Assembly (NCBI RefSeq): GCF_900129225.1
Contig: NZ_FQUG01000002.1
Location: forward strand, 1 to 64,000
Origin: Schwartzia succinivorans DSM 10502
GTDB lineage: Bacteria > Bacillota > Negativicutes > Selenomonadales > Selenomonadaceae
Reading direction: 5' to 3'
DNA: 64,000 nucleotides
This document shows positions 1 through 64,000 of the stretch, piece after piece (positions within the stretch are counted from its first letter, which is position 1; the number at the start of each line of letters is the position of its first letter). A program made the translations under genes and the position numbers. The notes beneath the pieces were generated by a model. That model worked only from the letters and a program-made list of their open reading frames with translations. It was not told the DNA's origin and made no database searches.

Positions 1-1
1 G

Positions 2-175
2 TATGGAAATCGGCATTTTTGGTGTCGTGGGTATTATGTTGACACAGTTGGTAAATACGAAAACGCGATTAAAGAATATATACAGAACCAATTGCAGGAT
101 GATATTGCAAATGATCAATTAAGTTTATTTGAATCAGTGGACCCGTTTACGGGGAAGCGAGAGAAAAAAGGCTAA
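2..175 (+). CDS. tnpA: IS200/IS605-family transposase TnpA, C-terminal part
   Basis: The reading frame is open from the window edge to a TAA at 173-175, giving 57 residues. It starts YGNRHFWCRGYYVDTVG, continues with a helix (KYENAIKEYIQNQ), and ends with an acidic stretch followed by DPFTGKREKKG. The RHFWCRGYYVDTVG block and the tail helix are characteristic of Y1 HUH transposases of the IS200 group. The catalytic Tyr region and HUH motif would normally lie upstream and at the start of this segment, so activity cannot be judged. The gene is cut only by the window edge; no internal stop is seen. Confidence 0.85.
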   Translation, partial: YGNRHFWCRGYYVDTVGKYENAIKEYIQNQLQDDIANDQLSLFESVDPFTGKREKKG

Positions 176-181
176 GAAAAA

Positions 182-200
182 AGCCCCCGAGTAGGGGGCT
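182..200 (+). terminator. GC-rich hairpin after tnpA
   Basis: Seven bases AGCCCCC pair with GGGGGCT across a GAGTA loop, seven bases after the transposase stop. No T-tract follows, so it may be a folding element of the IS end rather than a true terminator. Confidence 0.5.
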
Positions 201-287
201 GCCAGTGATAATAGTGTGATTGCCAGATTGTTTCGATGCGCCCTTTAGGGTGCTACCACAGGTAATTGGCCCTTATAGGGCCTGAGC

Positions 288-312
288 AAACCACCCGTTT
301 CACGGGTGGTTT
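288..312 (+). repeat. Terminal hairpin of the IS200-like element
   Basis: AAACCACCCGT and ACGGGTGGTTT form a perfect 11-bp stem around a three-base TTC loop. It is the last of a series of palindromes after tnpA and is the likely right-end recognition hairpin. A T-rich stretch follows, so it could also stop transcription. Confidence 0.65.
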
Positions 313-319
313 TGATTTT

Positions 320-736
320 GTGTATTTTTTAATGGAGCATCGTCGTGAAAAATATTTTATTGAACTTTCTTCAAGGGAAAATTGTCGTATCACCAAGATG
401 AAAGTGGTTTGATGCGGCAAGAATCCATGATAAATATGGGCGCAGTCCTTGAACAGAATTCAAGGAGTTGAAATTTTTGGTGTGATATCATCGCCTTAGA
501 TGATTTGAGTACACCGTCTATCGGGGGTTTTTAGGAACAAAATATTATCGGGCCTGATTACGTATAACGACACGAGGATACACATCCAGATACAGGATGT
601 TGCTATGGTAGCAGCGAGAATTCTTATGGGATAGCCTTTATCGCTGCGCGTAATTGCAGACAAGATGGTTCTTACTTGATAAACTTGTGCAATAAATCAT
701 CGAACAAGTGTAAAACTAACAAGGAGGCTTGATTTT
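320..736. other. Gene-free region with several inverted repeats, possibly decayed coding sequence
   Basis: No intact gene is visible here. Short inverted repeats occur at 446-466 (8-bp stem, 5-base loop), 582-600 (6 bp), 601-613 (5 bp) and 611-647 (7 bp). Two stretches stay open without a convincing start: one around 388-471 and one of about 48 codons ending just upstream of the next gene near 732. They may be remnants of a broken gene, or the region may encode a structured RNA; the sequence alone does not decide. A good ribosome binding site (AAGGAGG) at 720-726 serves the gene starting at 737. Confidence 0.4.
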
Positions 737-1453
737 ATGCCAGTATATGAAAACGTTGAGTATGTCCGAATTGTTCACCCTCTGCCTAAATATGTTGATA
801 GGGATGTTTACGGTATTCCTTTTGTGGAAATCGATTCAATAGATATTTCCAATTTGAATAATGGGAAATGGTTGATAAATCTCAATAATGCAAGTAGTAA
901 TGATAATAATGCTTGTAAGAAAATTGTGCATGGATTTTCTAATGATGAGGTTTTAATGCGTCAGTATAATAATCCATATAATTTTCTGCAAAAGATAGGC
1001 CGTTATTACGCTGTGGCAACCCTTGATTTCAGTATGGATGATACATTTACGGCGGCGCAGATTATAGATGCGACATTTAGAAACAGATGGTCAGGGGCTT
1101 TTCTGCAGGCGAATGGGAAGAAGGTAATTCCTACTGTAGGCTGGACAACCGAGGAGTATTTTGATATAACCTTCAGCGGTCTTCGAAATGGAGGTACATT
1201 CATTATATCAACGTTGGGGACACATAGCGTAAATGACGGACAGGGATTTTTGACGGGTTATCATGAGCTTAGGCGGCGCTTTCCGGATTCTAAGCTGATT
1301 TGCGTTGGCAATCCTTTTTCGGGGATGGACAGCGATGTTTGTTATATTCTATTCGATGAAAGCTTTGGTTCGTGGGACAAGTATCAGAAATATTGGCAGC
1401 CGGCAATGTTCAACTGGGATCGTTCGGTAGCAGAATTTGCGGGAGGGATGTAA
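737..1453 (+). CDS. DUF4417 domain protein, function unknown
   Basis: This 238-residue protein matches my memory of DUF4417, a family found in Firmicutes, phages and mobile islands. Recognisable blocks are VATLDFSMDD near residue 95, the FRNRWSGAFLQANGKKVIPT stretch near 112-131, a central GGTFIISTLGTHSV segment, and an acidic/aromatic C-terminus. There is no signal peptide or membrane segment, so it is probably cytoplasmic. AAGGAGG lies 10 bases before the ATG. It sits next to an IS end and directly upstream (1-base gap) of a toxin-like gene, with base composition lower in G+C than the rest of the window, suggesting horizontal acquisition. The family has no established biochemical role. Confidence 0.7.
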   Translation: MPVYENVEYVRIVHPLPKYVDRDVYGIPFVEIDSIDISNLNNGKWLINLNNASSNDNNACKKIVHGFSNDEVLMRQYNNPYNFLQKIGRYYAVATLDFSMDDTFTAAQIIDATFRNRWSGAFLQANGKKVIPTVGWTTEEYFDITFSGLRNGGTFIISTLGTHSVNDGQGFLTGYHELRRRFPDSKLICVGNPFSGMDSDVCYILFDESFGSWDKYQKYWQPAMFNWDRSVAEFAGGM

Positions 1454-1454
1454 A

Positions 1455-1832
1455 ATGTCATCAAGAGGTGCCAGAACGAAAAATGGGCATGTAACGACTA
1501 AAGAGTTTAGGTGCATACGGGAAGTTGAGGGGGCAAAGGTGCTGGTTGGTACTGGTACCCAGCATGGACTGCCGGACTATTCTCACACACCTAATAGGAT
1601 TTATATTAAGGAAAATCATGATGGTTCATTAAGAGAGCTTCGGGAATATGATAAAACCGGTTTTCCTATAATAGAAATAGCTTATCATGCGGAACCGCAG
1701 CTGACAGGAAACCGACACGAAAAAATACTGCATTATCATACATTTGAAGAAGACTTGTCCAGAAATAAAGCGAAGAGATTAACAGAGAATTTGCGGGAAA
1801 AATATTACAGGTATTTAAGGGGGATTGAATGA
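1455..1832 (+). CDS. Small protein resembling a stand-alone polymorphic-toxin C-terminal domain
   Basis: The chosen ATG gives 125 residues starting MSSRGARTKNGH; GGAGGG lies just upstream, inside the end of the DUF4417 gene. The pattern is an N-terminal SSRGA, then RIYIKENHDGSLRELREYDK, then H-rich AYHAEP and ILHYHTF blocks, and a basic C-terminal helix. It recalls toxin modules usually found at the end of phage MuF or secreted polymorphic toxins that begin SSRGAS and end in His-rich motifs. Here the module stands alone, without a delivery domain. Its stop overlaps the start of the next gene (ATGA), as expected for a co-translated toxin/immunity pair. The toxin reading is inference from layout and motif rhythm. 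Confidence 0.45.
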   Translation: MSSRGARTKNGHVTTKEFRCIREVEGAKVLVGTGTQHGLPDYSHTPNRIYIKENHDGSLRELREYDKTGFPIIEIAYHAEPQLTGNRHEKILHYHTFEEDLSRNKAKRLTENLREKYYRYLRGIE

Positions 1833-2185
1833 TGAAAAATGGAGACTTGGAAATTTTTTTAGATACCGGTTGGTATATGGAATCTACATTATATTATGAT
1901 GGTCGGGTTTATTGGTGTGAAGGGTATACTGATTTTGATACAAGAATTTCCACATTCTTTGTTAATTCGTGGAAAGCAGAGTGCCAGGATGGAAAACTTT
2001 ATAGAACATATCAGGATAAAATAGGAGAGCCACAGGGATATAATGAGGATTTAGAGATTCATGGAACTGATATGGAAATGTTGAAAAAGCAGTTTTTGGA
2101 AGCACCTATTTTTGCAGGGAAAAGCTTTTGGCAAGTTGAAAAAGATTTGATTTGGGTGGATGAAGGAGAGCCGTTGATTACGTGA
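1829..2185 (+). CDS. Hypothetical protein, possible immunity partner
   Basis: This 118-residue acidic protein overlaps the preceding gene by four bases (ATGA), so the two are translationally coupled. It contains an aromatic-rich core (GWYMESTLYYDGRVYWCEGY near residues 12-31), a TFFVNSWKAE strand, and a C-terminal FAGKSFWQVEKDLIWVDEGE segment. There is no signal peptide or membrane helix. The small size, acidity, aromatic strands and tight coupling to a toxin-like gene are typical of polymorphic-toxin immunity proteins. I do not recognise a named family and give no definite function. Confidence 0.5.
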   Translation: MMKNGDLEIFLDTGWYMESTLYYDGRVYWCEGYTDFDTRISTFFVNSWKAECQDGKLYRTYQDKIGEPQGYNEDLEIHGTDMEMLKKQFLEAPIFAGKSFWQVEKDLIWVDEGEPLIT

Positions 2186-2301
2186 GAAGGGTTTGCTTAT
2201 TGACATATTTATATAACTCGGCAAAAGATGCCCCTGGTTTATTAGGACAGGAATATCTATAAATGTTGGATGATAAAATAAACACAAAGGAGGTGCGGGA
2301 A

Positions 2302-2490
2302 ATGAAGCTAGAATCGTGTCCTTGCTGTGGAGAAGCTATGGTTTCTGCGTTTGAAGAGTGTCCTGTTTGCGGATGGTGCAATGATTACGCAAATACAGCA
2401 TATCCTGATGCCCGCGACCTTGAAAACAATAAGATGTCGTTGAATGAAGCTAGGGCAGCATGGAAAAAGAAACGAAAGAAAATAGCATAA
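2302..2490 (+). CDS. Cysteine-rich CPCC family protein
   Basis: This 62-residue protein starts at the ATG that has AAAGGAGGT six bases upstream; an earlier in-frame ATG at 2263 lacks such a site. CPCCGEAM near the N-terminus and CPVCGWCND about 16 residues later form a likely zinc-binding four-cysteine knuckle. The following MSLNEARAAW helix matches the CPCC family (Cys_rich_CPCC), whose members usually end in an N.MSL.EAR.N motif. The role is unknown. It is the last gene of the AT-rich patch and is followed by a strong terminator. Confidence 0.75.
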   Translation: MKLESCPCCGEAMVSAFEECPVCGWCNDYANTAYPDARDLENNKMSLNEARAAWKKKRKKIA

Positions 2491-2492
2491 TC

Positions 2493-2535
2493 CATACAAA
2501 AAGCGCTTTGCGGACTGCAAAGCGCTTTTTGTATG
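2493..2535. terminator. Bidirectional intrinsic terminator
   Basis: A perfect 19-bp inverted repeat around a GGACT loop has A-tracts on one side and T-tracts on the other. It lies between convergent genes (the CPCC gene and the crotonase) and can stop transcription from both. Confidence 0.9.
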
Positions 2536-2566
2536 CCATGGGCGTTAAGTCATTTCAAGAAGTTCG

Positions 2567-3346
2567 TTATTTCCCCGTAAACTTTGGCGCGCGTTTTTCG
2601 GAGAAAGCCTTTACTCCCTCGCGGAAGTCCTCTGTTCCGAGAAGTGACGAGGAGGCCAGGGATTCAAAGGTGAGGGTTTCGTCAAGTGAAGCGCTGTAGT
2701 CGTTGACAGCCTTTTTCGTCATGGAAATGGCAAGCGGCGCCGTGGCACCGATTTTGTTTGCGATTTCCATCACCTTGCCGTGAAGCTCCTCAGGCGCATA
2801 GACAGCATTTACGAGATTCAGCTTTTCTGCCTCCTGCGCGCTTACGGGACGTGCTGTGAACATCAGCTCCTTGGCTTTTGCCAGGCCGACAGTCTTTGCC
2901 AGGAAGTAGAAGCCGCCGCAGTCAGGGGAGAGACCTACATTTACGAAGCTTTGAATAAACTTTACATTGTCTGCCGCGTAGCAGAGGTCACAGGCGATTG
3001 CCAGATTGAAGCCGGCACCGGCGGCAACTCCGTTTACCATTGCAATAACAGGCTTTGTGAGGTCGTGAATCCGTTTTACAATCGCTCCGACCTTCACTAT
3101 GAAACGGCGCCGCTCATCAGTAGTCTTGAGACCGTCAAGTGCACCCAGGTCTCCGCCTGCGCAGAATGCGCGCCCTGCTCCTGTGATGACGACTATGCGC
3201 ACATTTTCGTCATTTTCGGCGGCATTGAGCTTTTCAATCACTCCCTCAACAAGGTCAAGACTCATGGAGTTCAGTGATTTCGGACGGTTCAGTGTGATGA
3301 GGGCGGTGTGCCCCTGGACTTCGTATAAGGTTGCTTCTTCTGACAT
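2567..3346 (-). CDS. Enoyl-CoA hydratase/isomerase (crotonase) family protein, PaaG-like
   Basis: This 259-residue crotonase-fold enzyme would act on an acyl-CoA double bond. The start chosen has GGGAG eight bases upstream; an ATG six codons earlier lies before that site. Visible blocks are LNRPKSLNSM, the oxyanion-hole segment AFCAGGDL, GVAAGAGFNLAIACDL and FVNVGLSPDCGG. The two glutamates of classical hydratases are not present: the first position is Asn (GFNLA) and the second is not acidic. The Asp in SPDCGG matches the catalytic Asp of PaaG-type isomerases. An isomerase acting on an unsaturated acyl-CoA is therefore more likely than a classical hydratase. It is a single gene, convergent with the accessory patch. 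Confidence 0.85.
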   Translation of the reverse strand: MSEEATLYEVQGHTALITLNRPKSLNSMSLDLVEGVIEKLNAAENDENVRIVVITGAGRAFCAGGDLGALDGLKTTDERRRFIVKVGAIVKRIHDLTKPVIAMVNGVAAGAGFNLAIACDLCYAADNVKFIQSFVNVGLSPDCGGFYFLAKTVGLAKAKELMFTARPVSAQEAEKLNLVNAVYAPEELHGKVMEIANKIGATAPLAISMTKKAVNDYSASLDETLTFESLASSSLLGTEDFREGVKAFSEKRAPKFTGK

Positions 3347-3396
3347 ACAGGTTTCTCCCTTCATTTTTGGAATATGACGACGGAATTAAATTGATT

Positions 3397-4992
3397 TCAG
3401 GTTTCGTAGATATAGCGCAGATCCTGCAGAGCCTTTGTATTCAAATCATTGTGGCACATGCAGCCCTTTGAGTTCAGCTCCATGGTCCAGCGGTTGGCGG
3501 CAGTATATTTTTTCCAGTGAGGAATGAATTCATTGTCAGGGCTGCCGGTAGCCGCAAATGCCGTCCAGGAGGCCTGAATCTGTCTTATCAGCTGCGGTGA
3601 CGGGTTCGGTGCCAGTGCACAGGGAGTGTTAAAGGTATAGGGCAGGTCAATCGCGTGGCACGAACGCAGCCGTTCATCAGCGGACTGCTCACTGAAGAGA
3701 TAATAGTAAACATCACCGAAGGACGATTGATATTCAGACGCAAGCTCCTGTCCGACGCGCCAATCCAGCTGATTTGCGAAGGTGGCAAAAAGCTCCTCTG
3801 TATGGGGGCGGCCGTTAAGCCACGTTTTATAAATTTCCTCCGATACCTGTGCGGCGTTTGCACTTTTTGCGGTGTATTTTTGCATGACGGGTGAAAGCTT
3901 TGGATAATCCTGATGAAGAATTTCAAAGAAGTTGTCCATATAAAGCAGCCAATACCGCCACTCGTCCGCGGTGGTACCCGTCAGGAATTTTATCCCCTTG
4001 GCTCCGCCTTTCTTTAATGCCTTGAAGGGATTGGCCGGCAGGTATTTTCCGTCGCAGGTAGGCAGATAATCTCTTACAGTTTCAGCCGCGCGGGCATTTT
4101 TGACCTTAACGTAAAGCTCTACAAGCTCTGCGGAGGTTTTTTTCATAAGACCGCTCATATTCTTTTCGCCGCTGAGCTTCAGATAGGTTTCCGCGACCTG
4201 AGCGGAGGATTCCGGTGTATTATACATGTACGAGTTTGCAGACTGAGGAATTGTTTTCTGGAAAAGTCCTTTTGCTGCAGGGAGAACAGCCAGCATCATA
4301 TTTGAGATTGCACCGGCGCTTTCGCCGAAAATCGTGATGTTGTCAGGATTTCCGCCAAATTCCGCTATGTTTTCCTTCACCCATTTCAGCGCCGCGACCT
4401 GATCCTTTATACCGAGATAGCCGCTGTCTTCGTAGCTGGGGTCGATACTTGAGAAGTTCACAAACCCTAAAACATTTATTCTGTAGTTGAAGGAAACTAC
4501 AACGACGTCATAGGCTGCCGCTATATTTGCTCCGTCGTAGCTGGGATCGCTGCTGCCGCCGCTCTGGAAGCCACCGCCGTGGACAAAAACCATGACAGGC
4601 TTGTTCTTCTTTCCGCCCCGTGTCCAGATATTCAGCGTCAGGCAGTCTTCGCTTTGAGGATTTTTTGAGGCAAGCTCCTGAGCGTCATCTACCTGCATAG
4701 CAGCATAGCCAAATTTTTTGGCGTCAAAGGTCTTGTCTGACGGCTTCAAAGCCTCAGGCGCACGCCAGCGCAATTTTTTTACAGGAGGCTTTGCATAGGG
4801 AATACCGAGCCATGTGCTCACACCGTTTTTGCCCTGGAAACCGTTGAAGGTGCCGTAGCGGGTTTTGACACTTAAGCTGTCTGCCGCAAAAACCTTTTCA
4901 TACGGCAGAAAACCCAGGGTGCCGGCGGCAAAAAAGCCCATCGTGGCAGTCTTGATAAAATCACGGCGGTTCATTTTCGGGAAATTCGACAT
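3397..4992 (-). CDS. Tat-exported type B carboxylesterase
   Basis: This 531-residue alpha/beta hydrolase would cleave carboxylic esters. The N-terminus carries a twin-arginine signal (NRRDFIK, residues 8-14) before a hydrophobic stretch ending near FAADS, so it is probably exported folded. Type B hallmarks are SEDCLTLNIW (114-123), the oxyanion-hole HGGGF (138-142), the nucleophile elbow GESAG with Ser225, and a C-terminal CHAIDLPYTF holding the likely catalytic His. AAGGAGTG precedes the ATG. The natural substrate cannot be read from the sequence; family members include p-nitrobenzyl esterases and feruloyl or drug esterases. Confidence 0.9.
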   Translation of the reverse strand: MSNFPKMNRRDFIKTATMGFFAAGTLGFLPYEKVFAADSLSVKTRYGTFNGFQGKNGVSTWLGIPYAKPPVKKLRWRAPEALKPSDKTFDAKKFGYAAMQVDDAQELASKNPQSEDCLTLNIWTRGGKKNKPVMVFVHGGGFQSGGSSDPSYDGANIAAAYDVVVVSFNYRINVLGFVNFSSIDPSYEDSGYLGIKDQVAALKWVKENIAEFGGNPDNITIFGESAGAISNMMLAVLPAAKGLFQKTIPQSANSYMYNTPESSAQVAETYLKLSGEKNMSGLMKKTSAELVELYVKVKNARAAETVRDYLPTCDGKYLPANPFKALKKGGAKGIKFLTGTTADEWRYWLLYMDNFFEILHQDYPKLSPVMQKYTAKSANAAQVSEEIYKTWLNGRPHTEELFATFANQLDWRVGQELASEYQSSFGDVYYYLFSEQSADERLRSCHAIDLPYTFNTPCALAPNPSPQLIRQIQASWTAFAATGSPDNEFIPHWKKYTAANRWTMELNSKGCMCHNDLNTKALQDLRYIYET

Positions 4993-5224
4993 TATGCGTT
5001 CACTCCTTTTTGTTATTGCTTTTAATCATACTGATGCACTTGTATGGCTGTGACGGTCTTTTCACAACCTTAATCTTAAATTTCGACGTAAATATATGGA
5101 TTCCTGCTATGCAAAAATTTTTTCGGGGTATATATTATAGTCATGACGTGGAATTTCTACCAAAGAAATTTTTAAGCTGAAGGGAGTTCCGGATGCTCTC
5201 TTTTGGTGTAAAGGAGATTGAAAA

Positions 5225-6328
5225 ATGGCAGAGAAAACAGTCAGCTATAAATGTCCTAACTGCAGCGGCCCGCTGGAGTTCCAGCCGGGGAAGAAAACCG
5301 TTACCTGCGAGTACTGCGGAACGGAGCTTGAGACCGAGGTTGTAAAAAAGCTCTTTGATAAAGAGCAGGAAAGGGCTGCTCTTGCAGAGAAGGCTGAAAA
5401 GGCAAAATGGGACGCAAAGAGTGCAGGCACTGAATGGGAAAGCGGCGAGACGGATAATTTCCGTAAGTTTACATGCTCGTCCTGCGGCGCGGAGATTGTC
5501 AGTGACGAAAATACCATGGCAACAGAGTGCTGCTACTGCGGCAATCCTACGATGATTCCTTCAAGGTTTGACGGAATGCTGCGCCCGGATTACATAATCC
5601 CGTTCAAGAAGACGAAGCAGGACGCAGTCAATGCCCTGAAGGAGTTTTACAAGGGAAAGCTGCTGCTTCCGGGGGCATTCACGGAGAACAACCGCGTGGA
5701 GCATATTCAGCCGATGTATGTACCATTCTGGCTTTTGGATTCAGATGTTCGCGTAAGCGCGAATTTTTCTGCGGAGGATGATTACGTAATTGATACTCCC
5801 GATGCCGTTATAACCCATACTAAGGTCTATGATGTGGACCGCGAGGGAACAATGCAGTTCGAGAGAATTCCTCACGACGGAAGCAGAAAGATGGACGATA
5901 AATACACCGAGAGCATTGAGCCCTTCGATTATTCCGAGCTTGTGGAGTTTAACGCCGGATATCTTGCAGGTTATCTTGCGGATAAGTACGACGTGGATGC
6001 GGATGAGGCCATCAAATGCACAGAAAACCGCGTCGTGAACACGGCTGTGTCCGAGCTGCAGAATACTGTAGAGGGATATATGCGTGTGAGCTGCAAGAGC
6101 CATACATTCTTTCAGGAAAACAGCAAGGTTTCCTATGCCATGGCACCTGTGTGGATTCTCACAACGCGCTATGAGGATAAGCCCTATACCTTTATGATGA
6201 ACGGGCAGACGGGAAAAATCGTTGGAGAGCTGCCCTACAGCAAGATGAAGGCAGCTGCATTTACGGCGGCATCTGTGCTTTTGACGCTGCCGGTGTTCTA
6301 CTATATAGCAAAATTCGTGCTGAGCTGA
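5225..6328 (+). CDS. Double zinc-ribbon membrane-anchored protein
   Basis: This 367-residue protein has two N-terminal treble-type zinc ribbons: C10/C13/C28/C31 (CPNC, CEYC) and C84/C87 with C102/C103/C105 (CSSC, CCYC). A charged coiled segment separates them. A long soluble beta-rich region follows, with MYVPFWLLDSDV near residue 165 and MAPVWILTTRYEDKPYTFMMNGQTGKIVGE near the C-terminus (split here by Y305-R306). One membrane helix (about 343-364) closes the protein. This architecture is common in Firmicutes, annotated only as TFIIB-type zinc-ribbon or PriA-like, without a proven function. A TPM-domain membrane protein starts ten bases downstream, so the two probably form a membrane unit. 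Confidence 0.75.
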   Translation: MAEKTVSYKCPNCSGPLEFQPGKKTVTCEYCGTELETEVVKKLFDKEQERAALAEKAEKAKWDAKSAGTEWESGETDNFRKFTCSSCGAEIVSDENTMATECCYCGNPTMIPSRFDGMLRPDYIIPFKKTKQDAVNALKEFYKGKLLLPGAFTENNRVEHIQPMYVPFWLLDSDVRVSANFSAEDDYVIDTPDAVITHTKVYDVDREGTMQFERIPHDGSRKMDDKYTESIEPFDYSELVEFNAGYLAGYLADKYDVDADEAIKCTENRVVNTAVSELQNTVEGYMRVSCKSHTFFQENSKVSYAMAPVWILTTRYEDKPYTFMMNGQTGKIVGELPYSKMKAAAFTAASVLLTLPVFYYIAKFVLS

Positions 6329-6338
6329 GGGGGAAGGA

Positions 6339-7229
6339 ATGATGAAATTGATAAAACGGTTTTTCGCTCTTTTCGCCCTGCTGGCTTTTTTGACTGCACC
6401 TGCAGTCTTTGGTTTTTCGGTTACTGAGGCTGCAAAAACAGCGGACTGGGGAGCTGCACCGACACAGAAAAATATGCAAAAAAATGCCGTGAGGCTTGGG
6501 GAAGAGCCTCTGGTCTATGTGGAGGACGGACTGTACCTTATCTCAAAGGCCAAGCAAGAAGAGCTTACAAAAAGGCTTGAGGCTATAAATGCCAAATACG
6601 GCGTGCATGTGGGTATCCATATTGTAAAGAATCTTCCTCCGGGAGCAAAAAATATTGAGACGGAAGCAAGGCGCTTCGTGGAAAGCGGGAGCTACAATCA
6701 GGGCGTAAACGGAAGTATGGTTCTCTATGTAACAATGGGCAGCAGAAAGTATTACGTTGCAACCGGAAACTACATGAACAAGCGTATTACAAGCGCTACG
6801 GGAATACCGTACATCTGTGACGAAATCGTTCCTGCTATGAAGGACAACGAATTTGACCGTGCCGCAGAGCTTTTTGTTGACGCGGCAGAGAAGGAGCTCC
6901 AGTACTACGAGGAGGAAGGCAAGCCCTATGACCCTGCCGACGATTTCAGCTTCCTTGCGGCTGCTCTGGCACTTGTCTGCTCGGGACTCGTGGGCTTCTG
7001 CGTATGCGGAGGACTCATAAGCCAGATGAGCAATGTTGGCTTTGCGGAGCATGCCGATGAATATCTGAACAGGGATTCCTTTGAACTGACCGCGTCAGAG
7101 GATACATACCTTTACACAACTACGACTGTTGTGCCGAAATCGAGAGGAAACGATGATGACGATGACGATTCCGGAAGCAGCAGCTCAGGAGACAGCGGCA
7201 GCAGCGGAGGCGGCGGAGGAAGCTTCTGA
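6339..7229 (+). CDS. TPM-domain (YgcG-like) membrane protein
   Basis: This 296-residue protein begins with a signal peptide (about residues 1-30). The TPM fold follows, with VEDGLYLIS, then YGVHVGIHIVKN and NGSMVLYVTMGSRKYYVATG, the features of TPM_phosphatase/Psb32/YgcG domains. A membrane helix lies around 207-229 and the protein ends in a low-complexity Asp/Ser/Gly tail. GGGGGAAGGA precedes two adjacent ATGs at 6339 and 6342; either could be used. It is coupled to the upstream zinc-ribbon gene. The domain would sit outside the membrane. Some plant TPM proteins are phosphatases, but activity here is unknown. Confidence 0.8.
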   Translation: MMKLIKRFFALFALLAFLTAPAVFGFSVTEAAKTADWGAAPTQKNMQKNAVRLGEEPLVYVEDGLYLISKAKQEELTKRLEAINAKYGVHVGIHIVKNLPPGAKNIETEARRFVESGSYNQGVNGSMVLYVTMGSRKYYVATGNYMNKRITSATGIPYICDEIVPAMKDNEFDRAAELFVDAAEKELQYYEEEGKPYDPADDFSFLAAALALVCSGLVGFCVCGGLISQMSNVGFAEHADEYLNRDSFELTASEDTYLYTTTTVVPKSRGNDDDDDDSGSSSSGDSGSSGGGGGSF

Positions 7230-7232
7230 GGT

Positions 7233-7260
7233 ACAGATTTTCAAAAAAGAGAAAATCTGT
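7233..7260 (+). other. Inverted repeat between the TPM gene and fbp
   Basis: ACAGATTTTC and GAAAATCTGT form a perfect 10-bp stem around an A-rich 8-base loop. There is no T-tract, so it is a weak terminator at best. It lies just before a possible -10 (TTAAAAT, 7260-7266) for fbp and could be an operator. Confidence 0.4.
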
Positions 7261-7301
7261 TAAAATGAAAGAAAATCTTTTCGCAAAGGGGAATAATCCG
7301 C

Positions 7302-9194
7302 ATGCAGCAAAATGAGCAGCTGATACAGCAGGAAAAATATCTGCGACTGCTTTCTGAAAAATATCCGACGCCCGAGGCGGTAAGTGAGAGACTCATTCAT
7401 CTTGAGGCACGGCTGACACTGCCAAAGGAGGTAGAGCATTTTCTGAGTGACCTTCACGGAGAGTATGGCACGTTTTCACATATTCTGAACAACTGCTCCG
7501 GTGTAATACGTGAAAAGGTAGCGTATGTTTTCGGTGACAGAATGGATGAGGAGGAGCAGGCTGAGTTCTGCACGCTCCTGTACTATCCGGTGGAAAAGCT
7601 GGAATCTCTTGAAAATGAAGGCCGCACTGTCCCCAAATGGTATGTTGAAACCCTTGGAAAGCTGCTGGAGCTGGCAAAGGTTATGTCCTATAAATATCCG
7701 CTGGCAAAAATTTCGGAGCTTATTCCGACTGCTTTCACGTCGGTTATTGTTGAGATGATGAACACACGGCCTGATGAAGACCCCGCGCAGTTTGCTTATC
7801 ACAAAAGGCTTCTTGATTCCATAGTCGAGGTTGGCAGCGCGCCGTCCTTTATCTGTGTTTTCGCGGAGCTTATAAAACGTCTGGCTGTCGGCTGGATTCA
7901 CATTGTGGGAGACTTTTTCGACAGAGGCTCAAGACCTGATGCTATCCTTGATAAAGTAATAGACTATCCGTCCCTTGATATACAGTGGGGCAATCACGAT
8001 ATTCTCTGGATGGGCGCAGCCTGCGGAAGCGATGCCTGTATCGCCAATGTCGTAAGAAACAACCTCAGATACAACAACACAGAGGTTCTTGAAAACGGCT
8101 ACGGAATAGGGCTTCGTTCACTCACTCTCTGGGCAGCCCGTCAGTATCCTGACGAAGCTCCGATAAAGGCCGCGGAACGGGCAATATCCATTATAATGTT
8201 CAAGCTGGAGGGTAAAATCATCCGCCGTCATCCTGAGTTTTCCATGGACGAGAGGGTGCTCCTCGATGCTGTGGACTATGAAAAGGGTACGGTACGCATT
8301 GACGGAAAAGACTACGCGATGAATCAGAGGGTTTTCCCGACCATTGACCCTGAAAATCCGTTGAAGCTTTCTCAGGAGGAGGAAGATATAGTTAAGGAGC
8401 TTCGTGCATCCTTCCTTGCCAGCGAACCGCTTCGCCGCCATGTTGAGTTCCTGTACCGCAGGGGAAGCGTTTATACCTGCTGCAACGGCAACCTCCTTTT
8501 CCATGCATGCGTTCCAATGAATGAGGACGGAAGCTTTACGAAGGTGACGGTAGGCGGAGGAGACTACAGCGGAAGGGCGTATTTTGATTTTGTTGACGCG
8601 GCGGCACGGCGTGCGTGGACGGAGCGGGATAAAATCCTTTTGGATTATATGTGGTACTTCTGGTGTGGCCGTGAGTCGGTATTCTCAGGGCGCGAGTTCA
8701 AGACCTTTGAGCGCATGTTTGTAGATGACGAGAGCACCTGGGAGGAGCCTGACGATCCCTATTTCCAGTTCATCAATGATGCTGATGCCTGTGGACGTGT
8801 TCTTAAGGAGTTTGGCCTTGACCCGGAGAAGGGACATATCATCAACGGTCATGTACCTGTCAAAAAAGGCGAGAGCCCTGTAAAATCCGGGGGCAAAGCA
8901 ATCGTAATCGACGGCGGCTTCTGTCATGCCTACCATAAGAAAACAGGTATTTCGGGCTTCACGCTCATATCAAACTCCCGCGGACTCAGGCTTCTCGCGC
9001 ATCAGCACGTTGCGGATGTCAGAACGGCGCTTCGGGAGAACAGGGATATCGAATCAGTATCCGAGACGGTTGAGCTCCAGTCCTACAGCCTTACGGTTGC
9101 GGATACGGACAAAGGAAAGGCAATCCGTGAGGAGATGGAAGACCTGAGGGCGCTTTTGATTGCCTACAGAAGCGGAGTCATTCATCACGCATAA
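7302..9194 (+). CDS. fbp: Fructose-1,6-bisphosphatase, class III
   Basis: This enzyme dephosphorylates fructose 1,6-bisphosphate in gluconeogenesis. The 630-residue length is close to the Bacillus Fbp (about 670), unlike the short class I and II enzymes. It belongs to the metallophosphatase superfamily, and metal-binding motifs are visible: LSDLHGEYGTF (about 48-58), GDFFDRGSRPD (about 204-214) and WGNHD (about 229-233), then GHVPV and a C-terminal IDGGFCHAYHKKTG block. AAAGGGG lies upstream of the ATG. It is a monocistronic gene ended by a large nested hairpin that resembles the MITE found elsewhere in the window. Confidence 0.95.
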   Translation: MQQNEQLIQQEKYLRLLSEKYPTPEAVSERLIHLEARLTLPKEVEHFLSDLHGEYGTFSHILNNCSGVIREKVAYVFGDRMDEEEQAEFCTLLYYPVEKLESLENEGRTVPKWYVETLGKLLELAKVMSYKYPLAKISELIPTAFTSVIVEMMNTRPDEDPAQFAYHKRLLDSIVEVGSAPSFICVFAELIKRLAVGWIHIVGDFFDRGSRPDAILDKVIDYPSLDIQWGNHDILWMGAACGSDACIANVVRNNLRYNNTEVLENGYGIGLRSLTLWAARQYPDEAPIKAAERAISIIMFKLEGKIIRRHPEFSMDERVLLDAVDYEKGTVRIDGKDYAMNQRVFPTIDPENPLKLSQEEEDIVKELRASFLASEPLRRHVEFLYRRGSVYTCCNGNLLFHACVPMNEDGSFTKVTVGGGDYSGRAYFDFVDAAARRAWTERDKILLDYMWYFWCGRESVFSGREFKTFERMFVDDESTWEEPDDPYFQFINDADACGRVLKEFGLDPEKGHIINGHVPVKKGESPVKSGGKAIVIDGGFCHAYHKKTGISGFTLISNSRGLRLLAHQHVADVRTALRENRDIESVSETVELQSYSLTVADTDKGKAIREEMEDLRALLIAYRSGVIHHA

Positions 9195-9208
9195 GTGAAA
9201 ATAAAAAG

Positions 9209-9279
9209 GGACTGTAAAAAATGCTCTTTTCTAGCCTTCTTCTAAAGGAGAAGGCTATTTTTGCATTATTTTACAGTCC
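9209..9279. repeat. Short derivative of the MITE-like element, acting as terminator
   Basis: A 71-base nested palindrome has outer arms GGACTGTAAAA/TTTTACAGTCC, then ATGC/GCAT, then AGCCTTCT/AGAAGGCT at 9233-9256. The outer arms match the ends of the longer element at 28547-28754, and the inner arm matches its GCCTTCTCC block. This copy looks like the two ends joined after loss of the middle. It lies between convergent fbp and korC and probably stops transcription from both sides. Confidence 0.7.
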
Positions 9280-9294
9280 GCTATGCTTTATATT

Positions 9295-9837
9295 TTATGC
9301 TGCCTTTGCTACGCCCTTTGCGAGAGCAATACCCGCGGCAAGGGCTTTTTTGTTGGCATCCTCCGTTCCCTTCGGTACGCGGTCCAGTACCGCCTTTGTG
9401 AGGGATTCTACGGATACGCAGTTCGTGAGCGCGGCGACGGCGCCGAGAGCGACAATGTTTGCGAAAAGAGCCTTGCCGCAGGTTGATACAGCCGTGCGCG
9501 TAATCGGAAGGTCAACACGGTGGGCACTTACAGGGACGTTCTCTACGAAAAGGCTGTCCGTTATGATGAGGCTGTCAGGAGTGCAGTCTGCCGAATATTT
9601 GTCTGCGGCCTCCTGACTCATTACCAGAAGTGTCTCAGGGTGCATGACACGTCCGAAATGAATGGCTTCGTCGGAAATAATTACCTCGGCCTTGGAGGAG
9701 CCTCCACGGGCCTCAGGACCGTAGCTCTGGGACTGGATAGCCATTTTTCCGTCAAGGAGAGCCGCCTCGGCAAGAATAATTCCTGCAGTAATAAGGCCCT
9801 GACCGCCTGTACCGGAAAATCTGAATGTCTGCTTCAT
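9295..9837 (-). CDS. korC: 2-oxoglutarate:ferredoxin oxidoreductase, gamma subunit
   Basis: This 180-residue protein is the gamma subunit of a four-subunit 2-oxoacid:ferredoxin oxidoreductase. It shows the family start FRFSGTGGQGLITAGIILAE and the SYGPEARGGSSKAEVIIS block that lines the CoA-handling domain. It is the last gene of a korD-korA-korB-korC operon on the minus strand. The complex converts 2-oxoglutarate plus CoA to succinyl-CoA, or the reverse, with ferredoxin as electron carrier; in anaerobes it often serves biosynthesis. A branched-chain 2-oxoacid substrate (Vor) cannot be excluded from the gamma subunit alone. Confidence 0.88.
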   Translation of the reverse strand: MKQTFRFSGTGGQGLITAGIILAEAALLDGKMAIQSQSYGPEARGGSSKAEVIISDEAIHFGRVMHPETLLVMSQEAADKYSADCTPDSLIITDSLFVENVPVSAHRVDLPITRTAVSTCGKALFANIVALGAVAALTNCVSVESLTKAVLDRVPKGTEDANKKALAAGIALAKGVAKAA

Positions 9838-9849
9838 GTCAATGCCTCC

Positions 9850-10674
9850 TCAAAGCGCCGCCTGTGCGCGCGCGATAACCTCGTCGTATGCCTCGGTGTA
9901 CTCCTTGCGGTCCGTACGCTCCGAAAGAACACCGATGGGGAATTTTCCCGCCCGCTGCTCCTCTGTCATTTTATTCCATGCAGCGAGAGGGACGCCGTGT
10001 TGACGCTGCCAGTCCATCATAAGAGCAGGAGCGCCCATTTTGTTCTGCCGTCCGAAATTCGTCGGGCAGGCGGATACAGCTTCAATAAGGCTGAAGCCTT
10101 TGTGCTCCATGCCTTTTTTTATTACATCAATGAGAAGCTGGGTGTGGTACGTCGTTGCGCGGGCCGTATATGTAGCGCCTGCGGCCTGTGCGAGGGAAGG
10201 AAGGTCAAAATCCTCCTCGATTGTCATGTAGGGAGCGGTTGTTGCCTTGCTTCCTACGGGAGTCATAGGTGAATACTGACCGCCGGTCATGCCGTATATG
10301 CTGTTGTTGAAAACAACAAGAGTCAGATCAATGTTTCTGCGTGCCGCGTGGATAAGATGATTTCCGCCGATAGCCGTGCAGTCACCGTCACCGCTGACGA
10401 CGATTACGTGAAGCTTCGGGTTAGCCATCTTGAGGCCGCTGGCGATGGGCAGTGCACGTCCGTGCAGCGTGTTTGCCGTGTTGAAATCAAGATAACCTGA
10501 GGCACGGCTTGAGCAGCCGATACCCGAAATTATCGCGACATCGTCCTTGGACCAGCCCTCCTGGTCGATTGCCTGTACGATAGCACCTGTGATGATGCCG
10601 TGACCGCAGCCGGGGCACCAGAGATGCGGCAGACGTCCGGGGCGGAAATATTTTTCTACAAGCTCTTCCTTCAT
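9850..10674 (-). CDS. korB: 2-oxoglutarate:ferredoxin oxidoreductase, beta (TPP) subunit
   Basis: This 274-residue beta subunit binds thiamine diphosphate. It starts with the RPGRLPHLWCPGCGHGI block. The TPP/metal motif VSGDGDCTAIGGNHLIHAAR and NSIYGMTGGQYSPMTPVGSK are clear, and ISGIGCSSRASGY and LHGRALPIASGLKMANP are standard KorB sequences. Its start overlaps the stop of korA by four bases, indicating translational coupling. The gamma gene follows 12 bases downstream. Confidence 0.92.
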   Translation of the reverse strand: MKEELVEKYFRPGRLPHLWCPGCGHGIITGAIVQAIDQEGWSKDDVAIISGIGCSSRASGYLDFNTANTLHGRALPIASGLKMANPKLHVIVVSGDGDCTAIGGNHLIHAARRNIDLTLVVFNNSIYGMTGGQYSPMTPVGSKATTAPYMTIEEDFDLPSLAQAAGATYTARATTYHTQLLIDVIKKGMEHKGFSLIEAVSACPTNFGRQNKMGAPALMMDWQRQHGVPLAAWNKMTEEQRAGKFPIGVLSERTDRKEYTEAYDEVIARAQAAL

Positions 10675-11822
10675 GCCTGCGCACCTCCTGTCATCTTTTT
10701 GATTTCTTCAAGCATCTCTTCGGGAGATGCAGATTCGTTGTCATATTTTGCATAGAGCGTGACGGGGATTTTTCCGTGAACTGCACGCTCCACCTCAAGG
10801 AAATACTGACCGCAGTTTAACTCATGAACAAGGATTCCCTTCACCTTGGATGAAAGCCCGGCAATCTCCTTTTCTGCGAAGGGCCATATTGTAACGGGAC
10901 GGAAAAGACCTACCTTGATGCCCTGCTCCCGTGCCGCATCAACTGCATCGTAGGCGGTGCGGGCTGCGCCGCCGTAGGAAATAACAGCGTACTCCGCATC
11001 CTCCATGCGGTAGCTCTCCGTCATGATGATATCGTCAAGGCGGTCGGTGAGCTTGGTACGGAGTCTGTCCTGTGATGTACGCGTCGCAGAAGGAGTTCCC
11101 TTCGGGAAGCCTGTCTCGTCATGGACGAGTCCCGATACATGCCAGCGGTAACCGCTGCCGAAGGGCGCCATGGGGGGGACCTTGGTTCCGTCCACGTCCC
11201 TGTAAGCGAGATAATCCTCAGGCGCACAGGAAGGAACCTTGCGTGGGAACTTCGGAAGGTCGTCATAGCTTTCCGGAAGCTCAATGCGCTCACGCATGTG
11301 TCCTACAATCTCATCCATAAGAAGAATAACGGGGCAGCGGTATGTCTCGCTGAGTTCAACCGCACGCCGTGTGAGGTCGAAGCATTCAGGGACGCTTGTG
11401 GGGGACACGACGATAACCCAATGGTCTCCGTGAGTGCCCCAGCGTGTCTGCATTACATCACCCTGTGACGGGGATGTGGGCTGTCCTGTTGCAGGGCCTA
11501 CGCGCTGAACATCCACAACAACGCAGGGAATTTCTGCGCTGCAGGCGAGTCCAAGCATCTCCTGTTTTAAAGAAAAGCCCGGGCCGCTTGTGGCGGTCAT
11601 GCCCTTTACTCCCGCGAGAGACGCGCCGATGACAGCCCCCATGCCTGCCAGCTCATCCTCTGTCTGCATGAACTTTCCGCCTACCTCAGGAAGACGTTTT
11701 GCCATGCCCTCTGCTATTTCTGTGGACGGCGTAATAGGATAGCCGCCGTAAAAACGTACACCTGCGGAAATCGCGCCTTCCACAACAGCAGAATTTCCCT
11801 GCATCAAAAGTACTTTGCCCAT
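10671..11822 (-). CDS. korA: 2-oxoglutarate:ferredoxin oxidoreductase, alpha subunit
   Basis: This 383-residue alpha subunit has the pyrimidine-binding fold: GNSAVVEGAISAGVRFYGGY, PITPSTEIAE, then QTEDELAGMGAVIGASLAG and SGPGFSLKQEM. The ATG chosen at 11822 is preceded by GGAGG and begins MGKVLLMQGN; longer in-frame extensions overlap the ferredoxin gene and look unreal. It lies three bases after korD and overlaps korB. The GPATGQPTSPSQGD motif fits the 2-oxoglutarate group better than pyruvate oxidoreductases. Confidence 0.92.
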   Translation of the reverse strand: MGKVLLMQGNSAVVEGAISAGVRFYGGYPITPSTEIAEGMAKRLPEVGGKFMQTEDELAGMGAVIGASLAGVKGMTATSGPGFSLKQEMLGLACSAEIPCVVVDVQRVGPATGQPTSPSQGDVMQTRWGTHGDHWVIVVSPTSVPECFDLTRRAVELSETYRCPVILLMDEIVGHMRERIELPESYDDLPKFPRKVPSCAPEDYLAYRDVDGTKVPPMAPFGSGYRWHVSGLVHDETGFPKGTPSATRTSQDRLRTKLTDRLDDIIMTESYRMEDAEYAVISYGGAARTAYDAVDAAREQGIKVGLFRPVTIWPFAEKEIAGLSSKVKGILVHELNCGQYFLEVERAVHGKIPVTLYAKYDNESASPEEMLEEIKKMTGGAQA

Positions 11823-11824
11823 CC

Positions 11825-12019
11825 TTACGCCTCCTTCTCTACAAATATTGCATAGTCCGGGCAGCGCATTTCGCACTGACCGCACTTTATACAGTCGTTT
11901 TCCTTGCCCTCCGCGATGGCGGCCTTGTTCAGCTCAGTGATGACCAGCACCTTCTTTGGACAGAAAAAAGTGCATATTCCGCATCCCTTGCACCGTTTTG
12001 TAATCAGCTTCAGACTCAT
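11825..12019 (-). CDS. korD: 2-oxoglutarate:ferredoxin oxidoreductase, ferredoxin-like delta subunit
   Basis: This 64-residue protein has two CxxCxxCxxxC(P) motifs (CKGCGICTFFCP and CIKCGQCEMRCP), so it holds two [4Fe-4S] clusters. It is the electron-transfer delta subunit and the first gene of the korDABC operon. A good sigma-A promoter sits 70-100 bases upstream on the same strand. Confidence 0.93.
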   Translation of the reverse strand: MSLKLITKRCKGCGICTFFCPKKVLVITELNKAAIAEGKENDCIKCGQCEMRCPDYAIFVEKEA

Positions 12020-12088
12020 GAGTCCGGCCCTCTCTTTCCACTCAACAAATACTCTATACCATATAATCTATAGTAGGATACAAACACT

Positions 12089-12117
12089 ACTATATCACAG
12101 GAATACTTTATATGCAA
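12089..12117 (-). promoter_or_regulatory. Promoter of the korDABC operon
   Basis: On the minus strand TTGCAT is followed by exactly 17 bases and TATAGT, close to the sigma-A consensus. It points into korD, about 70 bases away. Confidence 0.7.
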
Positions 12118-12127
12118 TCTTATTATA

Positions 12128-12342
12128 AAAAATATACTGATTTGTGCATAGGAATATATACAATCACATTCGATATAAGCGTAAAAACCATAATAAGTGT
12201 AAACCTACACGAATGAAATATGTATATGAGAGCATCGGGAGAGGATAGAGGGAGGTGTCTGAATTTTGATTTAGGATTGAGCTTTCTTGGGCGTTGTCAT
12301 GATTTAGTACACATTAAAATTCGATTTTGTGTAAAATTTATC
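12128..12342. other. AT-rich intergenic stretch between divergent promoters
   Basis: Nothing with coding or RNA character is visible between the kor promoter and the pheA promoter. Confidence 0.5.
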
Positions 12343-12371
12343 TTGATTTTGTAAACTGTGTATGCTATCAT
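12343..12371 (+). promoter_or_regulatory. Promoter of the T-box/pheA-aroF unit
   Basis: TTGATT at 12343-12348, a 17-base spacer and TATCAT at 12366-12371 form a sigma-A type promoter. The transcript would start near 12378, right at the beginning of the T-box leader. Confidence 0.7.
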
Positions 12372-12377
12372 GAGCAC

Positions 12378-12656
12378 ATCGTACAGAGAAAAAGCGAAGA
12401 ACCGGAAAAGTATCGTGCAGGGAACCGTTCAGAGAGCCGGAGCAGGTGGAAACCGGCCGGGGAGATGCGCAGGAAGTTCACCGGGGAGCTGCCCGTTCAG
12501 AGGCGTGAGTCAGCAGACGGAGCCGGAGCCTTTACCGTTAGAGGAAGGAGCCTGTCGACATATGTCCGCAGGTGAAGAGATATCCGCTTTGGCGGATGAA
12601 TCAGGGTGGTACCGCGAGCAACAGCCTCGTCCTTTGACAGGACGGGGCTTTTTTTA
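12378..12656 (+). ncRNA. T-box leader upstream of pheA, probably tRNA-Phe responsive
   Basis: The hallmark T-box AGGGTGGTACCGCG lies at 12603-12616. Its TGGT bulge would pair with a tRNA ending ACCA, consistent with tRNA-Phe. It is followed by an intrinsic terminator (12623-12649 stem, T-tract to 12656), and the T-box would pair with the terminator 5' arm in the antiterminated form. The upstream 220 bases fold into GC-rich stems as expected of stem I to III. A TTC triplet at 12477-12479 in a GAAGTTCAC context is a candidate Phe specifier, but the stem I alignment is not certain. Uncharged tRNA would allow read-through into pheA and aroF. Confidence 0.85.
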
Positions 12657-12677
12657 TTGAGTTGTGGAGGAAACGAA

Positions 12678-13532
12678 ATGAAAAGGATGGGTTTTTTGGG
12701 GCCGCTTGGCACTCACAGCGAAGCAGCAGCTCTCTACCTTCGGGAAAAATTAAATGAGGAATCGGAGCTTGTCCCTTATTCGGATATTTATTCGGTGATG
12801 CAGGCCGTTGCGGTCGGAAAGCTGGACAGCTGTCTTGTTCCTATTGAAAATTCTCTTGAGGGCTCGGTGAATATTACGCTTGATACGCTGGCAAGAAGCG
12901 AGGCACTTGTTGTGAACCGCGAACTGATATGGGGTGTCCACAATCATCTCATGGCAAAATGCAGTGCTGATGAAGTGAAAAAAATTTACAGTCACTCACA
13001 GCCCATTGCCCAGTGCAGGGACTGGCTGGAAGCTAACTACCCTCAGGCGGAGCGTATAGAAGCAGCAAGCACCGCGCAGGCTGCCCGCATGGTCGCGGAG
13101 AGCAAAGCTGGGGAAGGCGCTGCCGCGATATGCACGAAGCGCGCAGGTGAGCTTTACGGCCTTCACGTCATCGCAGAAGAGATACAGGACAATGACACGA
13201 ACTGCACACGCTTCTACGAGCTTTGCCGTCAGCCTTCCCATGTTCTTCCGAAGGGGGAACAGGGCCGCGCTCTTGTGATATGCGACATCGACGGCTCCCG
13301 TGCAGGAAGTCTTCTGGAAGTGCTGCAGGAATTTGCGGACAGAGGCATCAACATGACTCGTATCGAGTCGCGTCCGCGAAGGACGGAGCTGGGGCGGTAT
13401 ATTTTCTTTTTCGACCTGGAGGTAGAAGGAGATAATCACGACCGTCTGCAGGAATCAATCGGGGCAGTAAGAAAACGCAGTCTGTGGTTGCATGATTTGG
13501 GAGAATTTCCCATCATGTACGCTTTGAAATAG
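12678..13532 (+). CDS. pheA: Prephenate dehydratase
   Basis: This enzyme decarboxylates and dehydrates prephenate to phenylpyruvate in phenylalanine synthesis. The 284-residue length matches monofunctional PheA. The start at 12678 has GTGGAGG six bases upstream and yields MKRMGFLGPLGTHSEAA; a longer frame overlaps the T-box and is rejected. Catalytic-domain motifs are LVPIENSLEGSV and, in the DNDTNCTRFY block near residue 170, the conserved TRF. A C-terminal ACT regulatory domain (SLLEVLQEFADRGINMTRIESRP) binds phenylalanine as feedback inhibitor. The gene lies directly behind the T-box. Confidence 0.95.
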   Translation: MKRMGFLGPLGTHSEAAALYLREKLNEESELVPYSDIYSVMQAVAVGKLDSCLVPIENSLEGSVNITLDTLARSEALVVNRELIWGVHNHLMAKCSADEVKKIYSHSQPIAQCRDWLEANYPQAERIEAASTAQAARMVAESKAGEGAAAICTKRAGELYGLHVIAEEIQDNDTNCTRFYELCRQPSHVLPKGEQGRALVICDIDGSRAGSLLEVLQEFADRGINMTRIESRPRRTELGRYIFFFDLEVEGDNHDRLQESIGAVRKRSLWLHDLGEFPIMYALK

Positions 13533-13566
13533 TTAAAAATACTACATTATAAAGGAGACGAAAAAT

Positions 13567-14601
13567 ATGGTCATCATCATGAATCCGGACGCAACCGCGT
13601 CAGACATCAAGGGAGTTATCGAGGTTATTCAGAACGCAGGCCTTACCGCGAAGGTCATGGAGGGCGCGCAGCAGCAGATTGTCGGCGTTATCGGTGATAA
13701 AACGAAGCTGGGTTCTGTAGCCATTGACGCATTGCCGGGAGTAGAGCAGAGCGTTTCCATTTCCAAAAGCTACAAGCTGGTCAGCCGCGAATTTCATCCT
13801 CAGTCCAGCGTCATTGACGTGGATGGCGTCAGCATCGGCGGAGACGAGTTCGTCGTTATGGCAGGGCCATGTGCCGTTGAATCCAGAGAACAGCTTTTTG
13901 AGGCCGCGGAAATCGCGAAAAAGGGCGGAGCACAGTTCCTTCGCGGCGGCGCCTACAAACCGCGCACATCCCCGTACTCCTTCCAGGGCCTTGAGGAAGA
14001 GGGCCTGAAATATCTCGCAGAGGCAAAGGAGCGTACAGGCCTCCGCATCGTTACCGAGGTAACTGAGGTCGAGGCTGTAGAGGTCGTCGCGGAGTATGCA
14101 GACCTGCTGCAGATTGGCGCGCGAAATATGCAGAACTTCCGTCTTTTGAAGGAGGTCGGACGCTGCAACAAGCCTGTCCTTCTGAAGCGCGGTCTTGCTG
14201 CAACACTTAACGAGTGGCTGAACGCTGCAGAATATATTTTAAATGAAGGAAACCCGAATGTTATTTTCTGTGAGCGTGGAATCAGAAGCTACGAAACCTA
14301 CACGAGAAATACTCTCGACCTCAGCGCCGTCGCGGCAGTAAAGCATCTTTCACATCTGCCGATTATCGTTGACCCGAGCCACGGAACAGGAAAATGGCGT
14401 CTTGTGAAGCCTATGGCACTGGCTGCCGTAGCAACAGGAGCGGACGGAATCATAATGGAGATGCACCCGAATCCGGCAAAGGCTCTTTCCGACGGACCTC
14501 AGTCCCTGACTCCGGATAACTACTACGACCTCATGAAGGACGTTACGAAGCTTGCGAAGTTCATGAAGGCCGAAAATATCCAGTGCGTAGACCTTTCTTG
14601 A
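13567..14601 (+). CDS. aroF: 3-deoxy-7-phosphoheptulonate (DAHP) synthase, type I-beta
   Basis: This enzyme condenses phosphoenolpyruvate and erythrose 4-phosphate, the first step of the shikimate pathway. The 344-residue protein has an N-terminal ferredoxin-like/ACT-type regulatory domain (MVIIMNPDATASDIKGVIE, residues 1-70), then the barrel with VMAGPCAVES, FLRGGAYKPRTSPYSFQG, the conserved Cys of FCERGIRSYE, and IVDPSHGTGK. AAAGGAGACG precedes the ATG. It lies 34 bases after pheA, so the T-box likely controls both the entry step and the Phe branch. A terminator follows. Confidence 0.95.
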   Translation: MVIIMNPDATASDIKGVIEVIQNAGLTAKVMEGAQQQIVGVIGDKTKLGSVAIDALPGVEQSVSISKSYKLVSREFHPQSSVIDVDGVSIGGDEFVVMAGPCAVESREQLFEAAEIAKKGGAQFLRGGAYKPRTSPYSFQGLEEEGLKYLAEAKERTGLRIVTEVTEVEAVEVVAEYADLLQIGARNMQNFRLLKEVGRCNKPVLLKRGLAATLNEWLNAAEYILNEGNPNVIFCERGIRSYETYTRNTLDLSAVAAVKHLSHLPIIVDPSHGTGKWRLVKPMALAAVATGADGIIMEMHPNPAKALSDGPQSLTPDNYYDLMKDVTKLAKFMKAENIQCVDLS

Positions 14602-14622
14602 GATAATATTGTGTGTTGTTAT

Positions 14623-14655
14623 GCGGAGGAAATGGAAAATTTCCTCCGCTTTTTT
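14623..14655 (+). terminator. Intrinsic terminator after aroF
   Basis: GCGGAGGAAAT pairs with ATTTCCTCCGC across a GGAAA loop, followed by a T-tract. Confidence 0.9.
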
Positions 14656-14699
14656 GCGACGGGGCGTCGCCCCTTCGCGCATCCCCACCGCAGGAACTA

Positions 14700-15180
14700 C
14701 GTTCCCGCTAAGTTGACATGCCCCCGGCATGTCAACACCCTTTTTAAACGCTTCGCTTTTTTCCTTTTCCCGCGGCGTGGCTTATTCACTCCCTCCGTCA
14801 CGCTACGCGTGCCAAGCCAATATGCCACAGGCATGTTGACACCTCAAAGAGGGAGGCTATATTGCACGTCGCCCGCGAATTTACTGTCGTGGCAGGGCCA
14901 GTTAGTGGCAAGCTCTATGTAGAGATAAATGCTATTGATATGCAATATACTTCTATGTAAAAAATTAGTACTAATCAGCTTCAGTAATACAGTTACGACG
15001 CGGGAGACGATACACGCTCCCTCCGTTACGCTACGCGCTAAGCCAACATGCCACAGGCATGTTGACACCTCATGGAGAACACTCCCTCCGTCACGCTTTC
15101 AGCGTGCCACCTCCCTCCATGAGGGAGGCAGTTAAAAGCCCCCATCTTGGAGGGGGGTGCCCTGAAAGGGCGGGGGGAGC
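14700..15180. repeat. Mosaic of palindromic repeats
   Basis: This stretch has no credible gene. It holds three copies of a hairpin CAAYATGCC-loop-GGCATRTTG (14712-14736, 14818-14838, 15044-15064), two of them embedded in a block that starts CTCCCTCCGTYACGCTACGCG and contains GACACCTC. A related CTCCCTCCGTCACGCT...GAGGGAGGC block lies at 15082-15130. A TAGTGGCAAGCTC stretch near 14905 resembles the middle of the MITE-like element at 28547-28754. ACTAATCAGCTT occurs twice (about 14970 and 15187). It looks like nested and decayed non-autonomous elements. The rest, to 15336, is AT-rich without visible signals. Confidence 0.7.
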
Positions 15181-15336
15181 AAGCACTAATCAGCTTTGCA
15201 AATACCGTTCTTTTCACATCTCTGTTTTTGCTGATCACGTAGTACATTTCTCCTCTTTTTTCATCTTATATTCATTAAACATAGTCTAAAAGGCACAAAA
15301 AATGCGTAATTATGCAAGTATGATTGTATAAGGACT

Positions 15337-15363
15337 TAAGAAAATAAAAAATTACTCCGATAA
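15337..15363 (+). promoter_or_regulatory. Sigma-28 (SigD/FliA) type promoter for flgE
   Basis: TAAG at 15337-15340 is followed by 15 bases and TCCGATAA at 15356-15363, one base off the GCCGATAA -10 of flagellar sigma factors with the canonical spacer. It leaves a leader of about 180 bases before flgE, in which no known riboswitch was recognised. Confidence 0.6.
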
Positions 15364-15551
15364 TTAGAGTGAAAAAGTTAAAAAGCCTCTGCAAAAGCAG
15401 ACACGGACAAAAACGATTTTCATGCCGAGCACGGATAAGCACAATACGGCAGATGACAGGGAACGTCAATCATGAGTCGTCCAGTCCTGAAGGCAGACGC
15501 AAATACAGAACACGGCGGAACGAACGCCGTACAAAGGAGAAGTGATTTATC

Positions 15552-16943
15552 ATGATGCGTTCCCTTTTCTCCGGTGTATCCGGACTCAAAAACCACCAGA
15601 CACGAATGGATGTCATTGGTAACAACATTTCAAACGTCAACACGACGGGCTTTAAGTCTGCCCGCGCAACCTTTACGGATATGCTGAGCCAGACACTTAG
15701 CGGCGCTGCGGCACCGCAGGACAATGTCGGTGGTGTTAACCCGAAGCAGATTGGTCTTGGTTCCAGCGTTGGCGCAATTCAGACCATATTTACAAATGGC
15801 TCGGTACAGTCCACAGGAAAGAATACAGACCTTTGCCTTTCCAGTGAAAATGCCCTGTTCATTTTAAACACGACGACAGGCACGGCATATACAAGGAACG
15901 GCGCATTTGAGTTTGATGCAGACGGCAACTATGTCCAGACGGGTAACGGCTACTTCGTACAGGGCTGGATGGGACAGAACGGTGTCATTGATACCGGTGC
16001 TGCAGTCACGAATATTACTATTCCATCAGGTAAGACTATGCCTCCGGCGGCATCCGCAACAGCAACATATTCCAATAACCTTAATTCGGAGGTTCCGCTG
16101 ATTACGACTGTTACAGGAGGAAGTCCTGCCGGCACTGCAACGGTAGATAATCCGGTCACTGTGAAACTCAGTGACGGAAGCTCCGTGACAATGACCAGCG
16201 GCAAATATGAAGTAGATCAAAGTCTGCCGCTTGTAACGACGCTGACGGTTTATGATACGCTTGGAAGTAAGCATGATATTTCAATTTATTACAAAATGAC
16301 AAAAAGAGACAGCACCGATGGAAACCAATGGCAGGTTGCCGTAACGACAGACGGATCGGACACGACAACAATAACAGAGGATGATGGTTCCACTACAACC
16401 GTTAAAATGACTCCGACAACTCTGCAGTTTGATACTGATGGTAAAGCGACAGGCGCTACCGGAACAACTACACTTATGCTTACAAATGGTTCAAGAGGTA
16501 CACAGACACTTGCTCTGGATATGTCGGCGCTTACACAGTATGCCTCCAGCAATACTATTGCCGGGGTTGCAGACGGCAATGCGGCAGGTACTCTGTCCAG
16601 TATCTCCATTGATAATTCAGGTGCAATCACCGGTACATACACCAACGGCAAGAAGCAGGTAGAGGCACAGGTTGCTCTGCAGCGCTTCACTAACCCTGCA
16701 GGTCTTACGAAGATTGGCGACAGCCTCTATGAGGACTCCAACAACGCAGGTAAATCCGGCGAGCCGAATACGGCTGCTGCTATCGGCGCTAAGATTACCC
16801 CGGCAGCTCTTGAGATGTCCAACGTCGATGTTGCTGACCAGTTCACGGATATGATTGTCACACAGCGTGGATTCCAGTCCAACTCCAAGATTATCACGGT
16901 TTCCGATGAAATGCTGGAAACTCTTATCAATATGAAACGGTAA
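15552..16943 (+). CDS. flgE: Flagellar hook protein FlgE
   Basis: This 463-residue protein polymerises into the flagellar hook. The N-terminal rod-type motif LFSGVSGLKNHQTRMDVIGN is followed by NISNVNTTGFKSARATF, and the C-terminus has SNVDVADQFTDMIVTQRGFQ, the coiled-coil pair of all axial proteins. The central part is Thr/Asp-rich and exposed. AAAGGAGAAG precedes two adjacent ATGs (15552, 15555); the second would give MRSLFSG. It heads a three-gene unit with fliK and flgD. In many Firmicutes the order is fliK-flgD-flgE inside a long operon; here flgE comes first and no other flagellar gene is nearby. Confidence 0.93.
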   Translation: MMRSLFSGVSGLKNHQTRMDVIGNNISNVNTTGFKSARATFTDMLSQTLSGAAAPQDNVGGVNPKQIGLGSSVGAIQTIFTNGSVQSTGKNTDLCLSSENALFILNTTTGTAYTRNGAFEFDADGNYVQTGNGYFVQGWMGQNGVIDTGAAVTNITIPSGKTMPPAASATATYSNNLNSEVPLITTVTGGSPAGTATVDNPVTVKLSDGSSVTMTSGKYEVDQSLPLVTTLTVYDTLGSKHDISIYYKMTKRDSTDGNQWQVAVTTDGSDTTTITEDDGSTTTVKMTPTTLQFDTDGKATGATGTTTLMLTNGSRGTQTLALDMSALTQYASSNTIAGVADGNAAGTLSSISIDNSGAITGTYTNGKKQVEAQVALQRFTNPAGLTKIGDSLYEDSNNAGKSGEPNTAAAIGAKITPAALEMSNVDVADQFTDMIVTQRGFQSNSKIITVSDEMLETLINMKR

Positions 16944-16956
16944 GCGGTGATTTGAT

Positions 16957-18696
16957 ATGAAGGCAACCGAAGTTATGGTAAACCTCGGCTCGTCGGGAGC
17001 ACCCCAGGCAGGCGCAGGAGCAAAGCTCTCCGCAGCCAGCCGTCAGGTGACAGCCGCTAAAAGCGCTCAGACAAAGAACGGCGCTGATTCCTTCGAGCGT
17101 TCGCTGGATGAAGCCCAGGCAGGACGTGCGCAGGAGCCGAAGGCAAAGACCGAAACAAAAGATAATACCTCAGCGAAAGCTGATAATAAAAATGTCAGGG
17201 ATGACGTAAAGGATACGCCGAAGGAAACGGCAAAGGATACGAAGTCAGCAGAGGATGCCGCAAAAGCGGCAGCCGAGGCGGCTGCATCCGAAGGGGCGAA
17301 GGATACGCCGAAGACAGAGGGCAAAGGAAATGCCGAAAGCGCCGGAAAGGATTCTGACGTAAAAGAAGCTGCAGGGATGCAGGAGGATACCGAGACCGTA
17401 AAGGCAACGACGCTGGATGCGATGCTTGCATCGCTGGCGGGCGCTGCCGCCGCGGTCGGTGAGAAATCGGCTGATATCGAGGCTCAGCCTGCTGCAGAGG
17501 AAAAACCTCAGCTTGGGCAGAGCGCGATGAAGCTTGAAAATCTTCTTCCTCAGACGGAAGAGGGTGCAGAAAAGGCCGCGCAGAACGGCAAGCTCATGGA
17601 CATGCTCAACAGCGTCCCGACGAATGCGTCCCTTAAAGCGGCGCCTGAGCTTACCGAGCTTGCGCAGAAGGCTCTTTCGGCACAGCAGAATACAGAGGGA
17701 AATACAACGGCGGAAGCACCTGCGGTAATGGTGCAGCCCGGTACGGCAGCAGCCCTTGGTGATGCTGCGGCATCGGCGTTAAATGAAAATGCTCCGGCTG
17801 TCGCAGTCCAGCAGAATGCGGTACAGCAGGGCGCGTTTCAGACGGCGCTTTCAGCGCAGCAGACGAAGCCTGCAGAAGGAGCAGAGACAAAAACTCAGTC
17901 CGCGGCAGAAGCTCTTTTCGGTGCGGCACAGGTTGTGGTTGAGGATAGAATCTCCCTTCCGAATGCGAACAATTCCGCACAGCAGCAGCTTCAGGATTTC
18001 CTCAAGCGTCAGGGACAGCCTCAGCAGCAGAATGAGGCTGAAGACGGCGGTGCTGTTATAAAACAGGGAACTCAGCTTCCCGAGAACGCTGATTTCGACG
18101 TGGCGATGGTCACAAAGGAGCCGGCGCAGCAGCCTTTGGCAGGAGCCCAGAATATTATGAATACGATGGGTGTCCAGCAGACGGCGGCAGTACAGCAGCT
18201 TGATGAAGCACAGCAGGTTCGTGACCCGTATAACGTGATGCAGCAGATTGTTGACCAGGCAAAGCTTATCCGTTCCGGTGAGGATACGGAGATGGTCATT
18301 CAGTTGAACCCGAAGCACCTGGGCGAGCTTACTCTTCGTGTTTCTGTCAGCACCAACGGGGCTGTAAATGCTTCCTTCCACACGGATAATCCGACGGTGC
18401 GCGGTCTCATTGAAAGCTCCATGATTCAGCTGAAGCAGGAGCTTCAGGCACAGGGTATCAAGGTCAACAACGTAGAGGTTTATTCCGGACTTTCTCAGGA
18501 TTTCTTTGCGGGAAGCCAGGCAGGCCAGCAGGGTCTGTACCAGCAGGAAGCACGGAACGCTCAGTCCAATACGCTTCGTGCGGCAGCCTTCGAGGATGAC
18601 GCAGAGGCGCTCAGTATAACGGCAGCGGCTCCGGCCACGGCAGGGGAAAATACTCCTTCCATCGGGACGGCGAATGGTGTAGACTATAAGGTGTAA
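16957..18696 (+). CDS. fliK: Flagellar hook-length control protein FliK
   Basis: This 579-residue molecular ruler controls hook length and switches export specificity. About 430 residues are low-complexity, rich in Ala, Gln, Glu and Lys, as expected of the ruler part. The conserved C-terminal domain (about 435-535) contains VIQLNPKHLGELTLRVSVST and the ESSMIQLKQELQAQGIKVNNVEVYSG stretch (split: helix then VNNVEVYSG), the export-switch module. It starts 13 bases after flgE and precedes flgD by 32 bases. Confidence 0.9.
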   Translation: MKATEVMVNLGSSGAPQAGAGAKLSAASRQVTAAKSAQTKNGADSFERSLDEAQAGRAQEPKAKTETKDNTSAKADNKNVRDDVKDTPKETAKDTKSAEDAAKAAAEAAASEGAKDTPKTEGKGNAESAGKDSDVKEAAGMQEDTETVKATTLDAMLASLAGAAAAVGEKSADIEAQPAAEEKPQLGQSAMKLENLLPQTEEGAEKAAQNGKLMDMLNSVPTNASLKAAPELTELAQKALSAQQNTEGNTTAEAPAVMVQPGTAAALGDAAASALNENAPAVAVQQNAVQQGAFQTALSAQQTKPAEGAETKTQSAAEALFGAAQVVVEDRISLPNANNSAQQQLQDFLKRQGQPQQQNEAEDGGAVIKQGTQLPENADFDVAMVTKEPAQQPLAGAQNIMNTMGVQQTAAVQQLDEAQQVRDPYNVMQQIVDQAKLIRSGEDTEMVIQLNPKHLGELTLRVSVSTNGAVNASFHTDNPTVRGLIESSMIQLKQELQAQGIKVNNVEVYSGLSQDFFAGSQAGQQGLYQQEARNAQSNTLRAAAFEDDAEALSITAAAPATAGENTPSIGTANGVDYKV

Positions 18697-18728
18697 ATGA
18701 GTTCTTTATAGAAACAGGAGGGAATATC

Positions 18729-19256
18729 ATGGCAGACAGCACGAGTCTTAATACGATTACCATAAACGGTCAGACATATACGGCTGCGGATTATGCGGCA
18801 CAGCAGACACAGAAGGCGAAGGATGGTTCTACGCTCGATAAGGACGCGTTCCTTCAGCTTCTCGTAACGCAGATGCGCTACCAGGATCCTCTTGATCCGC
18901 AGGATAACGCTCAGTATGTTGCTCAGCTTGCTCAGTTCTCCGCACTTGAGCAGATGACGAATGTTGCTGATACGGCAACGGCAATCTCCAAGCTGGTTAA
19001 CAACATCGACACATCCGTTCTTGTCGGTCAGCTCAGCGGCATGATTGGCAAGGATATCCAGTGGACGACAGAGGTCACGGAGAAGGACGCAAGCGGAAAG
19101 AGTGTAACGTCGAAGCAGACCTACGAGGGTGTTGTCACAGGCGTATCCGTCACGGACGGCGCTCCGAGCATTATTGCGAACGTCAATGGCAAGTCCATGC
19201 AGGTATCTGTTGGCGATATCACCCGTGTCGGCAAGGTCGCAGAGGCACAGGGATAA
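18729..19256 (+). CDS. flgD: Flagellar hook assembly protein FlgD
   Basis: This 175-residue protein is the scaffold cap for hook assembly. The diagnostic N-terminal motif DAFLQLLVTQMRYQDPLDPQ is followed by AQFSALEQMTNV. The C-terminal part (GMIGKDIQWTTEV and the rest) is the short Tudor-like domain; FlgD is often 140-230 residues long. AGGAGGG lies six bases before the ATG. A terminator closes the unit. Confidence 0.93.
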   Translation: MADSTSLNTITINGQTYTAADYAAQQTQKAKDGSTLDKDAFLQLLVTQMRYQDPLDPQDNAQYVAQLAQFSALEQMTNVADTATAISKLVNNIDTSVLVGQLSGMIGKDIQWTTEVTEKDASGKSVTSKQTYEGVVTGVSVTDGAPSIIANVNGKSMQVSVGDITRVGKVAEAQG

Positions 19257-19270
19257 TTTTAAAAACACGG

Positions 19271-19300
19271 GATGCCGTACGGAAGTGCGGCATCTTTTTT
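19271..19300 (+). terminator. Intrinsic terminator after flgD
   Basis: GATGCCGTAC pairs with GTGCGGCATC (one G-T pair) around a GGAA tetraloop, followed by six T. Confidence 0.9.
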
Positions 19301-19391
19301 ATGCTTTTTCCACGTAACTTGCTTATAATACGAAAACAATATAAAATAATACATATATACAGCATATGGACGAGAGTCATGAGGTGAAGCT

Positions 19392-19787
19392 ATGATTATG
19401 AAGTTTGCCGACGTGGAGGTCGGTAAGGAATATCCGGCGCAGGAGTTTGTTGTTGCCGAGGAGGGCATCCGCGCATATCTGGCTGCGGTAAAGGACAACA
19501 CGGAGCTTTATGAAAAGGAACGGCTTGTGCCGCCGGCATACGCAGCGGTTTTCGCACGCTGGGAAGCGGTAGCGGATGAGCAGCTTGCGGACGGAACAGT
19601 TCATGCAAAACAAAAATTCGAGTATTATAAGCCGATTCACTGGGGTGAAAAGCTTTCGGTCAAGGGTGTCGTAAAAGAGGCGAAGGAAAAACGCGGCATG
19701 AAGTTTGTCGTGCGTGAGGTCGATGTGTATGATTCGGAAGGCGACCTTGTCGTTGTGAGTACGATTACCGTTATTTTCCCGGCGTGA
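19392..19787 (+). CDS. MaoC-type N-terminal hotdog (dehydratase subunit)
   Basis: This 131-residue protein has the FAS1-type dehydratase/MaoC N-terminal fold (FADVEVGKEYPAQEFVVAEE, RLVPPAYAAVFARW, KQKFEYYKPIHWGEKL). Such half-hotdogs lack the catalytic motif and pair with a catalytic MaoC partner, which is encoded 12 bases downstream. By analogy with heterodimers such as HadAB, the pair may dehydrate a 3-hydroxyacyl thioester. Thioester carrier and chain length are unknown. Confidence 0.75.
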   Translation: MIMKFADVEVGKEYPAQEFVVAEEGIRAYLAAVKDNTELYEKERLVPPAYAAVFARWEAVADEQLADGTVHAKQKFEYYKPIHWGEKLSVKGVVKEAKEKRGMKFVVREVDVYDSEGDLVVVSTITVIFPA

Positions 19788-19799
19788 GGAGGCAGAGGA

Positions 19800-20207
19800 A
19801 TGCAGAATTTTGAAAAGGGAGCTACTATTTCGCTTCCAGCAAAGGAAATCACGCAGGCGATGATCTGCGAGTACGCGGATGCGGCAGACGACCATAATCC
19901 GCTCCATATTGATGAGGATTTTGCGAAGACAACCAGCTACGGAGGAACTATCGCCCACGGTATGCTCAGTATGGCGTTCATTCAGGAGCTTATGGTGCGT
20001 AATTTCGGGGTGGATTATCTTACCCGCGGTGCCATCGAGGTGAGCTTTACGGCTCCGGTGCGTCCGGGAGACATGATTGAGACAAACGGTAAGGTGACGG
20101 CTTTTGACGCGGAGACAGGCAAGGCTGCCGTACAGGTCATCTGTCAGAATCAGAACGGCGAGAAGGTTTTGAGCGCGAAATGCTCCCTTCGTGCAAAGGA
20201 CGCTTAA
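19800..20207 (+). CDS. MaoC family dehydratase, catalytic hotdog
   Basis: This 135-residue protein carries the hydratase-2 motif YADAADDHNPLHIDEDFA (Asp and His dyad in D-x-N-P-x-H) and GTIAHGMLSM. It would hydrate or dehydrate an (R)-3-hydroxyacyl-CoA or -ACP. It is the probable catalytic half of a heterodimer with the gene just upstream. The stop codon TAA is directly followed by the ATG of a Crp-type regulator. Confidence 0.85.
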   Translation: MQNFEKGATISLPAKEITQAMICEYADAADDHNPLHIDEDFAKTTSYGGTIAHGMLSMAFIQELMVRNFGVDYLTRGAIEVSFTAPVRPGDMIETNGKVTAFDAETGKAAVQVICQNQNGEKVLSAKCSLRAKDA

Positions 20208-20885
20208 ATGAATGCTAAGTATGGGGCTGCGCGTTCGGCTCTTATGAAAAGTGTAATTGGACAGGGGCTCCCTGAGGCGGCGGTTGATACGCTGCTGGGA
20301 GCCCCTTCTGTGCGTGTGCGCGAGTTCAGGCAGGGGGCAGTGATTTTTCATCAGGGTGACAATCCCGATGAGCTTTTTATTCTTGTGAGCGGAAGGGTTC
20401 ATGTACGGCAGGACACGCTTTCGGGACGGGAGATATACGTCGCTGATATCGAGGAGAGCGGAGATATGTTTGGCGAGGTGTATTTCTTTCTTGGAAAGGA
20501 ATACGACATGTATGCCGCGGCCGCGGAGAAGACTGTGCTTCTTTCCTTCGGACAGAAGCTTTTTTCTGCGGCTCAGCCGAATATCGCTCCTGTGGCTGCC
20601 GTAGTTCAAAGAAAGCTTCTCCGGGTGTTCGCGGAGAAGGCATATCTTTTGAACCGCCGTGTCAGGATTTTGGCAGGAGGCTCACTTCGAGGGAAGCTTG
20701 CGCGTTTTCTTCTTCAGACAGGTGATTCGGCGAGAATGCCGAGGGAGGAAATGGCAGCATGGCTTGCCGTAACGCGCCCCGCGCTTTCGAGAGAGCTGGG
20801 GGCGATGCAGAGAGAAGGTCTTATTTCCCTGAACGGACGGGAAATTGTGATAAAGGATAAGGCAGGGCTTGAGGAATATTTGTAA
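20208..20885 (+). CDS. Crp/Fnr family transcriptional regulator
   Basis: This 225-residue protein has an N-terminal cyclic-nucleotide-binding fold (RQGAVIFHQGDNPDELFILVSG split as GAVIFHQGDNPDELF and ILVSGRVHV, then GDMFGEVYFF) and a C-terminal winged helix with MAAWLAVTRPALSRELGAMQ as recognition region. No N-terminal cysteine cluster of Fnr type is present, so it is not an oxygen-sensing Fnr; the effector is unknown. Its ATG follows the dehydratase stop without a gap, so it is translationally coupled and may regulate its own operon. Confidence 0.88.
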   Translation: MNAKYGAARSALMKSVIGQGLPEAAVDTLLGAPSVRVREFRQGAVIFHQGDNPDELFILVSGRVHVRQDTLSGREIYVADIEESGDMFGEVYFFLGKEYDMYAAAAEKTVLLSFGQKLFSAAQPNIAPVAAVVQRKLLRVFAEKAYLLNRRVRILAGGSLRGKLARFLLQTGDSARMPREEMAAWLAVTRPALSRELGAMQREGLISLNGREIVIKDKAGLEEYL

Positions 20886-20916
20886 AAAAGAGGCTGCAGC
20901 GTGGCAGCCTCTTTTT
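20885..20916. terminator. Bidirectional intrinsic terminator
   Basis: AAAAGAGGCTGC pairs with GCAGCCTCTTTT around AGCGTG, with A and T tracts on the two sides. It lies between the convergent regulator and ubiX genes. Confidence 0.9.
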
Positions 20917-21476
20917 CATTTTCCGGTCCATTGTACGAATCCTTTGTATTCTATTCCTAACTGCAGAAGGATTTTTCCTATGGTCTGGTTTATCTGTTTT
21001 TGTACCGTATCCGCACCACTGTAGAAGTTCAGCATGGGCGGTATTATGCTGCAGCCGTCTTCGGCTGCCTGCAGAAGATTTCTGAGATGTATTTTTGACA
21101 GCGGCGATTCTCTCGGAGCGAGGACAACCCTGCGTCCTTCCTTGAGACAGACATCTGCCGCGCGGAGCAGGAGATTTTCGCTGTAGCCGCTGACGATGCC
21201 TGCTACGGTTTTCATGCTGCAGGGCAGGATAATCATGCCGTCAGTGACGAAGGAGCCGCTGGATACGGCTGCCGCGAGGTTGTCTATGTCGTATGTGACA
21301 TCGGTGAGTGCGTGTATGTCCTCGAGGGTGAGGTCGGTTTCGTAGGCGAGGGTTTTCTCCGCACCGTGTGTCATAATGAGATGTGTTTCGATATCCGGCA
21401 TTCCGTGAAGTACCTTCAGAAGCTCGTATCCAAGAACTGCGCCGCTGGCACCGGAAATTCCTACAATGATTCGCAT
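20916..21476 (-). CDS. ubiX: Flavin prenyltransferase UbiX/Pad1 family
   Basis: This enzyme joins dimethylallyl phosphate to FMN to make the prenylated flavin used by UbiD decarboxylases. The ATG at 21476 has AGGGAGAAA upstream and begins MRIIVGISGASGAVLGYELL; a ten-residue longer frame has no site. PCSMKTVAGIVSGYSENLLL and RRVVLAPRESPLSKIHLRNL are the FMN- and phosphate-binding blocks. The 186-residue length is normal. No ubiD-like gene lies nearby, so the client is elsewhere or the gene serves quinone synthesis. Confidence 0.92.
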   Translation of the reverse strand: MRIIVGISGASGAVLGYELLKVLHGMPDIETHLIMTHGAEKTLAYETDLTLEDIHALTDVTYDIDNLAAAVSSGSFVTDGMIILPCSMKTVAGIVSGYSENLLLRAADVCLKEGRRVVLAPRESPLSKIHLRNLLQAAEDGCSIIPPMLNFYSGADTVQKQINQTIGKILLQLGIEYKGFVQWTGK

Positions 21477-21517
21477 ATATTTCTCCCTTAAAACTTGTGG
21501 TGACAATTATTAAAATA

Positions 21518-21656
21518 GCCTTCTCTTTGAGGAGAAGGTGGCGAGCTTGCGAGACGGATGAGGTGTACCCCAAAGTGCCTGCTATGTAGATAGTGGCATG
21601 CTTTTGTGCACCTCCTCCACCGCTGGCGCGGTCCCCCTCCCCCTAAAGGGGAAGGC
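21518..21656. repeat. MITE-like repeat, copy lacking clear outer arms
   Basis: It begins GCCTTCTCTTTGAGGAGAAGG, continues with CGGATGAGGTGTACCCCAAA, then GATAGTGGCATGCTTTTGTG and CACCTCCTCCACCGCTGGCG, and ends GGGGAAGGC. Most of it aligns with 28570-28730. It differs by lacking the inserted CAATATGCC hairpin, and the outer GRCTGTRAAA arms are not visible. It fills the space between ubiX and the next minus-strand gene. Confidence 0.8.
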
Positions 21657-21710
21657 AAGAAAAGAGTTATTTATTTTACATATCGTTTGCTTTCGGGAAT
21701 ACTTGTCAAG

Positions 21711-21968
21711 TCAGAGCTTTTTGCAGGCGGCATCAATATCCTGGGTGATTGTGTTGTCCGCCTTGCCCAGCATCCAGCCCAAAACCTTTATTTCAGCGTA
21801 GAGCATGACGCGCTGCTCGCGAAGATCCACCTTGGCGTGCATGAGGTCGGCGTACTGGTCAAGCTCCTTATAATACCGTGCCGTGACGCTTTGTATGCTG
21901 CGCGGCTTTTCGATGTTGCTTTGTCCGTTGTAGCCTTTGAGTATTTCGTTTACATTTTTCGTGTCCAT
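21711..21968 (-). CDS. Hypothetical protein, 85 residues
   Basis: The start chosen is the ATG with GGAAGTG upstream; the longer open frame runs through an intergenic stretch. The protein is mostly helical and charged: MDTKNVNEILKGYNGQ, then KELDQYADLMHAKVDLREQR and a C-terminal LGWMLGKADNTITQDIDAAC. There is no signal peptide. I do not recognise a family. It diverges from a tautomerase gene. Confidence 0.6.
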   Translation of the reverse strand: MDTKNVNEILKGYNGQSNIEKPRSIQSVTARYYKELDQYADLMHAKVDLREQRVMLYAEIKVLGWMLGKADNTITQDIDAACKKL

Positions 21969-22133
21969 GATTACACTTCCTTCGCATGTAAAGCTCTCAA
22001 TCAATAAATCCTGTTTTATTATTATAACGCTAAAAGGAGTTATTTGGCAAAATTTTCCTGCCGTGCTTTGGAAGGAAAAAATGTGTCTATGTAGAATATA
22101 TCCTGTAAAAGGAAAAGAGAGGGGAGGGAAAAT

Positions 22134-22343
22134 ATGCCATACGTTAATATCAAAATTACCCGTGAGGGAAATGTCACTGCCCAGCAGAAAAAGCAGCTCA
22201 TCGAGGGGGCGACGCAGCTTCTTCATGATGTTCTGGGAAAGAATACGAAGACAACTGTAGTCACCATCGACGAGGTGGATACGGATAACTGGGGTATAGG
22301 CGGTGTGCCCGTCACGGAAATCCGTAAGCAGCAGTCTAAATGA
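22134..22343 (+). CDS. 4-oxalocrotonate tautomerase family protein
   Basis: This 69-residue protein begins MPYVNIKITREG; Met removal exposes the catalytic N-terminal Pro of the tautomerase superfamily. TAQQKKQLIEGATQLL and the TVVTIDEVDTDNWGIGG turn are typical of 4-OT/YwhB-like proteins, which assemble as hexamers. The substrate is unknown. It is convergent with the nitrilase gene with a gap of one base and no terminator between. Confidence 0.9.
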   Translation: MPYVNIKITREGNVTAQQKKQLIEGATQLLHDVLGKNTKTTVVTIDEVDTDNWGIGGVPVTEIRKQQSK

Positions 22344-22344
22344 T

Positions 22345-23130
22345 TCAGTAGAGGTCCGGCCGGCGGTCAGCGAAAACGTTGATGGTTGACCGGATTTTTT
22401 CTTTTACAGAGAGGTCGAAGTCTGCGGTAATGATGGCGGAACCATCATCTGCCTCGGCAAGAATTTCGCCCCAGGGGTCGATGAGGGCGGAGTGCCCTGC
22501 CAGAGGCATTCCGTTGGCAAATGCGCCGCTTCCGTTGGCGGCAGCAACGAAGAACTGGTTTTCCACGGCGCGGGCCTGTGCCAAAAGCCGCCAGTGTGCA
22601 AGGCGTACCGTAGGCCATGCCGCAGGGATGAAAAGAATGTCTATATCCGAGAGGGCAAGCTTGCGCGTCAGTTCAGGAAATCTCAGGTCATAGCAGATTA
22701 TGACACCGCAGTTGACACCGTCCAGGGTGAAGACAGTGACTTTATCACCGGCGCGGAAGGCCTTGTGTTCCTTTGCCGGGGAGAAGAGATGGGATTTGCT
22801 GTAGTCTGCGATGCAGTTTCCCTCACGGTCGAAGACACAGCAGATGTTTTCAACGGCATCCCCAAGCTTTGCAGCCACTGAGCCGCCGACTATATTTACA
22901 TGATATTTCCCGGACAGCTCCGAGAGAAGCTCCTTTGCGGAGTGCGCCCCTTCATCGGTATAGTTTTCCAGAGGCCTTGGGTAAAAGCCTATGTCCCAAA
23001 GCTCCGGAAGAAGAACAGTATCCGGCTTTTCGGTCATTGCTTTTTCAAGCATCGTTCTAAGTGTGTCCTGATTTTTTTGGCGGTCGCCAATAACAACGGG
23101 AAGCTGTATAACAGAAACCTTCATTAACAT
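22345..23130 (-). CDS. Carbon-nitrogen hydrolase (nitrilase superfamily), omega-amidase-like
   Basis: This 261-residue amidohydrolase has the complete catalytic triad: Glu43 (LPELWD), Lys112 (YSKSHLF) and Cys146 (VIICYDLRFPE). RFPE after the Cys and AWPTVRLAHWRLLAQARAVE are features of the Nit2/YafV omega-amidase branch, which hydrolyses alpha-ketoglutaramate and similar amides. This sub-assignment is likely but not certain. Two ATGs (23130, 23124) follow AAGGAG; the first has better spacing. Confidence 0.88.
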   Translation of the reverse strand: MLMKVSVIQLPVVIGDRQKNQDTLRTMLEKAMTEKPDTVLLPELWDIGFYPRPLENYTDEGAHSAKELLSELSGKYHVNIVGGSVAAKLGDAVENICCVFDREGNCIADYSKSHLFSPAKEHKAFRAGDKVTVFTLDGVNCGVIICYDLRFPELTRKLALSDIDILFIPAAWPTVRLAHWRLLAQARAVENQFFVAAANGSGAFANGMPLAGHSALIDPWGEILAEADDGSAIITADFDLSVKEKIRSTINVFADRRPDLY

Positions 23131-23167
23131 CCACGCTCCTTCACGACAAGTCTACCATAAGGCGGAT

Positions 23168-23186
23168 ATTTTGTCTTTGACAAAAT
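23168..23186. repeat. Perfect hairpin with three-base loop
   Basis: ATTTTGTC and GACAAAAT pair around TTT. The same stem with a TTC loop is found at 28846-28864. It lies between divergent genes. Confidence 0.6.
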
Positions 23187-23236
23187 CTGAAGCATGACGT
23201 TAAATATATACAAAAGAAATGGCGAGGAGCGGTTTT

Positions 23237-23479
23237 ATGGAACGGGTACATTATGATGTTGGCGATATTGTACGCATGAAGAAAAAGCACCCATGCGGAA
23301 GCGATGAGTGGCGGCTTACGCGCGTGGGAATGGATTTTGGTATGAGGTGTCAGGGTTGTGACCATTTCGTCATGATACCGCGGGTAAAGTTCGAGAAAAT
23401 GTGCCGGGCAATCGTAAAAAAGGCAGAGGAATCCGCTTCAGGGGAAGCTTCGCAGGACAGAAATACAGGAAAAAATTGA
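23237..23479 (+). CDS. DUF951 family protein
   Basis: This 80-residue protein begins MERVHYDVGDIVRMKKKHPCG and continues with a W-x-x-T/R-x-G-x-D pattern (EWRLTRVGMDFGMRC) and CQGCDHFVMIPRVKFEK. These are the hallmarks of the small DUF951 family of Firmicutes; three conserved Cys could bind a metal. The start with GAGGAG seven bases upstream was preferred over an earlier ATG at 23219. The C-terminal tail (Glu/Ser/Gly-rich) is variable. Function is unknown. Confidence 0.85.
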   Translation: MERVHYDVGDIVRMKKKHPCGSDEWRLTRVGMDFGMRCQGCDHFVMIPRVKFEKMCRAIVKKAEESASGEASQDRNTGKN

Positions 23480-23491
23480 ATTTTGTCGAAA

Positions 23492-23524
23492 AAAAGGAGC
23501 ATCGGGTTTTCCGATGCTCCTTTT
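23492..23524. terminator. Bidirectional intrinsic terminator
   Basis: AAAAGGAGCATCGG pairs perfectly with CCGATGCTCCTTTT around GTTTT, between convergent genes. Confidence 0.92.
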
Positions 23525-23547
23525 GATAGGGGGGGATTACGCGGTTA

Positions 23548-24015
23548 TCAGACGGTGCGGATAGGAATTTCTTTAGGTGATTCTTCCTGCGGGGCTGCTG
23601 CCTTTGGCAGGGTTACTTTAAGTACGCCGTCCTTGAATTCCGCGTCGAGCTTCGTTTCATCGATGTTGTCGATGTAGAACGAGCGGCTCATGCTGCCGAA
23701 GCTGCGTTCGCGGCGGATATATCGGCCTTCATCATCCTTTTCCTCGGTGGTGCTGTCTTTTTTCGCCGCGATGGTTAAGTAGTTGTCCTTGTAGGTCAGT
23801 GAAATGTCATCCTTTGTGATGCCGGGAAGCTCCGCTGTGAGCTCATAGTTCGTATCATTGTCCTTCACATCTACCTTGAAGGCACTGCCGGTAAAGCCGG
23901 AATCCTTGAACAGGCTCATCATCGGTCGGTTCATCCAGTCGAAGAGGCGGCTGAATTCGTCGTCGTTTCTCATCATCAGGTCATTTCTTGTGTCAAACGG
24001 TACTAATCCAAACAT
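23548..24015 (-). CDS. hsp20: Small heat shock protein (Hsp20/alpha-crystallin family)
   Basis: This 155-residue ATP-independent chaperone binds unfolding proteins. The alpha-crystallin domain spans about residues 45-140, with VDVKDNDTNYELTAELPGI, RSFYIDNIDETKLDAEF and the GVLKVTLPK motif. The C-terminal IPIRTV supplies the I-x-I anchor used in oligomer assembly. The ATG is preceded by AAGGGG. A strong promoter lies upstream; no CIRCE element is visible near it. Confidence 0.93.
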   Translation of the reverse strand: MFGLVPFDTRNDLMMRNDDEFSRLFDWMNRPMMSLFKDSGFTGSAFKVDVKDNDTNYELTAELPGITKDDISLTYKDNYLTIAAKKDSTTEEKDDEGRYIRRERSFGSMSRSFYIDNIDETKLDAEFKDGVLKVTLPKAAAPQEESPKEIPIRTV

Positions 24016-24093
24016 GATTCAGATCCCCTTTCGTTTACAGTTGTCGTGTTGGATTTCAGAAGGCCTTTCTTTTATTTCCTTCTTTCAGTTATT

Positions 24094-24121
24094 ATTATAG
24101 CAATAAAAGTCAAAAAGTCAA
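24094..24121 (-). promoter_or_regulatory. Promoter of hsp20
   Basis: On the minus strand TTGACT, a 16-base spacer and a perfect TATAAT lead into hsp20 about 80 bases away. Confidence 0.7.
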
Positions 24122-24153
24122 TAAGTCAAAACAACAAAAATGAAAAATTTTTC

Positions 24154-24187
24154 AAAAAAATACAGACCGCACGAAAAATGCGGTCTG
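24154..24187 (-). terminator. Intrinsic terminator after the NlpC/P60 gene
   Basis: CAGACCGCA pairs with TGCGGTCTG; on the minus strand it is followed by TATTTTTTT, directly downstream of the hydrolase gene. Confidence 0.85.
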
Positions 24188-24203
24188 ATTGTGTTCAGTT
24201 TAA

Positions 24204-25049
24204 TTATTTGACTATGTGCTTGCCGCCGTACCAGTGGGATTTCCAGTAGGCCTTGTCGTTCAGCTCATCTATGCGGACACCCTTGCTGGAGGAAACGTGG
24301 ATGAATTTCCCGTTTCCGAGATAAAGTCCGCAGTGTGACGCGCCTTTTTCATAGGTGCTGAAAAATACTAGATCTCCGGGGACAAGCTCCTTCTGAGTTT
24401 TGATGTTTTTTCCAAGCTTATACTGCTCGTCGGCGGTGCGCGGAAGGGTGTAGCCGTTCTGCTTGAAGACATACTGTAAAAATCCCGAGCAGTCAAAGCC
24501 CTTTGGTGTAGTGCCGCCGAAAACGTATTTCGTACCGATGTATTTCTTGGCGGTGCGTATGACGGCATCGACCTTTCCTTTGTCAAGGAATGGAGAGCTT
24601 TCTGCGCCCTTTACTGAGGGGACAGGCTTTTCTGTCTTGGACGGAGCCGCAGGTTTTTCCGCTTTTGCGGGTGCTGCCGGCTTTTCTGTTTTTGCAGGTG
24701 CAGCAGGCGTCGCTTTTGTGCCGCTGTCGGATTTTTCATCTGCTTCGCTGCCTTCGTTCTTTTTGGGGGCAGACGGAATTTCCTTGAGCTTTTTCCATGT
24801 TGCGCGGTCAACGACTCCTGTGATTTTTATATCGTTGTCACGCTGGAAGGCTATGAGAGCTCTGTAAGTTTCGTTGCCAAAGATGCCGTCAACGGTGCGG
24901 ATGTTGTAGCCTGCGTCCTTGAGCGACTGCTGCACTATACGTACATCATGACCTTCTGAACCCTGCTTTAATATTGGCGCGGCAGAAGCGGCAGCCGTCA
25001 GCATGAAGAACAGCACGGCGGTCATTAAGATTGCTTTCAGGTGTTTCAT
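24204..25049 (-). CDS. Secreted NlpC/P60 peptidoglycan hydrolase with peptidoglycan-binding domain
   Basis: This 281-residue exported protein cuts peptide stems of peptidoglycan. Signal peptide: about residues 1-23 (ending AASAA). A peptidoglycan-binding-1 domain (about 25-88) has LKQGSEGHDVRIVQQSLKDAG and VDGIFGNETYRALIAFQ. An Ala/Pro/Lys linker with repeated KTEKPAAPAK units spans 100-150. The NlpC/P60 domain follows with Cys187 (GFDCSGF), His239 (SHCGLYLG) and a third polar residue near His251. The ATG has GAGGAA upstream; a longer frame without a site was rejected. Confidence 0.92.
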   Translation of the reverse strand: MKHLKAILMTAVLFFMLTAAASAAPILKQGSEGHDVRIVQQSLKDAGYNIRTVDGIFGNETYRALIAFQRDNDIKITGVVDRATWKKLKEIPSAPKKNEGSEADEKSDSGTKATPAAPAKTEKPAAPAKAEKPAAPSKTEKPVPSVKGAESSPFLDKGKVDAVIRTAKKYIGTKYVFGGTTPKGFDCSGFLQYVFKQNGYTLPRTADEQYKLGKNIKTQKELVPGDLVFFSTYEKGASHCGLYLGNGKFIHVSSSKGVRIDELNDKAYWKSHWYGGKHIVK

Positions 25050-25231
25050 GATAAATTCCTCTTTTAAAACAGTGCTGCGAAAAACCGGAGCACGAGAAAT
25101 CCTTCTTAATAAAGTATACCGCTGAATCATGAAATTTCCAAAGATAAAAAGAATAAAATTTTAAAAAAGAGTGACCGTATTCGTCTAATTATTAACAGGT
25201 TTATGTATATCGTGAAAAGACAGGAAAAAAG

Positions 25232-25328
25232 TTATACACAGGATATTGGGATAATTTATGGCTTTTTGGGTGCCTTATCCACAAAAATCCACATGTTTTT
25301 TGGACTTTGTGGATATTTTTGTGGATAA
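25232..25328. promoter_or_regulatory. Cluster of DnaA-box-like 9-mers
   Basis: TTATACACA (25232-25240), a perfect TTATCCACA (25275-25283), AAATCCACA (25285-25293), and on the other strand ATATCCACA (25308-25316) and a perfect TTATCCACA (25320-25328) lie within 97 bases. The sequence on the left (25110-25260) is very AT-rich. No dnaA or dnaN gene is in the window. The cluster lies between the NlpC/P60 gene and ilvA, outside any coding region. Whether DnaA binds here is inference. Confidence 0.55.
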
Positions 25329-25364
25329 ATAGAAGTAAATTTAAAGATACAATAAATAATATTC

Positions 25365-25404
25365 ATAAAAAAGAACTGTACACGGTTATGCTGTGCACAG
25401 TTCT
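25365..25404 (-). terminator. Intrinsic terminator after ilvA
   Basis: On the minus strand AGAACTGTGCAC pairs with GTGTACAGTTCT (one G-T pair) around nine bases, followed by TTTTTT. It lies 35 bases after the ilvA stop. Confidence 0.85.
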
Positions 25405-25438
25405 GTGGATTATTTTTTCTTATGGTGTAATTAGTCTA

Positions 25439-26680
25439 TTAATAAACTCTTTCTATGCTGAAACCGTTTTTCGTAAGTGCCCGTGTGATTTTCTCGATGT
25501 GGTCGTTGCCGTGAGTCTCACATGTTACTGTCAGGATTACCTTTTTGAAGAGATCCTTGACGAGGTCAGGGTTGTGGTCCAGCTTTATGACGTTTGCGTT
25601 CTCCTCGGCAAGTATCTGGGAGACCTTGAGAAGCTGTCCCGGTTTATCCGGCAGCGGTACGGAGAAGCAGAAGATGCGGCCGCGGGCAACGAGGGCCTTG
25701 TGTATGAGAGCAGAGATGGTCGATATGTCGATGTTTCCGCCGCTGATGATTGCGACGACCTTTTTGCCCTTCATGCGGAGCTTTGGAAGTGCCGCGAGGG
25801 AGAGTGCGCCCGCGCCCTCTGCTATGAGCTTGTGCTTTTCGATGAGAGAAAGCAGAGCGTCCATGATTTCGACCTCGGACACTGTGATGATTTCATCGAG
25901 ATATTTTTTGCAGAAGGCATAGGTGAGACTGCCTGCGGTTTTTACGGCGCAGCCGTCTGCCACAGTGTCAACGTATGGAAGGGTGACAATCTTGTCGGAT
26001 TTGAAGGCTGCTTCCATGCAGGCTGCTCCTGCGGGCTCAACACCGATTACCTTGACGTTCGGGTAGACCAGCTTTGCGGTGAGGGCAACACCGCTGGCAA
26101 ATCCGCCTCCTCCGATTGGAACGAGGATTGCGTCAACGTCCTTGAGGTCGTCAATGATTTCCTTTGCGGTAGTTCCCTGTCCGAGTATGACTTTTACATC
26201 ATTAAATGGATGGATGTAAACGTATCCTTTTTCCTTTTGGAGCTCAAGGGATTTTGCGTAGGCATCGTCGAAGGTGTCTCCGTGAAGGACGACCTCGGCA
26301 CCGTAAGCCTTTGTGGCTTCTACCTTCAAAATCGGAGTGGTGGCAGGCATGCAGATTACAGCCTTGACACCAAGCTTCTGTGCGGAGAAGGCTACACCCT
26401 GAGCGTGGTTTCCTGCGGAGGCTGTGATTACGCCTTTTTTTCTCTCGGCAGCAGTGAGCTGGCTGATTTTATTGTACGCTCCACGGAGCTTAAAGGAGCC
26501 TGTGGTCTGGAGATTTTCAGGCTTGAAATAGACTGTGTTGTCACAAAGGCTTGAGAAGTAAGGGCTTTCAATGAGCTTTGTTTTTACGGCTACTCCGTCA
26601 AGCTGCTGGGCAGCCTTGTATAAATCTGCGATGGTTGTTTTTTCCAGTATTGCCTGGATTTCTTCTGCGGTTTCGGGCAT
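25439..26680 (-). CDS. ilvA: Threonine ammonia-lyase (threonine dehydratase) with ACT domain
   Basis: This PLP enzyme deaminates threonine to 2-oxobutyrate, the entry to isoleucine or to propionate formation. The start chosen (MPETAEE) has AAAGGAGCG upstream and gives 413 residues. The PLP lysine is in TTGSFKLRGAYNKI; SAGNHAQGVAFSA and VPIGGGGFASGVAL are the phosphate and substrate loops. A single C-terminal ACT-type domain (about 330-413, SVPLPDKPGQLLKVSQILAE) suggests allosteric control. The length fits the TdcB-plus-ACT class rather than the 514-residue E. coli IlvA. Two palindromes overlap its promoter. Confidence 0.92.
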   Translation of the reverse strand: MPETAEEIQAILEKTTIADLYKAAQQLDGVAVKTKLIESPYFSSLCDNTVYFKPENLQTTGSFKLRGAYNKISQLTAAERKKGVITASAGNHAQGVAFSAQKLGVKAVICMPATTPILKVEATKAYGAEVVLHGDTFDDAYAKSLELQKEKGYVYIHPFNDVKVILGQGTTAKEIIDDLKDVDAILVPIGGGGFASGVALTAKLVYPNVKVIGVEPAGAACMEAAFKSDKIVTLPYVDTVADGCAVKTAGSLTYAFCKKYLDEIITVSEVEIMDALLSLIEKHKLIAEGAGALSLAALPKLRMKGKKVVAIISGGNIDISTISALIHKALVARGRIFCFSVPLPDKPGQLLKVSQILAEENANVIKLDHNPDLVKDLFKKVILTVTCETHGNDHIEKITRALTKNGFSIERVY

Positions 26681-26760
26681 GTTGTTGTTCGCTCCTTTAC
26701 ATTTACCCAGCAAATGTCTTTTCTCAAAGGACAACGCAGGGTGTAACTTCATACGTTCGT

Positions 26761-26796
26761 AGTATACTTTTGTTCAAAAGTTGTTACAAGTGTAAC
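26761..26796 (-). promoter_or_regulatory. ilvA promoter with two overlapping palindromes
   Basis: On the minus strand TTGTAA, 17 bases and TATACT form a promoter. GTTACA-AG-TGTAAC (26783-26796) covers the -35 and ACTTTTG-TT-CAAAAGT (26766-26781... within the spacer) fills the region between the two hexamers. Both are plausible repressor operators; the regulator is unknown. Confidence 0.55.
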
Positions 26797-26865
26797 ATCA
26801 TGAAGGCAGTTCGTCAAATTTCTTGTACATGAATACATAGAAAATTTTTCAAAACAGCAGGATTT

Positions 26866-26893
26866 TTGACATTTATCACGAAATAGATAAAAT
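26866..26893 (+). promoter_or_regulatory. Promoter of the universal stress protein gene
   Basis: TTGACA at 26866-26871, a 16-base spacer and TAAAAT at 26888-26893, 36 bases before the ATG. Confidence 0.65.
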
Positions 26894-26928
26894 ACGAAAT
26901 ATTTTCAAATTTCCGGGAGGTAATTACC

Positions 26929-27345
26929 ATGACAAAAAATATCCTTGTACCTGTAGACGGTTCGAAAAATTCGGAGGATGCAATTCAGAAGGCAATAGAG
27001 CTCGCTCAGGCATGCAATGCGAAGCTGAGCTTTTTATATGTAGCAAATATCAATCAGCTGGCAATCAACGCGTGCCTTACGGAGGCAATTCTTGAGTCCG
27101 TAACAAAGGCCGGAGATGTAATTCTCGACCGCGCTATGGAGGCTGTTCCTGAGGGAGTCGAGAAGGAAGCTTTTTCTGAGACTGGCTCTCCGGCGGTTGT
27201 CATCCTTGATTTCCTTGAGGAGCATGATGTGGACCTCGTTGTAATGGGAAGCCGCGGACTCGGTGTGATGAAGGGCGTGCTGCTGGGCAGCGTCAGCCAG
27301 TATGTTGTTGAGCAGGCTAAATGCCCTGTTCTGGTTGTGAAATAA
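26929..27345 (+). CDS. Universal stress protein (UspA family)
   Basis: This 138-residue protein has the Usp fold: NILVPVDGSKNSEDAIQKAI at the start, VDLVVMGSRGLGVMKGVLLG and SVSQYVVEQAKCPVLVVK at the end. The G-x2-G-x9-G(S/T) ATP-binding pattern (GSRGLGVMKGVLLGS) is present, so it is probably an ATP-binding Usp. CCGGGAGG lies before the ATG. The stimulus is unknown. Confidence 0.92.
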   Translation: MTKNILVPVDGSKNSEDAIQKAIELAQACNAKLSFLYVANINQLAINACLTEAILESVTKAGDVILDRAMEAVPEGVEKEAFSETGSPAVVILDFLEEHDVDLVVMGSRGLGVMKGVLLGSVSQYVVEQAKCPVLVVK

Positions 27346-27445
27346 GGCGCGATTTCCTGTGACCGGCGGGGGATGCGGCATGGATTGTGCTGCATCGGGG
27401 CAAGGTGCCTCATAAAGTGCCATGGGATTTTGAAGGAGCGGGAGA

Positions 27446-28417
27446 ATGGGACGGAAACGTTTACAAGTGATGTCAGAAGAATACTTGGCTTTGGAGGCGA
27501 GAGCCGCCGAAGCGGAGCAGAAAGCAGCAAAGCTTGAGCGTGAGCTGGTTCAGCTGCGTACGATCGGTAAGCTTGTGCAGATACGCACCGGTGCGGTTGA
27601 CTTTGTTTATGAAGTGGGCTCCGACACGATGAGATATCGTCTGCCCGGCGATGGAGATACGCAGGAGATTTCTCCGTTTCTTTCTGTTTTGAAGAGCGGC
27701 AACGCAGAGAGTCCTGATGCAGTGGAAGAGATAAAGAAGGTCTTATCTGAATCAGGGGCTAAATCAGGAAGTATAGAGACGATGGCAAGTCTTTGGAAAT
27801 CGGATGCGAGCTTCAACAGAATCGTGTTCCAGAGGATTGATAGTCCTGATGGTGCCGTGGTTGTAGGCTATGCGGATGATATTTCGGACGAGTCCGTTGA
27901 ACGTGAACGCATCAAAAAAGAGGGTGAGAAGGACAAGCTTACAGGTCTCTATGTCAGGGATACGCTTGTTAAGCTTATTGAATTCGAGCTTGGTGCACTG
28001 GCACCGGGAGAAAAGGGCGTTATCTTTTATTTTGATGTGGATTCCTTCGCTGCATTCAACACCGCACATGGCAGACCGGCAGGGGACAGCTTCCTTCGGG
28101 CAGTGGCATCGCTTTTGCGGACTGAGTTCCGAGGCGTTGACCTTCTGTCAAGAATTGGCCCTGATGAATTTGCTGTGTTCTTCCGCGGATACCTTACTAT
28201 TGATGTTATCGAGCGGCGCGCGCAGCATCTTTTGGATTCTGTACGGCATCTCCAGTCGGAGCTTACGGAGACCGCGTCCTGCAGTATGGGAATCTCGGTA
28301 ACAGGCTCGCCGAGAGAAAACAGCGAAATGCTTCTTGAGCATGCGGGACAGGCGCTGAAATCCGTAAAAAAATACGGCGGCAACCGCTATCGTATGTTCG
28401 ACAATGACAGATATTAA
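27446..28417 (+). CDS. GGDEF-domain protein with altered active site
   Basis: This 323-residue protein has a coiled coil (about 8-42), a PAS-like region (about 50-150, VDFVYEVGSDTMRY to GYADDISDESVER) and a C-terminal GGDEF domain (about 162-320) starting DKLTGLYVRDTLVKLI. The signature is GPDEF (238-242) instead of GG(D/E)EF. The metal-binding Asp of FDVDSF and the GDSFLRAV motif are kept, and an inhibitory-site RGVD (229-232) sits exactly five residues before the signature. It may be a weak diguanylate cyclase or a c-di-GMP receptor. GAAGGAGCGGGAGA precedes the ATG; a repeat hairpin at the stop serves as terminator. Confidence 0.85.
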   Translation: MGRKRLQVMSEEYLALEARAAEAEQKAAKLERELVQLRTIGKLVQIRTGAVDFVYEVGSDTMRYRLPGDGDTQEISPFLSVLKSGNAESPDAVEEIKKVLSESGAKSGSIETMASLWKSDASFNRIVFQRIDSPDGAVVVGYADDISDESVERERIKKEGEKDKLTGLYVRDTLVKLIEFELGALAPGEKGVIFYFDVDSFAAFNTAHGRPAGDSFLRAVASLLRTEFRGVDLLSRIGPDEFAVFFRGYLTIDVIERRAQHLLDSVRHLQSELTETASCSMGISVTGSPRENSEMLLEHAGQALKSVKKYGGNRYRMFDNDRY

Positions 28418-28426
28418 TGCCATGTC

Positions 28427-28509
28427 TTTTTTCGCCATGCTGTGTCAAAAGGCTCTCGACGTAGTGATATACTACGCCGTCGAGCCTTTTTCCTTGCCTG
28501 ACGAAAAAA
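28427..28509. repeat. Palindromic repeat, family 2, copy A (also terminator)
   Basis: An 83-base element has outer arms TTTTTTCGCCA/TGACGAAAAAA, conserved ATGCTGTGTC and CCTTGCCTG inner flanks, and a central GC-rich hairpin (AAAAGGCTC...GAGCCTTTTT). It matches copies at 60551-60631 and 60663-60744. It begins ten bases after the GGDEF stop and can act as its terminator. Confidence 0.85.
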
Positions 28510-28546
28510 TCCATCGGCATGGGTTGCGTTTAAGAATTAAATAGAA

Positions 28547-28754
28547 GGCTGTGAAAGAATGTAAAAGAAGCCTTCTCCTTTAGGAGAAGGTGGCTGCGAA
28601 GCAGTCGGATGAGGTGTACACCAAAGTACCTACTATGTTGATAGTGGCAAGCTCTTGTGTACCTCCTCCACCGCTGACGCGGTCCCGGCCAATATGCCAC
28701 TGGCATATTGACACCCCTGAAGGGGAAGGCTGGGAATGAGCATTTTTCACAGTC
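28547..28754. repeat. MITE-like element with terminal inverted repeats
   Basis: The left end GGCTGTGAAAGAATG (28547-28561) and the right end CATTTTTCACAGTC (28741-28754) form imperfect inverted repeats of about 14 bases. The inside begins GCCTTCTCC and ends GGGGAAGGC and contains no gene. Compared with the copy at 21518-21656 it carries an extra CAATATGCC-ACT-GGCATATTG hairpin at 28690-28710. A 71-base derivative with both ends lies at 9209-9279. The features fit a non-autonomous transposable element; no matching transposase is in the window. Confidence 0.75.
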
Positions 28755-28772
28755 TTTTTATTTTTGCAGAGG

Positions 28773-28864
28773 AAAGTTTGCCTGTGGCAAACTTTGATTT
28801 AAGGCATTATATCGAGCAATGCTCGATGAAATGCTGATATAGGAAATTTTGTCTTCGACAAAAT
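28773..28864. repeat. Tandem array of three perfect triloop hairpins
   Basis: AAAGTTTGCC-TGT-GGCAAACTTT (28773-28795), ATCGAGC-AAT-GCTCGAT (28811-28827) and ATTTTGTC-TTC-GACAAAAT (28846-28864) follow each other. The stems differ completely, but each has a three-base loop and is followed by a related spacer (GATTTAAGGCATTATA, GAAATGCTGATATA, ATGATTAAAAGCATTATA). They fill the ftsH leader region. Confidence 0.7.
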
Positions 28865-28951
28865 ATGATTAAAAGCATTATAATAAAGGCAGGCGGCTGT
28901 GCCTGTCTTTTTTTCTCACTTTTTTACTGCATACAAAGGAGCTGTTCATAT

Positions 28952-30802
28952 ATGAAGGAAGTCAAAAACCCACAGCGTCCTATGGCGTTTTACTATGGTA
29001 TCGCGCTGCTGGTGATTTTGTTGTTTAATTCGATGGCGAAGCCTTATATGGAGGAAGCCAAAATCGAGCAGGTGGATTACGGCACCTTTATGAGCATGAC
29101 GGAGGAAAAGAAGGTCACGAAGGCTGATATTCAGGACAACCAGATTCTTTTTACGGATGCGGATAACAAGCTGTTCAAGACAGGAATCGTAAATGACGAG
29201 GGGCTTGTGGACCGCCTGCATAAAGCAGGAGTCACGTTTTCATCGGATATAAAGGCGAAGGAATCTCCATTGATGAATTTCCTTTTGACATGGGTTCTGC
29301 CAATTGCGGTTTTCTTCCTTATCGGGCAGTACATGAGCAAGAAGCTCATGGAACGCGCCGGCGGCGGAAATTCAATGATGTTCGGCCTCGGTAAGAGTCA
29401 GGCGCGGGTCTATGTGCCGTCCTCCGAGGGAATCCTTTTCAAGGATGTGGCAGGAGAGGACGAGGCCAAGGAGAATCTTTCTGAGATTGTTGACTATCTC
29501 CATGATCCCAACAAGTATTCCTCCATCGGAGCGTCAATGCCGAAGGGTGTTCTTCTTGTGGGCCCTCCGGGAACAGGTAAGACAATGCTGGCGAAGGCTG
29601 TTGCAGGCGAGGCAAACGTGCCGTTTTTCTCCATTGCAGGCTCCGAGTTCGTTGAGATGTTCGTGGGTATGGGTGCGTCAAAGGTTCGCGACCTTTTCAA
29701 GCAGGCGAAGGAAAAAGCTCCCTGCATTGTATTTATTGATGAGATTGATGCCATAGGCCAGAAGCGAAACGGAAACGTCATGGGGAATGACGAGCGTGAG
29801 CAGACGCTTAATCAGCTGCTCACGGAGATGGACGGTTTTGAGGGCAATACGGGTGTCATTATTCTGGCGGCAACGAACCGTCCTGATTCTTTGGACCCTG
29901 CGCTTTTGCGGCCGGGACGTTTTGACCGCCGAGTGCCTGTAGAGCTTCCTGACCTGAAAGGGCGTGAGGCTATACTTGAGGTGCATGCGAAAAAGGTCAA
30001 GATGGCAGAGGGTGTGGATTTTCACACTATCGCACGTATGGCATCGGGGGCTTCGGGAGCGGAGCTTGCGAATATCATAAACGAGGGGGCGCTCCGTGCG
30101 GTAAGAAACGGACGGAATCTCGTTACACAGGAGGACCTTGAGGAAAGCGTCGAGGTTGTAATAGCAGGCTACCAGAAGAAAAACGCCATTCTTTCCGATA
30201 AGGAAAAACGTACTGTTGCATATCACGAAATTGGTCACGCGCTTGTGGCGGCGAAGCAGACAAACGAGGCGCCTGTGCAGAAAATCACGATTATTCCGCG
30301 CACCTCGGGAGCTTTGGGCTACACGATGCAGGTGGAGGAAAAGGATAAATATCTCCTTTCCAAAGAGGAGCTGGAGCAGAAAATCGCGACTCTCACGGGA
30401 GGCCGTGCTGCTGAGGAGATTGCCTTCGGGCAGATTACCACGGGTGCGGCAAACGATATCGAGCGTGCGACTAAGCTGGCACGGGCTATGATAACGCGCT
30501 ACGGTATGAGTGACGAGTTCGGCATGGTGGCCATGGAGCAGGTGACGAATCAGTACCTCGGAGGCGATACCTCTCTTATCTGTTCACCCGACATGCAGAG
30601 GGAAATAGACAAGAAGGTGGTGGCTCTCGTACGGGAGCAGCATGAAAAGGCGAAGGCTATTCTCACTGAGAACAGCAACGCGCTCAACCGCCTGGCGGAT
30701 TATCTCTATGAGAAGGAGACAATAACGGGCGATGAGTTTATGCAGATTCTGACGGCTGTGGAAAATGGTGTTGAAGTGACAGCGGTTAACGAGGAGGCAT
30801 AA
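28952..30802 (+). CDS. ftsH: ATP-dependent zinc metalloprotease FtsH
   Basis: This membrane-bound AAA+ protease degrades misfolded membrane and short-lived cytoplasmic proteins. The ATG with AAAGGAG upstream gives 616 residues; a 29-residue longer frame has no site. Two membrane helices (about 12-29 and 107-125) flank the short external domain. The AAA domain has Walker A GPPGTGKT (about 204-211), Walker [12 protein letters not shown] and [13 protein letters not shown]. The zinc motif HEIGH lies near 424. It is followed nine bases later by a thioesterase gene. Confidence 0.96.
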
Positions 30803-30810
30803 AACAGGGA

Positions 30811-31251
30811 ATGACGGTTTTTAAGGACGATCCGCGCATTGTTGATACGGTGCGGAAAAAGATAGATGTTTTTTACAGTCAGAATCCTATGCTTGAAACA
30901 ATGGGTATTCAGGTGACGAGCTTTACCTTTGGCGAGGTGCGGCTGGATGCGGACGTGACGCATAATCTGACGAATGTTTACGGGATTGCTCACGGAGGAC
31001 TGGCGATGGTGCTGGCGGATACCGCCATGGGTGGAGCGTGTCTCGGCTGCAATAAACGGGTTGTGACACTTTCCATGACAATGAATTATCTGAAGGCACT
31101 GCCGGAGGGGACGCATATTTACTCAGTGGGCAGGGTAATTCACAACGGAAATCACACGATGATGTGTGAGGCGGATGTCATTGACGAGCACGGCGACGTC
31201 TGTCTTAAAACACAGGGTACCTTTTATGTTTTGAAGGAGTATACGTACTAA
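30811..31251 (+). CDS. PaaI-type hotdog thioesterase
   Basis: This 146-residue hotdog-fold protein would hydrolyse an acyl- or aryl-CoA thioester. The diagnostic block is NVYGIAHGGLAMVLADTAMG, with the His-Gly-Gly and the catalytic Asp on the long helix. Tetrameric PaaI/YdiI-like enzymes share it. It lies between ftsH and dacF in one operon; its stop TAA overlaps the dacF ATG by one base. Confidence 0.88.
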   Translation: MTVFKDDPRIVDTVRKKIDVFYSQNPMLETMGIQVTSFTFGEVRLDADVTHNLTNVYGIAHGGLAMVLADTAMGGACLGCNKRVVTLSMTMNYLKALPEGTHIYSVGRVIHNGNHTMMCEADVIDEHGDVCLKTQGTFYVLKEYTY

Positions 31252-32432
31252 TGGTAAATACGGTTTCTAAAGCTTTTAATATTGGGCGCCTTATGGCGGC
31301 TGTGTTTCTTTGTGTCTGCCTTTTGTCAGGGACTGTGTCCGCTGCGGCGATGAGGGAGCCTTCTTTAACGGCAGAGGCGGCGATTGTGGTAGAGGCGTCA
31401 ACCGGGCGTGTGGTCTATGAGAAAAACGCTGACCGCCTGATGTATCCGGCAAGTCTCACTAAAATGATGACATGTATCCTCGCAATAGAGAACGCGTCGA
31501 TGGATTCGACTGTGGTTATCAGTCCGAATGCTGCGGCAACGGAGGATACATGGCTGGATGAGTCTGCAGGGCGTGCCATCCGCATGGGCGACCTGGTGGA
31601 CGAGATGATGATTATTTCCGACAACGGCGCGGCGGTGGCGATTGCCGAGCAGATGGCATCCTCTGTTCCTGCGTTTGCGGAAAAGATGACGCAGAAGGCA
31701 CAGGCAATAGGCGCGACAAAGACGAGATTTGCAAATCCCAACGGTCTTACTGAGCTTAATCATGTAACGACGGCGCGGGATATGATGAAAATTGCGCGGT
31801 ACGGTTGGAACATTCCGGAATTCAGGCGTATTACGGGGCAGAGGAAGAAGGATATATATTTCCAGTCTCCCCGTGAGCGTGCTCTTTCGGTAGAGACAAC
31901 AAATGAGCTTCTTGGTGTTTATCCGGGCATGGCAGGGATAAAGACAGGCTGGACCAACGCCGCAGGCGGCTGCTTCGCGGGGGCGGCGACACATGGCAAT
32001 GTTACACTCATAAGTATCGTGCTGAACGCGCCTGATACAAAGGACCGCTTCAACGATACAGTAAAGCTTATGGACTATGGTTTTTCACGTGTCCGTGTGG
32101 TGAAGGGGCCTGTAAAGGAACAGATTCAAAAGGATGTATGGGTTCATGACGGTACGACCTATAAGGTTACGGCACATCCGAGGGACGATATAAAATATGT
32201 GCTTTTCGACAATGAACGTCAGGACCGCTGCTCATATCATCTGGACATGCCCCGCTTCATTCACGCGCCTATAAAGGCAGGGGATAAGGTGGGCGATCTT
32301 GTTATAACTTACGACGGAAAGGAAATGGGCCGCATAGATATGATTGCGGATGATTCAATGGGTGAGGGCTTCAGTCCGATTGGAAAGCTCATGGGCTTCG
32401 CGGAGCTCCTGCTCAGTCCGATTCTGGGATAA
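31251..32432 (+). CDS. dacF: D-alanyl-D-alanine carboxypeptidase (DacF/PBP5 type)
   Basis: This 393-residue low-molecular-weight penicillin-binding protein trims the terminal D-Ala of peptidoglycan stem peptides. A signal peptide covers about residues 1-33 (cut near VSAAA). Active-site motifs are SLTK (Ser68, Lys71), SDN (123-125) and KTG in GIKTGWTNAAGG. A C-terminal beta domain follows (about 275-370). The end of the protein is hydrophobic/amphipathic and may touch the membrane. It is translationally coupled to the thioesterase gene. Confidence 0.93.
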   Translation: MVNTVSKAFNIGRLMAAVFLCVCLLSGTVSAAAMREPSLTAEAAIVVEASTGRVVYEKNADRLMYPASLTKMMTCILAIENASMDSTVVISPNAAATEDTWLDESAGRAIRMGDLVDEMMIISDNGAAVAIAEQMASSVPAFAEKMTQKAQAIGATKTRFANPNGLTELNHVTTARDMMKIARYGWNIPEFRRITGQRKKDIYFQSPRERALSVETTNELLGVYPGMAGIKTGWTNAAGGCFAGAATHGNVTLISIVLNAPDTKDRFNDTVKLMDYGFSRVRVVKGPVKEQIQKDVWVHDGTTYKVTAHPRDDIKYVLFDNERQDRCSYHLDMPRFIHAPIKAGDKVGDLVITYDGKEMGRIDMIADDSMGEGFSPIGKLMGFAELLLSPILG

Positions 32433-32437
32433 AATGA

Positions 32438-32470
32438 ATGGCGGTAAAATGTATTTTTGCCGTCATTTTT
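32438..32470 (+). terminator. Intrinsic terminator after dacF
   Basis: ATGGCGGTAAAA pairs with TTTTTGCCGTCAT across a short loop and runs into a T-tract. Confidence 0.8.
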
Positions 32471-32527
32471 ATTTTTCTTTGTTTAATGTTGCAATATTTC
32501 ACGAAAAAGAATAAACTATACCTAGTC

Positions 32528-32556
32528 TTGTTCGAAAGGTTACACCTTTCGAACAA
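32528..32556. repeat. Perfect 13-bp hairpin with TAC loop upstream of ilvE
   Basis: TTGTTCGAAAGGT and ACCTTTCGAACAA pair perfectly around three bases. It has no T-tract and lies in the ilvE leader, so it may be an operator or RNA element, or a member of the triloop hairpin class seen elsewhere here. Confidence 0.6.
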
Positions 32557-32619
32557 TAGGAGTGGACAAGTGTATTGAATAAATCTGCTTACGCAGAAAA
32601 TTTTTTGGAGGGATTATGT

Positions 32620-33645
32620 ATGGCAAAGAAGGACATCGACTGGGGAAATATCGGTTTTGAATACCGTGTAACTGACAAGCGTTATGTCTGTAACTACAAG
32701 GATGGAAAATGGGAGGAGGGCGGCCTCACCACTGACCCGATGGTGGTTATGAGCGAGTGTGCCGGTGTTCTGCAGTATTCCCAGTCCTGCTTTGAAGGAC
32801 TCAAGGCGTACACGACGAAGAACGGAGACATCGTCTGCTTCCGGCCTGACCTCAACGCTGAGCGCATGTATGATACGGCTAAGCGTCTTGAGATGCCGCC
32901 TTTCCCGAAGGATAAATTCATAGAGGCTGTTCACGAAGTAGTAAAGGCAAACGCTGATTTCGTTCCGCCCTACGGCTCGGGAGCTACTCTCTACATCCGT
33001 CCTTACATGTTCGCGTCCAGTCCTGTTATCGGGGTTAAGCCTGCGGATGAATACCAGTTCCGCATCATCGTCATGCCTGTAGGTCCGTATTATAAGGGCG
33101 GACTTAAACCTAACGTGGTTAAAATCAGTGATTTTGACCGTGCTGCACCTCACGGAACAGGCCACATTAAGGCAGGTCTTAACTATGCAATGAGCCTTTA
33201 TGCAGGTGTTAAGGCTCATGAAGAGGGCTTTGCAGAGAATTTCTATCTCGACCCTGCGACACGCACGAAGATTGAAGAAGCAGGCGGAGCGAATATTATC
33301 TTTGTCACAAAGGACAACAAGCTCGTCGTTCCGAAGTCTCCGAGCATCCTGCCTTCTATCACCCGCCGTTCCATTGTCTATGTTGCAGAGCATTATCTCA
33401 ACATGCAGGTTGAGGAGCGTGAGGTATTCCTGAAGGAAGTTCCGGATTTTGTTGAGTGCGGAATGTGCGGTACTGCAGCGGTTATCTCTCCTGTCGGTAA
33501 AATCAACGACCACGGAAAAGAAATCTGCTTTGCAAGCGGAATGGAGACAGCAGGTCCTGTCATCACCAAGCTCTATGAGACACTTACAGGCATCCAGATG
33601 GGCTCCGTTGAGGCACCTGAGGGCTGGATTCATAAGATTGACTGA
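32620..33645 (+). CDS. ilvE: Branched-chain amino acid aminotransferase
   Basis: This PLP fold-type IV enzyme exchanges amino groups between glutamate and Leu, Ile or Val. The start MAKKDIDWG has GGAGGG upstream and gives 341 residues. The PLP lysine lies in GTGHIKAGLNYAMSL; SQSCFEGLKAY, SPSILPSITRRS and ECGMCGTAAVISPVG are conserved blocks of the type-2 IlvE group. It is monocistronic: the next gene is separated by a hairpin terminator. Confidence 0.95.
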   Translation: MAKKDIDWGNIGFEYRVTDKRYVCNYKDGKWEEGGLTTDPMVVMSECAGVLQYSQSCFEGLKAYTTKNGDIVCFRPDLNAERMYDTAKRLEMPPFPKDKFIEAVHEVVKANADFVPPYGSGATLYIRPYMFASSPVIGVKPADEYQFRIIVMPVGPYYKGGLKPNVVKISDFDRAAPHGTGHIKAGLNYAMSLYAGVKAHEEGFAENFYLDPATRTKIEEAGGANIIFVTKDNKLVVPKSPSILPSITRRSIVYVAEHYLNMQVEEREVFLKEVPDFVECGMCGTAAVISPVGKINDHGKEICFASGMETAGPVITKLYETLTGIQMGSVEAPEGWIHKID

Positions 33646-33665
33646 TATGACAGCATAATTTGCTA

Positions 33666-33717
33666 AAATCCCCTTTCTAAGGTACACTTTAGTACATTGG
33701 AAAGGGGATTTATTTTT
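33666..33717 (+). terminator. Terminator hairpin whose 3' arm holds the yhdT ribosome binding site
   Basis: AAATCCCCTTTC (33666-33677) pairs perfectly with GAAAGGGGATTT (33700-33711); the loop contains a smaller GTAC/GTAC pair. A TATTTTT run follows and the yhdT ATG comes immediately after it. The only Shine-Dalgarno-like sequence (AAAGGGG) is inside the 3' arm, so folding would both stop transcription and hide the site. Confidence 0.75.
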
Positions 33718-33978
33718 ATGTCTGAAAAAGAAAAGTTCCGGCAGATATGCCGTGAAGCCGGGTGGACCGGAGCAGCTCTCGCCGCGCTTATAGTGTTTTG
33801 GCTTTTTGCTGGCTTTGGGCTGAAGGATTCATCCATCGAAATCTTTCACATGCCGCTTTGGGCGGTCATGTCCAGCTTCGGAGTATGGATTTTTACAATC
33901 CTTCTGGTGAAGTGTCTCACGTCCTTCGTGTTCCGTGATATGCCGCTGGATGAGAAGGAGGACAGCCATGCAGAATGA
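33718..33978 (+). CDS. yhdT: YhdT family small membrane protein
   Basis: This 86-residue protein has two membrane helices (about 17-36 and 50-71). It matches the DUF997/YhdT family, which in Proteobacteria and Firmicutes is encoded next to the sodium/pantothenate symporter, as here. The start MSEKEKF follows a T-tract, with AAAGGGG in the hairpin arm as binding site. It overlaps panF by 11 bases. It is probably an accessory subunit of the symporter, a role inferred from gene order. Confidence 0.85.
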   Translation: MSEKEKFRQICREAGWTGAALAALIVFWLFAGFGLKDSSIEIFHMPLWAVMSSFGVWIFTILLVKCLTSFVFRDMPLDEKEDSHAE

Positions 33979-35461
33979 AGGGAATCTTATGTCGCTTCTG
34001 CCGCTGCTGCTTTTCATGAGCGCCATGATAGGAATCGGATTTTATGTGCGTCATAAGCAGGAGCAGGGCGGTTCAGGAAATTTTGTGCAGCAGTATTTTA
34101 TCGGAAATCATGACCTCGGCGGTTTTGTTCTTGCCATGACGACTGTCGCAACCTACAGCTCTGTAAGCTCCTTCGTGGGCGGCCCCGGCATGGCGTGGAA
34201 AATCGGCTTTGGATGGATTTACATGGCTGTGGTTCAGGTCACGGCAATTTTCCTCGTGCTGGGTATTTTTGGTAAGCGCGTTGCTCTTTTGTCGAGGAAG
34301 TTTAACGCGGTTACTGTGGTTGACATTATCCGTGAGCGCTTCCGCTCTGATTTTCTCGCGGGCATGGCAGCGTTTATCATAGTTTTGTTTTTCTGTGGGA
34401 CAATGACGGCGCAGTTCGTTGGCGGCGCAAAGCTTTTCTCCACTGTAACGGGCTACAGCTATGAGATGGGATTACTGCTGTTCGGTCTTGTTGTCGTCGT
34501 TTACACGACTGTCGGAGGCTTCCGGGCTGTTGCTTTAACTGATACCTGCTGTGCAATCATGATGATGATCGGCATCGTTCTGCTTTTCTCCTGTGTGCTT
34601 GATGCAGGTGGCGGATATACTGCCATTATGGAAAGTATTCATGCAAATCATCCTGAGATGCTTGAACCGCTGTCGGCAGGCAACATGCCCGTCGGACTTT
34701 ATCTTACCCAGTGGCTTCTGGTGGGTATCTTCACTATCGCGCTGCCTCAGTCCGTAGTCCGCGGTATCAGCTACAAGGATACGAAAAGCCTTCACCGTGC
34801 AATGATTATCGGTACAGTTGTGGTGGGCTTTATGAATATCGGCGTGAATTTTACGGGCATTCTTGCCCACGGCGTTCTCACAGGCTCTCTTGAAAGCTAC
34901 GGCGGCGTTGATTACATAATTCCAAAGACGATAGTCGCTTCAATGCCGTCGTATCTTGTGGGCTTTGCCATTATAGGGCCTCTTGCGGCATCGGTATCGA
35001 CGATATCGGGACTTCTTATAGTGGCATCCTCAGCTATCATAAAGGACGTTTACCTTCATCAGAAGAAAAAGGAAGGGAAGGCGGTTCCAGATAAAAAGCT
35101 GCGCTTCCTTTCGATGCTGGCAACGGCTGTTATCGGTGCGGCAGTGTTCTTTATCGCGCTGACGCCTCCAAGCCTTATCTGGATTATCAATATGTTTGCC
35201 TTCGGAGGACTTGAAACGGCGTTCTTCTGGACATTGCTTCTCGGCCTTTTCTGGAAAAAGGCAAACCGTCTCGGCGCGCTGCTTTCAATGGGCGGCGGTA
35301 CGCTTGCATACTGCGTAACGCAGTTTTTGGGCTTTAAGATAATGGGGCTTCATCAGATTGCCATCGGTATCACGGTGTCGCTGATTTTCTTCCTCGTAGG
35401 TTCTTATTTTGGTAAACCAACGGAAAGAGAAGTGCTGAAGGAATTCTTTCCTGAGGCATAA
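33968..35461 (+). CDS. panF: Sodium/pantothenate symporter
   Basis: This 497-residue sodium:solute symporter (SSSF family) imports pantothenate with Na+. About 12-13 membrane helices are visible. Family signatures are FIGNHDLGGFVLAMTTVATY, SSFVGGPGMAWKIGFGW, and VYTTVGGFRAVALTDTC. The ATG used (MQNEGNLMSL) has AAGGAGG and overlaps yhdT. Pantothenate as substrate is deduced from family resemblance and the YhdT partner; related carriers for proline or other solutes cannot be ruled out. Confidence 0.88.
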   Translation: MQNEGNLMSLLPLLLFMSAMIGIGFYVRHKQEQGGSGNFVQQYFIGNHDLGGFVLAMTTVATYSSVSSFVGGPGMAWKIGFGWIYMAVVQVTAIFLVLGIFGKRVALLSRKFNAVTVVDIIRERFRSDFLAGMAAFIIVLFFCGTMTAQFVGGAKLFSTVTGYSYEMGLLLFGLVVVVYTTVGGFRAVALTDTCCAIMMMIGIVLLFSCVLDAGGGYTAIMESIHANHPEMLEPLSAGNMPVGLYLTQWLLVGIFTIALPQSVVRGISYKDTKSLHRAMIIGTVVVGFMNIGVNFTGILAHGVLTGSLESYGGVDYIIPKTIVASMPSYLVGFAIIGPLAASVSTISGLLIVASSAIIKDVYLHQKKKEGKAVPDKKLRFLSMLATAVIGAAVFFIALTPPSLIWIINMFAFGGLETAFFWTLLLGLFWKKANRLGALLSMGGGTLAYCVTQFLGFKIMGLHQIAIGITVSLIFFLVGSYFGKPTEREVLKEFFPEA

Positions 35462-35477
35462 ATATCATGGAAAAATA

Positions 35478-35527
35478 AAATGGGACAGTCACGCTGAGCT
35501 TTTAGCCCGGTATGACTGTCCCGTTTT
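35478..35527. terminator. Bidirectional terminator between panF and clpX
   Basis: GGACAGTCA (35484-35492) pairs with TGACTGTCC (35514-35522) around a folded loop, with A-rich and T-rich flanks. The two genes are convergent. Confidence 0.8.
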
Positions 35528-35529
35528 GA

Positions 35530-36864
35530 TTATTCTTCCGTCTTCGCGGCGGTCTTTTTTGTTTTCTTTGGTGTGTCCTGCTTGTTTGCAGGGCGGATTT
35601 CAGGCTGTGCGCCCTTCGTTATGCAGTCCTCCGTGATGCGGACGATACGCGGTTCATCAGAGCGTGGAATGTCGAACATGATGTCCAGCATGACGTCCTC
35701 GATGATACCCTTGAGGCTTCGTGCGCCTGTCTTGCGCTTGATGGCTTCTTTTGCGACAGCCCGCAGGGCAGCATCATCAAATTCAAGCTCCACGTTGTCC
35801 ATTTCAAGAAGCTTCTGATACTGACGGACAGGAGCGTTGACCGGCTCCGTAAGAATGCGGAGAAGCGCATCTTCGTCAAGGGTTTCAAGGGTGCAGATAA
35901 CAGGAAGGCGTCCGATAATCTCCGGAATAATTCCGTATTTCATGAGATCCTGGGGCGTTACCTGACGGAGAAGGTCGTCGAATTTCGGCTTGTCGTTCTC
36001 TCCCTCGACCTTCGCACCGAAGCCGATGCTGGCCTCGGATTTCTGCAGACGCTTTTCGATGATTTTGTCGATACCTACGAAAGCACCGCCGACGATGAAC
36101 AAAATGTTCTGGGTGTTGACCTTGATGGTCGGAGCTTCAGGGTGCTTGCGCTGCCCGCGTGCGGTGAACTCAACAATACTGCCTTCAAGCATTTTGAGAA
36201 GTGCCTGCTGTGTTCCCTCATGGCCCGGGTCTGCGGTGATGGAATTATTTTCTCCTGACTTTCTGGCAATTTTATCAAATTCGTCGAGATAAATGATACC
36301 GTGCTCAGTGCGGTCAATGTCCTTGTCTGCAGCGTAATAGAGATTTCTTACGGCAACCTCGACATCGGCGCCTACGAAGCCTGCCTCGGTGAGGCTTGAA
36401 GCATCCGTTACGGCGAAGGGGATATCAAGAAGCTGGGAGAGGTGCGAAAGAAGTGCTGTCTTGCCGCAGCCCGAAGGGCCGAGCATGATGACATTGGATT
36501 TTTCAATCTCTGTTCCATCGGAGTGCTCATAGCCGTATTTCATACGCTTGTAATGGTTGTAGACGGCGACGGAAAGAATTTTTTTCGCATGGTCCTGATT
36601 TATGATGTATTTGTCGAGATATTCCTTTACCACGTGCGGCTTTGTTTTCTCAAGAGATGTGGCAAGCGCGTCGGTAAAATCCTTCTTCTCGTGCTCGGCA
36701 GTTTCCTGTTCGTGAGCTTCGAGAAAATGATATATGTCTTCAATACAGTTTTTGCAGATGGCAAAACCGGACTGCGGGTCGAAGATAGGCATATCATATT
36801 GGTTCTTTATCGTTACGAGGCGCTTGCAGAAGCTGCAGACGTGCTGCATCGGTGCTTTTGGCAT
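35530..36864 (-). CDS. clpX: ClpX-type AAA+ unfoldase, divergent
   Basis: This 444-residue unfoldase feeds substrates to ClpP. The N-terminal zinc domain has C10, C13, C37 and C40. Walker A is GPSGCGKT (129-136) and Walker B IIYLDEFDK (190-198). An IGF loop (SIGFGAKV) for ClpP docking and an RKH loop (RGQRKHPEAP) are present. Pore loop 1 reads GFVG (162-165) instead of GYVG, and the following residues are ADVE rather than EDVE. No clpP or tig lies next to it, unlike most clpX genes, so it may be a second, specialised ClpX. The C-terminus is Lys/Thr-rich. Confidence 0.88.
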   Translation of the reverse strand: MPKAPMQHVCSFCKRLVTIKNQYDMPIFDPQSGFAICKNCIEDIYHFLEAHEQETAEHEKKDFTDALATSLEKTKPHVVKEYLDKYIINQDHAKKILSVAVYNHYKRMKYGYEHSDGTEIEKSNVIMLGPSGCGKTALLSHLSQLLDIPFAVTDASSLTEAGFVGADVEVAVRNLYYAADKDIDRTEHGIIYLDEFDKIARKSGENNSITADPGHEGTQQALLKMLEGSIVEFTARGQRKHPEAPTIKVNTQNILFIVGGAFVGIDKIIEKRLQKSEASIGFGAKVEGENDKPKFDDLLRQVTPQDLMKYGIIPEIIGRLPVICTLETLDEDALLRILTEPVNAPVRQYQKLLEMDNVELEFDDAALRAVAKEAIKRKTGARSLKGIIEDVMLDIMFDIPRSDEPRIVRITEDCITKGAQPEIRPANKQDTPKKTKKTAAKTEE

Positions 36865-37064
36865 ATTTTTCCCTCCATGTGGTTGTTCCTCTTTAATAGA
36901 GATAGATAATCTATTTTATTATGGGTGTTTTTTGTGATTTTTTCAAGGGAAATTTACACGCTTTCAGGTTATCAAATCATATTTTCCGTGGTATTATATA
37001 TAGATGTAGAGAAGGATATACTTAATCAAAGGGTGTATCAAAACAGAAAAGGGGTTTTTGTCAG

Positions 37065-37418
37065 ATGAAAACAGCAGATTATTATTCCCAGCTTTTCAGT
37101 GCTCTCCGTCTCCGCCGTCATAAGCTTTCCCAGAAGGAAGCATATGACCGCCGTGCATTTGCGGCTGTAAGCAGCGCTGTCCGTAACGATTTTGCGGCTG
37201 CAAAAAGAACAGTCGCTGAGCTTGCTGCCGATGACGACATGGGACGTCTGAAGGCACTCGTTGCTGCCGGATACTCTCTCCATTCCTGGACACATGAAGG
37301 AGCAAAGGGTGAAAAATTCGGAAAGAATGCAGAGCTCTCTCTTTATTTCAGCCGTGCAGGACAGGGCATCAAGGCCGTCAGCGGCAACCGTGTTGAGGTA
37401 TATCTGAAGCAGCGCTGA
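37065..37418 (+). CDS. Hypothetical protein, 117 residues
   Basis: This basic, mainly helical protein starts MKTADYYSQLFSALRLRRHK and ends with AGQGIKAVSGNRVEVYLKQR. There is no signal peptide or membrane helix. I do not recognise a family. A promoter-like TTATCA-17-TATTAT lies about 70 bases upstream, and a short A/G-rich leader with AAAAGGGG precedes the ATG. It diverges from clpX and is followed by the rpmE promoter 12 bases after its stop. Codon use is like its neighbours, so it is probably a real gene. Confidence 0.6.
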   Translation: MKTADYYSQLFSALRLRRHKLSQKEAYDRRAFAAVSSAVRNDFAAAKRTVAELAADDDMGRLKALVAAGYSLHSWTHEGAKGEKFGKNAELSLYFSRAGQGIKAVSGNRVEVYLKQR

Positions 37419-37429
37419 GGATAAACTCC

Positions 37430-37458
37430 TTGACAGCTTTGCCTCTTTCATGTAAGAT
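37430..37458 (+). promoter_or_regulatory. Promoter of rpmE
   Basis: A perfect TTGACA, a 17-base spacer and TAAGAT lie 130-160 bases before rpmE, leaving a long leader. Confidence 0.8.
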
Positions 37459-37464
37459 AATGAA

Positions 37465-37589
37465 TTACGAGTAGACGAATTGTCGTCCGCTCGCAGGAGA
37501 CCCGATTCCCCTACACGGGATACGGGAAAACCAAGCGTACGCATAGTGTGCTTGTATCTTTACCCAGTAGGGGAAAGCGAGGTGTAAAA
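37465..37589 (+). ncRNA. Structured rpmE leader, candidate L31 autoregulatory RNA
   Basis: TTCCCCTAC (37506-37514) pairs perfectly with GTAGGGGAA (37567-37575), closing a loop that contains a second hairpin at about 37532-37554 (CAAGC/GCTTG with wobble extension). The 3' arm ends a few bases before the ribosome binding site (GCGAGG) of rpmE. Leaders that bind ribosomal protein L31 are known in several Firmicutes and other phyla. Here the identification rests on position and pairing, not on a covariance model. Confidence 0.6.
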
Positions 37590-37790
37590 ATGAAAGAAGG
37601 AATTCATCCGGAGTTTTTCGAAGCTACGGTAGTCTGCGGCTGCGGCAATACGTTCAAGACGGGCTCCACGCAGAAAGAGCTGCATGTCGATGTCTGCTCC
37701 AAGTGCCACCCGTTCTTCACGGGACGTCAGCGCGGTCAGGCTAAGGGCGGTCGTATCGAGCGCTTCAAGCAGCGTTACAGCAAAGATTGA
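37590..37790 (+). CDS. rpmE: Ribosomal protein L31 (zinc-binding type)
   Basis: This 66-residue 50S subunit protein starts [20 protein letters not shown] and contains C16, C18, C36 and C39, the C+ form that binds zinc. [12 protein letters not shown] and the basic [12 protein letters not shown] tail are standard. Longer frames into the leader were rejected. A terminator follows. Confidence 0.97.
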
Positions 37791-37796
37791 TGGTTG

Positions 37797-37828
37797 GAGG
37801 CAGGGCAGCGTTGTCCTGCCTCTTTTTT
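37797..37828 (+). terminator. Intrinsic terminator after rpmE
   Basis: GAGGCAGGGCA pairs with TGTCCTGCCTC around GCGT and is followed by six T. Confidence 0.92.
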
Positions 37829-37873
37829 GTTTTGATTATATGATATCGGCAATCCTTTTGAGGAGGGTTTCTG

Positions 37874-38863
37874 TTGAGTAATAAATATGTGCAGCGTGAT
37901 TCCGGCTCATGCCTGATGGTGGGGGGACAGGCTGTTATCGAGGGAGTAATGATGCGCGGAAACGGCAAGGTCGCGACTGCTGTGCGCGAGCCGGGCGGAC
38001 GCATTACCGTTGATGTGCATCCTGTCAATTCCATCAGTGAAAGATTTCCCGTGCTGAAGCTGCCCTTCCTTCGCGGGGTGGTTGCTTTGGGCGAATCACT
38101 GGTTTTGGGATTGAAATCCCTTTCCTATTCGGCACAGATGGCAGGAGAAGAGGACGAGCAGCTTTCGGATACGGAGCTTGCAGGGACTATGATTTTTGCC
38201 CTGGCTCTTGCAATGGTGCTTTTTGTGGCTATACCTACGGGAGCGGCGAAGCTTTTCGCGGAGATTACCACTGACCCCATTGCGCTTAACCTGATGGAGG
38301 GTGTTCTCAGGCTTTTGATTTTTCTTGGATATCTTTGGGGTATATCCCGAATGAAGGATATCTATCGTGTGTTTCAGTATCACGGCGCGGAGCATAAGAC
38401 AATCCACGCCTATGAGGCAGGAGGCCCTCTGACCGTTGAGAATGTGCAGCGTTTTCCGCGCCTTCATCCGCGCTGCGGAACGTCATTCCTTTTGATAGTA
38501 ATGATTGTGAGTATTTTCGTGTTTGCGTTTCTGGGATGGCCTGATCTTGTGACACGCATTGTGAGCCGTATACTTTTGATGCCGGTGGTGGCAGGCGTTT
38601 CCTATGAATTTATCCGTCTTGCCGGGCGTTCGGACAATGCTATTGTAGGGCTGGCCACAAAGCCCGGACTATGGCTGCAGAAGCTGACCACCAATCCGCC
38701 TGCCGATGAGATGGTGGAGGTGGCAATCGCATCCCTTGCGGCTGTGCTTCCTGAGGAAGAGCGTGTGAGGATGGGGCTTCCTGCAAAGGAGACTGAGGAG
38801 CAGACGGAAAAATCCGATGAAGCTACAGAGGCTCAGGCTGCGGCAGCGGTATCAGCGGAGTAA
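37874..38863 (+). CDS. yqhQ: DUF1385 membrane protein (YqhQ)
   Basis: This 329-residue protein starts at a TTG with GAGGAGG upstream. The N-terminal VGGQAVIEGVMMRGNGKVAT is the DUF1385 signature; FQYHGAEHKTIHAYEAGGPL and HPRCGTSFLLIVM follow. About four membrane helices are visible (roughly 102-122, 140-158, 205-225 and 230-250). It is usually found next to rpmE and prfA in Firmicutes, as here; the molecular role is unsettled. The C-terminal Glu/Ala-rich tail is variable. Confidence 0.88.
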   Translation: MSNKYVQRDSGSCLMVGGQAVIEGVMMRGNGKVATAVREPGGRITVDVHPVNSISERFPVLKLPFLRGVVALGESLVLGLKSLSYSAQMAGEEDEQLSDTELAGTMIFALALAMVLFVAIPTGAAKLFAEITTDPIALNLMEGVLRLLIFLGYLWGISRMKDIYRVFQYHGAEHKTIHAYEAGGPLTVENVQRFPRLHPRCGTSFLLIVMIVSIFVFAFLGWPDLVTRIVSRILLMPVVAGVSYEFIRLAGRSDNAIVGLATKPGLWLQKLTTNPPADEMVEVAIASLAAVLPEEERVRMGLPAKETEEQTEKSDEATEAQAAAAVSAE

Positions 38864-38898
38864 CATATTAGTATTGGAAGATTTTGGAGAGAGTAAGC

Positions 38899-39966
38899 TT
38901 GCTGGAGAAATTACAGGCAGTAGAAGATAAATACAGAGAGCTTGAGTCAATGCTCAGCGATCCGGATGTGCTCGCTGATATGAGCAGATGGCAGCGTGTG
39001 AACAAGGAGCACGCTGCCATGACTCCGGTGGTGGAAAAGTTTCGGGAATACCGCAGAATCGTCAGTGAAATCGAGGATGCTGAGGCAATGTATGACGAGA
39101 AGCTTGACGATGATATGCGCGCTCTTGTCATGGCAGAGCTGGCGGAGCTTCGCCCGCAGCGGGAGGCTCTTGAGCAGGAGCTTCCTGTGCTGCTTTTGCC
39201 TAAGGATCCCAATGACGCGAAAAATGTTATTGTAGAGATTCGGGGCGGAGTCGGCGGTGAGGAGGCCGCGCTTTTTGCCGGGGATTTATTCCGCATGTAC
39301 ACCCGCTACGCGGAGAAGCAGGGATGGCATGTGTCTCTCTTGGATTCTAACCCTACGGAGCTTGGCGGCTTCAAGGAGGTAGCCTTTTCCATAGAAGGCT
39401 ACGGCGCTTTCAGCCGCATGAAATACGAGAGCGGAACGCACCGTGTTCAGCGTGTTCCTGCCACGGAATCCCAGGGACGTATACACACCTCTGCCGTTAC
39501 GGTGGCAGTGCTTCCGGAAGCGGAAGAGGTAGAGGTTGAAATCAAGGCGGAGGACATAAGGATAGATACCTATTGTGCCCACGGTGCAGGCGGTCAGTAT
39601 GTCAACCGTACGGAGACGGCGGTGCGTATTACGCATTTCCCCACGGGAATCGTGGTGCAGTGTCAGGACGAAAAATCCCAGCTCAAAAACAAGGAGCAGG
39701 CGATGCGTGTTCTGCGCGCGAGGGTTTATGAGCAGAAGCAGCAGGAGCAGAACGATGCAATGGCGGCGGACAGAAAGAGTCAGGTGGGCTCGGGCGACCG
39801 CAGTGAGCGTATCCGTACGTATAATTTCCCTCAGGGACGCGTGACGGATCATCGAATCGGGCTCACTCTGCACAAGCTGGACACGGTTTTGAACGGAGAG
39901 CTTGATGAGCTTTTGAACGCTCTCATTACTGCCGACCAGGCAGAAAAAATGAAGCAGATGAATTAA
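38899..39966 (+). CDS. prfA: Peptide chain release factor 1
   Basis: RF1 recognises UAA and UAG stop codons and triggers peptide release. The TTG at 38899 with GGAGAGAG upstream gives 355 residues beginning [12 protein letters not shown] (first residue Met), matching typical lengths; an earlier TTG at 38884 is less likely. The stop-codon reading motif PAT lies in [10 protein letters not shown], and the catalytic GGQ (about 231-233) in [16 protein letters not shown]. prmC, which methylates this Gln, follows 21 bases later. Confidence 0.97.
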
Positions 39967-39987
39967 GGAAAAGACAGGTCGGACGAT

Positions 39988-40845
39988 ATGGCAGACGAAC
40001 AGGTTTGGACAATCGGAAGAATACTCAAATGGTCGGAGCAGTACTTCCAGAGCCGCGGTATTGATACACCGCGGCTTGATGCGGAGGTGCTGCTTTCGTA
40101 TGTGCTTGGCGAAAAGCGTATTTTTCTGTATGTAAATTTTGATAAGCCGATGCAGAAGGAAGAGCTTTCACTCTACAGGGATATGGTAAAAAGACGCGCC
40201 CTGCGTGAGCCTGTGGCTTATATTATAGGAAAGCGGGAATTCATGGGCCTTACATTTGCTGTTTCCCCCGCGGTGCTTGTTCCGCAGCCCGACACGGAAA
40301 CTCTCGTGGGTGCGGCTATGGACAGACTGGAAAGCGGGAAAGAGCATCGTGTGGCAGATATAGGAACCGGAAGCGGTGCCGTTGCGGTATCGCTGCTCCA
40401 CTACATGCCTGAGCTAAGGGCTGATGCCGTTGACATATCAGGCGATGCTCTTGCGGTTGCGAGGGAGAATGCAGAAAGTCTGGGTGTAGCGGAAAGAATA
40501 GCCTTCCATGAAGGGGACCTTCTTGCTCCGCTTGAAGGAATGAAGTTTTCGGCAATAGTTTCAAATCCGCCGTATATTCCCCATGGGGACATTGACGGAC
40601 TTGCGCCGGAGGTGAAAGCAGAGCCTGTCGGCGCTCTTGACGGCGGAGCTGACGGACTGGATTTTTACCGCCGCCTTGTTGATGGGGCAGGAGAGCTTTT
40701 GGAGGACGGTGGTTTTTTGGCTGTGGAGGTCGGCATTGATGAAGCGGACAAGGTCGCTCTGCTGGCAGAAGGAAAATGGGGAAAGACAGAAATTGTTCAG
40801 GATCTTTCAGGTATAGACCGTGTCGTTGTTTTGTGGAAGAAGTGA
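39988..40845 (+). CDS. prmC: Release factor glutamine methyltransferase
   Basis: PrmC methylates the GGQ glutamine of RF1 and RF2 with S-adenosylmethionine. The 285-residue protein has the N-terminal helical domain, the SAM motif VADIGTGSGAVAVSLL and the catalytic VSNPPYIP. Its place after prfA is conserved across Firmicutes. Confidence 0.96.
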   Translation: MADEQVWTIGRILKWSEQYFQSRGIDTPRLDAEVLLSYVLGEKRIFLYVNFDKPMQKEELSLYRDMVKRRALREPVAYIIGKREFMGLTFAVSPAVLVPQPDTETLVGAAMDRLESGKEHRVADIGTGSGAVAVSLLHYMPELRADAVDISGDALAVARENAESLGVAERIAFHEGDLLAPLEGMKFSAIVSNPPYIPHGDIDGLAPEVKAEPVGALDGGADGLDFYRRLVDGAGELLEDGGFLAVEVGIDEADKVALLAEGKWGKTEIVQDLSGIDRVVVLWKK

Positions 40846-40849
40846 AAAG

Positions 40850-41902
40850 ATGAAGACAAGGACAATTAAAATAGAAGATATTCATGCTCAGGCAGAGGCC
40901 TTTGAGGACGCGGGGAAAATTCTCCGCGGAGGCGGGCTTGTTGCGTTTCCGACAGAAACGGTCTACGGGCTCGGTGCAGACGGCTTTAACGCGGAGGCCT
41001 GCGCGGATATCTATCGGGCGAAGGGACGTCCTTCCGACAATCCGCTGATTCTTCATGTTGCCGACAGGAAAATGGTGGACTCCGCAGCAATAGTCACACC
41101 TCTTGCGGAAAAAATTCTTGCGGCATTTTGTCCGGGGCCGGTTACGATGATTCTTCCGAAGCGGGATGCTGTTCCGGATTCAATCACGGGAGGCCTGGGG
41201 ACTGTGGGTGTCCGCATGCCTGATAATGACATCGCCCGCGCTATGATTCGGGCAGCAGGCGTACCTGTCGCCGCACCCAGCGCGAATATTTCGGGGCGTC
41301 CGAGTCCGACGACGGCAGAAATCGTCGCGGAGGATATGGACGGACGCATTCCATTGATTATTGACGGCGGTCCGTGCAGGTTCGGGGTGGAATCAACCAT
41401 AATTGACTGCACAGGAGATACGGCAGTTATTCTGCGTCCCGGTGCAGTCACCCGTGAAATGCTGGAGGAGATCTGCGGAAGTGTTGCTCTTGACCCCGCA
41501 CTGGTGGGGGCCGATACCGTACCAAAGGCACCGGGAATGAAATATACTCATTACGCGCCCAAGGCACCCCTTACACTGATTCATGGAGCGCCGGAGAAGC
41601 TGGAGAAAGCCTTTGCGGAGGAAATCCAAAGGGAGCAGGAAAAGGGAAATACTGTCGGCATAATTGTAAGTGAAGAGCTTTCGGAAAAGCTTGGACAGAT
41701 TGTGCCGAAGGAGCTTATTGCCGTTTACGGACCGCGTGGAGACTACTATGAAATCGCGGCGCATCTTTACGAAGCGCTGCGTTTCTTTGATAACAAGAAG
41801 GCTGATGTTCTTTTCGGTGAAGCGACTGAAGAGGACGGGCTCGGACTTGCTGTCATGAACCGTTTCAGAAAGTCAGCAGGCGGGCGTGTAATGTTTGTTT
41901 GA
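40850..41902 (+). CDS. tsaC: L-threonylcarbamoyladenylate synthase (Sua5/TsaC)
   Basis: This enzyme makes threonylcarbamoyl-AMP for the t6A modification of tRNA. The 350-residue protein has the YrdC domain (about 20-215), with GLVAFPTETVYGLGAD, AKGRPSDNPLILHV and APSANISGRPSPTTA, and the extra C-terminal Sua5 domain (about 235-350), with PGMKYTHYAPKAPL. The start has a GGAAGAAGTGA upstream and begins MKTRTIKIED; it follows prmC by four bases. Confidence 0.95.
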   Translation: MKTRTIKIEDIHAQAEAFEDAGKILRGGGLVAFPTETVYGLGADGFNAEACADIYRAKGRPSDNPLILHVADRKMVDSAAIVTPLAEKILAAFCPGPVTMILPKRDAVPDSITGGLGTVGVRMPDNDIARAMIRAAGVPVAAPSANISGRPSPTTAEIVAEDMDGRIPLIIDGGPCRFGVESTIIDCTGDTAVILRPGAVTREMLEEICGSVALDPALVGADTVPKAPGMKYTHYAPKAPLTLIHGAPEKLEKAFAEEIQREQEKGNTVGIIVSEELSEKLGQIVPKELIAVYGPRGDYYEIAAHLYEALRFFDNKKADVLFGEATEEDGLGLAVMNRFRKSAGGRVMFV

Positions 41903-41952
41903 ATATGTTACAATGATTATGTATTTTTTTTGGAAGGGCGGAAGATTTAGTA

Positions 41953-42396
41953 ATGAAGATTGTCATTGGCTGTGACCACGGTGCGCTTGCACTGAAGGAG
42001 GAAGTCAAAAAGGTTTTGGCCGAATATCCCGACGTTGAGGTCAACGATGTGGGAACATATACGGAGGATTCTGTAGATTATCCGGATATCGCGGAAAAGG
42101 TCTGCAAAGAGATTACAAGCGGCCGTTCTGAGCGCGGTATTGTGCTCTGCGGAACGGGCATCGGTATCTCAATCGCTGCAAACAAAATCCACGGTATTCG
42201 TGCGGCACTCTGCAATGATGTGTACTCTGCCATCATGTCACGTCAGCACAACAACGCGAATGTCCTTGCGATGGGCGGACGTGTGACGGGCTTTGGCCCT
42301 GCGGGAGAAATTGTCCGCGCATGGCTCACAACGGATTTTGAGGGCGGACGTCATGAGCGCCGCGTCAATAAAATCATGGCTTTGGAAGGCAAGTAA
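41953..42396 (+). CDS. rpiB: Ribose-5-phosphate isomerase B
   Basis: RpiB interconverts ribose 5-phosphate and ribulose 5-phosphate. The 147-residue protein has IVIGCDHGALALKEEV, GIVLCGTGIGISIAANK (catalytic Cys) and RQHNNANVLAMGGRV. Its place between tsaC and glyA is the usual Firmicute order (here without the ywlE phosphatase). Confidence 0.96.
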   Translation: MKIVIGCDHGALALKEEVKKVLAEYPDVEVNDVGTYTEDSVDYPDIAEKVCKEITSGRSERGIVLCGTGIGISIAANKIHGIRAALCNDVYSAIMSRQHNNANVLAMGGRVTGFGPAGEIVRAWLTTDFEGGRHERRVNKIMALEGK

Positions 42397-42436
42397 ATAA
42401 AATAGAAAAAGAGAGCAATGTTGAGGAGGAATTTTG

Positions 42437-43684
42437 ATGGGCATTATGGATTCTTTGGCAAAAGCAGATCCTGAGATTAAGGAGCAGCTTGATAACGAGC
42501 TGAAACGTCAGCAGAGCAAGCTGGAACTGATTGCTTCCGAAAATATCGTCAGCAAGGCGGTAATGGAGGCTCAGGGAAGCGTCCTCACGAATAAATACGC
42601 GGAAGGCTATCCGGGAAAGCGGTACTATGGCGGGTGCGAGTGCGTGGATGTGGTCGAACAGATCGCCATTGACCGTGCAAAGAAGCTTTTTGGCGCAGGC
42701 TATGCAAATGTCCAGCCGCATTCCGGCGCACAGGCAAATATGGCTGTTTTCTTCGCGCTTTTGCAGCCGGGGGACACGGTCATGGGTATGAATCTTACCG
42801 ACGGCGGTCATCTGACACACGGCAGCCCGGTCAACATGTCCGGTAAATATTTCAAGATTGTTCCTTATGGTGTAGACAAAGAAACAGAGCAGATTGATTA
42901 TGATGCTCTCGAAAAGCAGGCTCAGGAGTGCAAGCCCAAGATGATTGTGGCAGGTGCTTCCGCGTATGCCCGTATCCTTGATTTCCCGCGTCTTGCTGAT
43001 ATTGCTCACAAGGTTGGCGCATATCTTATGGTTGATATCGCCCACATTGCAGGCCTTGTGGCAGCAGGACTCCATCCGAGCCCGGTTCCTTATGCGGACG
43101 TTGTCACGACAACAACCCATAAGACACTCCGCGGACCACGCGGCGGCCTCATACTCTGCAAGGATGAGGAGTTTGGCAAGCAGTTCAACAAATCCGTATT
43201 CCCGGGAATCCAGGGCGGTCCGCTCATGCACGTTATCGCCGCAAAGGCTGTGGCTCTCGGAGAGGCCCTCAAGCCGGAGTTCAAGGAATATCAGCAGCAG
43301 ATTCTGAAGAACGCAAAGGTTCTCGCGGATACCCTGATGAAGGACGGCTTCCGTATCGTTACAGGCGGAACTGACAACCATCTGATGCTTGTTGACCTCA
43401 GAAGCAAAAATATTACGGGCAAGGAAGCACAGAATCTTCTCGACGAGGTAGGAATTACCGCCAACCGTAACACGATTCCTTTTGAACCGCTGTCTCCGTT
43501 TGTAACAAGCGGTCTGAGACTTGGCTCTCCTGCACTCACGACACGCGGCTTTAAGGAAGACGATATGAAAGAGGTTGCCGACATCATCGCTCTCGTGCTT
43601 GACAATCCGACGAAAGAAGAAGCAAAGGCCGAGGCAAGAAAACGTGTAGAGGCTCTTTGCAAAAAATATCCGCTTTACGAGTAA
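42437..43684 (+). CDS. glyA: Serine hydroxymethyltransferase
   Basis: GlyA converts serine and tetrahydrofolate to glycine and methylene-tetrahydrofolate with PLP. The ATG at 42437 with GAGGAGGA six bases upstream gives 415 residues. [35 protein letters not shown] and the PLP-lysine block [16 protein letters not shown] are clear. Confidence 0.97.
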
Positions 43685-43699
43685 GAGGAGGAAGACAGT

Positions 43700-44338
43700 A
43701 TGAATGAAAACCTTAAGGTAACGGTCATAGACCATCCGCTGGTGCAGCATAAGCTCACAATTATGCGCCGCAAGGAAACAGGCTCCAATGAGTTCCGTCA
43801 GCTTCTTAGAGAAATTGCAATGCTCATGGGTTATGAGATTACACGTAATTTCCCTTTGGAGGATGTTGAAATCGAAACGCCGGTGGCAAAATGCACTGCA
43901 AAACGCATTGCCGGCAAAAAGGTAGGTATTGTGCCTATTCTCCGCGCAGGTCTTGGTATGCTTGACGGTATGCTGGACATTGTTCCTGCAGCCCGTGTCG
44001 GTCATATCGGACTTTACCGCGATCCGAAAACATTGAAGCCTGTAGAATATTACTGCAAGCTGCCTTCTGACGTTGCTGACCGTACGCTCATCGTTGTTGA
44101 TCCGATGCTGGCAACAGGCGGTTCTTCGTCTGCGGCGCTTACCATGCTGAAGGAGCACGGAGCAAAGTCACTTATACTCATGTGCCTTGTTTCCGCACCG
44201 GAGGGCGTGCGTGTTGTCAATAAGGAGCATCCGGATGTTCCTGTTTACGTTGCGGCGGTTGACGACCATCTGAACGATAAGGGCTATATCGTTCCGGGTC
44301 TTGGCGATGCCGGCGACCGTATTTTCGGTACTCTGTAA
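43700..44338 (+). CDS. upp: Uracil phosphoribosyltransferase
   Basis: Upp salvages uracil to UMP using PRPP. The 212-residue protein has [20 protein letters not shown], the PRPP-binding [16 protein letters not shown] and the C-terminal uracil-binding [16 protein letters not shown]. It ends the prfA-to-upp block and is followed by a hairpin. Confidence 0.97.
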
Positions 44339-44343
44339 TTATC

Positions 44344-44390
44344 ATCCCCTGCCTTGGCATCTTTTCGGGTGTTGGGCAGGGGATTTCCTT
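44344..44390 (+). terminator. Probable terminator after upp
   Basis: ATCCCCTGCC pairs with GGCAGGGGAT across a 21-base loop; the T-tract is short and interrupted. Confidence 0.6.
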
Positions 44391-44408
44391 TAGAAAGGAT
44401 TGAACTTT

Positions 44409-45263
44409 ATGAAGGTATTGGTCACGGGAGTTTCAGGCCAGCTTGGATTTGACGTTGTTCGTGTACTGCAAAGGCGCGGGATAGAGGCCATTTCCGCGTC
44501 AAGAAAGGAAATGCCTCTGACGGAGCCTCTTAAATGCGCTTCATTTATAAGGGAAACAAAGCCTGATGCAGTGATTCATTGTGCCGCTTACACGGCAGTT
44601 GATAAGGCGGAGGATGAGCAGGAGCTTTGCAGACTTATAAACGCAGAGTCTGTGAAAAGCATTGCTGAAGCATGTGATGAGACAGGAGCGAAGCTCATAT
44701 ATATCAGTACGGACTATGTTTTTCCGGGGACCGGAGATTCTTTTTATAGCGTTGATGACAAAACAGGTCCCTGCAATGCATACGGGAGGTCGAAGCTGGA
44801 GGGTGAGGAAGCCGTCAGAAAAGCAGCGGCAAGGCACTTTATCGTCCGTATCTCCTGGGTATTCGGCATCAATGGGAAAAATTTCATCCGCACCATGCTT
44901 TCTTTGGCAAAAAACCATGATGCTCTGACTGTAGTAGATGATCAGGTAGGCTCTCCTACGTATACGAAGGACTTGGCAGAGCTTCTCTGCGACATGGCGG
45001 AAAGTGAAAAATACGGAACATATCATGCCACAAATGAGGGAGAGTGCTCATGGTACGGGCTTGCTTCCGAGGTGTTCCGTATTAGGGGAATAGATATAAA
45101 GGTATCTCCCGTTCCTTCGTCGGCATATCCGACAAAGGCCGTGCGTCCTCATAATTCACGCCTAAGCAAGGAGTCTCTTGACGCGGCTGGCTTCAGACGT
45201 CTTCCCGATTGGAAGGATGCTGTCAGGCGTTACCTTGATGAGCTGTCAGCCAAAGGAGAATAA
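44409..45263 (+). CDS. rfbD: dTDP-4-dehydrorhamnose reductase (RmlD family)
   Basis: This 284-residue NAD(P)H-dependent reductase catalyses the last step of dTDP-rhamnose synthesis. The nucleotide motif is GVSGQLGFDVV; AYTAVDKAEDE, YISTDYVFPG, the YGRSK active-site motif and VRISWVFG are typical of RmlD. The ATG used has AAAGGA nine bases upstream. No rmlA, rmlB or rmlC lies nearby, so the exact sugar nucleotide is less sure than the family. Confidence 0.88.
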   Translation: MKVLVTGVSGQLGFDVVRVLQRRGIEAISASRKEMPLTEPLKCASFIRETKPDAVIHCAAYTAVDKAEDEQELCRLINAESVKSIAEACDETGAKLIYISTDYVFPGTGDSFYSVDDKTGPCNAYGRSKLEGEEAVRKAAARHFIVRISWVFGINGKNFIRTMLSLAKNHDALTVVDDQVGSPTYTKDLAELLCDMAESEKYGTYHATNEGECSWYGLASEVFRIRGIDIKVSPVPSSAYPTKAVRPHNSRLSKESLDAAGFRRLPDWKDAVRRYLDELSAKGE

Positions 45264-45283
45264 CCCTCTTCACTGTCATTCCA

Positions 45284-45312
45284 TTGACATATCTTCCGTT
45301 CGCTTTTATCAT
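45284..45312 (+). promoter_or_regulatory. Promoter of the galE-like gene
   Basis: A perfect TTGACA, 17 bases and TATCAT, about 45 bases before the start codon. Confidence 0.7.
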
Positions 45313-45357
45313 AAGAGGAAGAATGATGCGTATATTAGATGAGGAAGGATTTTAAAA

Positions 45358-46281
45358 ATGAAGGTTTTGGTTACAGGTGGAGCCGGTTTTATCGGTTCGC
45401 ATCTGATGGAATATCTTTTGAAGAACGGCTACGAGGCTGTGGCGCTGGACAACCTTTCGGTGGGAAAGAGAGAAAATCTTCCCGAGGGCGCAGAGCTGAT
45501 TGAAATGGATATTTTGGATGAAGGCCTTGCAGCCAAGGTGATTTCAGGGCAGTTCGACGCGATAGTGCATCTTGCGGGACAGACAATGGTAAATAAGTCC
45601 ATTGATGATCCTGCTTTTGACGCGCAGCAGAATGTTTTGGGTTCAATCCGTGTTCTTGAAGCCGCACGTCAGGCAGGTGTGGAGCGTGTTATTTTTGCAT
45701 CAACGGCAGCAGCTTACGGAAACGTTCCGGAGAGTGACCTTCCAATCAAGGAATCGCGCAAGCTGGCGCCGATGGCGTTTTACGGACTGAGCAAGGTTTC
45801 CGTGGAGAAATATCTTGACCTCTATCAGAAGCTGTACGACCTTGATTACGTTGTGCTTCGTTTCGCCAATGTTTACGGTGAACGACAGGGTGACGGAGGC
45901 GAAGGCGGCGTCATAAGTATTTTTGCTCAGCGTGTGGCCGACGGAGAGGATATCACGATTTTCGGCGACGGTGAGCAGACAAGGGATTTTGTTTACGCGG
46001 GAGATATAGCAGCAGGAATCGGTGCCGCGCTTAAGACAACGGCAGTAAATGCCGCGTATAATCTCAGCACGCAGACACAGACAAGCCTCAGGGAGCTGGT
46101 GAGCGTGCTGTCAAATGTGGCAGGACGAAAGATTATCCCTAAGTACGCTGCGGAGCGTCCGGGAGATATTTATAAATCCATGCTGTCCAACGGACGGGCA
46201 CGCCGGGGTCTCGGCTGGAAGCCGGAGGTTCCTCTTGAAGAAGGACTGCGGCGTACGTTCGCTTATTTTGCACATGCCTGA
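45358..46281 (+). CDS. galE: NAD-dependent sugar-nucleotide epimerase, UDP-glucose 4-epimerase-like
   Basis: This 307-residue extended short-chain dehydrogenase has the NAD motif GGAGFIGSHL, FASTAAAYGN, the YGLSK catalytic motif and RFANVYGERQG. The size and motifs match UDP-glucose 4-epimerase-type enzymes of Firmicutes; closely related dehydratases or C5-epimerases are possible. With galU, pgi and a phosphohexomutase nearby it probably provides UDP-sugars for the cell envelope. Confidence 0.85.
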   Translation: MKVLVTGGAGFIGSHLMEYLLKNGYEAVALDNLSVGKRENLPEGAELIEMDILDEGLAAKVISGQFDAIVHLAGQTMVNKSIDDPAFDAQQNVLGSIRVLEAARQAGVERVIFASTAAAYGNVPESDLPIKESRKLAPMAFYGLSKVSVEKYLDLYQKLYDLDYVVLRFANVYGERQGDGGEGGVISIFAQRVADGEDITIFGDGEQTRDFVYAGDIAAGIGAALKTTAVNAAYNLSTQTQTSLRELVSVLSNVAGRKIIPKYAAERPGDIYKSMLSNGRARRGLGWKPEVPLEEGLRRTFAYFAHA

Positions 46282-46306
46282 GTGGCTTTGCATTAAACTT
46301 GAAACG

Positions 46307-46338
46307 AAAGCCGCTCTAAAGAAGGGAGCGGCTTTTTT
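46307..46338 (+). terminator. Terminator hairpin carrying the ydcF ribosome binding site
   Basis: AAAGCCGCTC pairs with GAGCGGCTTT around TAAAGAAGG, followed by six T. The ydcF ATG begins immediately after the T-tract, and its only GGGAG lies at the start of the 3' arm. Folding would stop transcription and hide the site, as in the hairpin at 33666-33717. Confidence 0.8.
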
Positions 46339-47097
46339 ATGATTTATTTACTGAAATTCGGAGCGAGCTTTGTGCTGCCGCCGGGAATATTTTTTGTACT
46401 GCTTTTTTTATGCTCGGCATGGCTGTGGAGACGCGGAGAAAAGAAACCGGCCGCTGCGGTGGCAGGTATTGTTTTCGTATTCTATCTGCTGTCCACAAGC
46501 GTTGTGTCGGATGCATTGGTGCGAGGCCTTGAAGCAGAGTATACGCCTCCTGAGAATCCTTCCGGAGACGTTATTGTTATGCTCGGCGGGGGTGCGCTTC
46601 TGGATACGCCTGATGTGGACGGCACGGGGACACTCTGCGCCAGTCCTGCAAACCGCCTTCTGACGGTGGTGAGGCTTTACCGCAGGCTGAATATTCCTAT
46701 CCTGTTGTCAGGCGGACAGGTATACGCGGATACGGGTACTGAGGCACTTATTGAAAAGCGAGTGCTTATGAGCCTTGGTGTTCCCGAAAATGACATTCTT
46801 GTAGAGGCGGAGAGTCTTAATACGACACAGAATGCGAAATTTTCTTCAAGGATTTTGAAGGAAAGGGGCTTTGCAAGACCTATTCTTGTAACCTCGGCCT
46901 TTCACATGCCCAGGGCCGTGCTCTGCTTTGAGAAGCAGGGTGTGGCTGTTACGCCTTATCCAACGGATTATCAGGCGAATGTCGTGGCAAGAAGCGTCCA
47001 TTATTCCAGACTCCGTCCTGAATCCGGAGCGCTTTCGGCAAGTGCCGTGGCGCTGCAGGAGAGGCTTCGTACGTTGGTAACTGTTTTATTTGAGTAG
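46339..47097 (+). CDS. YdcF/ElyC family membrane protein (DUF218)
   Basis: This 252-residue protein has two N-terminal membrane helices (about 5-28 and 38-56), then a DUF218 domain: DVIVMLGGGALLD, PILLSGGQVYADTGTEA, ESLNTTQNAKFS and PILVTSAFHMPRAVLCFEK. Members such as ElyC and SanA affect envelope biogenesis in diderm bacteria. The start codon directly follows a terminator T-tract. A MATE transporter gene starts 14 bases after its stop. Confidence 0.88.
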   Translation: MIYLLKFGASFVLPPGIFFVLLFLCSAWLWRRGEKKPAAAVAGIVFVFYLLSTSVVSDALVRGLEAEYTPPENPSGDVIVMLGGGALLDTPDVDGTGTLCASPANRLLTVVRLYRRLNIPILLSGGQVYADTGTEALIEKRVLMSLGVPENDILVEAESLNTTQNAKFSSRILKERGFARPILVTSAFHMPRAVLCFEKQGVAVTPYPTDYQANVVARSVHYSRLRPESGALSASAVALQERLRTLVTVLFE

Positions 47098-47111
47098 GTG
47101 TTTGAAGTTTT

Positions 47112-48443
47112 ATGGCAAAAAATCTTACGGAGGGGAGTCCTGCAAGGCTCATTCTGTTTTTTACTCTGCCGCTTATAGCCGGCAATATTTTTCAGCAGAT
47201 GTACGCGTTCGTCGATACACTTATCGTCGGACGCTTTCTTGGTGTTCAGGCACTGGCGGCAGTTGGCTGTACGGGAAGCCTGATGTTTCTCATGATTGGG
47301 TTCATTATGGGCACGACAACAGGTCTTTCGATATGTACGGGACAGCGGTTCGGGGCCAGGGATTCACGCGGCGTACGGCGGAGCGCCGCGGCATGTGCGC
47401 TGCTTACCCTTGTGATTGCACTGGTGTTGACTCTTCTTGGATGGCTTTCCGCGCGGCCGCTGCTTGTTCTGATGCAGACGCCGCCTGAAATTCTTGAGGA
47501 CGCGGTTTCTTTTATCAGCATTATATACGGCGGCGCGGCGCTGATGATGTTCTTTGCGATGCAGACGAATCTCATACGCGCGCTGGGAGACAGCCAGCGG
47601 CCTACATACCTCCTTGCCTTCGGACTTATACTGAATACCGTGTTTGAGCCTGTGTTTATAATAGTTCTGGGCTGGGGAATTCCCGGAGCAGCTCTTGCAA
47701 CGGTGGTTTCACAGGCGGTTGCGAATGTGGTATGCCTCATATACATAGCCAAAAAGGTTCCTGCGCTTTGGATACGAAAGGAAGACTGGAAGCTTACCCG
47801 AAAGGAGCTTTTGAAGCATCTTCGCATGGGAATCCCGATGGGCTTTCAGGCATCTGTAATCGCACTTGGCGCAATAATTCTTCAGGTTGCATTGAACGGG
47901 CTGGGTCCATTGGCTGTGGCGGCGTATGCAGCGGCGCAGAAGATTGATATGGTAGCCGTAATGCCAATGATGTCCTTTGGAATGGCAATGGCAGCGTATA
48001 CGGCGCAGAACTACGGCGCGCAGAAGTTTGACCGCATTAAGGTGGGCGTAAAAAAATGTGTCATGATGTCGGGCGCATTCAGTATTGCCGTAGGTGTTTT
48101 CAATATTCTCTGCGGCCCGTTTCTCATGGAGCTTTTTGTGGGAGAGGGCCAGCAGCAGGTTGTTGACTATGGTCAGATGTACCTTGTGGTCAACGGTGGT
48201 TGCTATTTTATTCTTTCACTGCTTTTTATTTTCCGGTATACTCTGCAGGGCCTGGGACAGACTGTTGTTCCTACGATTGCCGGAGGAATGGAGCTCTTTA
48301 TGCGCGCGCTGGCAGCGCTGGTACTGGTTGACTGGTGGGGATATTTCGGGGCTTGTGTCGCTAATCCTCTGGCATGGATTGGTTCCTGTACACCTCTGGC
48401 GATTGCGTACTGGTACGTGAGGAAAAATTCTCCGAATTGGTAA
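47112..48443 (+). CDS. MATE family efflux transporter
   Basis: This 443-residue protein has 12 predicted membrane helices and the two-fold MATE pattern: LPLIAGNIFQQMYAFVDTLI at the start and MGIPMGFQASVIALGAIILQ at the start of the second half. It would export cationic drugs or metabolites with Na+ or H+. The NorM/DinF subgroup and substrate cannot be fixed from sequence. Confidence 0.92.
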   Translation: MAKNLTEGSPARLILFFTLPLIAGNIFQQMYAFVDTLIVGRFLGVQALAAVGCTGSLMFLMIGFIMGTTTGLSICTGQRFGARDSRGVRRSAAACALLTLVIALVLTLLGWLSARPLLVLMQTPPEILEDAVSFISIIYGGAALMMFFAMQTNLIRALGDSQRPTYLLAFGLILNTVFEPVFIIVLGWGIPGAALATVVSQAVANVVCLIYIAKKVPALWIRKEDWKLTRKELLKHLRMGIPMGFQASVIALGAIILQVALNGLGPLAVAAYAAAQKIDMVAVMPMMSFGMAMAAYTAQNYGAQKFDRIKVGVKKCVMMSGAFSIAVGVFNILCGPFLMELFVGEGQQQVVDYGQMYLVVNGGCYFILSLLFIFRYTLQGLGQTVVPTIAGGMELFMRALAALVLVDWWGYFGACVANPLAWIGSCTPLAIAYWYVRKNSPNW

Positions 48444-48582
48444 AAAATATATGAAATTTTTTGAAAAAGAAGGATTTTTTTTATAAATAGCGAATTTATT
48501 CAAGTGGAATTGGTACTTTTGTCTTTTCTCCCGTGTAATCGCACACGGAAGTCATAGAATCGTGATGTGAGGAGTGAAAAGT

Positions 48583-49935
48583 ATGGTTTTGAGCAGCAAA
48601 GGGTTTGGAGCATACGATATACGCGGGGTTTATCCCGAGGAGGTCAATGAGGAGCTGGCTTACCGTGTAGGCCGTTCCTGTGTAAAGCTTTTTGACGCGG
48701 AAAAGGTAGCTGTGGGACATGACATCCGTCTTTCGGGACCGTCTATTTCCAAGGCACTTATTGACGGATTGACTGATGCCGGCTGCGACGTTGTGGATAT
48801 CGGGCAGTGCGGAACGGAAATGATTTATTTTGCTACGGCGCATCTGAAGCTTGATGGCGGTATCATGATTACAGCAAGCCATAATCCGAAGGAATACAAC
48901 GGAATGAAGCTCGTCCGCAAGGAGGCCCGCCCTGTCAGCAGCGATACAGGTCTTAAGGATATCGAAAAGCTGGTTATGGAGGGCTCTTTTAAGGCGGCGG
49001 AGACAGAAAAGGGCAAGGTTGAAAATGTAGACATACTCGATGACTATATAGACCATCTCCTTTCCTATATTGACGCGGATAAGCTGTCCCATCTCAAGGT
49101 TGTGGCAAATACAGGAAACGGAGCAGGCGGTCCGATTGTTGAGGCCCTTGCAAAGAGACTTCCTATCGAGGTTATACCTGTGCATCCTGAGCCGGACGGA
49201 AACTTCCCCAACGGTGTGCCTAATCCGATTCTTCCGGAAAACCGCGACGCGACAGCGGATGTGGTCAAAAAAGAACATGCCGATATCGGTGTGGCATGGG
49301 ACGGAGATTTTGACCGCTGCTTCCTGTTCGATGAAAAGGGCGGCTTTATCGAAGGATATTATATGGTGGGTTTTCTTGCCCAGGCATTCCTTAAAAAGAA
49401 TCCGGGTGCAAAGATTATCTACGACCCGCGCCTTACCTGGAACACAATCGAAATTACGGAGGCCATGGGCGGAACCCCTGTTATGTGCAAGAGCGGACAT
49501 GCCTTCATCAAGGATCGTATGCGCCGTGAAAATGCCGTATACGGCGGCGAGATGAGCGCGCACCATTATTTCCGCGACTTCTCCTATTGCGACAGCGGAA
49601 TGCTGGTATGGCTTATTGTTATGCAGCTTTTGTCTGAAGCAAAAAAGCCTCTTTCAGAGCTTATGCAGGAACGTATGGCAAAATTCCCATGCAGCGGAGA
49701 AATCAACAGCCATGTAGAGGATGCGCCGGCAATTCTGAAACGCCTTGAGGCTGAATACGGCCCGAAGGGTGAGGTTAATCACGTTGACGGACTCAGCGTG
49801 GAGTTTGACAACTGGCGTTTCAATCTCCGTATGTCAAATACGGAGCCTGTAATCCGTCTGAACGTTGAAACCAGAGGCGATGCGAAGCTTTTGGAGGAGA
49901 AGACAGAGGAGCTTTTGAAAAAAATTCGTGCATAA
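48583..49935 (+). CDS. manB: Phosphomannomutase/phosphoglucomutase
   Basis: This alpha-D-phosphohexomutase shifts phosphate between C1 and C6 of glucose or mannose phosphates. The ATG at 48583 with GAGGAG upstream gives 450 residues. The phosphoserine loop is ITASHNPKEYNGMK, the metal loop AWDGDFDRCF, the sugar loop YGGEMSAHHYFRD, and the phosphate loop RMSNTEPVIRLN. GEMSAHH fits the ManB/AlgC dual-specificity group. galU follows directly. Confidence 0.93.
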   Translation: MVLSSKGFGAYDIRGVYPEEVNEELAYRVGRSCVKLFDAEKVAVGHDIRLSGPSISKALIDGLTDAGCDVVDIGQCGTEMIYFATAHLKLDGGIMITASHNPKEYNGMKLVRKEARPVSSDTGLKDIEKLVMEGSFKAAETEKGKVENVDILDDYIDHLLSYIDADKLSHLKVVANTGNGAGGPIVEALAKRLPIEVIPVHPEPDGNFPNGVPNPILPENRDATADVVKKEHADIGVAWDGDFDRCFLFDEKGGFIEGYYMVGFLAQAFLKKNPGAKIIYDPRLTWNTIEITEAMGGTPVMCKSGHAFIKDRMRRENAVYGGEMSAHHYFRDFSYCDSGMLVWLIVMQLLSEAKKPLSELMQERMAKFPCSGEINSHVEDAPAILKRLEAEYGPKGEVNHVDGLSVEFDNWRFNLRMSNTEPVIRLNVETRGDAKLLEEKTEELLKKIRA

Positions 49936-49951
49936 AAGAGGGATTCAAACA

Positions 49952-50851
49952 TTGCAGAAAATAAGAAAAGCGGTTATCCCCGCAGCGGGACTTGGGACGC
50001 GGTTCCTTCCTGCCACAAAGGCGCAGCCGAAGGAAATGCTTCCGATAGTAGATAAGCCTGCTATTCAGTTCATAATAGAAGAAGCAATCGACTCAGGAAT
50101 AGAAGAGATTCTTGTCATTACGGGACGCAACAAGCGCTCCATTGAGGACCATTTCGACCGTTCGATTGAGTTGGAGCTGCAGCTTAAATCCCAGGGGAAA
50201 TATGACCTGATGAAAATGATTGAAAAAATCTCTGACATACAGGTTCACTTTATACGTCAGAAGGAAGCAAAGGGACTTGGCCACGCGGTTCTGTGCGCGA
50301 AGCAGTTCGTTGGAAACGAACCCTTTGCCGTTCTTTTGGGCGACGATCTGGTGGATGCAAAGGTGCCGTGCCTTTCACAGCTGATTGACGTTTACAACGA
50401 CTATGGCGGAAGCGTTCTCGGGGTACAGAGAGTTCCGATGGATCGTGTTTCAAGCTACGGAATTGTTAATCCTGAGGATATTAAGCCCAATGTATGGAAG
50501 GCTGTTGACCTTATCGAAAAGCCTGCTGTAGAGGAAGCACCGTCTAATCTTGCGGTTCTGGGACGTTATGTGCTGGAGCCGGAGATCTTTGAGATTCTTG
50601 AGCATACGGCACCGGGGCGCGGCGGAGAGATACAGCTGACGGATGCTATCCGCGAGCTGGCACAGAGAAAGCCTGTATATGCTTATAATTTCTTCGGCCG
50701 CCGCTACGATATCGGAGACAAGGAAGGTTTTCTTGAAGCTACTGTAGAGCAGGCATTAAAGCAGCCTGAGCTTCGCGACCGTTTTATGGCTTATCTTGTA
50801 AAATCCATTGGACCGCTGCTCATGAAAGAGGGCTCCAAAAAGGAGGAATAA
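49952..50851 (+). CDS. galU: UTP-glucose-1-phosphate uridylyltransferase
   Basis: GalU makes UDP-glucose for envelope polysaccharides. The TTG with AGAGGG nine bases upstream gives 299 residues beginning (M)QKIRKAVIPAAGLGTRFLP; a GTG eight codons earlier overlaps manB and has no site. The nucleotide loop, KEMLPIVDKPAIQFIIEEA, VLLGDDLVDA and GGEIQLTDAI are conserved. It sits in a manB-galU-pgi set. Confidence 0.95.
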   Translation: MQKIRKAVIPAAGLGTRFLPATKAQPKEMLPIVDKPAIQFIIEEAIDSGIEEILVITGRNKRSIEDHFDRSIELELQLKSQGKYDLMKMIEKISDIQVHFIRQKEAKGLGHAVLCAKQFVGNEPFAVLLGDDLVDAKVPCLSQLIDVYNDYGGSVLGVQRVPMDRVSSYGIVNPEDIKPNVWKAVDLIEKPAVEEAPSNLAVLGRYVLEPEIFEILEHTAPGRGGEIQLTDAIRELAQRKPVYAYNFFGRRYDIGDKEGFLEATVEQALKQPELRDRFMAYLVKSIGPLLMKEGSKKEE

Positions 50852-50854
50852 TTC

Positions 50855-52318
50855 ATGCACCTTGCGCTGGCATCGGGATTCAAGTTTGATTATACTAACC
50901 TTTTCGGAGAAGGAAAGGTTACGGAGGATGATGTAAGAGAGCTTCGTCCTGTAATCGAAAAGGCACATGCTGCTGTGATGCATATGAGGGAAACGGGAGA
51001 GGTACGGGGACATCTTTCAAAGGACGGAATGCCTGAGAAGGTTCTGTTTTCGAAGCTGCCGTACGTTTCTGAAGGAAACCTCAATTCACCTGAATCCATT
51101 GCGCGGCTCAAGAAATTTGGGGAAAAGGTGCATGATGAAGCAGATGTAGTGGTTTCCTTCGGTATCGGAGGTTCGTATCTCGGCGGACGTGTATTGTTTG
51201 ATACGTCCTGCGGGGAATTTTGGAATCTTCGCACGAAGAAGCAGCGCGGCGGCTGGCCTGAGTTCTGGTTCAGCGGCAATAACATAGACCCGCAGCGGAC
51301 AAAGGACCTTTTGGAGCACATAAGGTTTTCTGCAGAGAAAAAAAGAACCCATGAGGGGGGAAAGCTTAATGTTTTCCTCATTGTCATATCGAAATCCGGC
51401 AGTACCTTTGATACGATGTCAGCCTTCATGGTTGTATTGGATGAACTGAGAAAATCCGAAAATATTGATGTCCGAGTGGTGGCAGTTACGGATCCGTCTA
51501 CGGAGAAGCCGACGCTTCTGAAAAAGCTTGCGGAGGAGCAGGGCTGGGAAACCTTTGCTGTTCCTGACGGAGTAGGCGGTCGTTTTTCTGTTTTTTCGGA
51601 GGTTGGACTCACTGCTGCTGTTTGCTTCGGTTATGACATCGAGGCTTTTCTCGCCGGCGCACGTGGAATGGATGAGGCATGCAGAACCCCGGAGCTTTTT
51701 GAAAATCCTGCAATGCTTAACGCCGTGCTGAAATTTTTGGCATCGGAAAAGCATGGACGGGATATAGAGGTGCTGATGCCCTACGGAGATTATTTGAAAT
51801 CCCTGTCGGAGTGGTATATACAGCTTCTGGCGGAATCGCTTGGAAAAACATATAACCGCAGGGGCGAAAAGGTTTATTACGGACGTACGCCGATTGTGGC
51901 GGTGGGAACAACCGATATGCACGCACAGACGCAGCAGCATCAGGAGGGACGCCTGAATAAGGTCGTTCAGTTTGTGCGCGTTGAAAAGTGGAAGAATGAT
52001 TTTGAGATTCCGAATGTATTCCCGTCCGTAGAAAAACTCGCGTCCTTTTCGGGAGCAGCTATGAGCAGTGCTCTTGAGACTGCCCGTGAGGCGAACGAGG
52101 AAGCTCTGTCCGGAAATCACAGGTTCAACGCGCTTTTCAGTATGCCGGAGCTTACGCCTTATCATCTCGGAGAGCTTATGTATCTTTTGGCGCTTTCCGT
52201 TGCCTATGAAGGCGAGCTGGCGGATGTGGATGCCTTTGACCAGCCTGGTGTAGAGGTATATAAAAAAATCATGGGGCCAAGAATTGCCGCCCTGGGGAGG
52301 AAGCCATCAGAAGGATGA
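50855..52318 (+). CDS. pgi: Glucose-6-phosphate isomerase
   Basis: Pgi interconverts glucose 6-phosphate and fructose 6-phosphate. The 487-residue protein has SFGIGGSYLGGRVLF, the phosphate-binding VISKSGSTFDTM, VGGRFSVFSEVG and the QQHQEGR region. It starts three bases after galU and its stop overlaps the next gene by four bases (ATGA). Confidence 0.94.
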   Translation: MHLALASGFKFDYTNLFGEGKVTEDDVRELRPVIEKAHAAVMHMRETGEVRGHLSKDGMPEKVLFSKLPYVSEGNLNSPESIARLKKFGEKVHDEADVVVSFGIGGSYLGGRVLFDTSCGEFWNLRTKKQRGGWPEFWFSGNNIDPQRTKDLLEHIRFSAEKKRTHEGGKLNVFLIVISKSGSTFDTMSAFMVVLDELRKSENIDVRVVAVTDPSTEKPTLLKKLAEEQGWETFAVPDGVGGRFSVFSEVGLTAAVCFGYDIEAFLAGARGMDEACRTPELFENPAMLNAVLKFLASEKHGRDIEVLMPYGDYLKSLSEWYIQLLAESLGKTYNRRGEKVYYGRTPIVAVGTTDMHAQTQQHQEGRLNKVVQFVRVEKWKNDFEIPNVFPSVEKLASFSGAAMSSALETAREANEEALSGNHRFNALFSMPELTPYHLGELMYLLALSVAYEGELADVDAFDQPGVEVYKKIMGPRIAALGRKPSEG

Positions 52319-52851
52319 CTGTTGATGAAGTTTTGGGGCAGATGTCAGAACGGCTCACACCGGAAGGCAAACGGTATCTTGCTCCGCTGATTCTTGCAGG
52401 AATACTTGCCGGCGCAGGAATGAGCACCTGCCTTGTTGATGGTACGGAGCCTGCGCCGGTTATAAAGCTGCCGCAGCGTGAAGAGCTTTCCTATGCTGAT
52501 GATAAAGGCGCAGCCGCCCATGTGAAACCGATTGGTTCCACAGCAGTTCTAAGGTCGCCTTTTACGGCGGAGCATGAAGAAAGGGAAAGCAGCAGGCATG
52601 TCATGACGGCAAAGCCTGAAGCAGTGACTCCTAAGCAGGCCCCGACAAGACAAAAGAAAGAGCCTGTCAGACTGGTGGGGACTGCGCGCTCGGCATCAGG
52701 TGATATGGCAATTTTATCACGGGGAACGGAGCACTGGAGCATGGCTCCGGGTGAGACGCGTGGAGACGTGGAGCTTATTGAGCTTACGGAAAATGAAGCA
52801 GTAATTTCAACCGCGGAAGGGGTACGCACCCTGCGCCTTCCGGGGCGTTGA
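52315..52851 (+). CDS. Single-span membrane protein resembling PilP/GspC, partner of the secretin
   Basis: This 178-residue protein has a short cytoplasmic N-terminus, one membrane helix (about 22-42), a disordered Lys/Pro/Glu linker (about 50-118) and a small C-terminal beta domain (about 119-178; RLVGTARSASGDMAILSRG, then WSMAPGETRGDVELIELTEN). This layout, with a G-V-x-x-G-x2-A-x-L pattern, resembles PilP and GspC homology-region domains that dock to secretins in the periplasm. A secretin gene follows at once. It overlaps pgi by four bases. The PilP/GspC relation is by architecture only. Confidence 0.55.
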   Translation: MTVDEVLGQMSERLTPEGKRYLAPLILAGILAGAGMSTCLVDGTEPAPVIKLPQREELSYADDKGAAAHVKPIGSTAVLRSPFTAEHEERESSRHVMTAKPEAVTPKQAPTRQKKEPVRLVGTARSASGDMAILSRGTEHWSMAPGETRGDVELIELTENEAVISTAEGVRTLRLPGR

Positions 52852-52865
52852 GGAGGAAAAAGTGT

Positions 52866-54248
52866 TTGAGTGGCTTTGGTAAGTCAAAATATATATCACC
52901 GTTTTTTGCTTTTCTGCTGTTTTTGAACGCGGAGGCAGGAGCAGAGCCCGTTTCACTTCATGTGGCAGACGGGAATGTCAGTGACGTGCTTTCTACGGTT
53001 TCGTATATCGGCGGAATCAACATTGTAGTGGATGATTCCGTGAGCGGGACGGTTTCCATGAATCTTGACGGGGTGGAGCCCGAAGAGGCAGTGGAGCTGA
53101 TTGCCGCGGCAAAAGGTCTTTCGGTAGAACAGCGCGGAGATGTGTTTGTTGTAAGCACCCTGAAGTCCGGGGGGTCTGCCCTTTACCGTACGTACACATA
53201 TCCAATAAATTATGCCGACCTCGGTACGGTACATGATGCAGTTTCGATGGCACTTCGAAAAACGGATTGGAAGGACAGCAGCTCATCAGGAGAATCCAAA
53301 AGCGGTGAGGATAACAGAGTAAACGAGAGAGTTCTGGTGGATTCCGGAACCAATACACTTATTCTTTACGGAACGGCGGCAGAAAATGAAGCCGCAAGGC
53401 GGATTGTAGGAGCACTGGATCAGCCTATTCAGCAGGTATCGCTTGAGGCGAAGGTTGTTGCGATATCCAAGGAAGCGGCAAAAAAGCTGGGGGTTGAATG
53501 GGAATGGTCAAAGATTCCACAGTATCCCGAGTATACGAGGGATTATGAAACACGCCGTTTCACCGTTCAGAATCCTGACGGCTCATACAGAACCGTTACG
53601 GAATCTGTTCCCAAGGAAACTGCTGAGCGCACGTGGAAAAACGGAGAATCAATGCCGGGAATTATACGCTTCGGGCGGGGTCCCGGAGGTCATCCCTTTG
53701 AATTTTATTACGGAGCGCAGATACAGGCGCTGATTACCGACGGAAAAGCAAAGCTTCTGGCACGTCCAAACATAACTACACTCCAGGGGCGTGAGGCGCA
53801 GATAAATATCGGTGGGGAGGTTCCTGTTCCGACAGTTACCTCGACCAGCACATCGACGACTACCGGTATTACATACAGGGACGCCGGAATTATACTTAAA
53901 TGTACTCCGCGCGTTAATCCTGAGGGCGGCATTACCACAAAGGTTCATACAGAGGTAAGCTCCCCTTTGTACGTTGAGTCGCTGAAGGCATATCAGTTTC
54001 AGAAGCGTTCTGCTGACACAGTCGTCCGGCTGAAGGACGGAGAAACAATGGTAATAGGCGGACTGATAGGAAGTGAAGAGTCAAAATCGCTTTCGAAGGT
54101 TCCGTTCTTGGGAGACCTGCCTGTTCTCGGAGCATTTTTCAGAAGTGTAAGGAAAAGCAAATCCGATTCGGAAATAATGATTTTTCTCACAGCACATGTG
54201 CTTCAGGATGGAGAGACATCCGGATACAGAGAAAAGTCTGATACATGA
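52866..54248 (+). CDS. Type II/IV secretion-system secretin (PilQ/GspD family)
   Basis: This 460-residue outer-membrane channel subunit begins with a signal peptide (about 1-28) after a TTG that has AGGAGG eight bases upstream. N-domains follow: an STN-type VADGNVSDVLSTVSYIGGIN and an N1/KH domain ending VLVDSGTNTLILYGTA. The secretin domain (about 185-450) contains LLARPNITTLQGREAQINIG, EVPVPTVTSTSTST, and RLKDGETMVIGGLI with VPFLGDLPVLGAFFR. It is short for the family. Only one partner gene is adjacent; the other pilus or secretion genes are not in the window. A secretin implies an outer membrane. Confidence 0.9.
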   Translation: MSGFGKSKYISPFFAFLLFLNAEAGAEPVSLHVADGNVSDVLSTVSYIGGINIVVDDSVSGTVSMNLDGVEPEEAVELIAAAKGLSVEQRGDVFVVSTLKSGGSALYRTYTYPINYADLGTVHDAVSMALRKTDWKDSSSSGESKSGEDNRVNERVLVDSGTNTLILYGTAAENEAARRIVGALDQPIQQVSLEAKVVAISKEAAKKLGVEWEWSKIPQYPEYTRDYETRRFTVQNPDGSYRTVTESVPKETAERTWKNGESMPGIIRFGRGPGGHPFEFYYGAQIQALITDGKAKLLARPNITTLQGREAQINIGGEVPVPTVTSTSTSTTTGITYRDAGIILKCTPRVNPEGGITTKVHTEVSSPLYVESLKAYQFQKRSADTVVRLKDGETMVIGGLIGSEESKSLSKVPFLGDLPVLGAFFRSVRKSKSDSEIMIFLTAHVLQDGETSGYREKSDT

Positions 54249-54295
54249 ATGCATTCCTATATTTTTAAAGTGTTAGAATACGGAAATTAGTCCGT

Positions 54296-54325
54296 TTGAT
54301 ATATATATGTTTTTTTTGTTATAAT
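54296..54325 (+). promoter_or_regulatory. Promoter of the response regulator gene
   Basis: TTGATA, 18 bases and a perfect TATAAT, 33 bases before the ATG. Confidence 0.7.
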
Positions 54326-54358
54326 GATGAGAGTGATTTGCGAGAGGAGACAATTATT

Positions 54359-55030
54359 ATGTCTATAAAAATTTTGATTGCAGATGATCATGCATTGCTA
54401 CGGCAGGGAATTAAGCGCGTATTGAATTTCGAAGAGGATTTGGAGGTTGTCGGTGAGGCCGAGGATGGCCAGGAAGCACTTGCGCGTACGCTGGTGCTGC
54501 AGCCGGATATTCTTCTTCTTGATCTTAACATGCCTAACCTCAGCGGTCTTGAGGTAACGAAGCAGCTTCAGGCAGCGAAATCACGCACGCGCATTATAGC
54601 GCTTACCATTCACGGCAGTGATAAATATGTTCTTGAGATGCTCAGAAACGGAGCTCTCGGATATCTTCTCAAGGACGTTGAGCCAACCATGCTGATAAAG
54701 GCGATTCACGTTGTTAACAACGGAGACGCATTTGTTTATCCTAAGCTTGCCGAGCGCATTTTCGGCGGTATTCAGGAGGGCGAGGATGTCAACGAAAAGG
54801 CACGGGAGATGTGGCGTGAGGGACGTGCGGAGCGTCTGACTCCACGTGAAATGGACGTCCTTTCATGTATTGCCAAGGGCTTCTCAAATCAGGATATCGC
54901 ACAGGCGCTTTTCGTCAGCGAGAAAACAGTAAAGAATCATCTGACAAATATCTTCCGCAAACTCAATGTTAATGACCGTACCCAGGCACTCATTTACGTG
55001 CTCAAGCATAAGATTATGACTCTTGAGTAA
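54359..55030 (+). CDS. NarL/FixJ-type response regulator
   Basis: This 223-residue two-component regulator has a receiver domain with Asp9/Asp10, the phosphorylation site Asp55 (LLLDLNMPN) and Lys105 (GYLLKDVEP), and a LuxR-type HTH at the C-terminus (ERLTPREMDVLSCIAKGFSN, then ALFVSEKTVKNHLTNIFRKL). GAGAGGAGA precedes the ATG. No histidine kinase gene is adjacent, so it is an orphan regulator here. It has its own promoter. Confidence 0.92.
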   Translation: MSIKILIADDHALLRQGIKRVLNFEEDLEVVGEAEDGQEALARTLVLQPDILLLDLNMPNLSGLEVTKQLQAAKSRTRIIALTIHGSDKYVLEMLRNGALGYLLKDVEPTMLIKAIHVVNNGDAFVYPKLAERIFGGIQEGEDVNEKAREMWREGRAERLTPREMDVLSCIAKGFSNQDIAQALFVSEKTVKNHLTNIFRKLNVNDRTQALIYVLKHKIMTLE

Positions 55031-55043
55031 AGCTGTTCACAAG

Positions 55044-55073
55044 TTGACAGTGTGGATATGACCGTTGTACTAT
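55044..55073 (+). promoter_or_regulatory. Promoter of the cobalamin riboswitch/cobI unit
   Basis: A perfect TTGACA, 18 bases and TACTAT, just before the riboswitch. Confidence 0.6.
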
Positions 55074-55080
55074 ATGATGT

Positions 55081-55330
55081 AGAACTGCATAAGAAAAGTT
55101 GACGGGGTAAGGATCCGTTAGGAGTAAAAAGGGAAGCCGGTGAGAAGCCGGCGCGGTCACGCCACTGTATGACGGAGTCGGTAGAAACTATGCCACCGAG
55201 GATGGGACGCTAGTCCGTATTTGGGAAGGCTTCTACACGGTAATGAGGTCGAGTCAGGATATCTGCCTGCCCAACAATCACCGTTTGCACCCGCGAGCGA
55301 AGGGGAAGGGGATTCATCAAATTGTATCGT
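55081..55330 (+). ncRNA. Cobalamin (adenosylcobalamin) riboswitch
   Basis: The conserved core is clear: AAAAGGGAAGCCGGTGAGAA (55126-55145), GCGCGGTCACGCCACTGTAT (55151-55170), GACGGAGTCGG, CCACCGAGGATGGGACGCTA and the 3' AGTCAGGATATCTGCCTG (55252-55269). It is followed by a terminator at 55331-55365, so high B12 should reduce read-through into cobI and the tetrapyrrole genes behind it. Confidence 0.93.
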
Positions 55331-55365
55331 AAGGCCTTTCCTTGGGGAAGGTCTTTTCTTTTTGC
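55331..55365 (+). terminator. Riboswitch-associated terminator
   Basis: AAGGCCTTTCC pairs with GGAAGGTCTT (one bulge) and is followed by TTTTCTTTTT, 33 bases before cobI. Confidence 0.8.
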
Positions 55366-55397
55366 GTATATCGCTTTGAAAACAGGAGGCTTATAGG

Positions 55398-56105
55398 ATG
55401 GCAGGAACGTTTTACGGAATCGGAGTAGGCCCGGGTGATCCGGAGCTTTTGACGATGAAGGCTGTCAACACAATCCGCAAGGTTGACGTGCTTATCGCTC
55501 CGAAAACAGAGAAAAAGGATGGCAGCGTTGCCTATAATATTGCAAAGCCGTATCTGCGTGACGATGTGGAAATCGTCTATCAGGTATTCCCTATGGTAAA
55601 GCATTTTGAGGAATCGACAGAGGCATGGGAGGCCAACATGAAGGAGATTCTCGGCTTCCTTGAAGCAGGGAAAAATGTCGGTTTTCTCACACTTGGCGAC
55701 GCCATGTTCTTCAGCACATATATCTATGTGTTCCGTCTGCTGGAGAAAAAAGGCGTAAATATCGAAACAATCCCGGGTATTCCCGCGTTTATTGCTATCG
55801 GAAGCCATCTTGGATGGCCAATCGTCGAAGGAAATGATGTGCTGAGCATTATTCCTGCGACAGCAGATAAAGAAACAATCGAAAAGGTTATGTCAGTTTC
55901 TGATAATGTTGTTCTTATGAAGGTTTACAAGAATTTCCCGGAGATTGCGGACCTTCTGGTAGAGAATAAAATGATAGATAATGCAGTAATGGTCAGCCGT
56001 GTCGGTATGCCTGACGAGGAACGTATAGATGATATCCTCGCCCGCAAGGATCAGCCTGTGAATTATCTGTCTACTGTTTTGGCGCGTCGGACGCCGGAGA
56101 AATAA
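55398..56105 (+). CDS. cobI: Precorrin-2 C20-methyltransferase
   Basis: This SAM-dependent methyltransferase (CobI/CbiL) methylates C20 of precorrin-2 (or the cobalt form) in B12 synthesis. The 235-residue protein has the family start GTFYGIGVGPGDPELLTMKA, VGFLTLGDAMFFSTYIYV and the IPGIPAFIAIGSHLG block. It is the first gene behind the cobalamin riboswitch. Whether it acts in the aerobic or the anaerobic route cannot be read here; the anaerobic route (CbiL) is expected for this organism. Confidence 0.92.
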   Translation: MAGTFYGIGVGPGDPELLTMKAVNTIRKVDVLIAPKTEKKDGSVAYNIAKPYLRDDVEIVYQVFPMVKHFEESTEAWEANMKEILGFLEAGKNVGFLTLGDAMFFSTYIYVFRLLEKKGVNIETIPGIPAFIAIGSHLGWPIVEGNDVLSIIPATADKETIEKVMSVSDNVVLMKVYKNFPEIADLLVENKMIDNAVMVSRVGMPDEERIDDILARKDQPVNYLSTVLARRTPEK

Positions 56106-56106
56106 G

Positions 56107-56760
56107 ATGGGCGCGACGGTATTACCGGTCAATCTCAAGCTGGCCGGAAGAAAATGTGCGGTTATAGGCGGCGGCTCTGTTGCACTGCGGCGTGTGAAAA
56201 CACTGCTTGAGGCGGGTGCACAGGTAAGAGTTATTGCTCCGGAAATTGACTCTGAGCTTTTGAAGCTGACGCGTGAGGAAAATGTCGAGTGGATTGCCGA
56301 GCCTTTTACGGCATCCCTTGTCCTGGGAATGTTTCTTGTCGTGTGCGCAACCAATGATGAGGCGGCGAACCGTTCTGCCGCATGGGCATCAAAGGCTACA
56401 GGCGCACTTGTTAATATGGCTGCTCCGCCGATGGAACTCAGTGATTTGACGCTTCCTGCGAAAACTGAGCGGGACGGGCTTTTGCTGACTGTTTCTACAA
56501 ACGGTGCAAGTCCTGAGCTTTCGCGCAGAATCCGTCAGTCAATGGAAGCAGATATTCTTGAGGTGTACGGCCCATGGCTGGAAAGACTCACTCCAATACG
56601 TAAGGAAATGAGGAAAAAGCTTGAGGGGCACGCACAGCGTCAGGCTTTTTGGCGGGAGGCCCTCAACAGCGAGGTAATGGCTCTCGTGAAAGAAAAGAAG
56701 TATGATGAGGCGGAGGCACTGGTAAGAAATGCAATTAGTCGTTTTGGGACTGAATCATAA
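56107..56760 (+). CDS. Precorrin-2 dehydrogenase/sirohydrochlorin ferrochelatase (CysG N-terminal type)
   Basis: This 217-residue protein oxidises precorrin-2 to sirohydrochlorin with NAD, and may insert iron. It has the Rossmann motif AVIGGGSVALRRVKTLLEAG, VVCATNDEAANRSAA, NMAAPPMELSDLTLPA and STNGASPELSRRIR. It is the stand-alone SirC/Met8-type domain; the methyltransferase half is encoded further down as cobA-hemD. It begins one base after cobI and overlaps hemA by 32 bases. Confidence 0.92.
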   Translation: MGATVLPVNLKLAGRKCAVIGGGSVALRRVKTLLEAGAQVRVIAPEIDSELLKLTREENVEWIAEPFTASLVLGMFLVVCATNDEAANRSAAWASKATGALVNMAAPPMELSDLTLPAKTERDGLLLTVSTNGASPELSRRIRQSMEADILEVYGPWLERLTPIRKEMRKKLEGHAQRQAFWREALNSEVMALVKEKKYDEAEALVRNAISRFGTES

Positions 56761-58045
56761 AACAGCGCCGGTCGAGGTGCGCGAGCGGTTTTCCCTTACA
56801 AAGGAACAGATTCGCAGCGGCCTGCGTCATTTGGGAGAGTACGGCGGAATTAACGAGGCTGTCGTCCTTTCGACCTGCAACCGCAATGAGTTTTATGCTG
56901 TTGTAGATTCGGATTCCGATGAATCCGAGCTTTTGAAAACCTTTTGGTCGGATTTGACAGGAAATGAAGAGGATATAAGCGAGTATCTGTATATCTTCAA
57001 GGATGAAAAGTGCATACGGCATCTTTTCAATGTTGCTTCAAGTCTGGATTCTCTTGTTATCGGGGAAGGACAGATTTTGAGTCAGGTCAAGCAGGCATAC
57101 ACTCTGGCTCACGAAGAGGGTGCTACCAGCACTATACTGAATACGCTTTTTCATCGTGCAATCACGACAGGAAAACGTGTCCGCACGGAAACACGCATTG
57201 CGTTTAATGCTGTTTCGGTCAGTTATGCTGCTGTTGAGCTTGCCCGTCAGATTTTCGGTGAGCTTAATCAATCCGCAGCGCTTATATTCGGCGCGGGCAA
57301 GATGGCAGAGCTGACTGCTGAAAATCTTGTCGGACGCGGTGTAAAGAAAATTTATGTTGCAAACCGTCATAAGGATAAGGCTGAGGAGATGGCAGCACAG
57401 TTCAACGGAGAGGCAGTGGAATTTGATGAAGCGCTGCTTCATAATCCGGACGTTGATGTCGTCGTAACATCTACGGGCGCGCCGCATTACGTTGTGACGC
57501 CGTGGGAGACTCAGCTTGCCATGAAAAAACGTCACGGACGTCCGCTGGTGTTCATTGATATTGCGGTTCCCCGTGATGTTGACCCGGAGGTTGATACGAT
57601 TCCGGGTGTTACTGTCTATAACATAGATGACCTTGAGGAGGTTGTTGATGAGCATAGGCAGGAACGTGAGAAGGAAGCACATGAGGCACGGGGCATTGTC
57701 GATGAAGAGGTAAAATCCATTCTCGACAAGTTCCAGTATCTTTCATTTCAGCCGCTCATGGCTCGTCTTTCAAAGCGCGCCGATATGGTTCGCAGCCGTG
57801 AACTCCGTCGTGCCCTTGGAAAGCTTCCTGCCCTTTCGGAGAGTGACCGCAGGATAGTTGAGCAGATGTCCAGGATGATTGTGCGGAAGCTTTTGAGATT
57901 CCCGATGATGGAAATCAATGCATCGGCAGGCACGGACCGGGAGCAGTTTTACATCGAGGCTATGCGGAGCCTGTTCAAATTAGATGTTATCGGAGAGGCA
58001 GAGTCAAGTGAGACAGAAAATCGTAATTGGAACGCGCAGCAGTAA
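56729..58045 (+). CDS. hemA: Glutamyl-tRNA reductase
   Basis: HemA reduces glutamyl-tRNA to glutamate-1-semialdehyde, the committed step of the C5 route to tetrapyrroles. The 438-residue protein begins MQLVVLGLNHKTAPVEVRER; the catalytic Cys is residue 50 (LSTCNRNEFY). VIGEGQILSQVKQAY, NPD-type NADPH-domain FGAGKMAEL and the C-terminal dimerisation helix are present. Its start lies inside the preceding gene and its end overlaps hemC by 38 bases. Confidence 0.96.
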   Translation: MQLVVLGLNHKTAPVEVRERFSLTKEQIRSGLRHLGEYGGINEAVVLSTCNRNEFYAVVDSDSDESELLKTFWSDLTGNEEDISEYLYIFKDEKCIRHLFNVASSLDSLVIGEGQILSQVKQAYTLAHEEGATSTILNTLFHRAITTGKRVRTETRIAFNAVSVSYAAVELARQIFGELNQSAALIFGAGKMAELTAENLVGRGVKKIYVANRHKDKAEEMAAQFNGEAVEFDEALLHNPDVDVVVTSTGAPHYVVTPWETQLAMKKRHGRPLVFIDIAVPRDVDPEVDTIPGVTVYNIDDLEEVVDEHRQEREKEAHEARGIVDEEVKSILDKFQYLSFQPLMARLSKRADMVRSRELRRALGKLPALSESDRRIVEQMSRMIVRKLLRFPMMEINASAGTDREQFYIEAMRSLFKLDVIGEAESSETENRNWNAQQ

Positions 58046-58946
58046 GCTGGCACTTTGGCAGGCGGATTATGTCGCCGACTGCCTGCGTAAGAAATATCCG
58101 GGACTTATCGTGGAAGAAAAAAAGATGACGACAAAGGGCGATAAGATTCTCGACGCGCCGCTGGCAAAAATCGGCGGAAAAGGGCTCTTTACAAAGGAGC
58201 TTGAGGCAGAAATGCTTGAGGGCGGCATCGACCTCGCGGTACACAGTCTGAAGGATATGCCGACCGAGGTTCCTGATGGCCTTGTTATCACGGCTATTAC
58301 GAAACGTTTTGATTCGGGTGATGCGGTTGTGTGCCCGAAATACAAAACGCTGGATGCACTTCCGCAGGGAGCGCGTGTAGGCACGTCCAGCCTGCGCCGC
58401 CGCGCGCAGATTCTTGCTGTGCGTCCTGATTTGGAGCTTATTGATTTGCGCGGTAATGTCAATACGCGGCTCAAAAAGCTGGATGACGGCGAATACGACG
58501 CGATTATCCTTGCTGTTGCAGGGCTGAAGCGTCTTGGCTTCGGAGACCGTATCACGGAGGTACTTCCAAAATCCATGTGCCTTCCGGCGGTGGGGCAGGG
58601 CGCACTTGCTATTGAAGCCCGTGAGGATGATAAGGAAATCCGTGATATGCTGGCTTTTCTGCAGGATGATGAAACTACACGCTGTGCCGCGGCGGAGCGT
58701 GCTTTCCTCGAAACGGTTGAGGGCGGATGTCAGGTGCCTGTGGGTGTCTACGCTGTTCCTTCAGACGGAGGTGTAGAGGTGGAGGCGGTTATTGCGTCAC
58801 TTGACGGAAAACGTCGTTTCCGCGATAAGGTCAAGGGTGAGTGGAATGATGCAGAAGCCCTTGGGCATCAGCTTGCAAATCGGCTGCTTGACGCAGGCGG
58901 TATAGAAATCCTTCATGAGATAGGCTTGCTGCTCGACCGTAAATGA
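58008..58946 (+). CDS. hemC: Porphobilinogen deaminase (hydroxymethylbilane synthase)
   Basis: HemC joins four porphobilinogens into hydroxymethylbilane. A GTG at 58008 with GAGAGG upstream gives 312 residues beginning (M)RQKIVIGTRSSKLALWQAD. GKGLFTKELEAEML, VHSLKDMPTE, GTSSLRRRAQ and the cofactor Cys241 in EGGCQVPVG are conserved. A hairpin overlapping its stop codon may reduce read-through into cobA-hemD. Confidence 0.95.
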   Translation: MRQKIVIGTRSSKLALWQADYVADCLRKKYPGLIVEEKKMTTKGDKILDAPLAKIGGKGLFTKELEAEMLEGGIDLAVHSLKDMPTEVPDGLVITAITKRFDSGDAVVCPKYKTLDALPQGARVGTSSLRRRAQILAVRPDLELIDLRGNVNTRLKKLDDGEYDAIILAVAGLKRLGFGDRITEVLPKSMCLPAVGQGALAIEAREDDKEIRDMLAFLQDDETTRCAAAERAFLETVEGGCQVPVGVYAVPSDGGVEVEAVIASLDGKRRFRDKVKGEWNDAEALGHQLANRLLDAGGIEILHEIGLLLDRK

Positions 58947-58961
58947 CGGTCGGGCTCTTTT
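58931..58961 (+). terminator. Attenuator-like hairpin at the hemC stop
   Basis: GCTCGACCGT pairs with ACGGTCGGGC (one G-T pair) around AAATG; the loop contains the stop codon region. TCTTTT follows. It is probably a partial terminator. Confidence 0.6.
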
Positions 58962-59026
58962 ACCTGTTATGAACCTACAGGTCTATTGGAAGTTTTGTGG
59001 AAGTAAAGAATTGGGAGAGTGAAATT

Positions 59027-60538
59027 ATGCCTGGAATGGTATATCTTATCGGAGCCGGTCCCGGTGACTACAGGCTCATTACGTTAAAAGGAAGGGAATG
59101 TCTGGAAGCTGCGGATGTCGTTGTATATGACCGCCTGGCAGATGACCGCATCCTTGGCTGGGCGCCTAAGGACGCGGAGTACATCTATGTCGGCAAGGCC
59201 TCTGCAAACCACACAATGAAGCAGGAGGATATCAATCAGCTTCTGGTTGACAAGGCAAAGGAAGGAAAGTGTGTTGTCCGCCTGAAGGGTGGAGACCCTT
59301 TCGTATTCGGCCGCGGTGGTGAGGAAGGACTGCTTCTCCGTGAGAACCATATTCCTTTTGAAATTGTTCCGGGCGTTACGTCGGCTATTTCCGTTCCTGC
59401 CTATGCAGGTATTCCTGTTACGCACCGTGCTGTAGCAACATCCTTTGCGGTTATTACAGGTCATGAGGACCCGACAAAGGGCGGCTCCAACATGCGTTGG
59501 GACAAGCTGTCTACAGGTGTTGACACTCTTGTATTCCTTATGGGCGTTTCAAATCTTCCGAAAATAACGCAGAAGCTTATAGAAAACGGACGTCCGGCCG
59601 ATACGCCTGCTGCCGTCATCCGCTGGGGTACAAAGCCGGAGCAGCGTACTCTTGTCACGACAGTGGGAACTGCAGCAGAGGACGTCAAAAAGAACGGCAT
59701 CAAGCCGCCTGCAATTTTTGTCGTTGGCGATGTTGTGAAGCTGCGTGAAGAGCTGGCATGGTTTGATAATGAAGACCAGAGACCGCTCTTTGGGAAAAAG
59801 GTTCTTGTTACACGTTCCCGCGCACAGGCATCCAAGCTTACGAAGCAGCTTGAAAACCTCGGCGCTTCCTGTGTTGAGCTTCCTGCAATCCGTCTTGTGG
59901 AACCGTCCGACCATTACGAAGCAGTTGATGCGGCTATTTCACTTCTTGCCTCATATGATTGGCTTATTTTTACAAGCACAAATGGTGTTGACCGTTTCTT
60001 TGACAGATTGTTTGCGGCAAATAAGGATACGCGTGACCTTGCCAAGGCGCATGTGGCAGCCATTGGAAAGGCAACGGCTGAACGCTTGAAGCATTACGGA
60101 ATTCTTGCGGATATAGTACCGGCAGAGTACCGTGCAGAAGGCGTTCTTGCGGCGCTAAAAGGGGAACTTGCCCCCGGTGAAAGGATTCTCATACCGAGAG
60201 CACAGGAAGCCCGTGAGGTACTCCCTGAAAGCCTGCGCGAATACGGTGCAATCGTTGACGTAGCTCCTGTCTATGAAACGGTTGCTTCGACGGAAGACCC
60301 GTCGAATGTTAAGGAACAGCTTGCCGCGGGTGAAATAGACTATGTTACCTTCACCAGCTCATCTACAGTCAAAAATCTTGTGAAGCTTATCGGTGACGCA
60401 TCCCTTCTTAAAAACGCGAAGGTCGTTGCAATAGGGCCTGTCACCGCAAAAACATGCGAGTCGCTTGGTATTACGCCTGCAGCTGTTGCAGAGGAATATA
60501 CTATTGATGGGTTGGTAACTGCTCTCCGCAGTATTTAA
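59027..60538 (+). CDS. cobA-hemD: Fused uroporphyrinogen-III C-methyltransferase/uroporphyrinogen-III synthase
   Basis: This 504-residue bifunctional protein has an N-terminal SAM-dependent methyltransferase (about 1-245) that makes precorrin-2 (VYLIGAGPGDYRLITLKG, VVRLKGGDPFVFGRGGEE, VPGVTSAISVPAYAGIPVTH). The C-terminal synthase domain (about 255-504) closes hydroxymethylbilane to uroporphyrinogen III (VLVTRSRAQASKLTKQLENL, DWLIFTSTNGVDRFF, VTFTSSSTVKNLV). The fusion is common in Firmicutes. The ATG with GGGAGAG upstream was chosen; a GTG ten codons earlier is possible. Confidence 0.95.
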   Translation: MPGMVYLIGAGPGDYRLITLKGRECLEAADVVVYDRLADDRILGWAPKDAEYIYVGKASANHTMKQEDINQLLVDKAKEGKCVVRLKGGDPFVFGRGGEEGLLLRENHIPFEIVPGVTSAISVPAYAGIPVTHRAVATSFAVITGHEDPTKGGSNMRWDKLSTGVDTLVFLMGVSNLPKITQKLIENGRPADTPAAVIRWGTKPEQRTLVTTVGTAAEDVKKNGIKPPAIFVVGDVVKLREELAWFDNEDQRPLFGKKVLVTRSRAQASKLTKQLENLGASCVELPAIRLVEPSDHYEAVDAAISLLASYDWLIFTSTNGVDRFFDRLFAANKDTRDLAKAHVAAIGKATAERLKHYGILADIVPAEYRAEGVLAALKGELAPGERILIPRAQEAREVLPESLREYGAIVDVAPVYETVASTEDPSNVKEQLAAGEIDYVTFTSSSTVKNLVKLIGDASLLKNAKVVAIGPVTAKTCESLGITPAAVAEEYTIDGLVTALRSI

Positions 60539-60550
60539 AGCTGCCGGTTA

Positions 60551-60850
60551 TTTTTCCGCCATGCTGTGTCAAAAGGCTCTCGACGCAGCGATACTGCGCT
60601 GTCGAGCCTTTTTCCTTGCCTGGCGAAAAAATACCTTGGCGGTTTAGGCTATATGCAGGCTGTTTATCGTCATGCTGTGTCAGATGCCGTTCGACGTAGC
60701 GCCGTTGCTACGCCTTCACGACATCTTCCTTGCCTGACGAAAAATACCTCGGCAGAGGCAAGGCGTTGTTTTACGTTTTTGCTGCCGTGTCTTTTTCCGT
60801 CATGTTGTGTCAGCTGCCGTGTCTTTTCCAGTCATGCTGTGCCGGCTGCC
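60551..60850. repeat. Two full and two partial copies of palindromic repeat family 2
   Basis: Copy B (60551-60631) has outer arms TTTTTCCGCCA/TGGCGAAAAA, ATGCTGTGTC and CCTTGCCTG flanks and an AAAAGGCTC...GAGCCTTTTT core. Copy C (60663-60744) keeps the flanks but has a different, GATGCCG...GACATC core. Partial left ends lie at 60793-60827 and 60828-60850. All match copy A at 28427-28509. They separate cobA-hemD from hemB, with no gene in between; copy B can act as terminator. Confidence 0.85.
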
Positions 60851-60888
60851 GCTTTTAGTGTTTCCTTTTGAGTTTAGGAGGAATTATT

Positions 60889-61863
60889 GTGTTTGAACAA
60901 AGATTACGTCCACGCCGTATGCGTATTTCTGAAGGCGTGCGTTCCATGGTCCGCGAGACCAGCCTTTCCGTAAAGGATTTCGTTTATCCGATTTTTGTTA
61001 TTCCGGGAGAAAATATTTCTGAGCCTATCCCAAGCATGCCAGGCTGCAGCCGCCTGTCGGTGGATAAAGCCGTGGAGCTTGCGAAGGAGGTTTATGACCT
61101 CGGTATTCCTTCCATTGAGGTGTTTGGTCTGCCTGAGTACAAGGACGAAATCGGTTCGTCCGCGTGGGATATGAAGAGTCCTGTTCAGCGTGCTATTGCA
61201 GCAATTAAAAAAGCGGTACCTGAGCTTGTTATTGTTGGAGACGTATGCCTCTGTCAGTACACCTCCCACGGCCACTGCGGAAAGCTGGACGGTCACTATG
61301 TAGACAATGATGCAACACTTCCGCTGCTGCAGAAGGTCGCGGTAAGTCAGGCAGAGGCAGGTGCCGATATAATCGCCCCGTCTGATATGATGGACGGACG
61401 TGTTCGTGCTATCCGTGAAGCTCTGGACGAAAATAAATTCCTGAATGTTTCCATTATGTCCTACGCTGTCAAGTACGCGTCGGGATATTACGGCCCGTTC
61501 CGTGATGCAGCGGACTCGGCTCCGCAGTTTGGAGACCGCCGCGCATATCAGATGGATCCGGCTAATGCCCATGAGGCGATGAAGGAAGTTGCCCTTGACG
61601 TTGAAGAGGGCGCAGACATCATAATGGTGAAGCCTGCCCTTGCATATCTTGATATTGTCCGCCGCGTCCGCGACCGTATCGAGCATCCGATTGCTGTCTA
61701 CAATGTCAGCGGCGAATATGCTATGGTGAAAGCTGCAGCTGCAAACGGCTGGATTGATGAAAAACGTATTGTGCTTGAAACACTTACATCCATGAAGCGT
61801 GCAGGCTCCGATATCATCATTACGTATCATGCTATTGATGCAGCAAAATGGCTCAAAGGCTAA
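60889..61863 (+). CDS. hemB: Delta-aminolevulinic acid dehydratase (porphobilinogen synthase)
   Basis: HemB condenses two aminolevulinates to porphobilinogen. The GTG with TAGGAGGAA six bases upstream gives 324 residues beginning (M)[11 protein letters not shown]; an ATG seven codons earlier has no site. The zinc-type metal loop [12 protein letters not shown] is present. The two active-site lysines lie in [15 protein letters not shown] and [11 protein letters not shown]. hemL follows behind a hairpin. Confidence 0.96.
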
Positions 61864-61874
61864 TAAGTGAATAT

Positions 61875-61908
61875 AAAGGCGCATTTCCGTACGCGGGTGC
61901 GCCTTTTT
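61875..61908 (+). terminator. Attenuator-like hairpin between hemB and hemL
   Basis: AAAGGCGCA pairs with TGCGCCTTT around 14 bases, followed by two more T. It probably lowers hemL expression relative to hemB. Confidence 0.65.
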
Positions 61909-61926
61909 CAGAAAAGAGGAGAAAAT

Positions 61927-63249
61927 ATGCTGAAGCTTGATAAATCCAAAGCCGCATTTGAAGAAGCTAAGACCTTGATGCCTGGCGGCGTCAACAGTCC
62001 TGTGCGTTCCTTCCGCAGCGTTGACTGCAATCCTCCGTTTATTGCTCATGCGAAGGGAAGCCATATCTTTGATATCGACGGTAATGAATACATAGATTAC
62101 GTTGGTTCATGGGGTCCGATGGTGGTCGGTCACGCACATCCGAGAGTCGTAAAGGCTCTGCAGGAGGCAGCAGAGCGCGGAACGAGCTACGGTGCTCCGA
62201 CGCTTCTTGAGACGGAGCTTGCGAAGCTGGTAATGGAGGTTTATCCTTCTATCCAGGTTGTCCGCATGGTAAATTCGGGGACAGAGGCGACAATGAGCGC
62301 CCTGCGTCTTGCACGGGGCTATACTCATCGTGATAAAATTGTAAAATTCATCGGCTGCTATCACGGACACAGCGACAGCCTCCTTGTAAAGGCAGGTTCC
62401 GGACTTGCGACCTTCGGAGTGCCTGACAGTCCGGGCGTGACAGCAGGAGTTGCGGCGGATACGATTACAGTTCCTTATAACGACTTTGATGCAATCACAA
62501 AGGTGATGAAGGAGCACGGCGACGGAATCGCTGCTGTTATCGTTGAGCCTGTAGCAGGAAACATGGGACTTGTTCTTCCGAAGCAGGGCTACCTTGATAA
62601 GCTCCGTGAGCTTACGGAGGAGCACGGTTCGTTGCTTATTTTTGATGAGGTTATGTGCGGATTCCGTGCGTCACTTGGCGGAGCGCAGGCTGCATATGGA
62701 ATAACTCCTGACCTCACATGTCTCGGTAAGATTATCGGCGGAGGACTTCCTGTTGCTGCTTACGGCGGACGCCGCGATATAATGAACTGCGTATCTCCGG
62801 CAGGCCCTGTTTATCAGGCAGGAACTCTTTCGGGAAATCCTCTTGCCATGACGGCAGGAATTGAAACACTCAAAATTCTTACAGAGCAGTCTGAGGACGG
62901 CGGCCCGGATTACAGCCGTGAGCTTACAATCAAGACGAAAAAACTGGTGCTGGGCTTTGCGGATATTGCGAAAAAGGCCGGCGTGCCTGTTCAGGTACAT
63001 CAGGCAGGCTCCATGTTCGGAATGTTCTTCAATGAAAATGAGGTCTATGATTACGATACCTCTGCCGCATCCGATCAGGAAGCATTCAAGGTGTGGTTCA
63101 TCAACATGCTGGAGCAGGGTATTTACCTTGCACCGTCCCAGTTTGAGACGATTTTCATGTCCGGCGCGCACACTGAGGAAGATTTGGATAAAACTCTTGC
63201 CGCTGCCGAGAAGGCTATGGCAGCCGTGGCGGAATACAGAAATAAGTAA
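61927..63249 (+). CDS. hemL: Glutamate-1-semialdehyde 2,1-aminomutase
   Basis: HemL converts glutamate-1-semialdehyde to 5-aminolevulinate with PLP/PMP. The ATG with GAGGAG upstream gives 440 residues beginning [52 protein letters not shown] and the PLP Lys268 in [17 protein letters not shown] are conserved. It completes the route from glutamyl-tRNA. Confidence 0.96.
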
Positions 63250-63260
63250 TGGGGCAAAGT

Positions 63261-63306
63261 AAAGGGCAGTGACAAAATGCAACCATTTTGTCACTGCCCT
63301 TTTTTC
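63261..63306. terminator. Strong bidirectional terminator
   Basis: A perfect 19-bp stem (63261-63279 with 63284-63302) around CAAC has A-rich and T-rich flanks. It also contains the stop codon (63291-63293) of the minus-strand gene that ends here. Confidence 0.92.
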
Positions 63307-63614
63307 ATTGATTCGGACCTTATGCCGGCAATTGTTTCCTCCTGCTTTGTTATGTGATCCAGTGCTGCTTTTGTGTTATTGTCCTTCAAGAGCGCGTAGA
63401 GCATCCGGTAATGATGACGGAGGTCGTGGCGCAGTATGCGCGTGGTCTTTATATCCTGCTGTATCAGCTCTGCTTCGTGCTTCAGGGAGTTCAGCCGCAG
63501 CAGAAGAAGATCATTGGCTTCTTCTTTTTGGATGTTGTCGTGCAGCTCCTTACGGAAGATAAGATACACGATGAGGAGCTGGCTCAGTGTGAGGAAAATT
63601 GCAAATATCAGCAT
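63291..63614 (-). CDS. Membrane-anchored dimerisation (DHp-like) half of a GHKL histidine kinase
   Basis: This 107-residue protein has one N-terminal membrane helix (about 2-21, IFAIFLTLSQLLIVYLIF), a charged coiled coil (about 22-58) and a DHp-like segment ILRHDLRHHYRMLYALLKDN (59-78) with the H-D-x2-H pattern of AgrC-type kinases. It stops shortly after, exactly where an ATPase domain would begin. Its ATG overlaps the stop of the upstream ATPase-domain ORF by seven bases, with GGGAGGAC as binding site inside that ORF. It could work in trans with the ATPase protein, or be a truncated kinase. Confidence 0.65.
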   Translation of the reverse strand: MLIFAIFLTLSQLLIVYLIFRKELHDNIQKEEANDLLLLRLNSLKHEAELIQQDIKTTRILRHDLRHHYRMLYALLKDNNTKAALDHITKQEETIAGIRSESMKKGQ

Positions 63615-64000
63615 TGTGCTTTGTCCTCCCAGTAGATTGTAATGCGAACCCAGCCGTTTTCACAGCTGAAATCCGCGTACCCGTTGTACTTCGTCAGGAA
63701 ATTTTTCAGGGAAAGCATCCCGATACCGTGTCCTGAGTGACCTGATTTTGGAAGCCCGTCCTCTCCCAGCTGCAATTCGCCGTGAAAGGTGTTGGCAAGC
63801 TCGAGCACGCATTGTGAACCATTGTGCTGGAGTATCAGCGTTATCTGGCGCGGCTCCTGCCCATTAGCGCTGGCGAGCAGTGCGTTTTCCAAAAGATTCG
63901 CGACAAGCACGGACAAATCATTTTCGTCGGTGTTCATGCCATTGGGAAGATTAATCTTTTGTATGATATTTATACCTTTTGCCTTGGCGCGGTGCAGATA
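63608..64000 (-). CDS. GHKL histidine kinase ATPase domain, C-terminal part (runs off the window)
   Basis: The frame is open from the window edge (YLHRAKAKGINIIQKINLPN) to a TGA at 63608-63610. The N box is LVANLLENALLASA and the G box region SGHGIGMLSLKNFLTKYNG, typical of GHKL/HATPase_c_5 domains of AgrC- or LytS-like sensors. It ends with a short strand (GWVRITIYWED). The upstream part, which may contain sensor and DHp domains, is outside the window. It is followed by a coupled ORF holding a membrane helix and DHp segment. Confidence 0.8.
   Translation of the reverse strand, partial: YLHRAKAKGINIIQKINLPNGMNTDENDLSVLVANLLENALLASANGQEPRQITLILQHNGSQCVLELANTFHGELQLGEDGLPKSGHSGHGIGMLSLKNFLTKYNGYADFSCENGWVRITIYWEDKAQC

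Follow-up and report, generated by a model that had tools for sequence, protein, structure and literature searches.

The window analysed here is a 64,000-nucleotide stretch of contig C13 of Schwartzia succinivorans DSM 10502 (genome G000). The first-pass annotation had placed a group of DnaA-box-like sites at 25232-25328, between an NlpC/P60 gene and ilvA, and this position is upheld: both genes are on the minus strand and the cluster sits in the gap between them, 25050-25438. The gap has a GC content of 27-34% in 100-base windows, in agreement with the AT-rich surroundings described earlier. The product of nlpC is 79% identical between the window and the genus-mate G001. For the open reading frame on the other side we kept the name ilvA, which follows the earlier reading and general background on the family. 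The features of the region, with boxes scanned at no more than one mismatch and weaker sites listed beside them, are as follows.

24204-25049, minus strand: nlpC, peptidoglycan hydrolase of 281 aa with PG_binding_1 and NLPC_P60 domains (Pfam PF01471, PF00877)
25113-25141, minus strand: candidate sigma-70 promoter for nlpC, TTGGAA-17-TATACT (consensus match only)
25232-25240, plus strand: DnaA box TTATACACA, one mismatch; G001 has ATATCCACA at the equivalent place relative to the other boxes
25246, minus strand: weak site TTATCCCAA, two mismatches
25275-25283, plus strand: DnaA box TTATCCACA, perfect; kept in G001
25285-25293, plus strand: weak site AAATCCACA, two mismatches; the corresponding letters in G001 are AAATCAACA
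25308-25316, minus strand: DnaA box ATATCCACA, one mismatch; second half of a tandem double box with a 3-bp gap; kept in G001
25320-25328, minus strand: DnaA box TTATCCACA, perfect; first half of that double box; kept in G001
25373-25403, minus strand: hairpin followed by a T run, likely the ilvA terminator (RNA fold and sequence)
25404-25412, minus strand: outlying near box TAATCCACA, adjoining the ilvA terminator; found in G001 too
25439-26752, minus strand: ilvA, threonine dehydratase (ORF, true start possibly further in), whose 3′ end borders the cluster

Five box-like sites in 97 bases had been counted originally. The two perfect boxes in opposite orientation (TTATCCACA at 25275 on the plus strand and 25320 on the minus strand) stand as described, while the three near matches become two near matches and one or two weak sites. 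The cluster thus consists of at least four DnaA boxes in an intergenic gap outside oriC, as in the DBC type of B. subtilis. The earlier judgement that such a density is unlikely at random was borne out by Markov simulations, in which the observed clustering exceeds chance. Over the whole window the 18 sites with no more than one mismatch are a mild enrichment (shuffle mean 11.6, with 18 or more in 4 of 100 shuffles). Three or more boxes in 130 bp occurred in none of 200 first-order Markov copies of the window, compared with one occurrence observed. Since this null carries the GC content of the window, the simulation was repeated on the AT-rich gap itself (25050-25438, 30% GC), and among 50,000 Markov copies three held at least three boxes in 97 bp and none held four or more. 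The non-random feature is the clustering of the boxes, rather than their number across the window.

Conservation of the boxes in close relatives had been named at the outset as a point on which a DnaA-related reading would turn, and the boxes are kept in the single genus-mate compared, though not family-wide. In G001 all four boxes are found at spacings of 43, 33 and 12, identical to those of the window, and they are kept even though the matched stretch is only 71% identical. Genus g3 has a core of one plus-strand box followed after 21 bp by a minus-strand box and after another 12 bp by a second minus-strand box; it is present in 16 of 16 genomes, at most about 2.7 kb 3′ of ilvA. Averaged over pairs, column identity in this core is 0.97 in the boxes and 0.66 between them, falling to 0.45 in the 60 columns to the left and 0.50 in the 58 columns to the right, with the box value favoured by construction as the core was located with a regular expression that requires the boxes. 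Read toward nlpC, Schwartzia, G178, G128 and G179 have in common two plus-strand boxes 12 bp apart and a minus-strand box 32-34 bp further on. By eye, 16 of 16 g3 genomes have GTCAA some 20 bp ahead of the first box, displaced by a base in one of them, in otherwise variable surroundings.

The spacing between boxes was counted over distinct sequence contexts in all loci collected, oriC included; the values that come from related genomes are not independent of one another. Same-strand pairs are dominated by a 12-bp step (52 distinct pairs), followed by 20-21 bp (32) and 9 bp (15). Convergent pairs recur at 11, 21-23, 33-36 and 43-46 bp, and divergent pairs peak at 38-39 and 50 bp. These recurrent spacings suggest that the boxes may be placed according to helical phasing. 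The 12-bp step corresponds to a 3-bp gap between tandem boxes, and according to PMC11317965 E. coli DnaA in vivo is bound for the most part at double boxes whose gap is 2-3 bp.

The cluster is one of several on the chromosome. Perfect boxes were located throughout G000, where they number 51 against 16 for the reversed pattern, and boxes with one mismatch were sought within the stretches fetched. In these stretches clusters were found upstream of dnaA, between dnaA and dnaN, at cdd, AICARFT, cysK and nrdD, and at 25232-25328, giving at least five clusters outside the origin. The dnaA, cdd, AICARFT and nrdD genes are supported by Pfam; cysK belongs to the PALP family and was named by eye, as were rsmG, pfkA and dnaN. 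The clusters and their counterparts in other genomes are listed below.

G000:C10:30548-30592 (L005 5549-5593): cluster 5′ of cdd (cytidine deaminase), with a CYTH-domain gene on the other side
G006:C4:65858-65922: cluster 5′ of cdd, in the same place in a second genus
G000, near rsmG: cluster 3′ of the AICARFT gene; a similar place in G006 (with pfkA in between) and in G140
G000:C10:138465-138642 (L007 4466-4643): seven boxes with no more than one mismatch just 5′ of the PALP-family cysteine synthase-like gene (cysK)
G000:C20:43475-43604 (L190 13475-13604): DnaA boxes 5′ of nrdD

In addition, three perfect boxes on one strand lie about 2.13 kb apart at G000:C7:48292, 50418 and 52553, perhaps within a repeated gene.

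Similar arrangements are found across the family. Of 189 family genomes, 112 have a convergent pair of perfect boxes 5-35 bp apart, against 3 for the reversed control. Genus g11 (G051-G116) has such a pair in 0 of 66 genomes, compared with 112 of the other 123, and either an altered DnaA box or the loss of the clusters would explain this. Of the 30 loci that match nrdD best (L233-L262), 26 have at least one perfect box in the 400 bp before the gene, versus 0 of 29 on the 5′ side of ilvA. Sixteen genomes had been picked for having few contigs or for their interest, and the seven single-contig relatives among them that entered a count of distance to dnaA had 14 of 14 inverted pairs outside the origin within 0.34 of the half-chromosome from dnaA. 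This count left out the two-contig genomes G039 and G048, and the single-contig genomes G040 and G177 have no such inverted pair. In G006 the distance between dnaA and the g3 site by ilvA is 85 kb; in G005, G009 and G010 this site is 92-105 kb away from the oriC-type pair.

We think it probable that 25232-25328 is an extra-origin DnaA-box cluster of the B. subtilis kind, which would mainly titrate DnaA and perhaps also alter nlpC expression. Its parts are not equally firm. DnaA very likely binds the cluster; titration as the main role is somewhat favoured; and regulation of nlpC, which is compatible with titration, is less likely than not. Both the titration-type site and the DnaA-regulated promoter put forward in the first-pass annotation therefore stay live, supported by the conservation, the similar clusters family-wide and the box geometry. 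We favour titration as the main role on three grounds: there are several clusters, those of relatives lie near the origin, and one cluster sits 3′ of a gene. The proposed course of events is that DnaA would load first on the tandem double box at 25320/25308, across its 3-bp gap, and then spread cooperatively to the inverted boxes, which lie on approximately the same helical face, so that a compact DnaA complex would form between ilvA and nlpC. As one of at least five such sites, this complex could keep DnaA away from oriC, and origin-near sites would be copied soon after initiation, at which point free DnaA would be expected to fall. Bound DnaA may also modulate the nlpC promoter and could change expression of the cell-wall hydrolase, since the array is upstream of the promoter of nlpC or arsR-nlpC.

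The closest known counterpart is B. subtilis, whose clusters outside oriC, as described in PMC4447404 and PMC5295017, are several in number, intergenic and made up of at least four boxes each. Their listed coordinates put most of them near the origin; some occupy promoter regions and one separates two 3′ ends, and PMC4447404 attributes gene regulation to some of the DnaA sites. The Schwartzia clusters, known here as sequence features, adjoin other genes than those of B. subtilis (nlpC, nrdD, cdd, AICARFT and cysK). One passage of PMC5295017 reports that joint deletion of six extra-origin clusters led to early initiation, an effect that was strong only with all six gone, and elsewhere the same article states that in B. 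subtilis no cluster has been identified as having a significant role in the control of initiation. As both statements stand in one source, titration is a disputed role even in the model species. In E. coli, DnaA boxes are enriched near oriC, which PMC12371093 argues helps titration. Within the partly accessible literature on DnaA boxes together with Negativicutes, Selenomonas or NlpC, we found no description of such clusters. The present data extend extra-origin DnaA-box clusters to a Negativicutes family, the Selenomonadaceae, and provide a natural comparative set for asking whether the place of a cluster is kept by titration or by local gene control.

A second explanation is that the cluster is mainly an operator of the nlpC or arsR-nlpC operon, activating or repressing it and coupling the hydrolase to replication, with titration as a side effect. 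We consider this unlikely as the main role, and a serious rival nonetheless because the site follows the operon in several lineages. Of 62 genomes in which nlpC was matched and at least part of its upstream region was available, 21, representing 7 of 26 genera, have a cluster upstream of nlpC or arsR-nlpC: g1 (2/2), g3 (13/15), g5 (1/1), g10 (2/2), g18 (1/1), g25 (1/1) and g26 (1/1). One of the two g3 misses, G020, has only 71 bp upstream, and several other loci have less than 600 bp. Some nlpC matches are weak (76 to about 120 bits), partly because loci were cut, and orthology there is therefore unsure. In the other 41 of the 62 the region upstream of nlpC is free of clusters, and the same is true of most genera examined, which speaks against an operator. 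Among the 41 are all ten g19 genomes (0/10), in which arsR is upstream of nlpC in 10 of 10 and ilvA is in the same locus in 8, and the site is therefore not essential to the family. In g20, nlpC is preceded by a single perfect box and no cluster.

Where the neighbours are separated, the cluster tends to stay with the hydrolase. The single g18 genome has its cluster with arsR-nlpC, while ilvA, on another contig, has none in the 5 kb 3′ of it; in the single g25 genome the cluster is about 7.6 kb away from ilvA, yet beside arsR-nlpC. In G008, G013, G015 and G019 of genus g3, 1.6-2.7 kb lies between ilvA and the cluster, which remains by nlpC, and in the two of these four that were looked at closely the insert carries a gene that is AraC-like by eye. 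G016 shows the opposite, with an eight-box cluster that remains by ilvA and its best nlpC match elsewhere, a case that speaks against an operator. On the 5′ side of ilvA no cluster was seen in 29 of 29 loci (30 were taken, one of them too short). An element linked purely to ilvA was rejected as a rule, given the clusters of g18 and g25 that stay with arsR-nlpC, though G016 does the opposite.

The ilvA gene is matched in 188 of 189 family genomes, and on an ilvA tree of 51 genomes the cluster label needs six changes, against a shuffled mean of 15.6. G120 had been given the label of no cluster without a view of the region upstream of its nlpC; with it removed, leaving 46 scored genomes, six changes are again needed; G020, G043, G125 and G186 are in the tree unscored, and G012 is outside it. 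The tree is compatible with one old gain followed by losses or with several gains, and cannot separate them.

The promoter evidence for an operator is mixed. The double box at 25308/25320 has a gap of 3 bp and is near a promoter, itself a consensus-match candidate, and the stretch has 5 promoter-like sites versus 2.0 in shuffles. A TATACT-type −10 follows the cluster in the window and, by eye, in G009, G014, G179 and G049, but it was not seen in G005, and the distance from cluster to promoter varies; in the window the cluster starts about 90 bp upstream of the candidate −35.

The other clusters bear on the same question. Those 5′ of nrdD and cdd suit a DnaA regulon, whereas the AICARFT cluster lies on the 3′ side, a place where the gene would not be expected to have its promoter. 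As clusters stand beside functionally related genes (nrdD, cdd and AICARFT), a regulon fits as well as a titration set does. The tandem boxes 3 bp apart resemble the double boxes of the E. coli DnaA regulon (purH, nrdD, polA and others) in the portion of PMC11317965 available, and elsewhere in G000 the 5′ region of nrdD and the neighbourhood of the purH-domain (AICARFT) gene have clusters, as in that regulon. Unlike E. coli purH, the Schwartzia AICARFT cluster is 3′ of its gene, and unlike the E. coli regulon, the window site is at a gene, nlpC, that is not named as bound in that portion of PMC11317965. The same source reports that E. coli DnaA binds at nrdD. Together with the nrdD boxes in 26 of the 30 best-matching loci, this suggests that DnaA is tied to anaerobic dNTP supply across phyla. 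A tentative extension, for which the chances are well below even, is that DnaA directly times the arsR-nlpC hydrolase operon in some of the Selenomonadaceae, as part of a wider regulon that includes nrdD and cytidine deaminase. If true, this would connect the start of replication with both dNTP supply and the cutting of the cell wall in a diderm Firmicute.

Returning to the preferred reading of a titrating cluster, two further explanations start from the same boxes. As a non-coding site with at least four boxes outside oriC, the cluster resembles E. coli datA and DARS, and a titration or reactivation site of this type had been offered as an option earlier. However, the E. coli elements act together with IHF or Fis, and B. 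subtilis control is placed at DnaA oligomerisation and not at nucleotide state in the available part of a review (PMC5295017), so that we regard a datA- or DARS-like element that changes the nucleotide state of DnaA as very unlikely.

Even less probable is an RNA hairpin or terminator whose arms resemble DnaA boxes by chance. The convergent boxes do fold well (z of −5.6 and −5.3 on the two strands), and a base beside one box changed together with its partner between the window and G001. Against this, a consensus scan of the stretch for terminators (loop limit of 8) listed no such site, the spacings in g3 are different and a fourth box there is outside any core stem, and an RNA structure would not account for same-strand pairs or helical phasing. 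The hairpin or terminator was rejected despite its good fold, in view of the missing terminator-like site and the spacing that differs between genera.

The last proposal concerned the origin itself, and depends on where dnaA and the GC-skew switch are, a check that we ran on the assembly. On C10 the GC skew in 10-kb bins is negative in the seven bins from 0 to 70 kb and positive from 70 kb on; dnaA is at 73.7-75.1 kb, and the sign change falls between the 60-70 and 70-80 kb bins. Box clusters are found on both sides of dnaA, one upstream and one between dnaA and dnaN. The window is positive in 6 of 6 10-kb bins and in 60 of 63 overlapping 2-kb windows, the other three being slightly negative, and there is no sign switch at 25232-25328. 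The idea that the site is a displaced part, or the second half, of a bipartite origin has a negligible chance of being correct: several boxes do adjoin an AT-rich stretch, and, as a likeness to the bipartite oriC of Firmicutes, the 12-bp tandem spacing is the same as in the boxes upstream of dnaA in G000, but the skew switches at dnaA on C10, the contig of dnaA and dnaN, where dnaA has its own clusters, and does not switch here, on another contig. The cluster is not an origin, nor the second half of one.

The description of the cluster as far from dnaA holds at contig level, with dnaA on G000:C10 and the window on C13, while the chromosomal distance cannot be fixed from the assembly. The last 20 kb of C13 are also positive in GC skew, and because the window and the end of C13 are both positive, the start of C13 is presumably its origin-near end. 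On that assumption contig arithmetic gives a minimum of about 99 kb between the cluster and oriC, and a maximum that is only loosely bounded. Apart from the cluster, Rfam places a T-box leader at 12388-12637 and a cobalamin riboswitch at 55088-55284 of the window.
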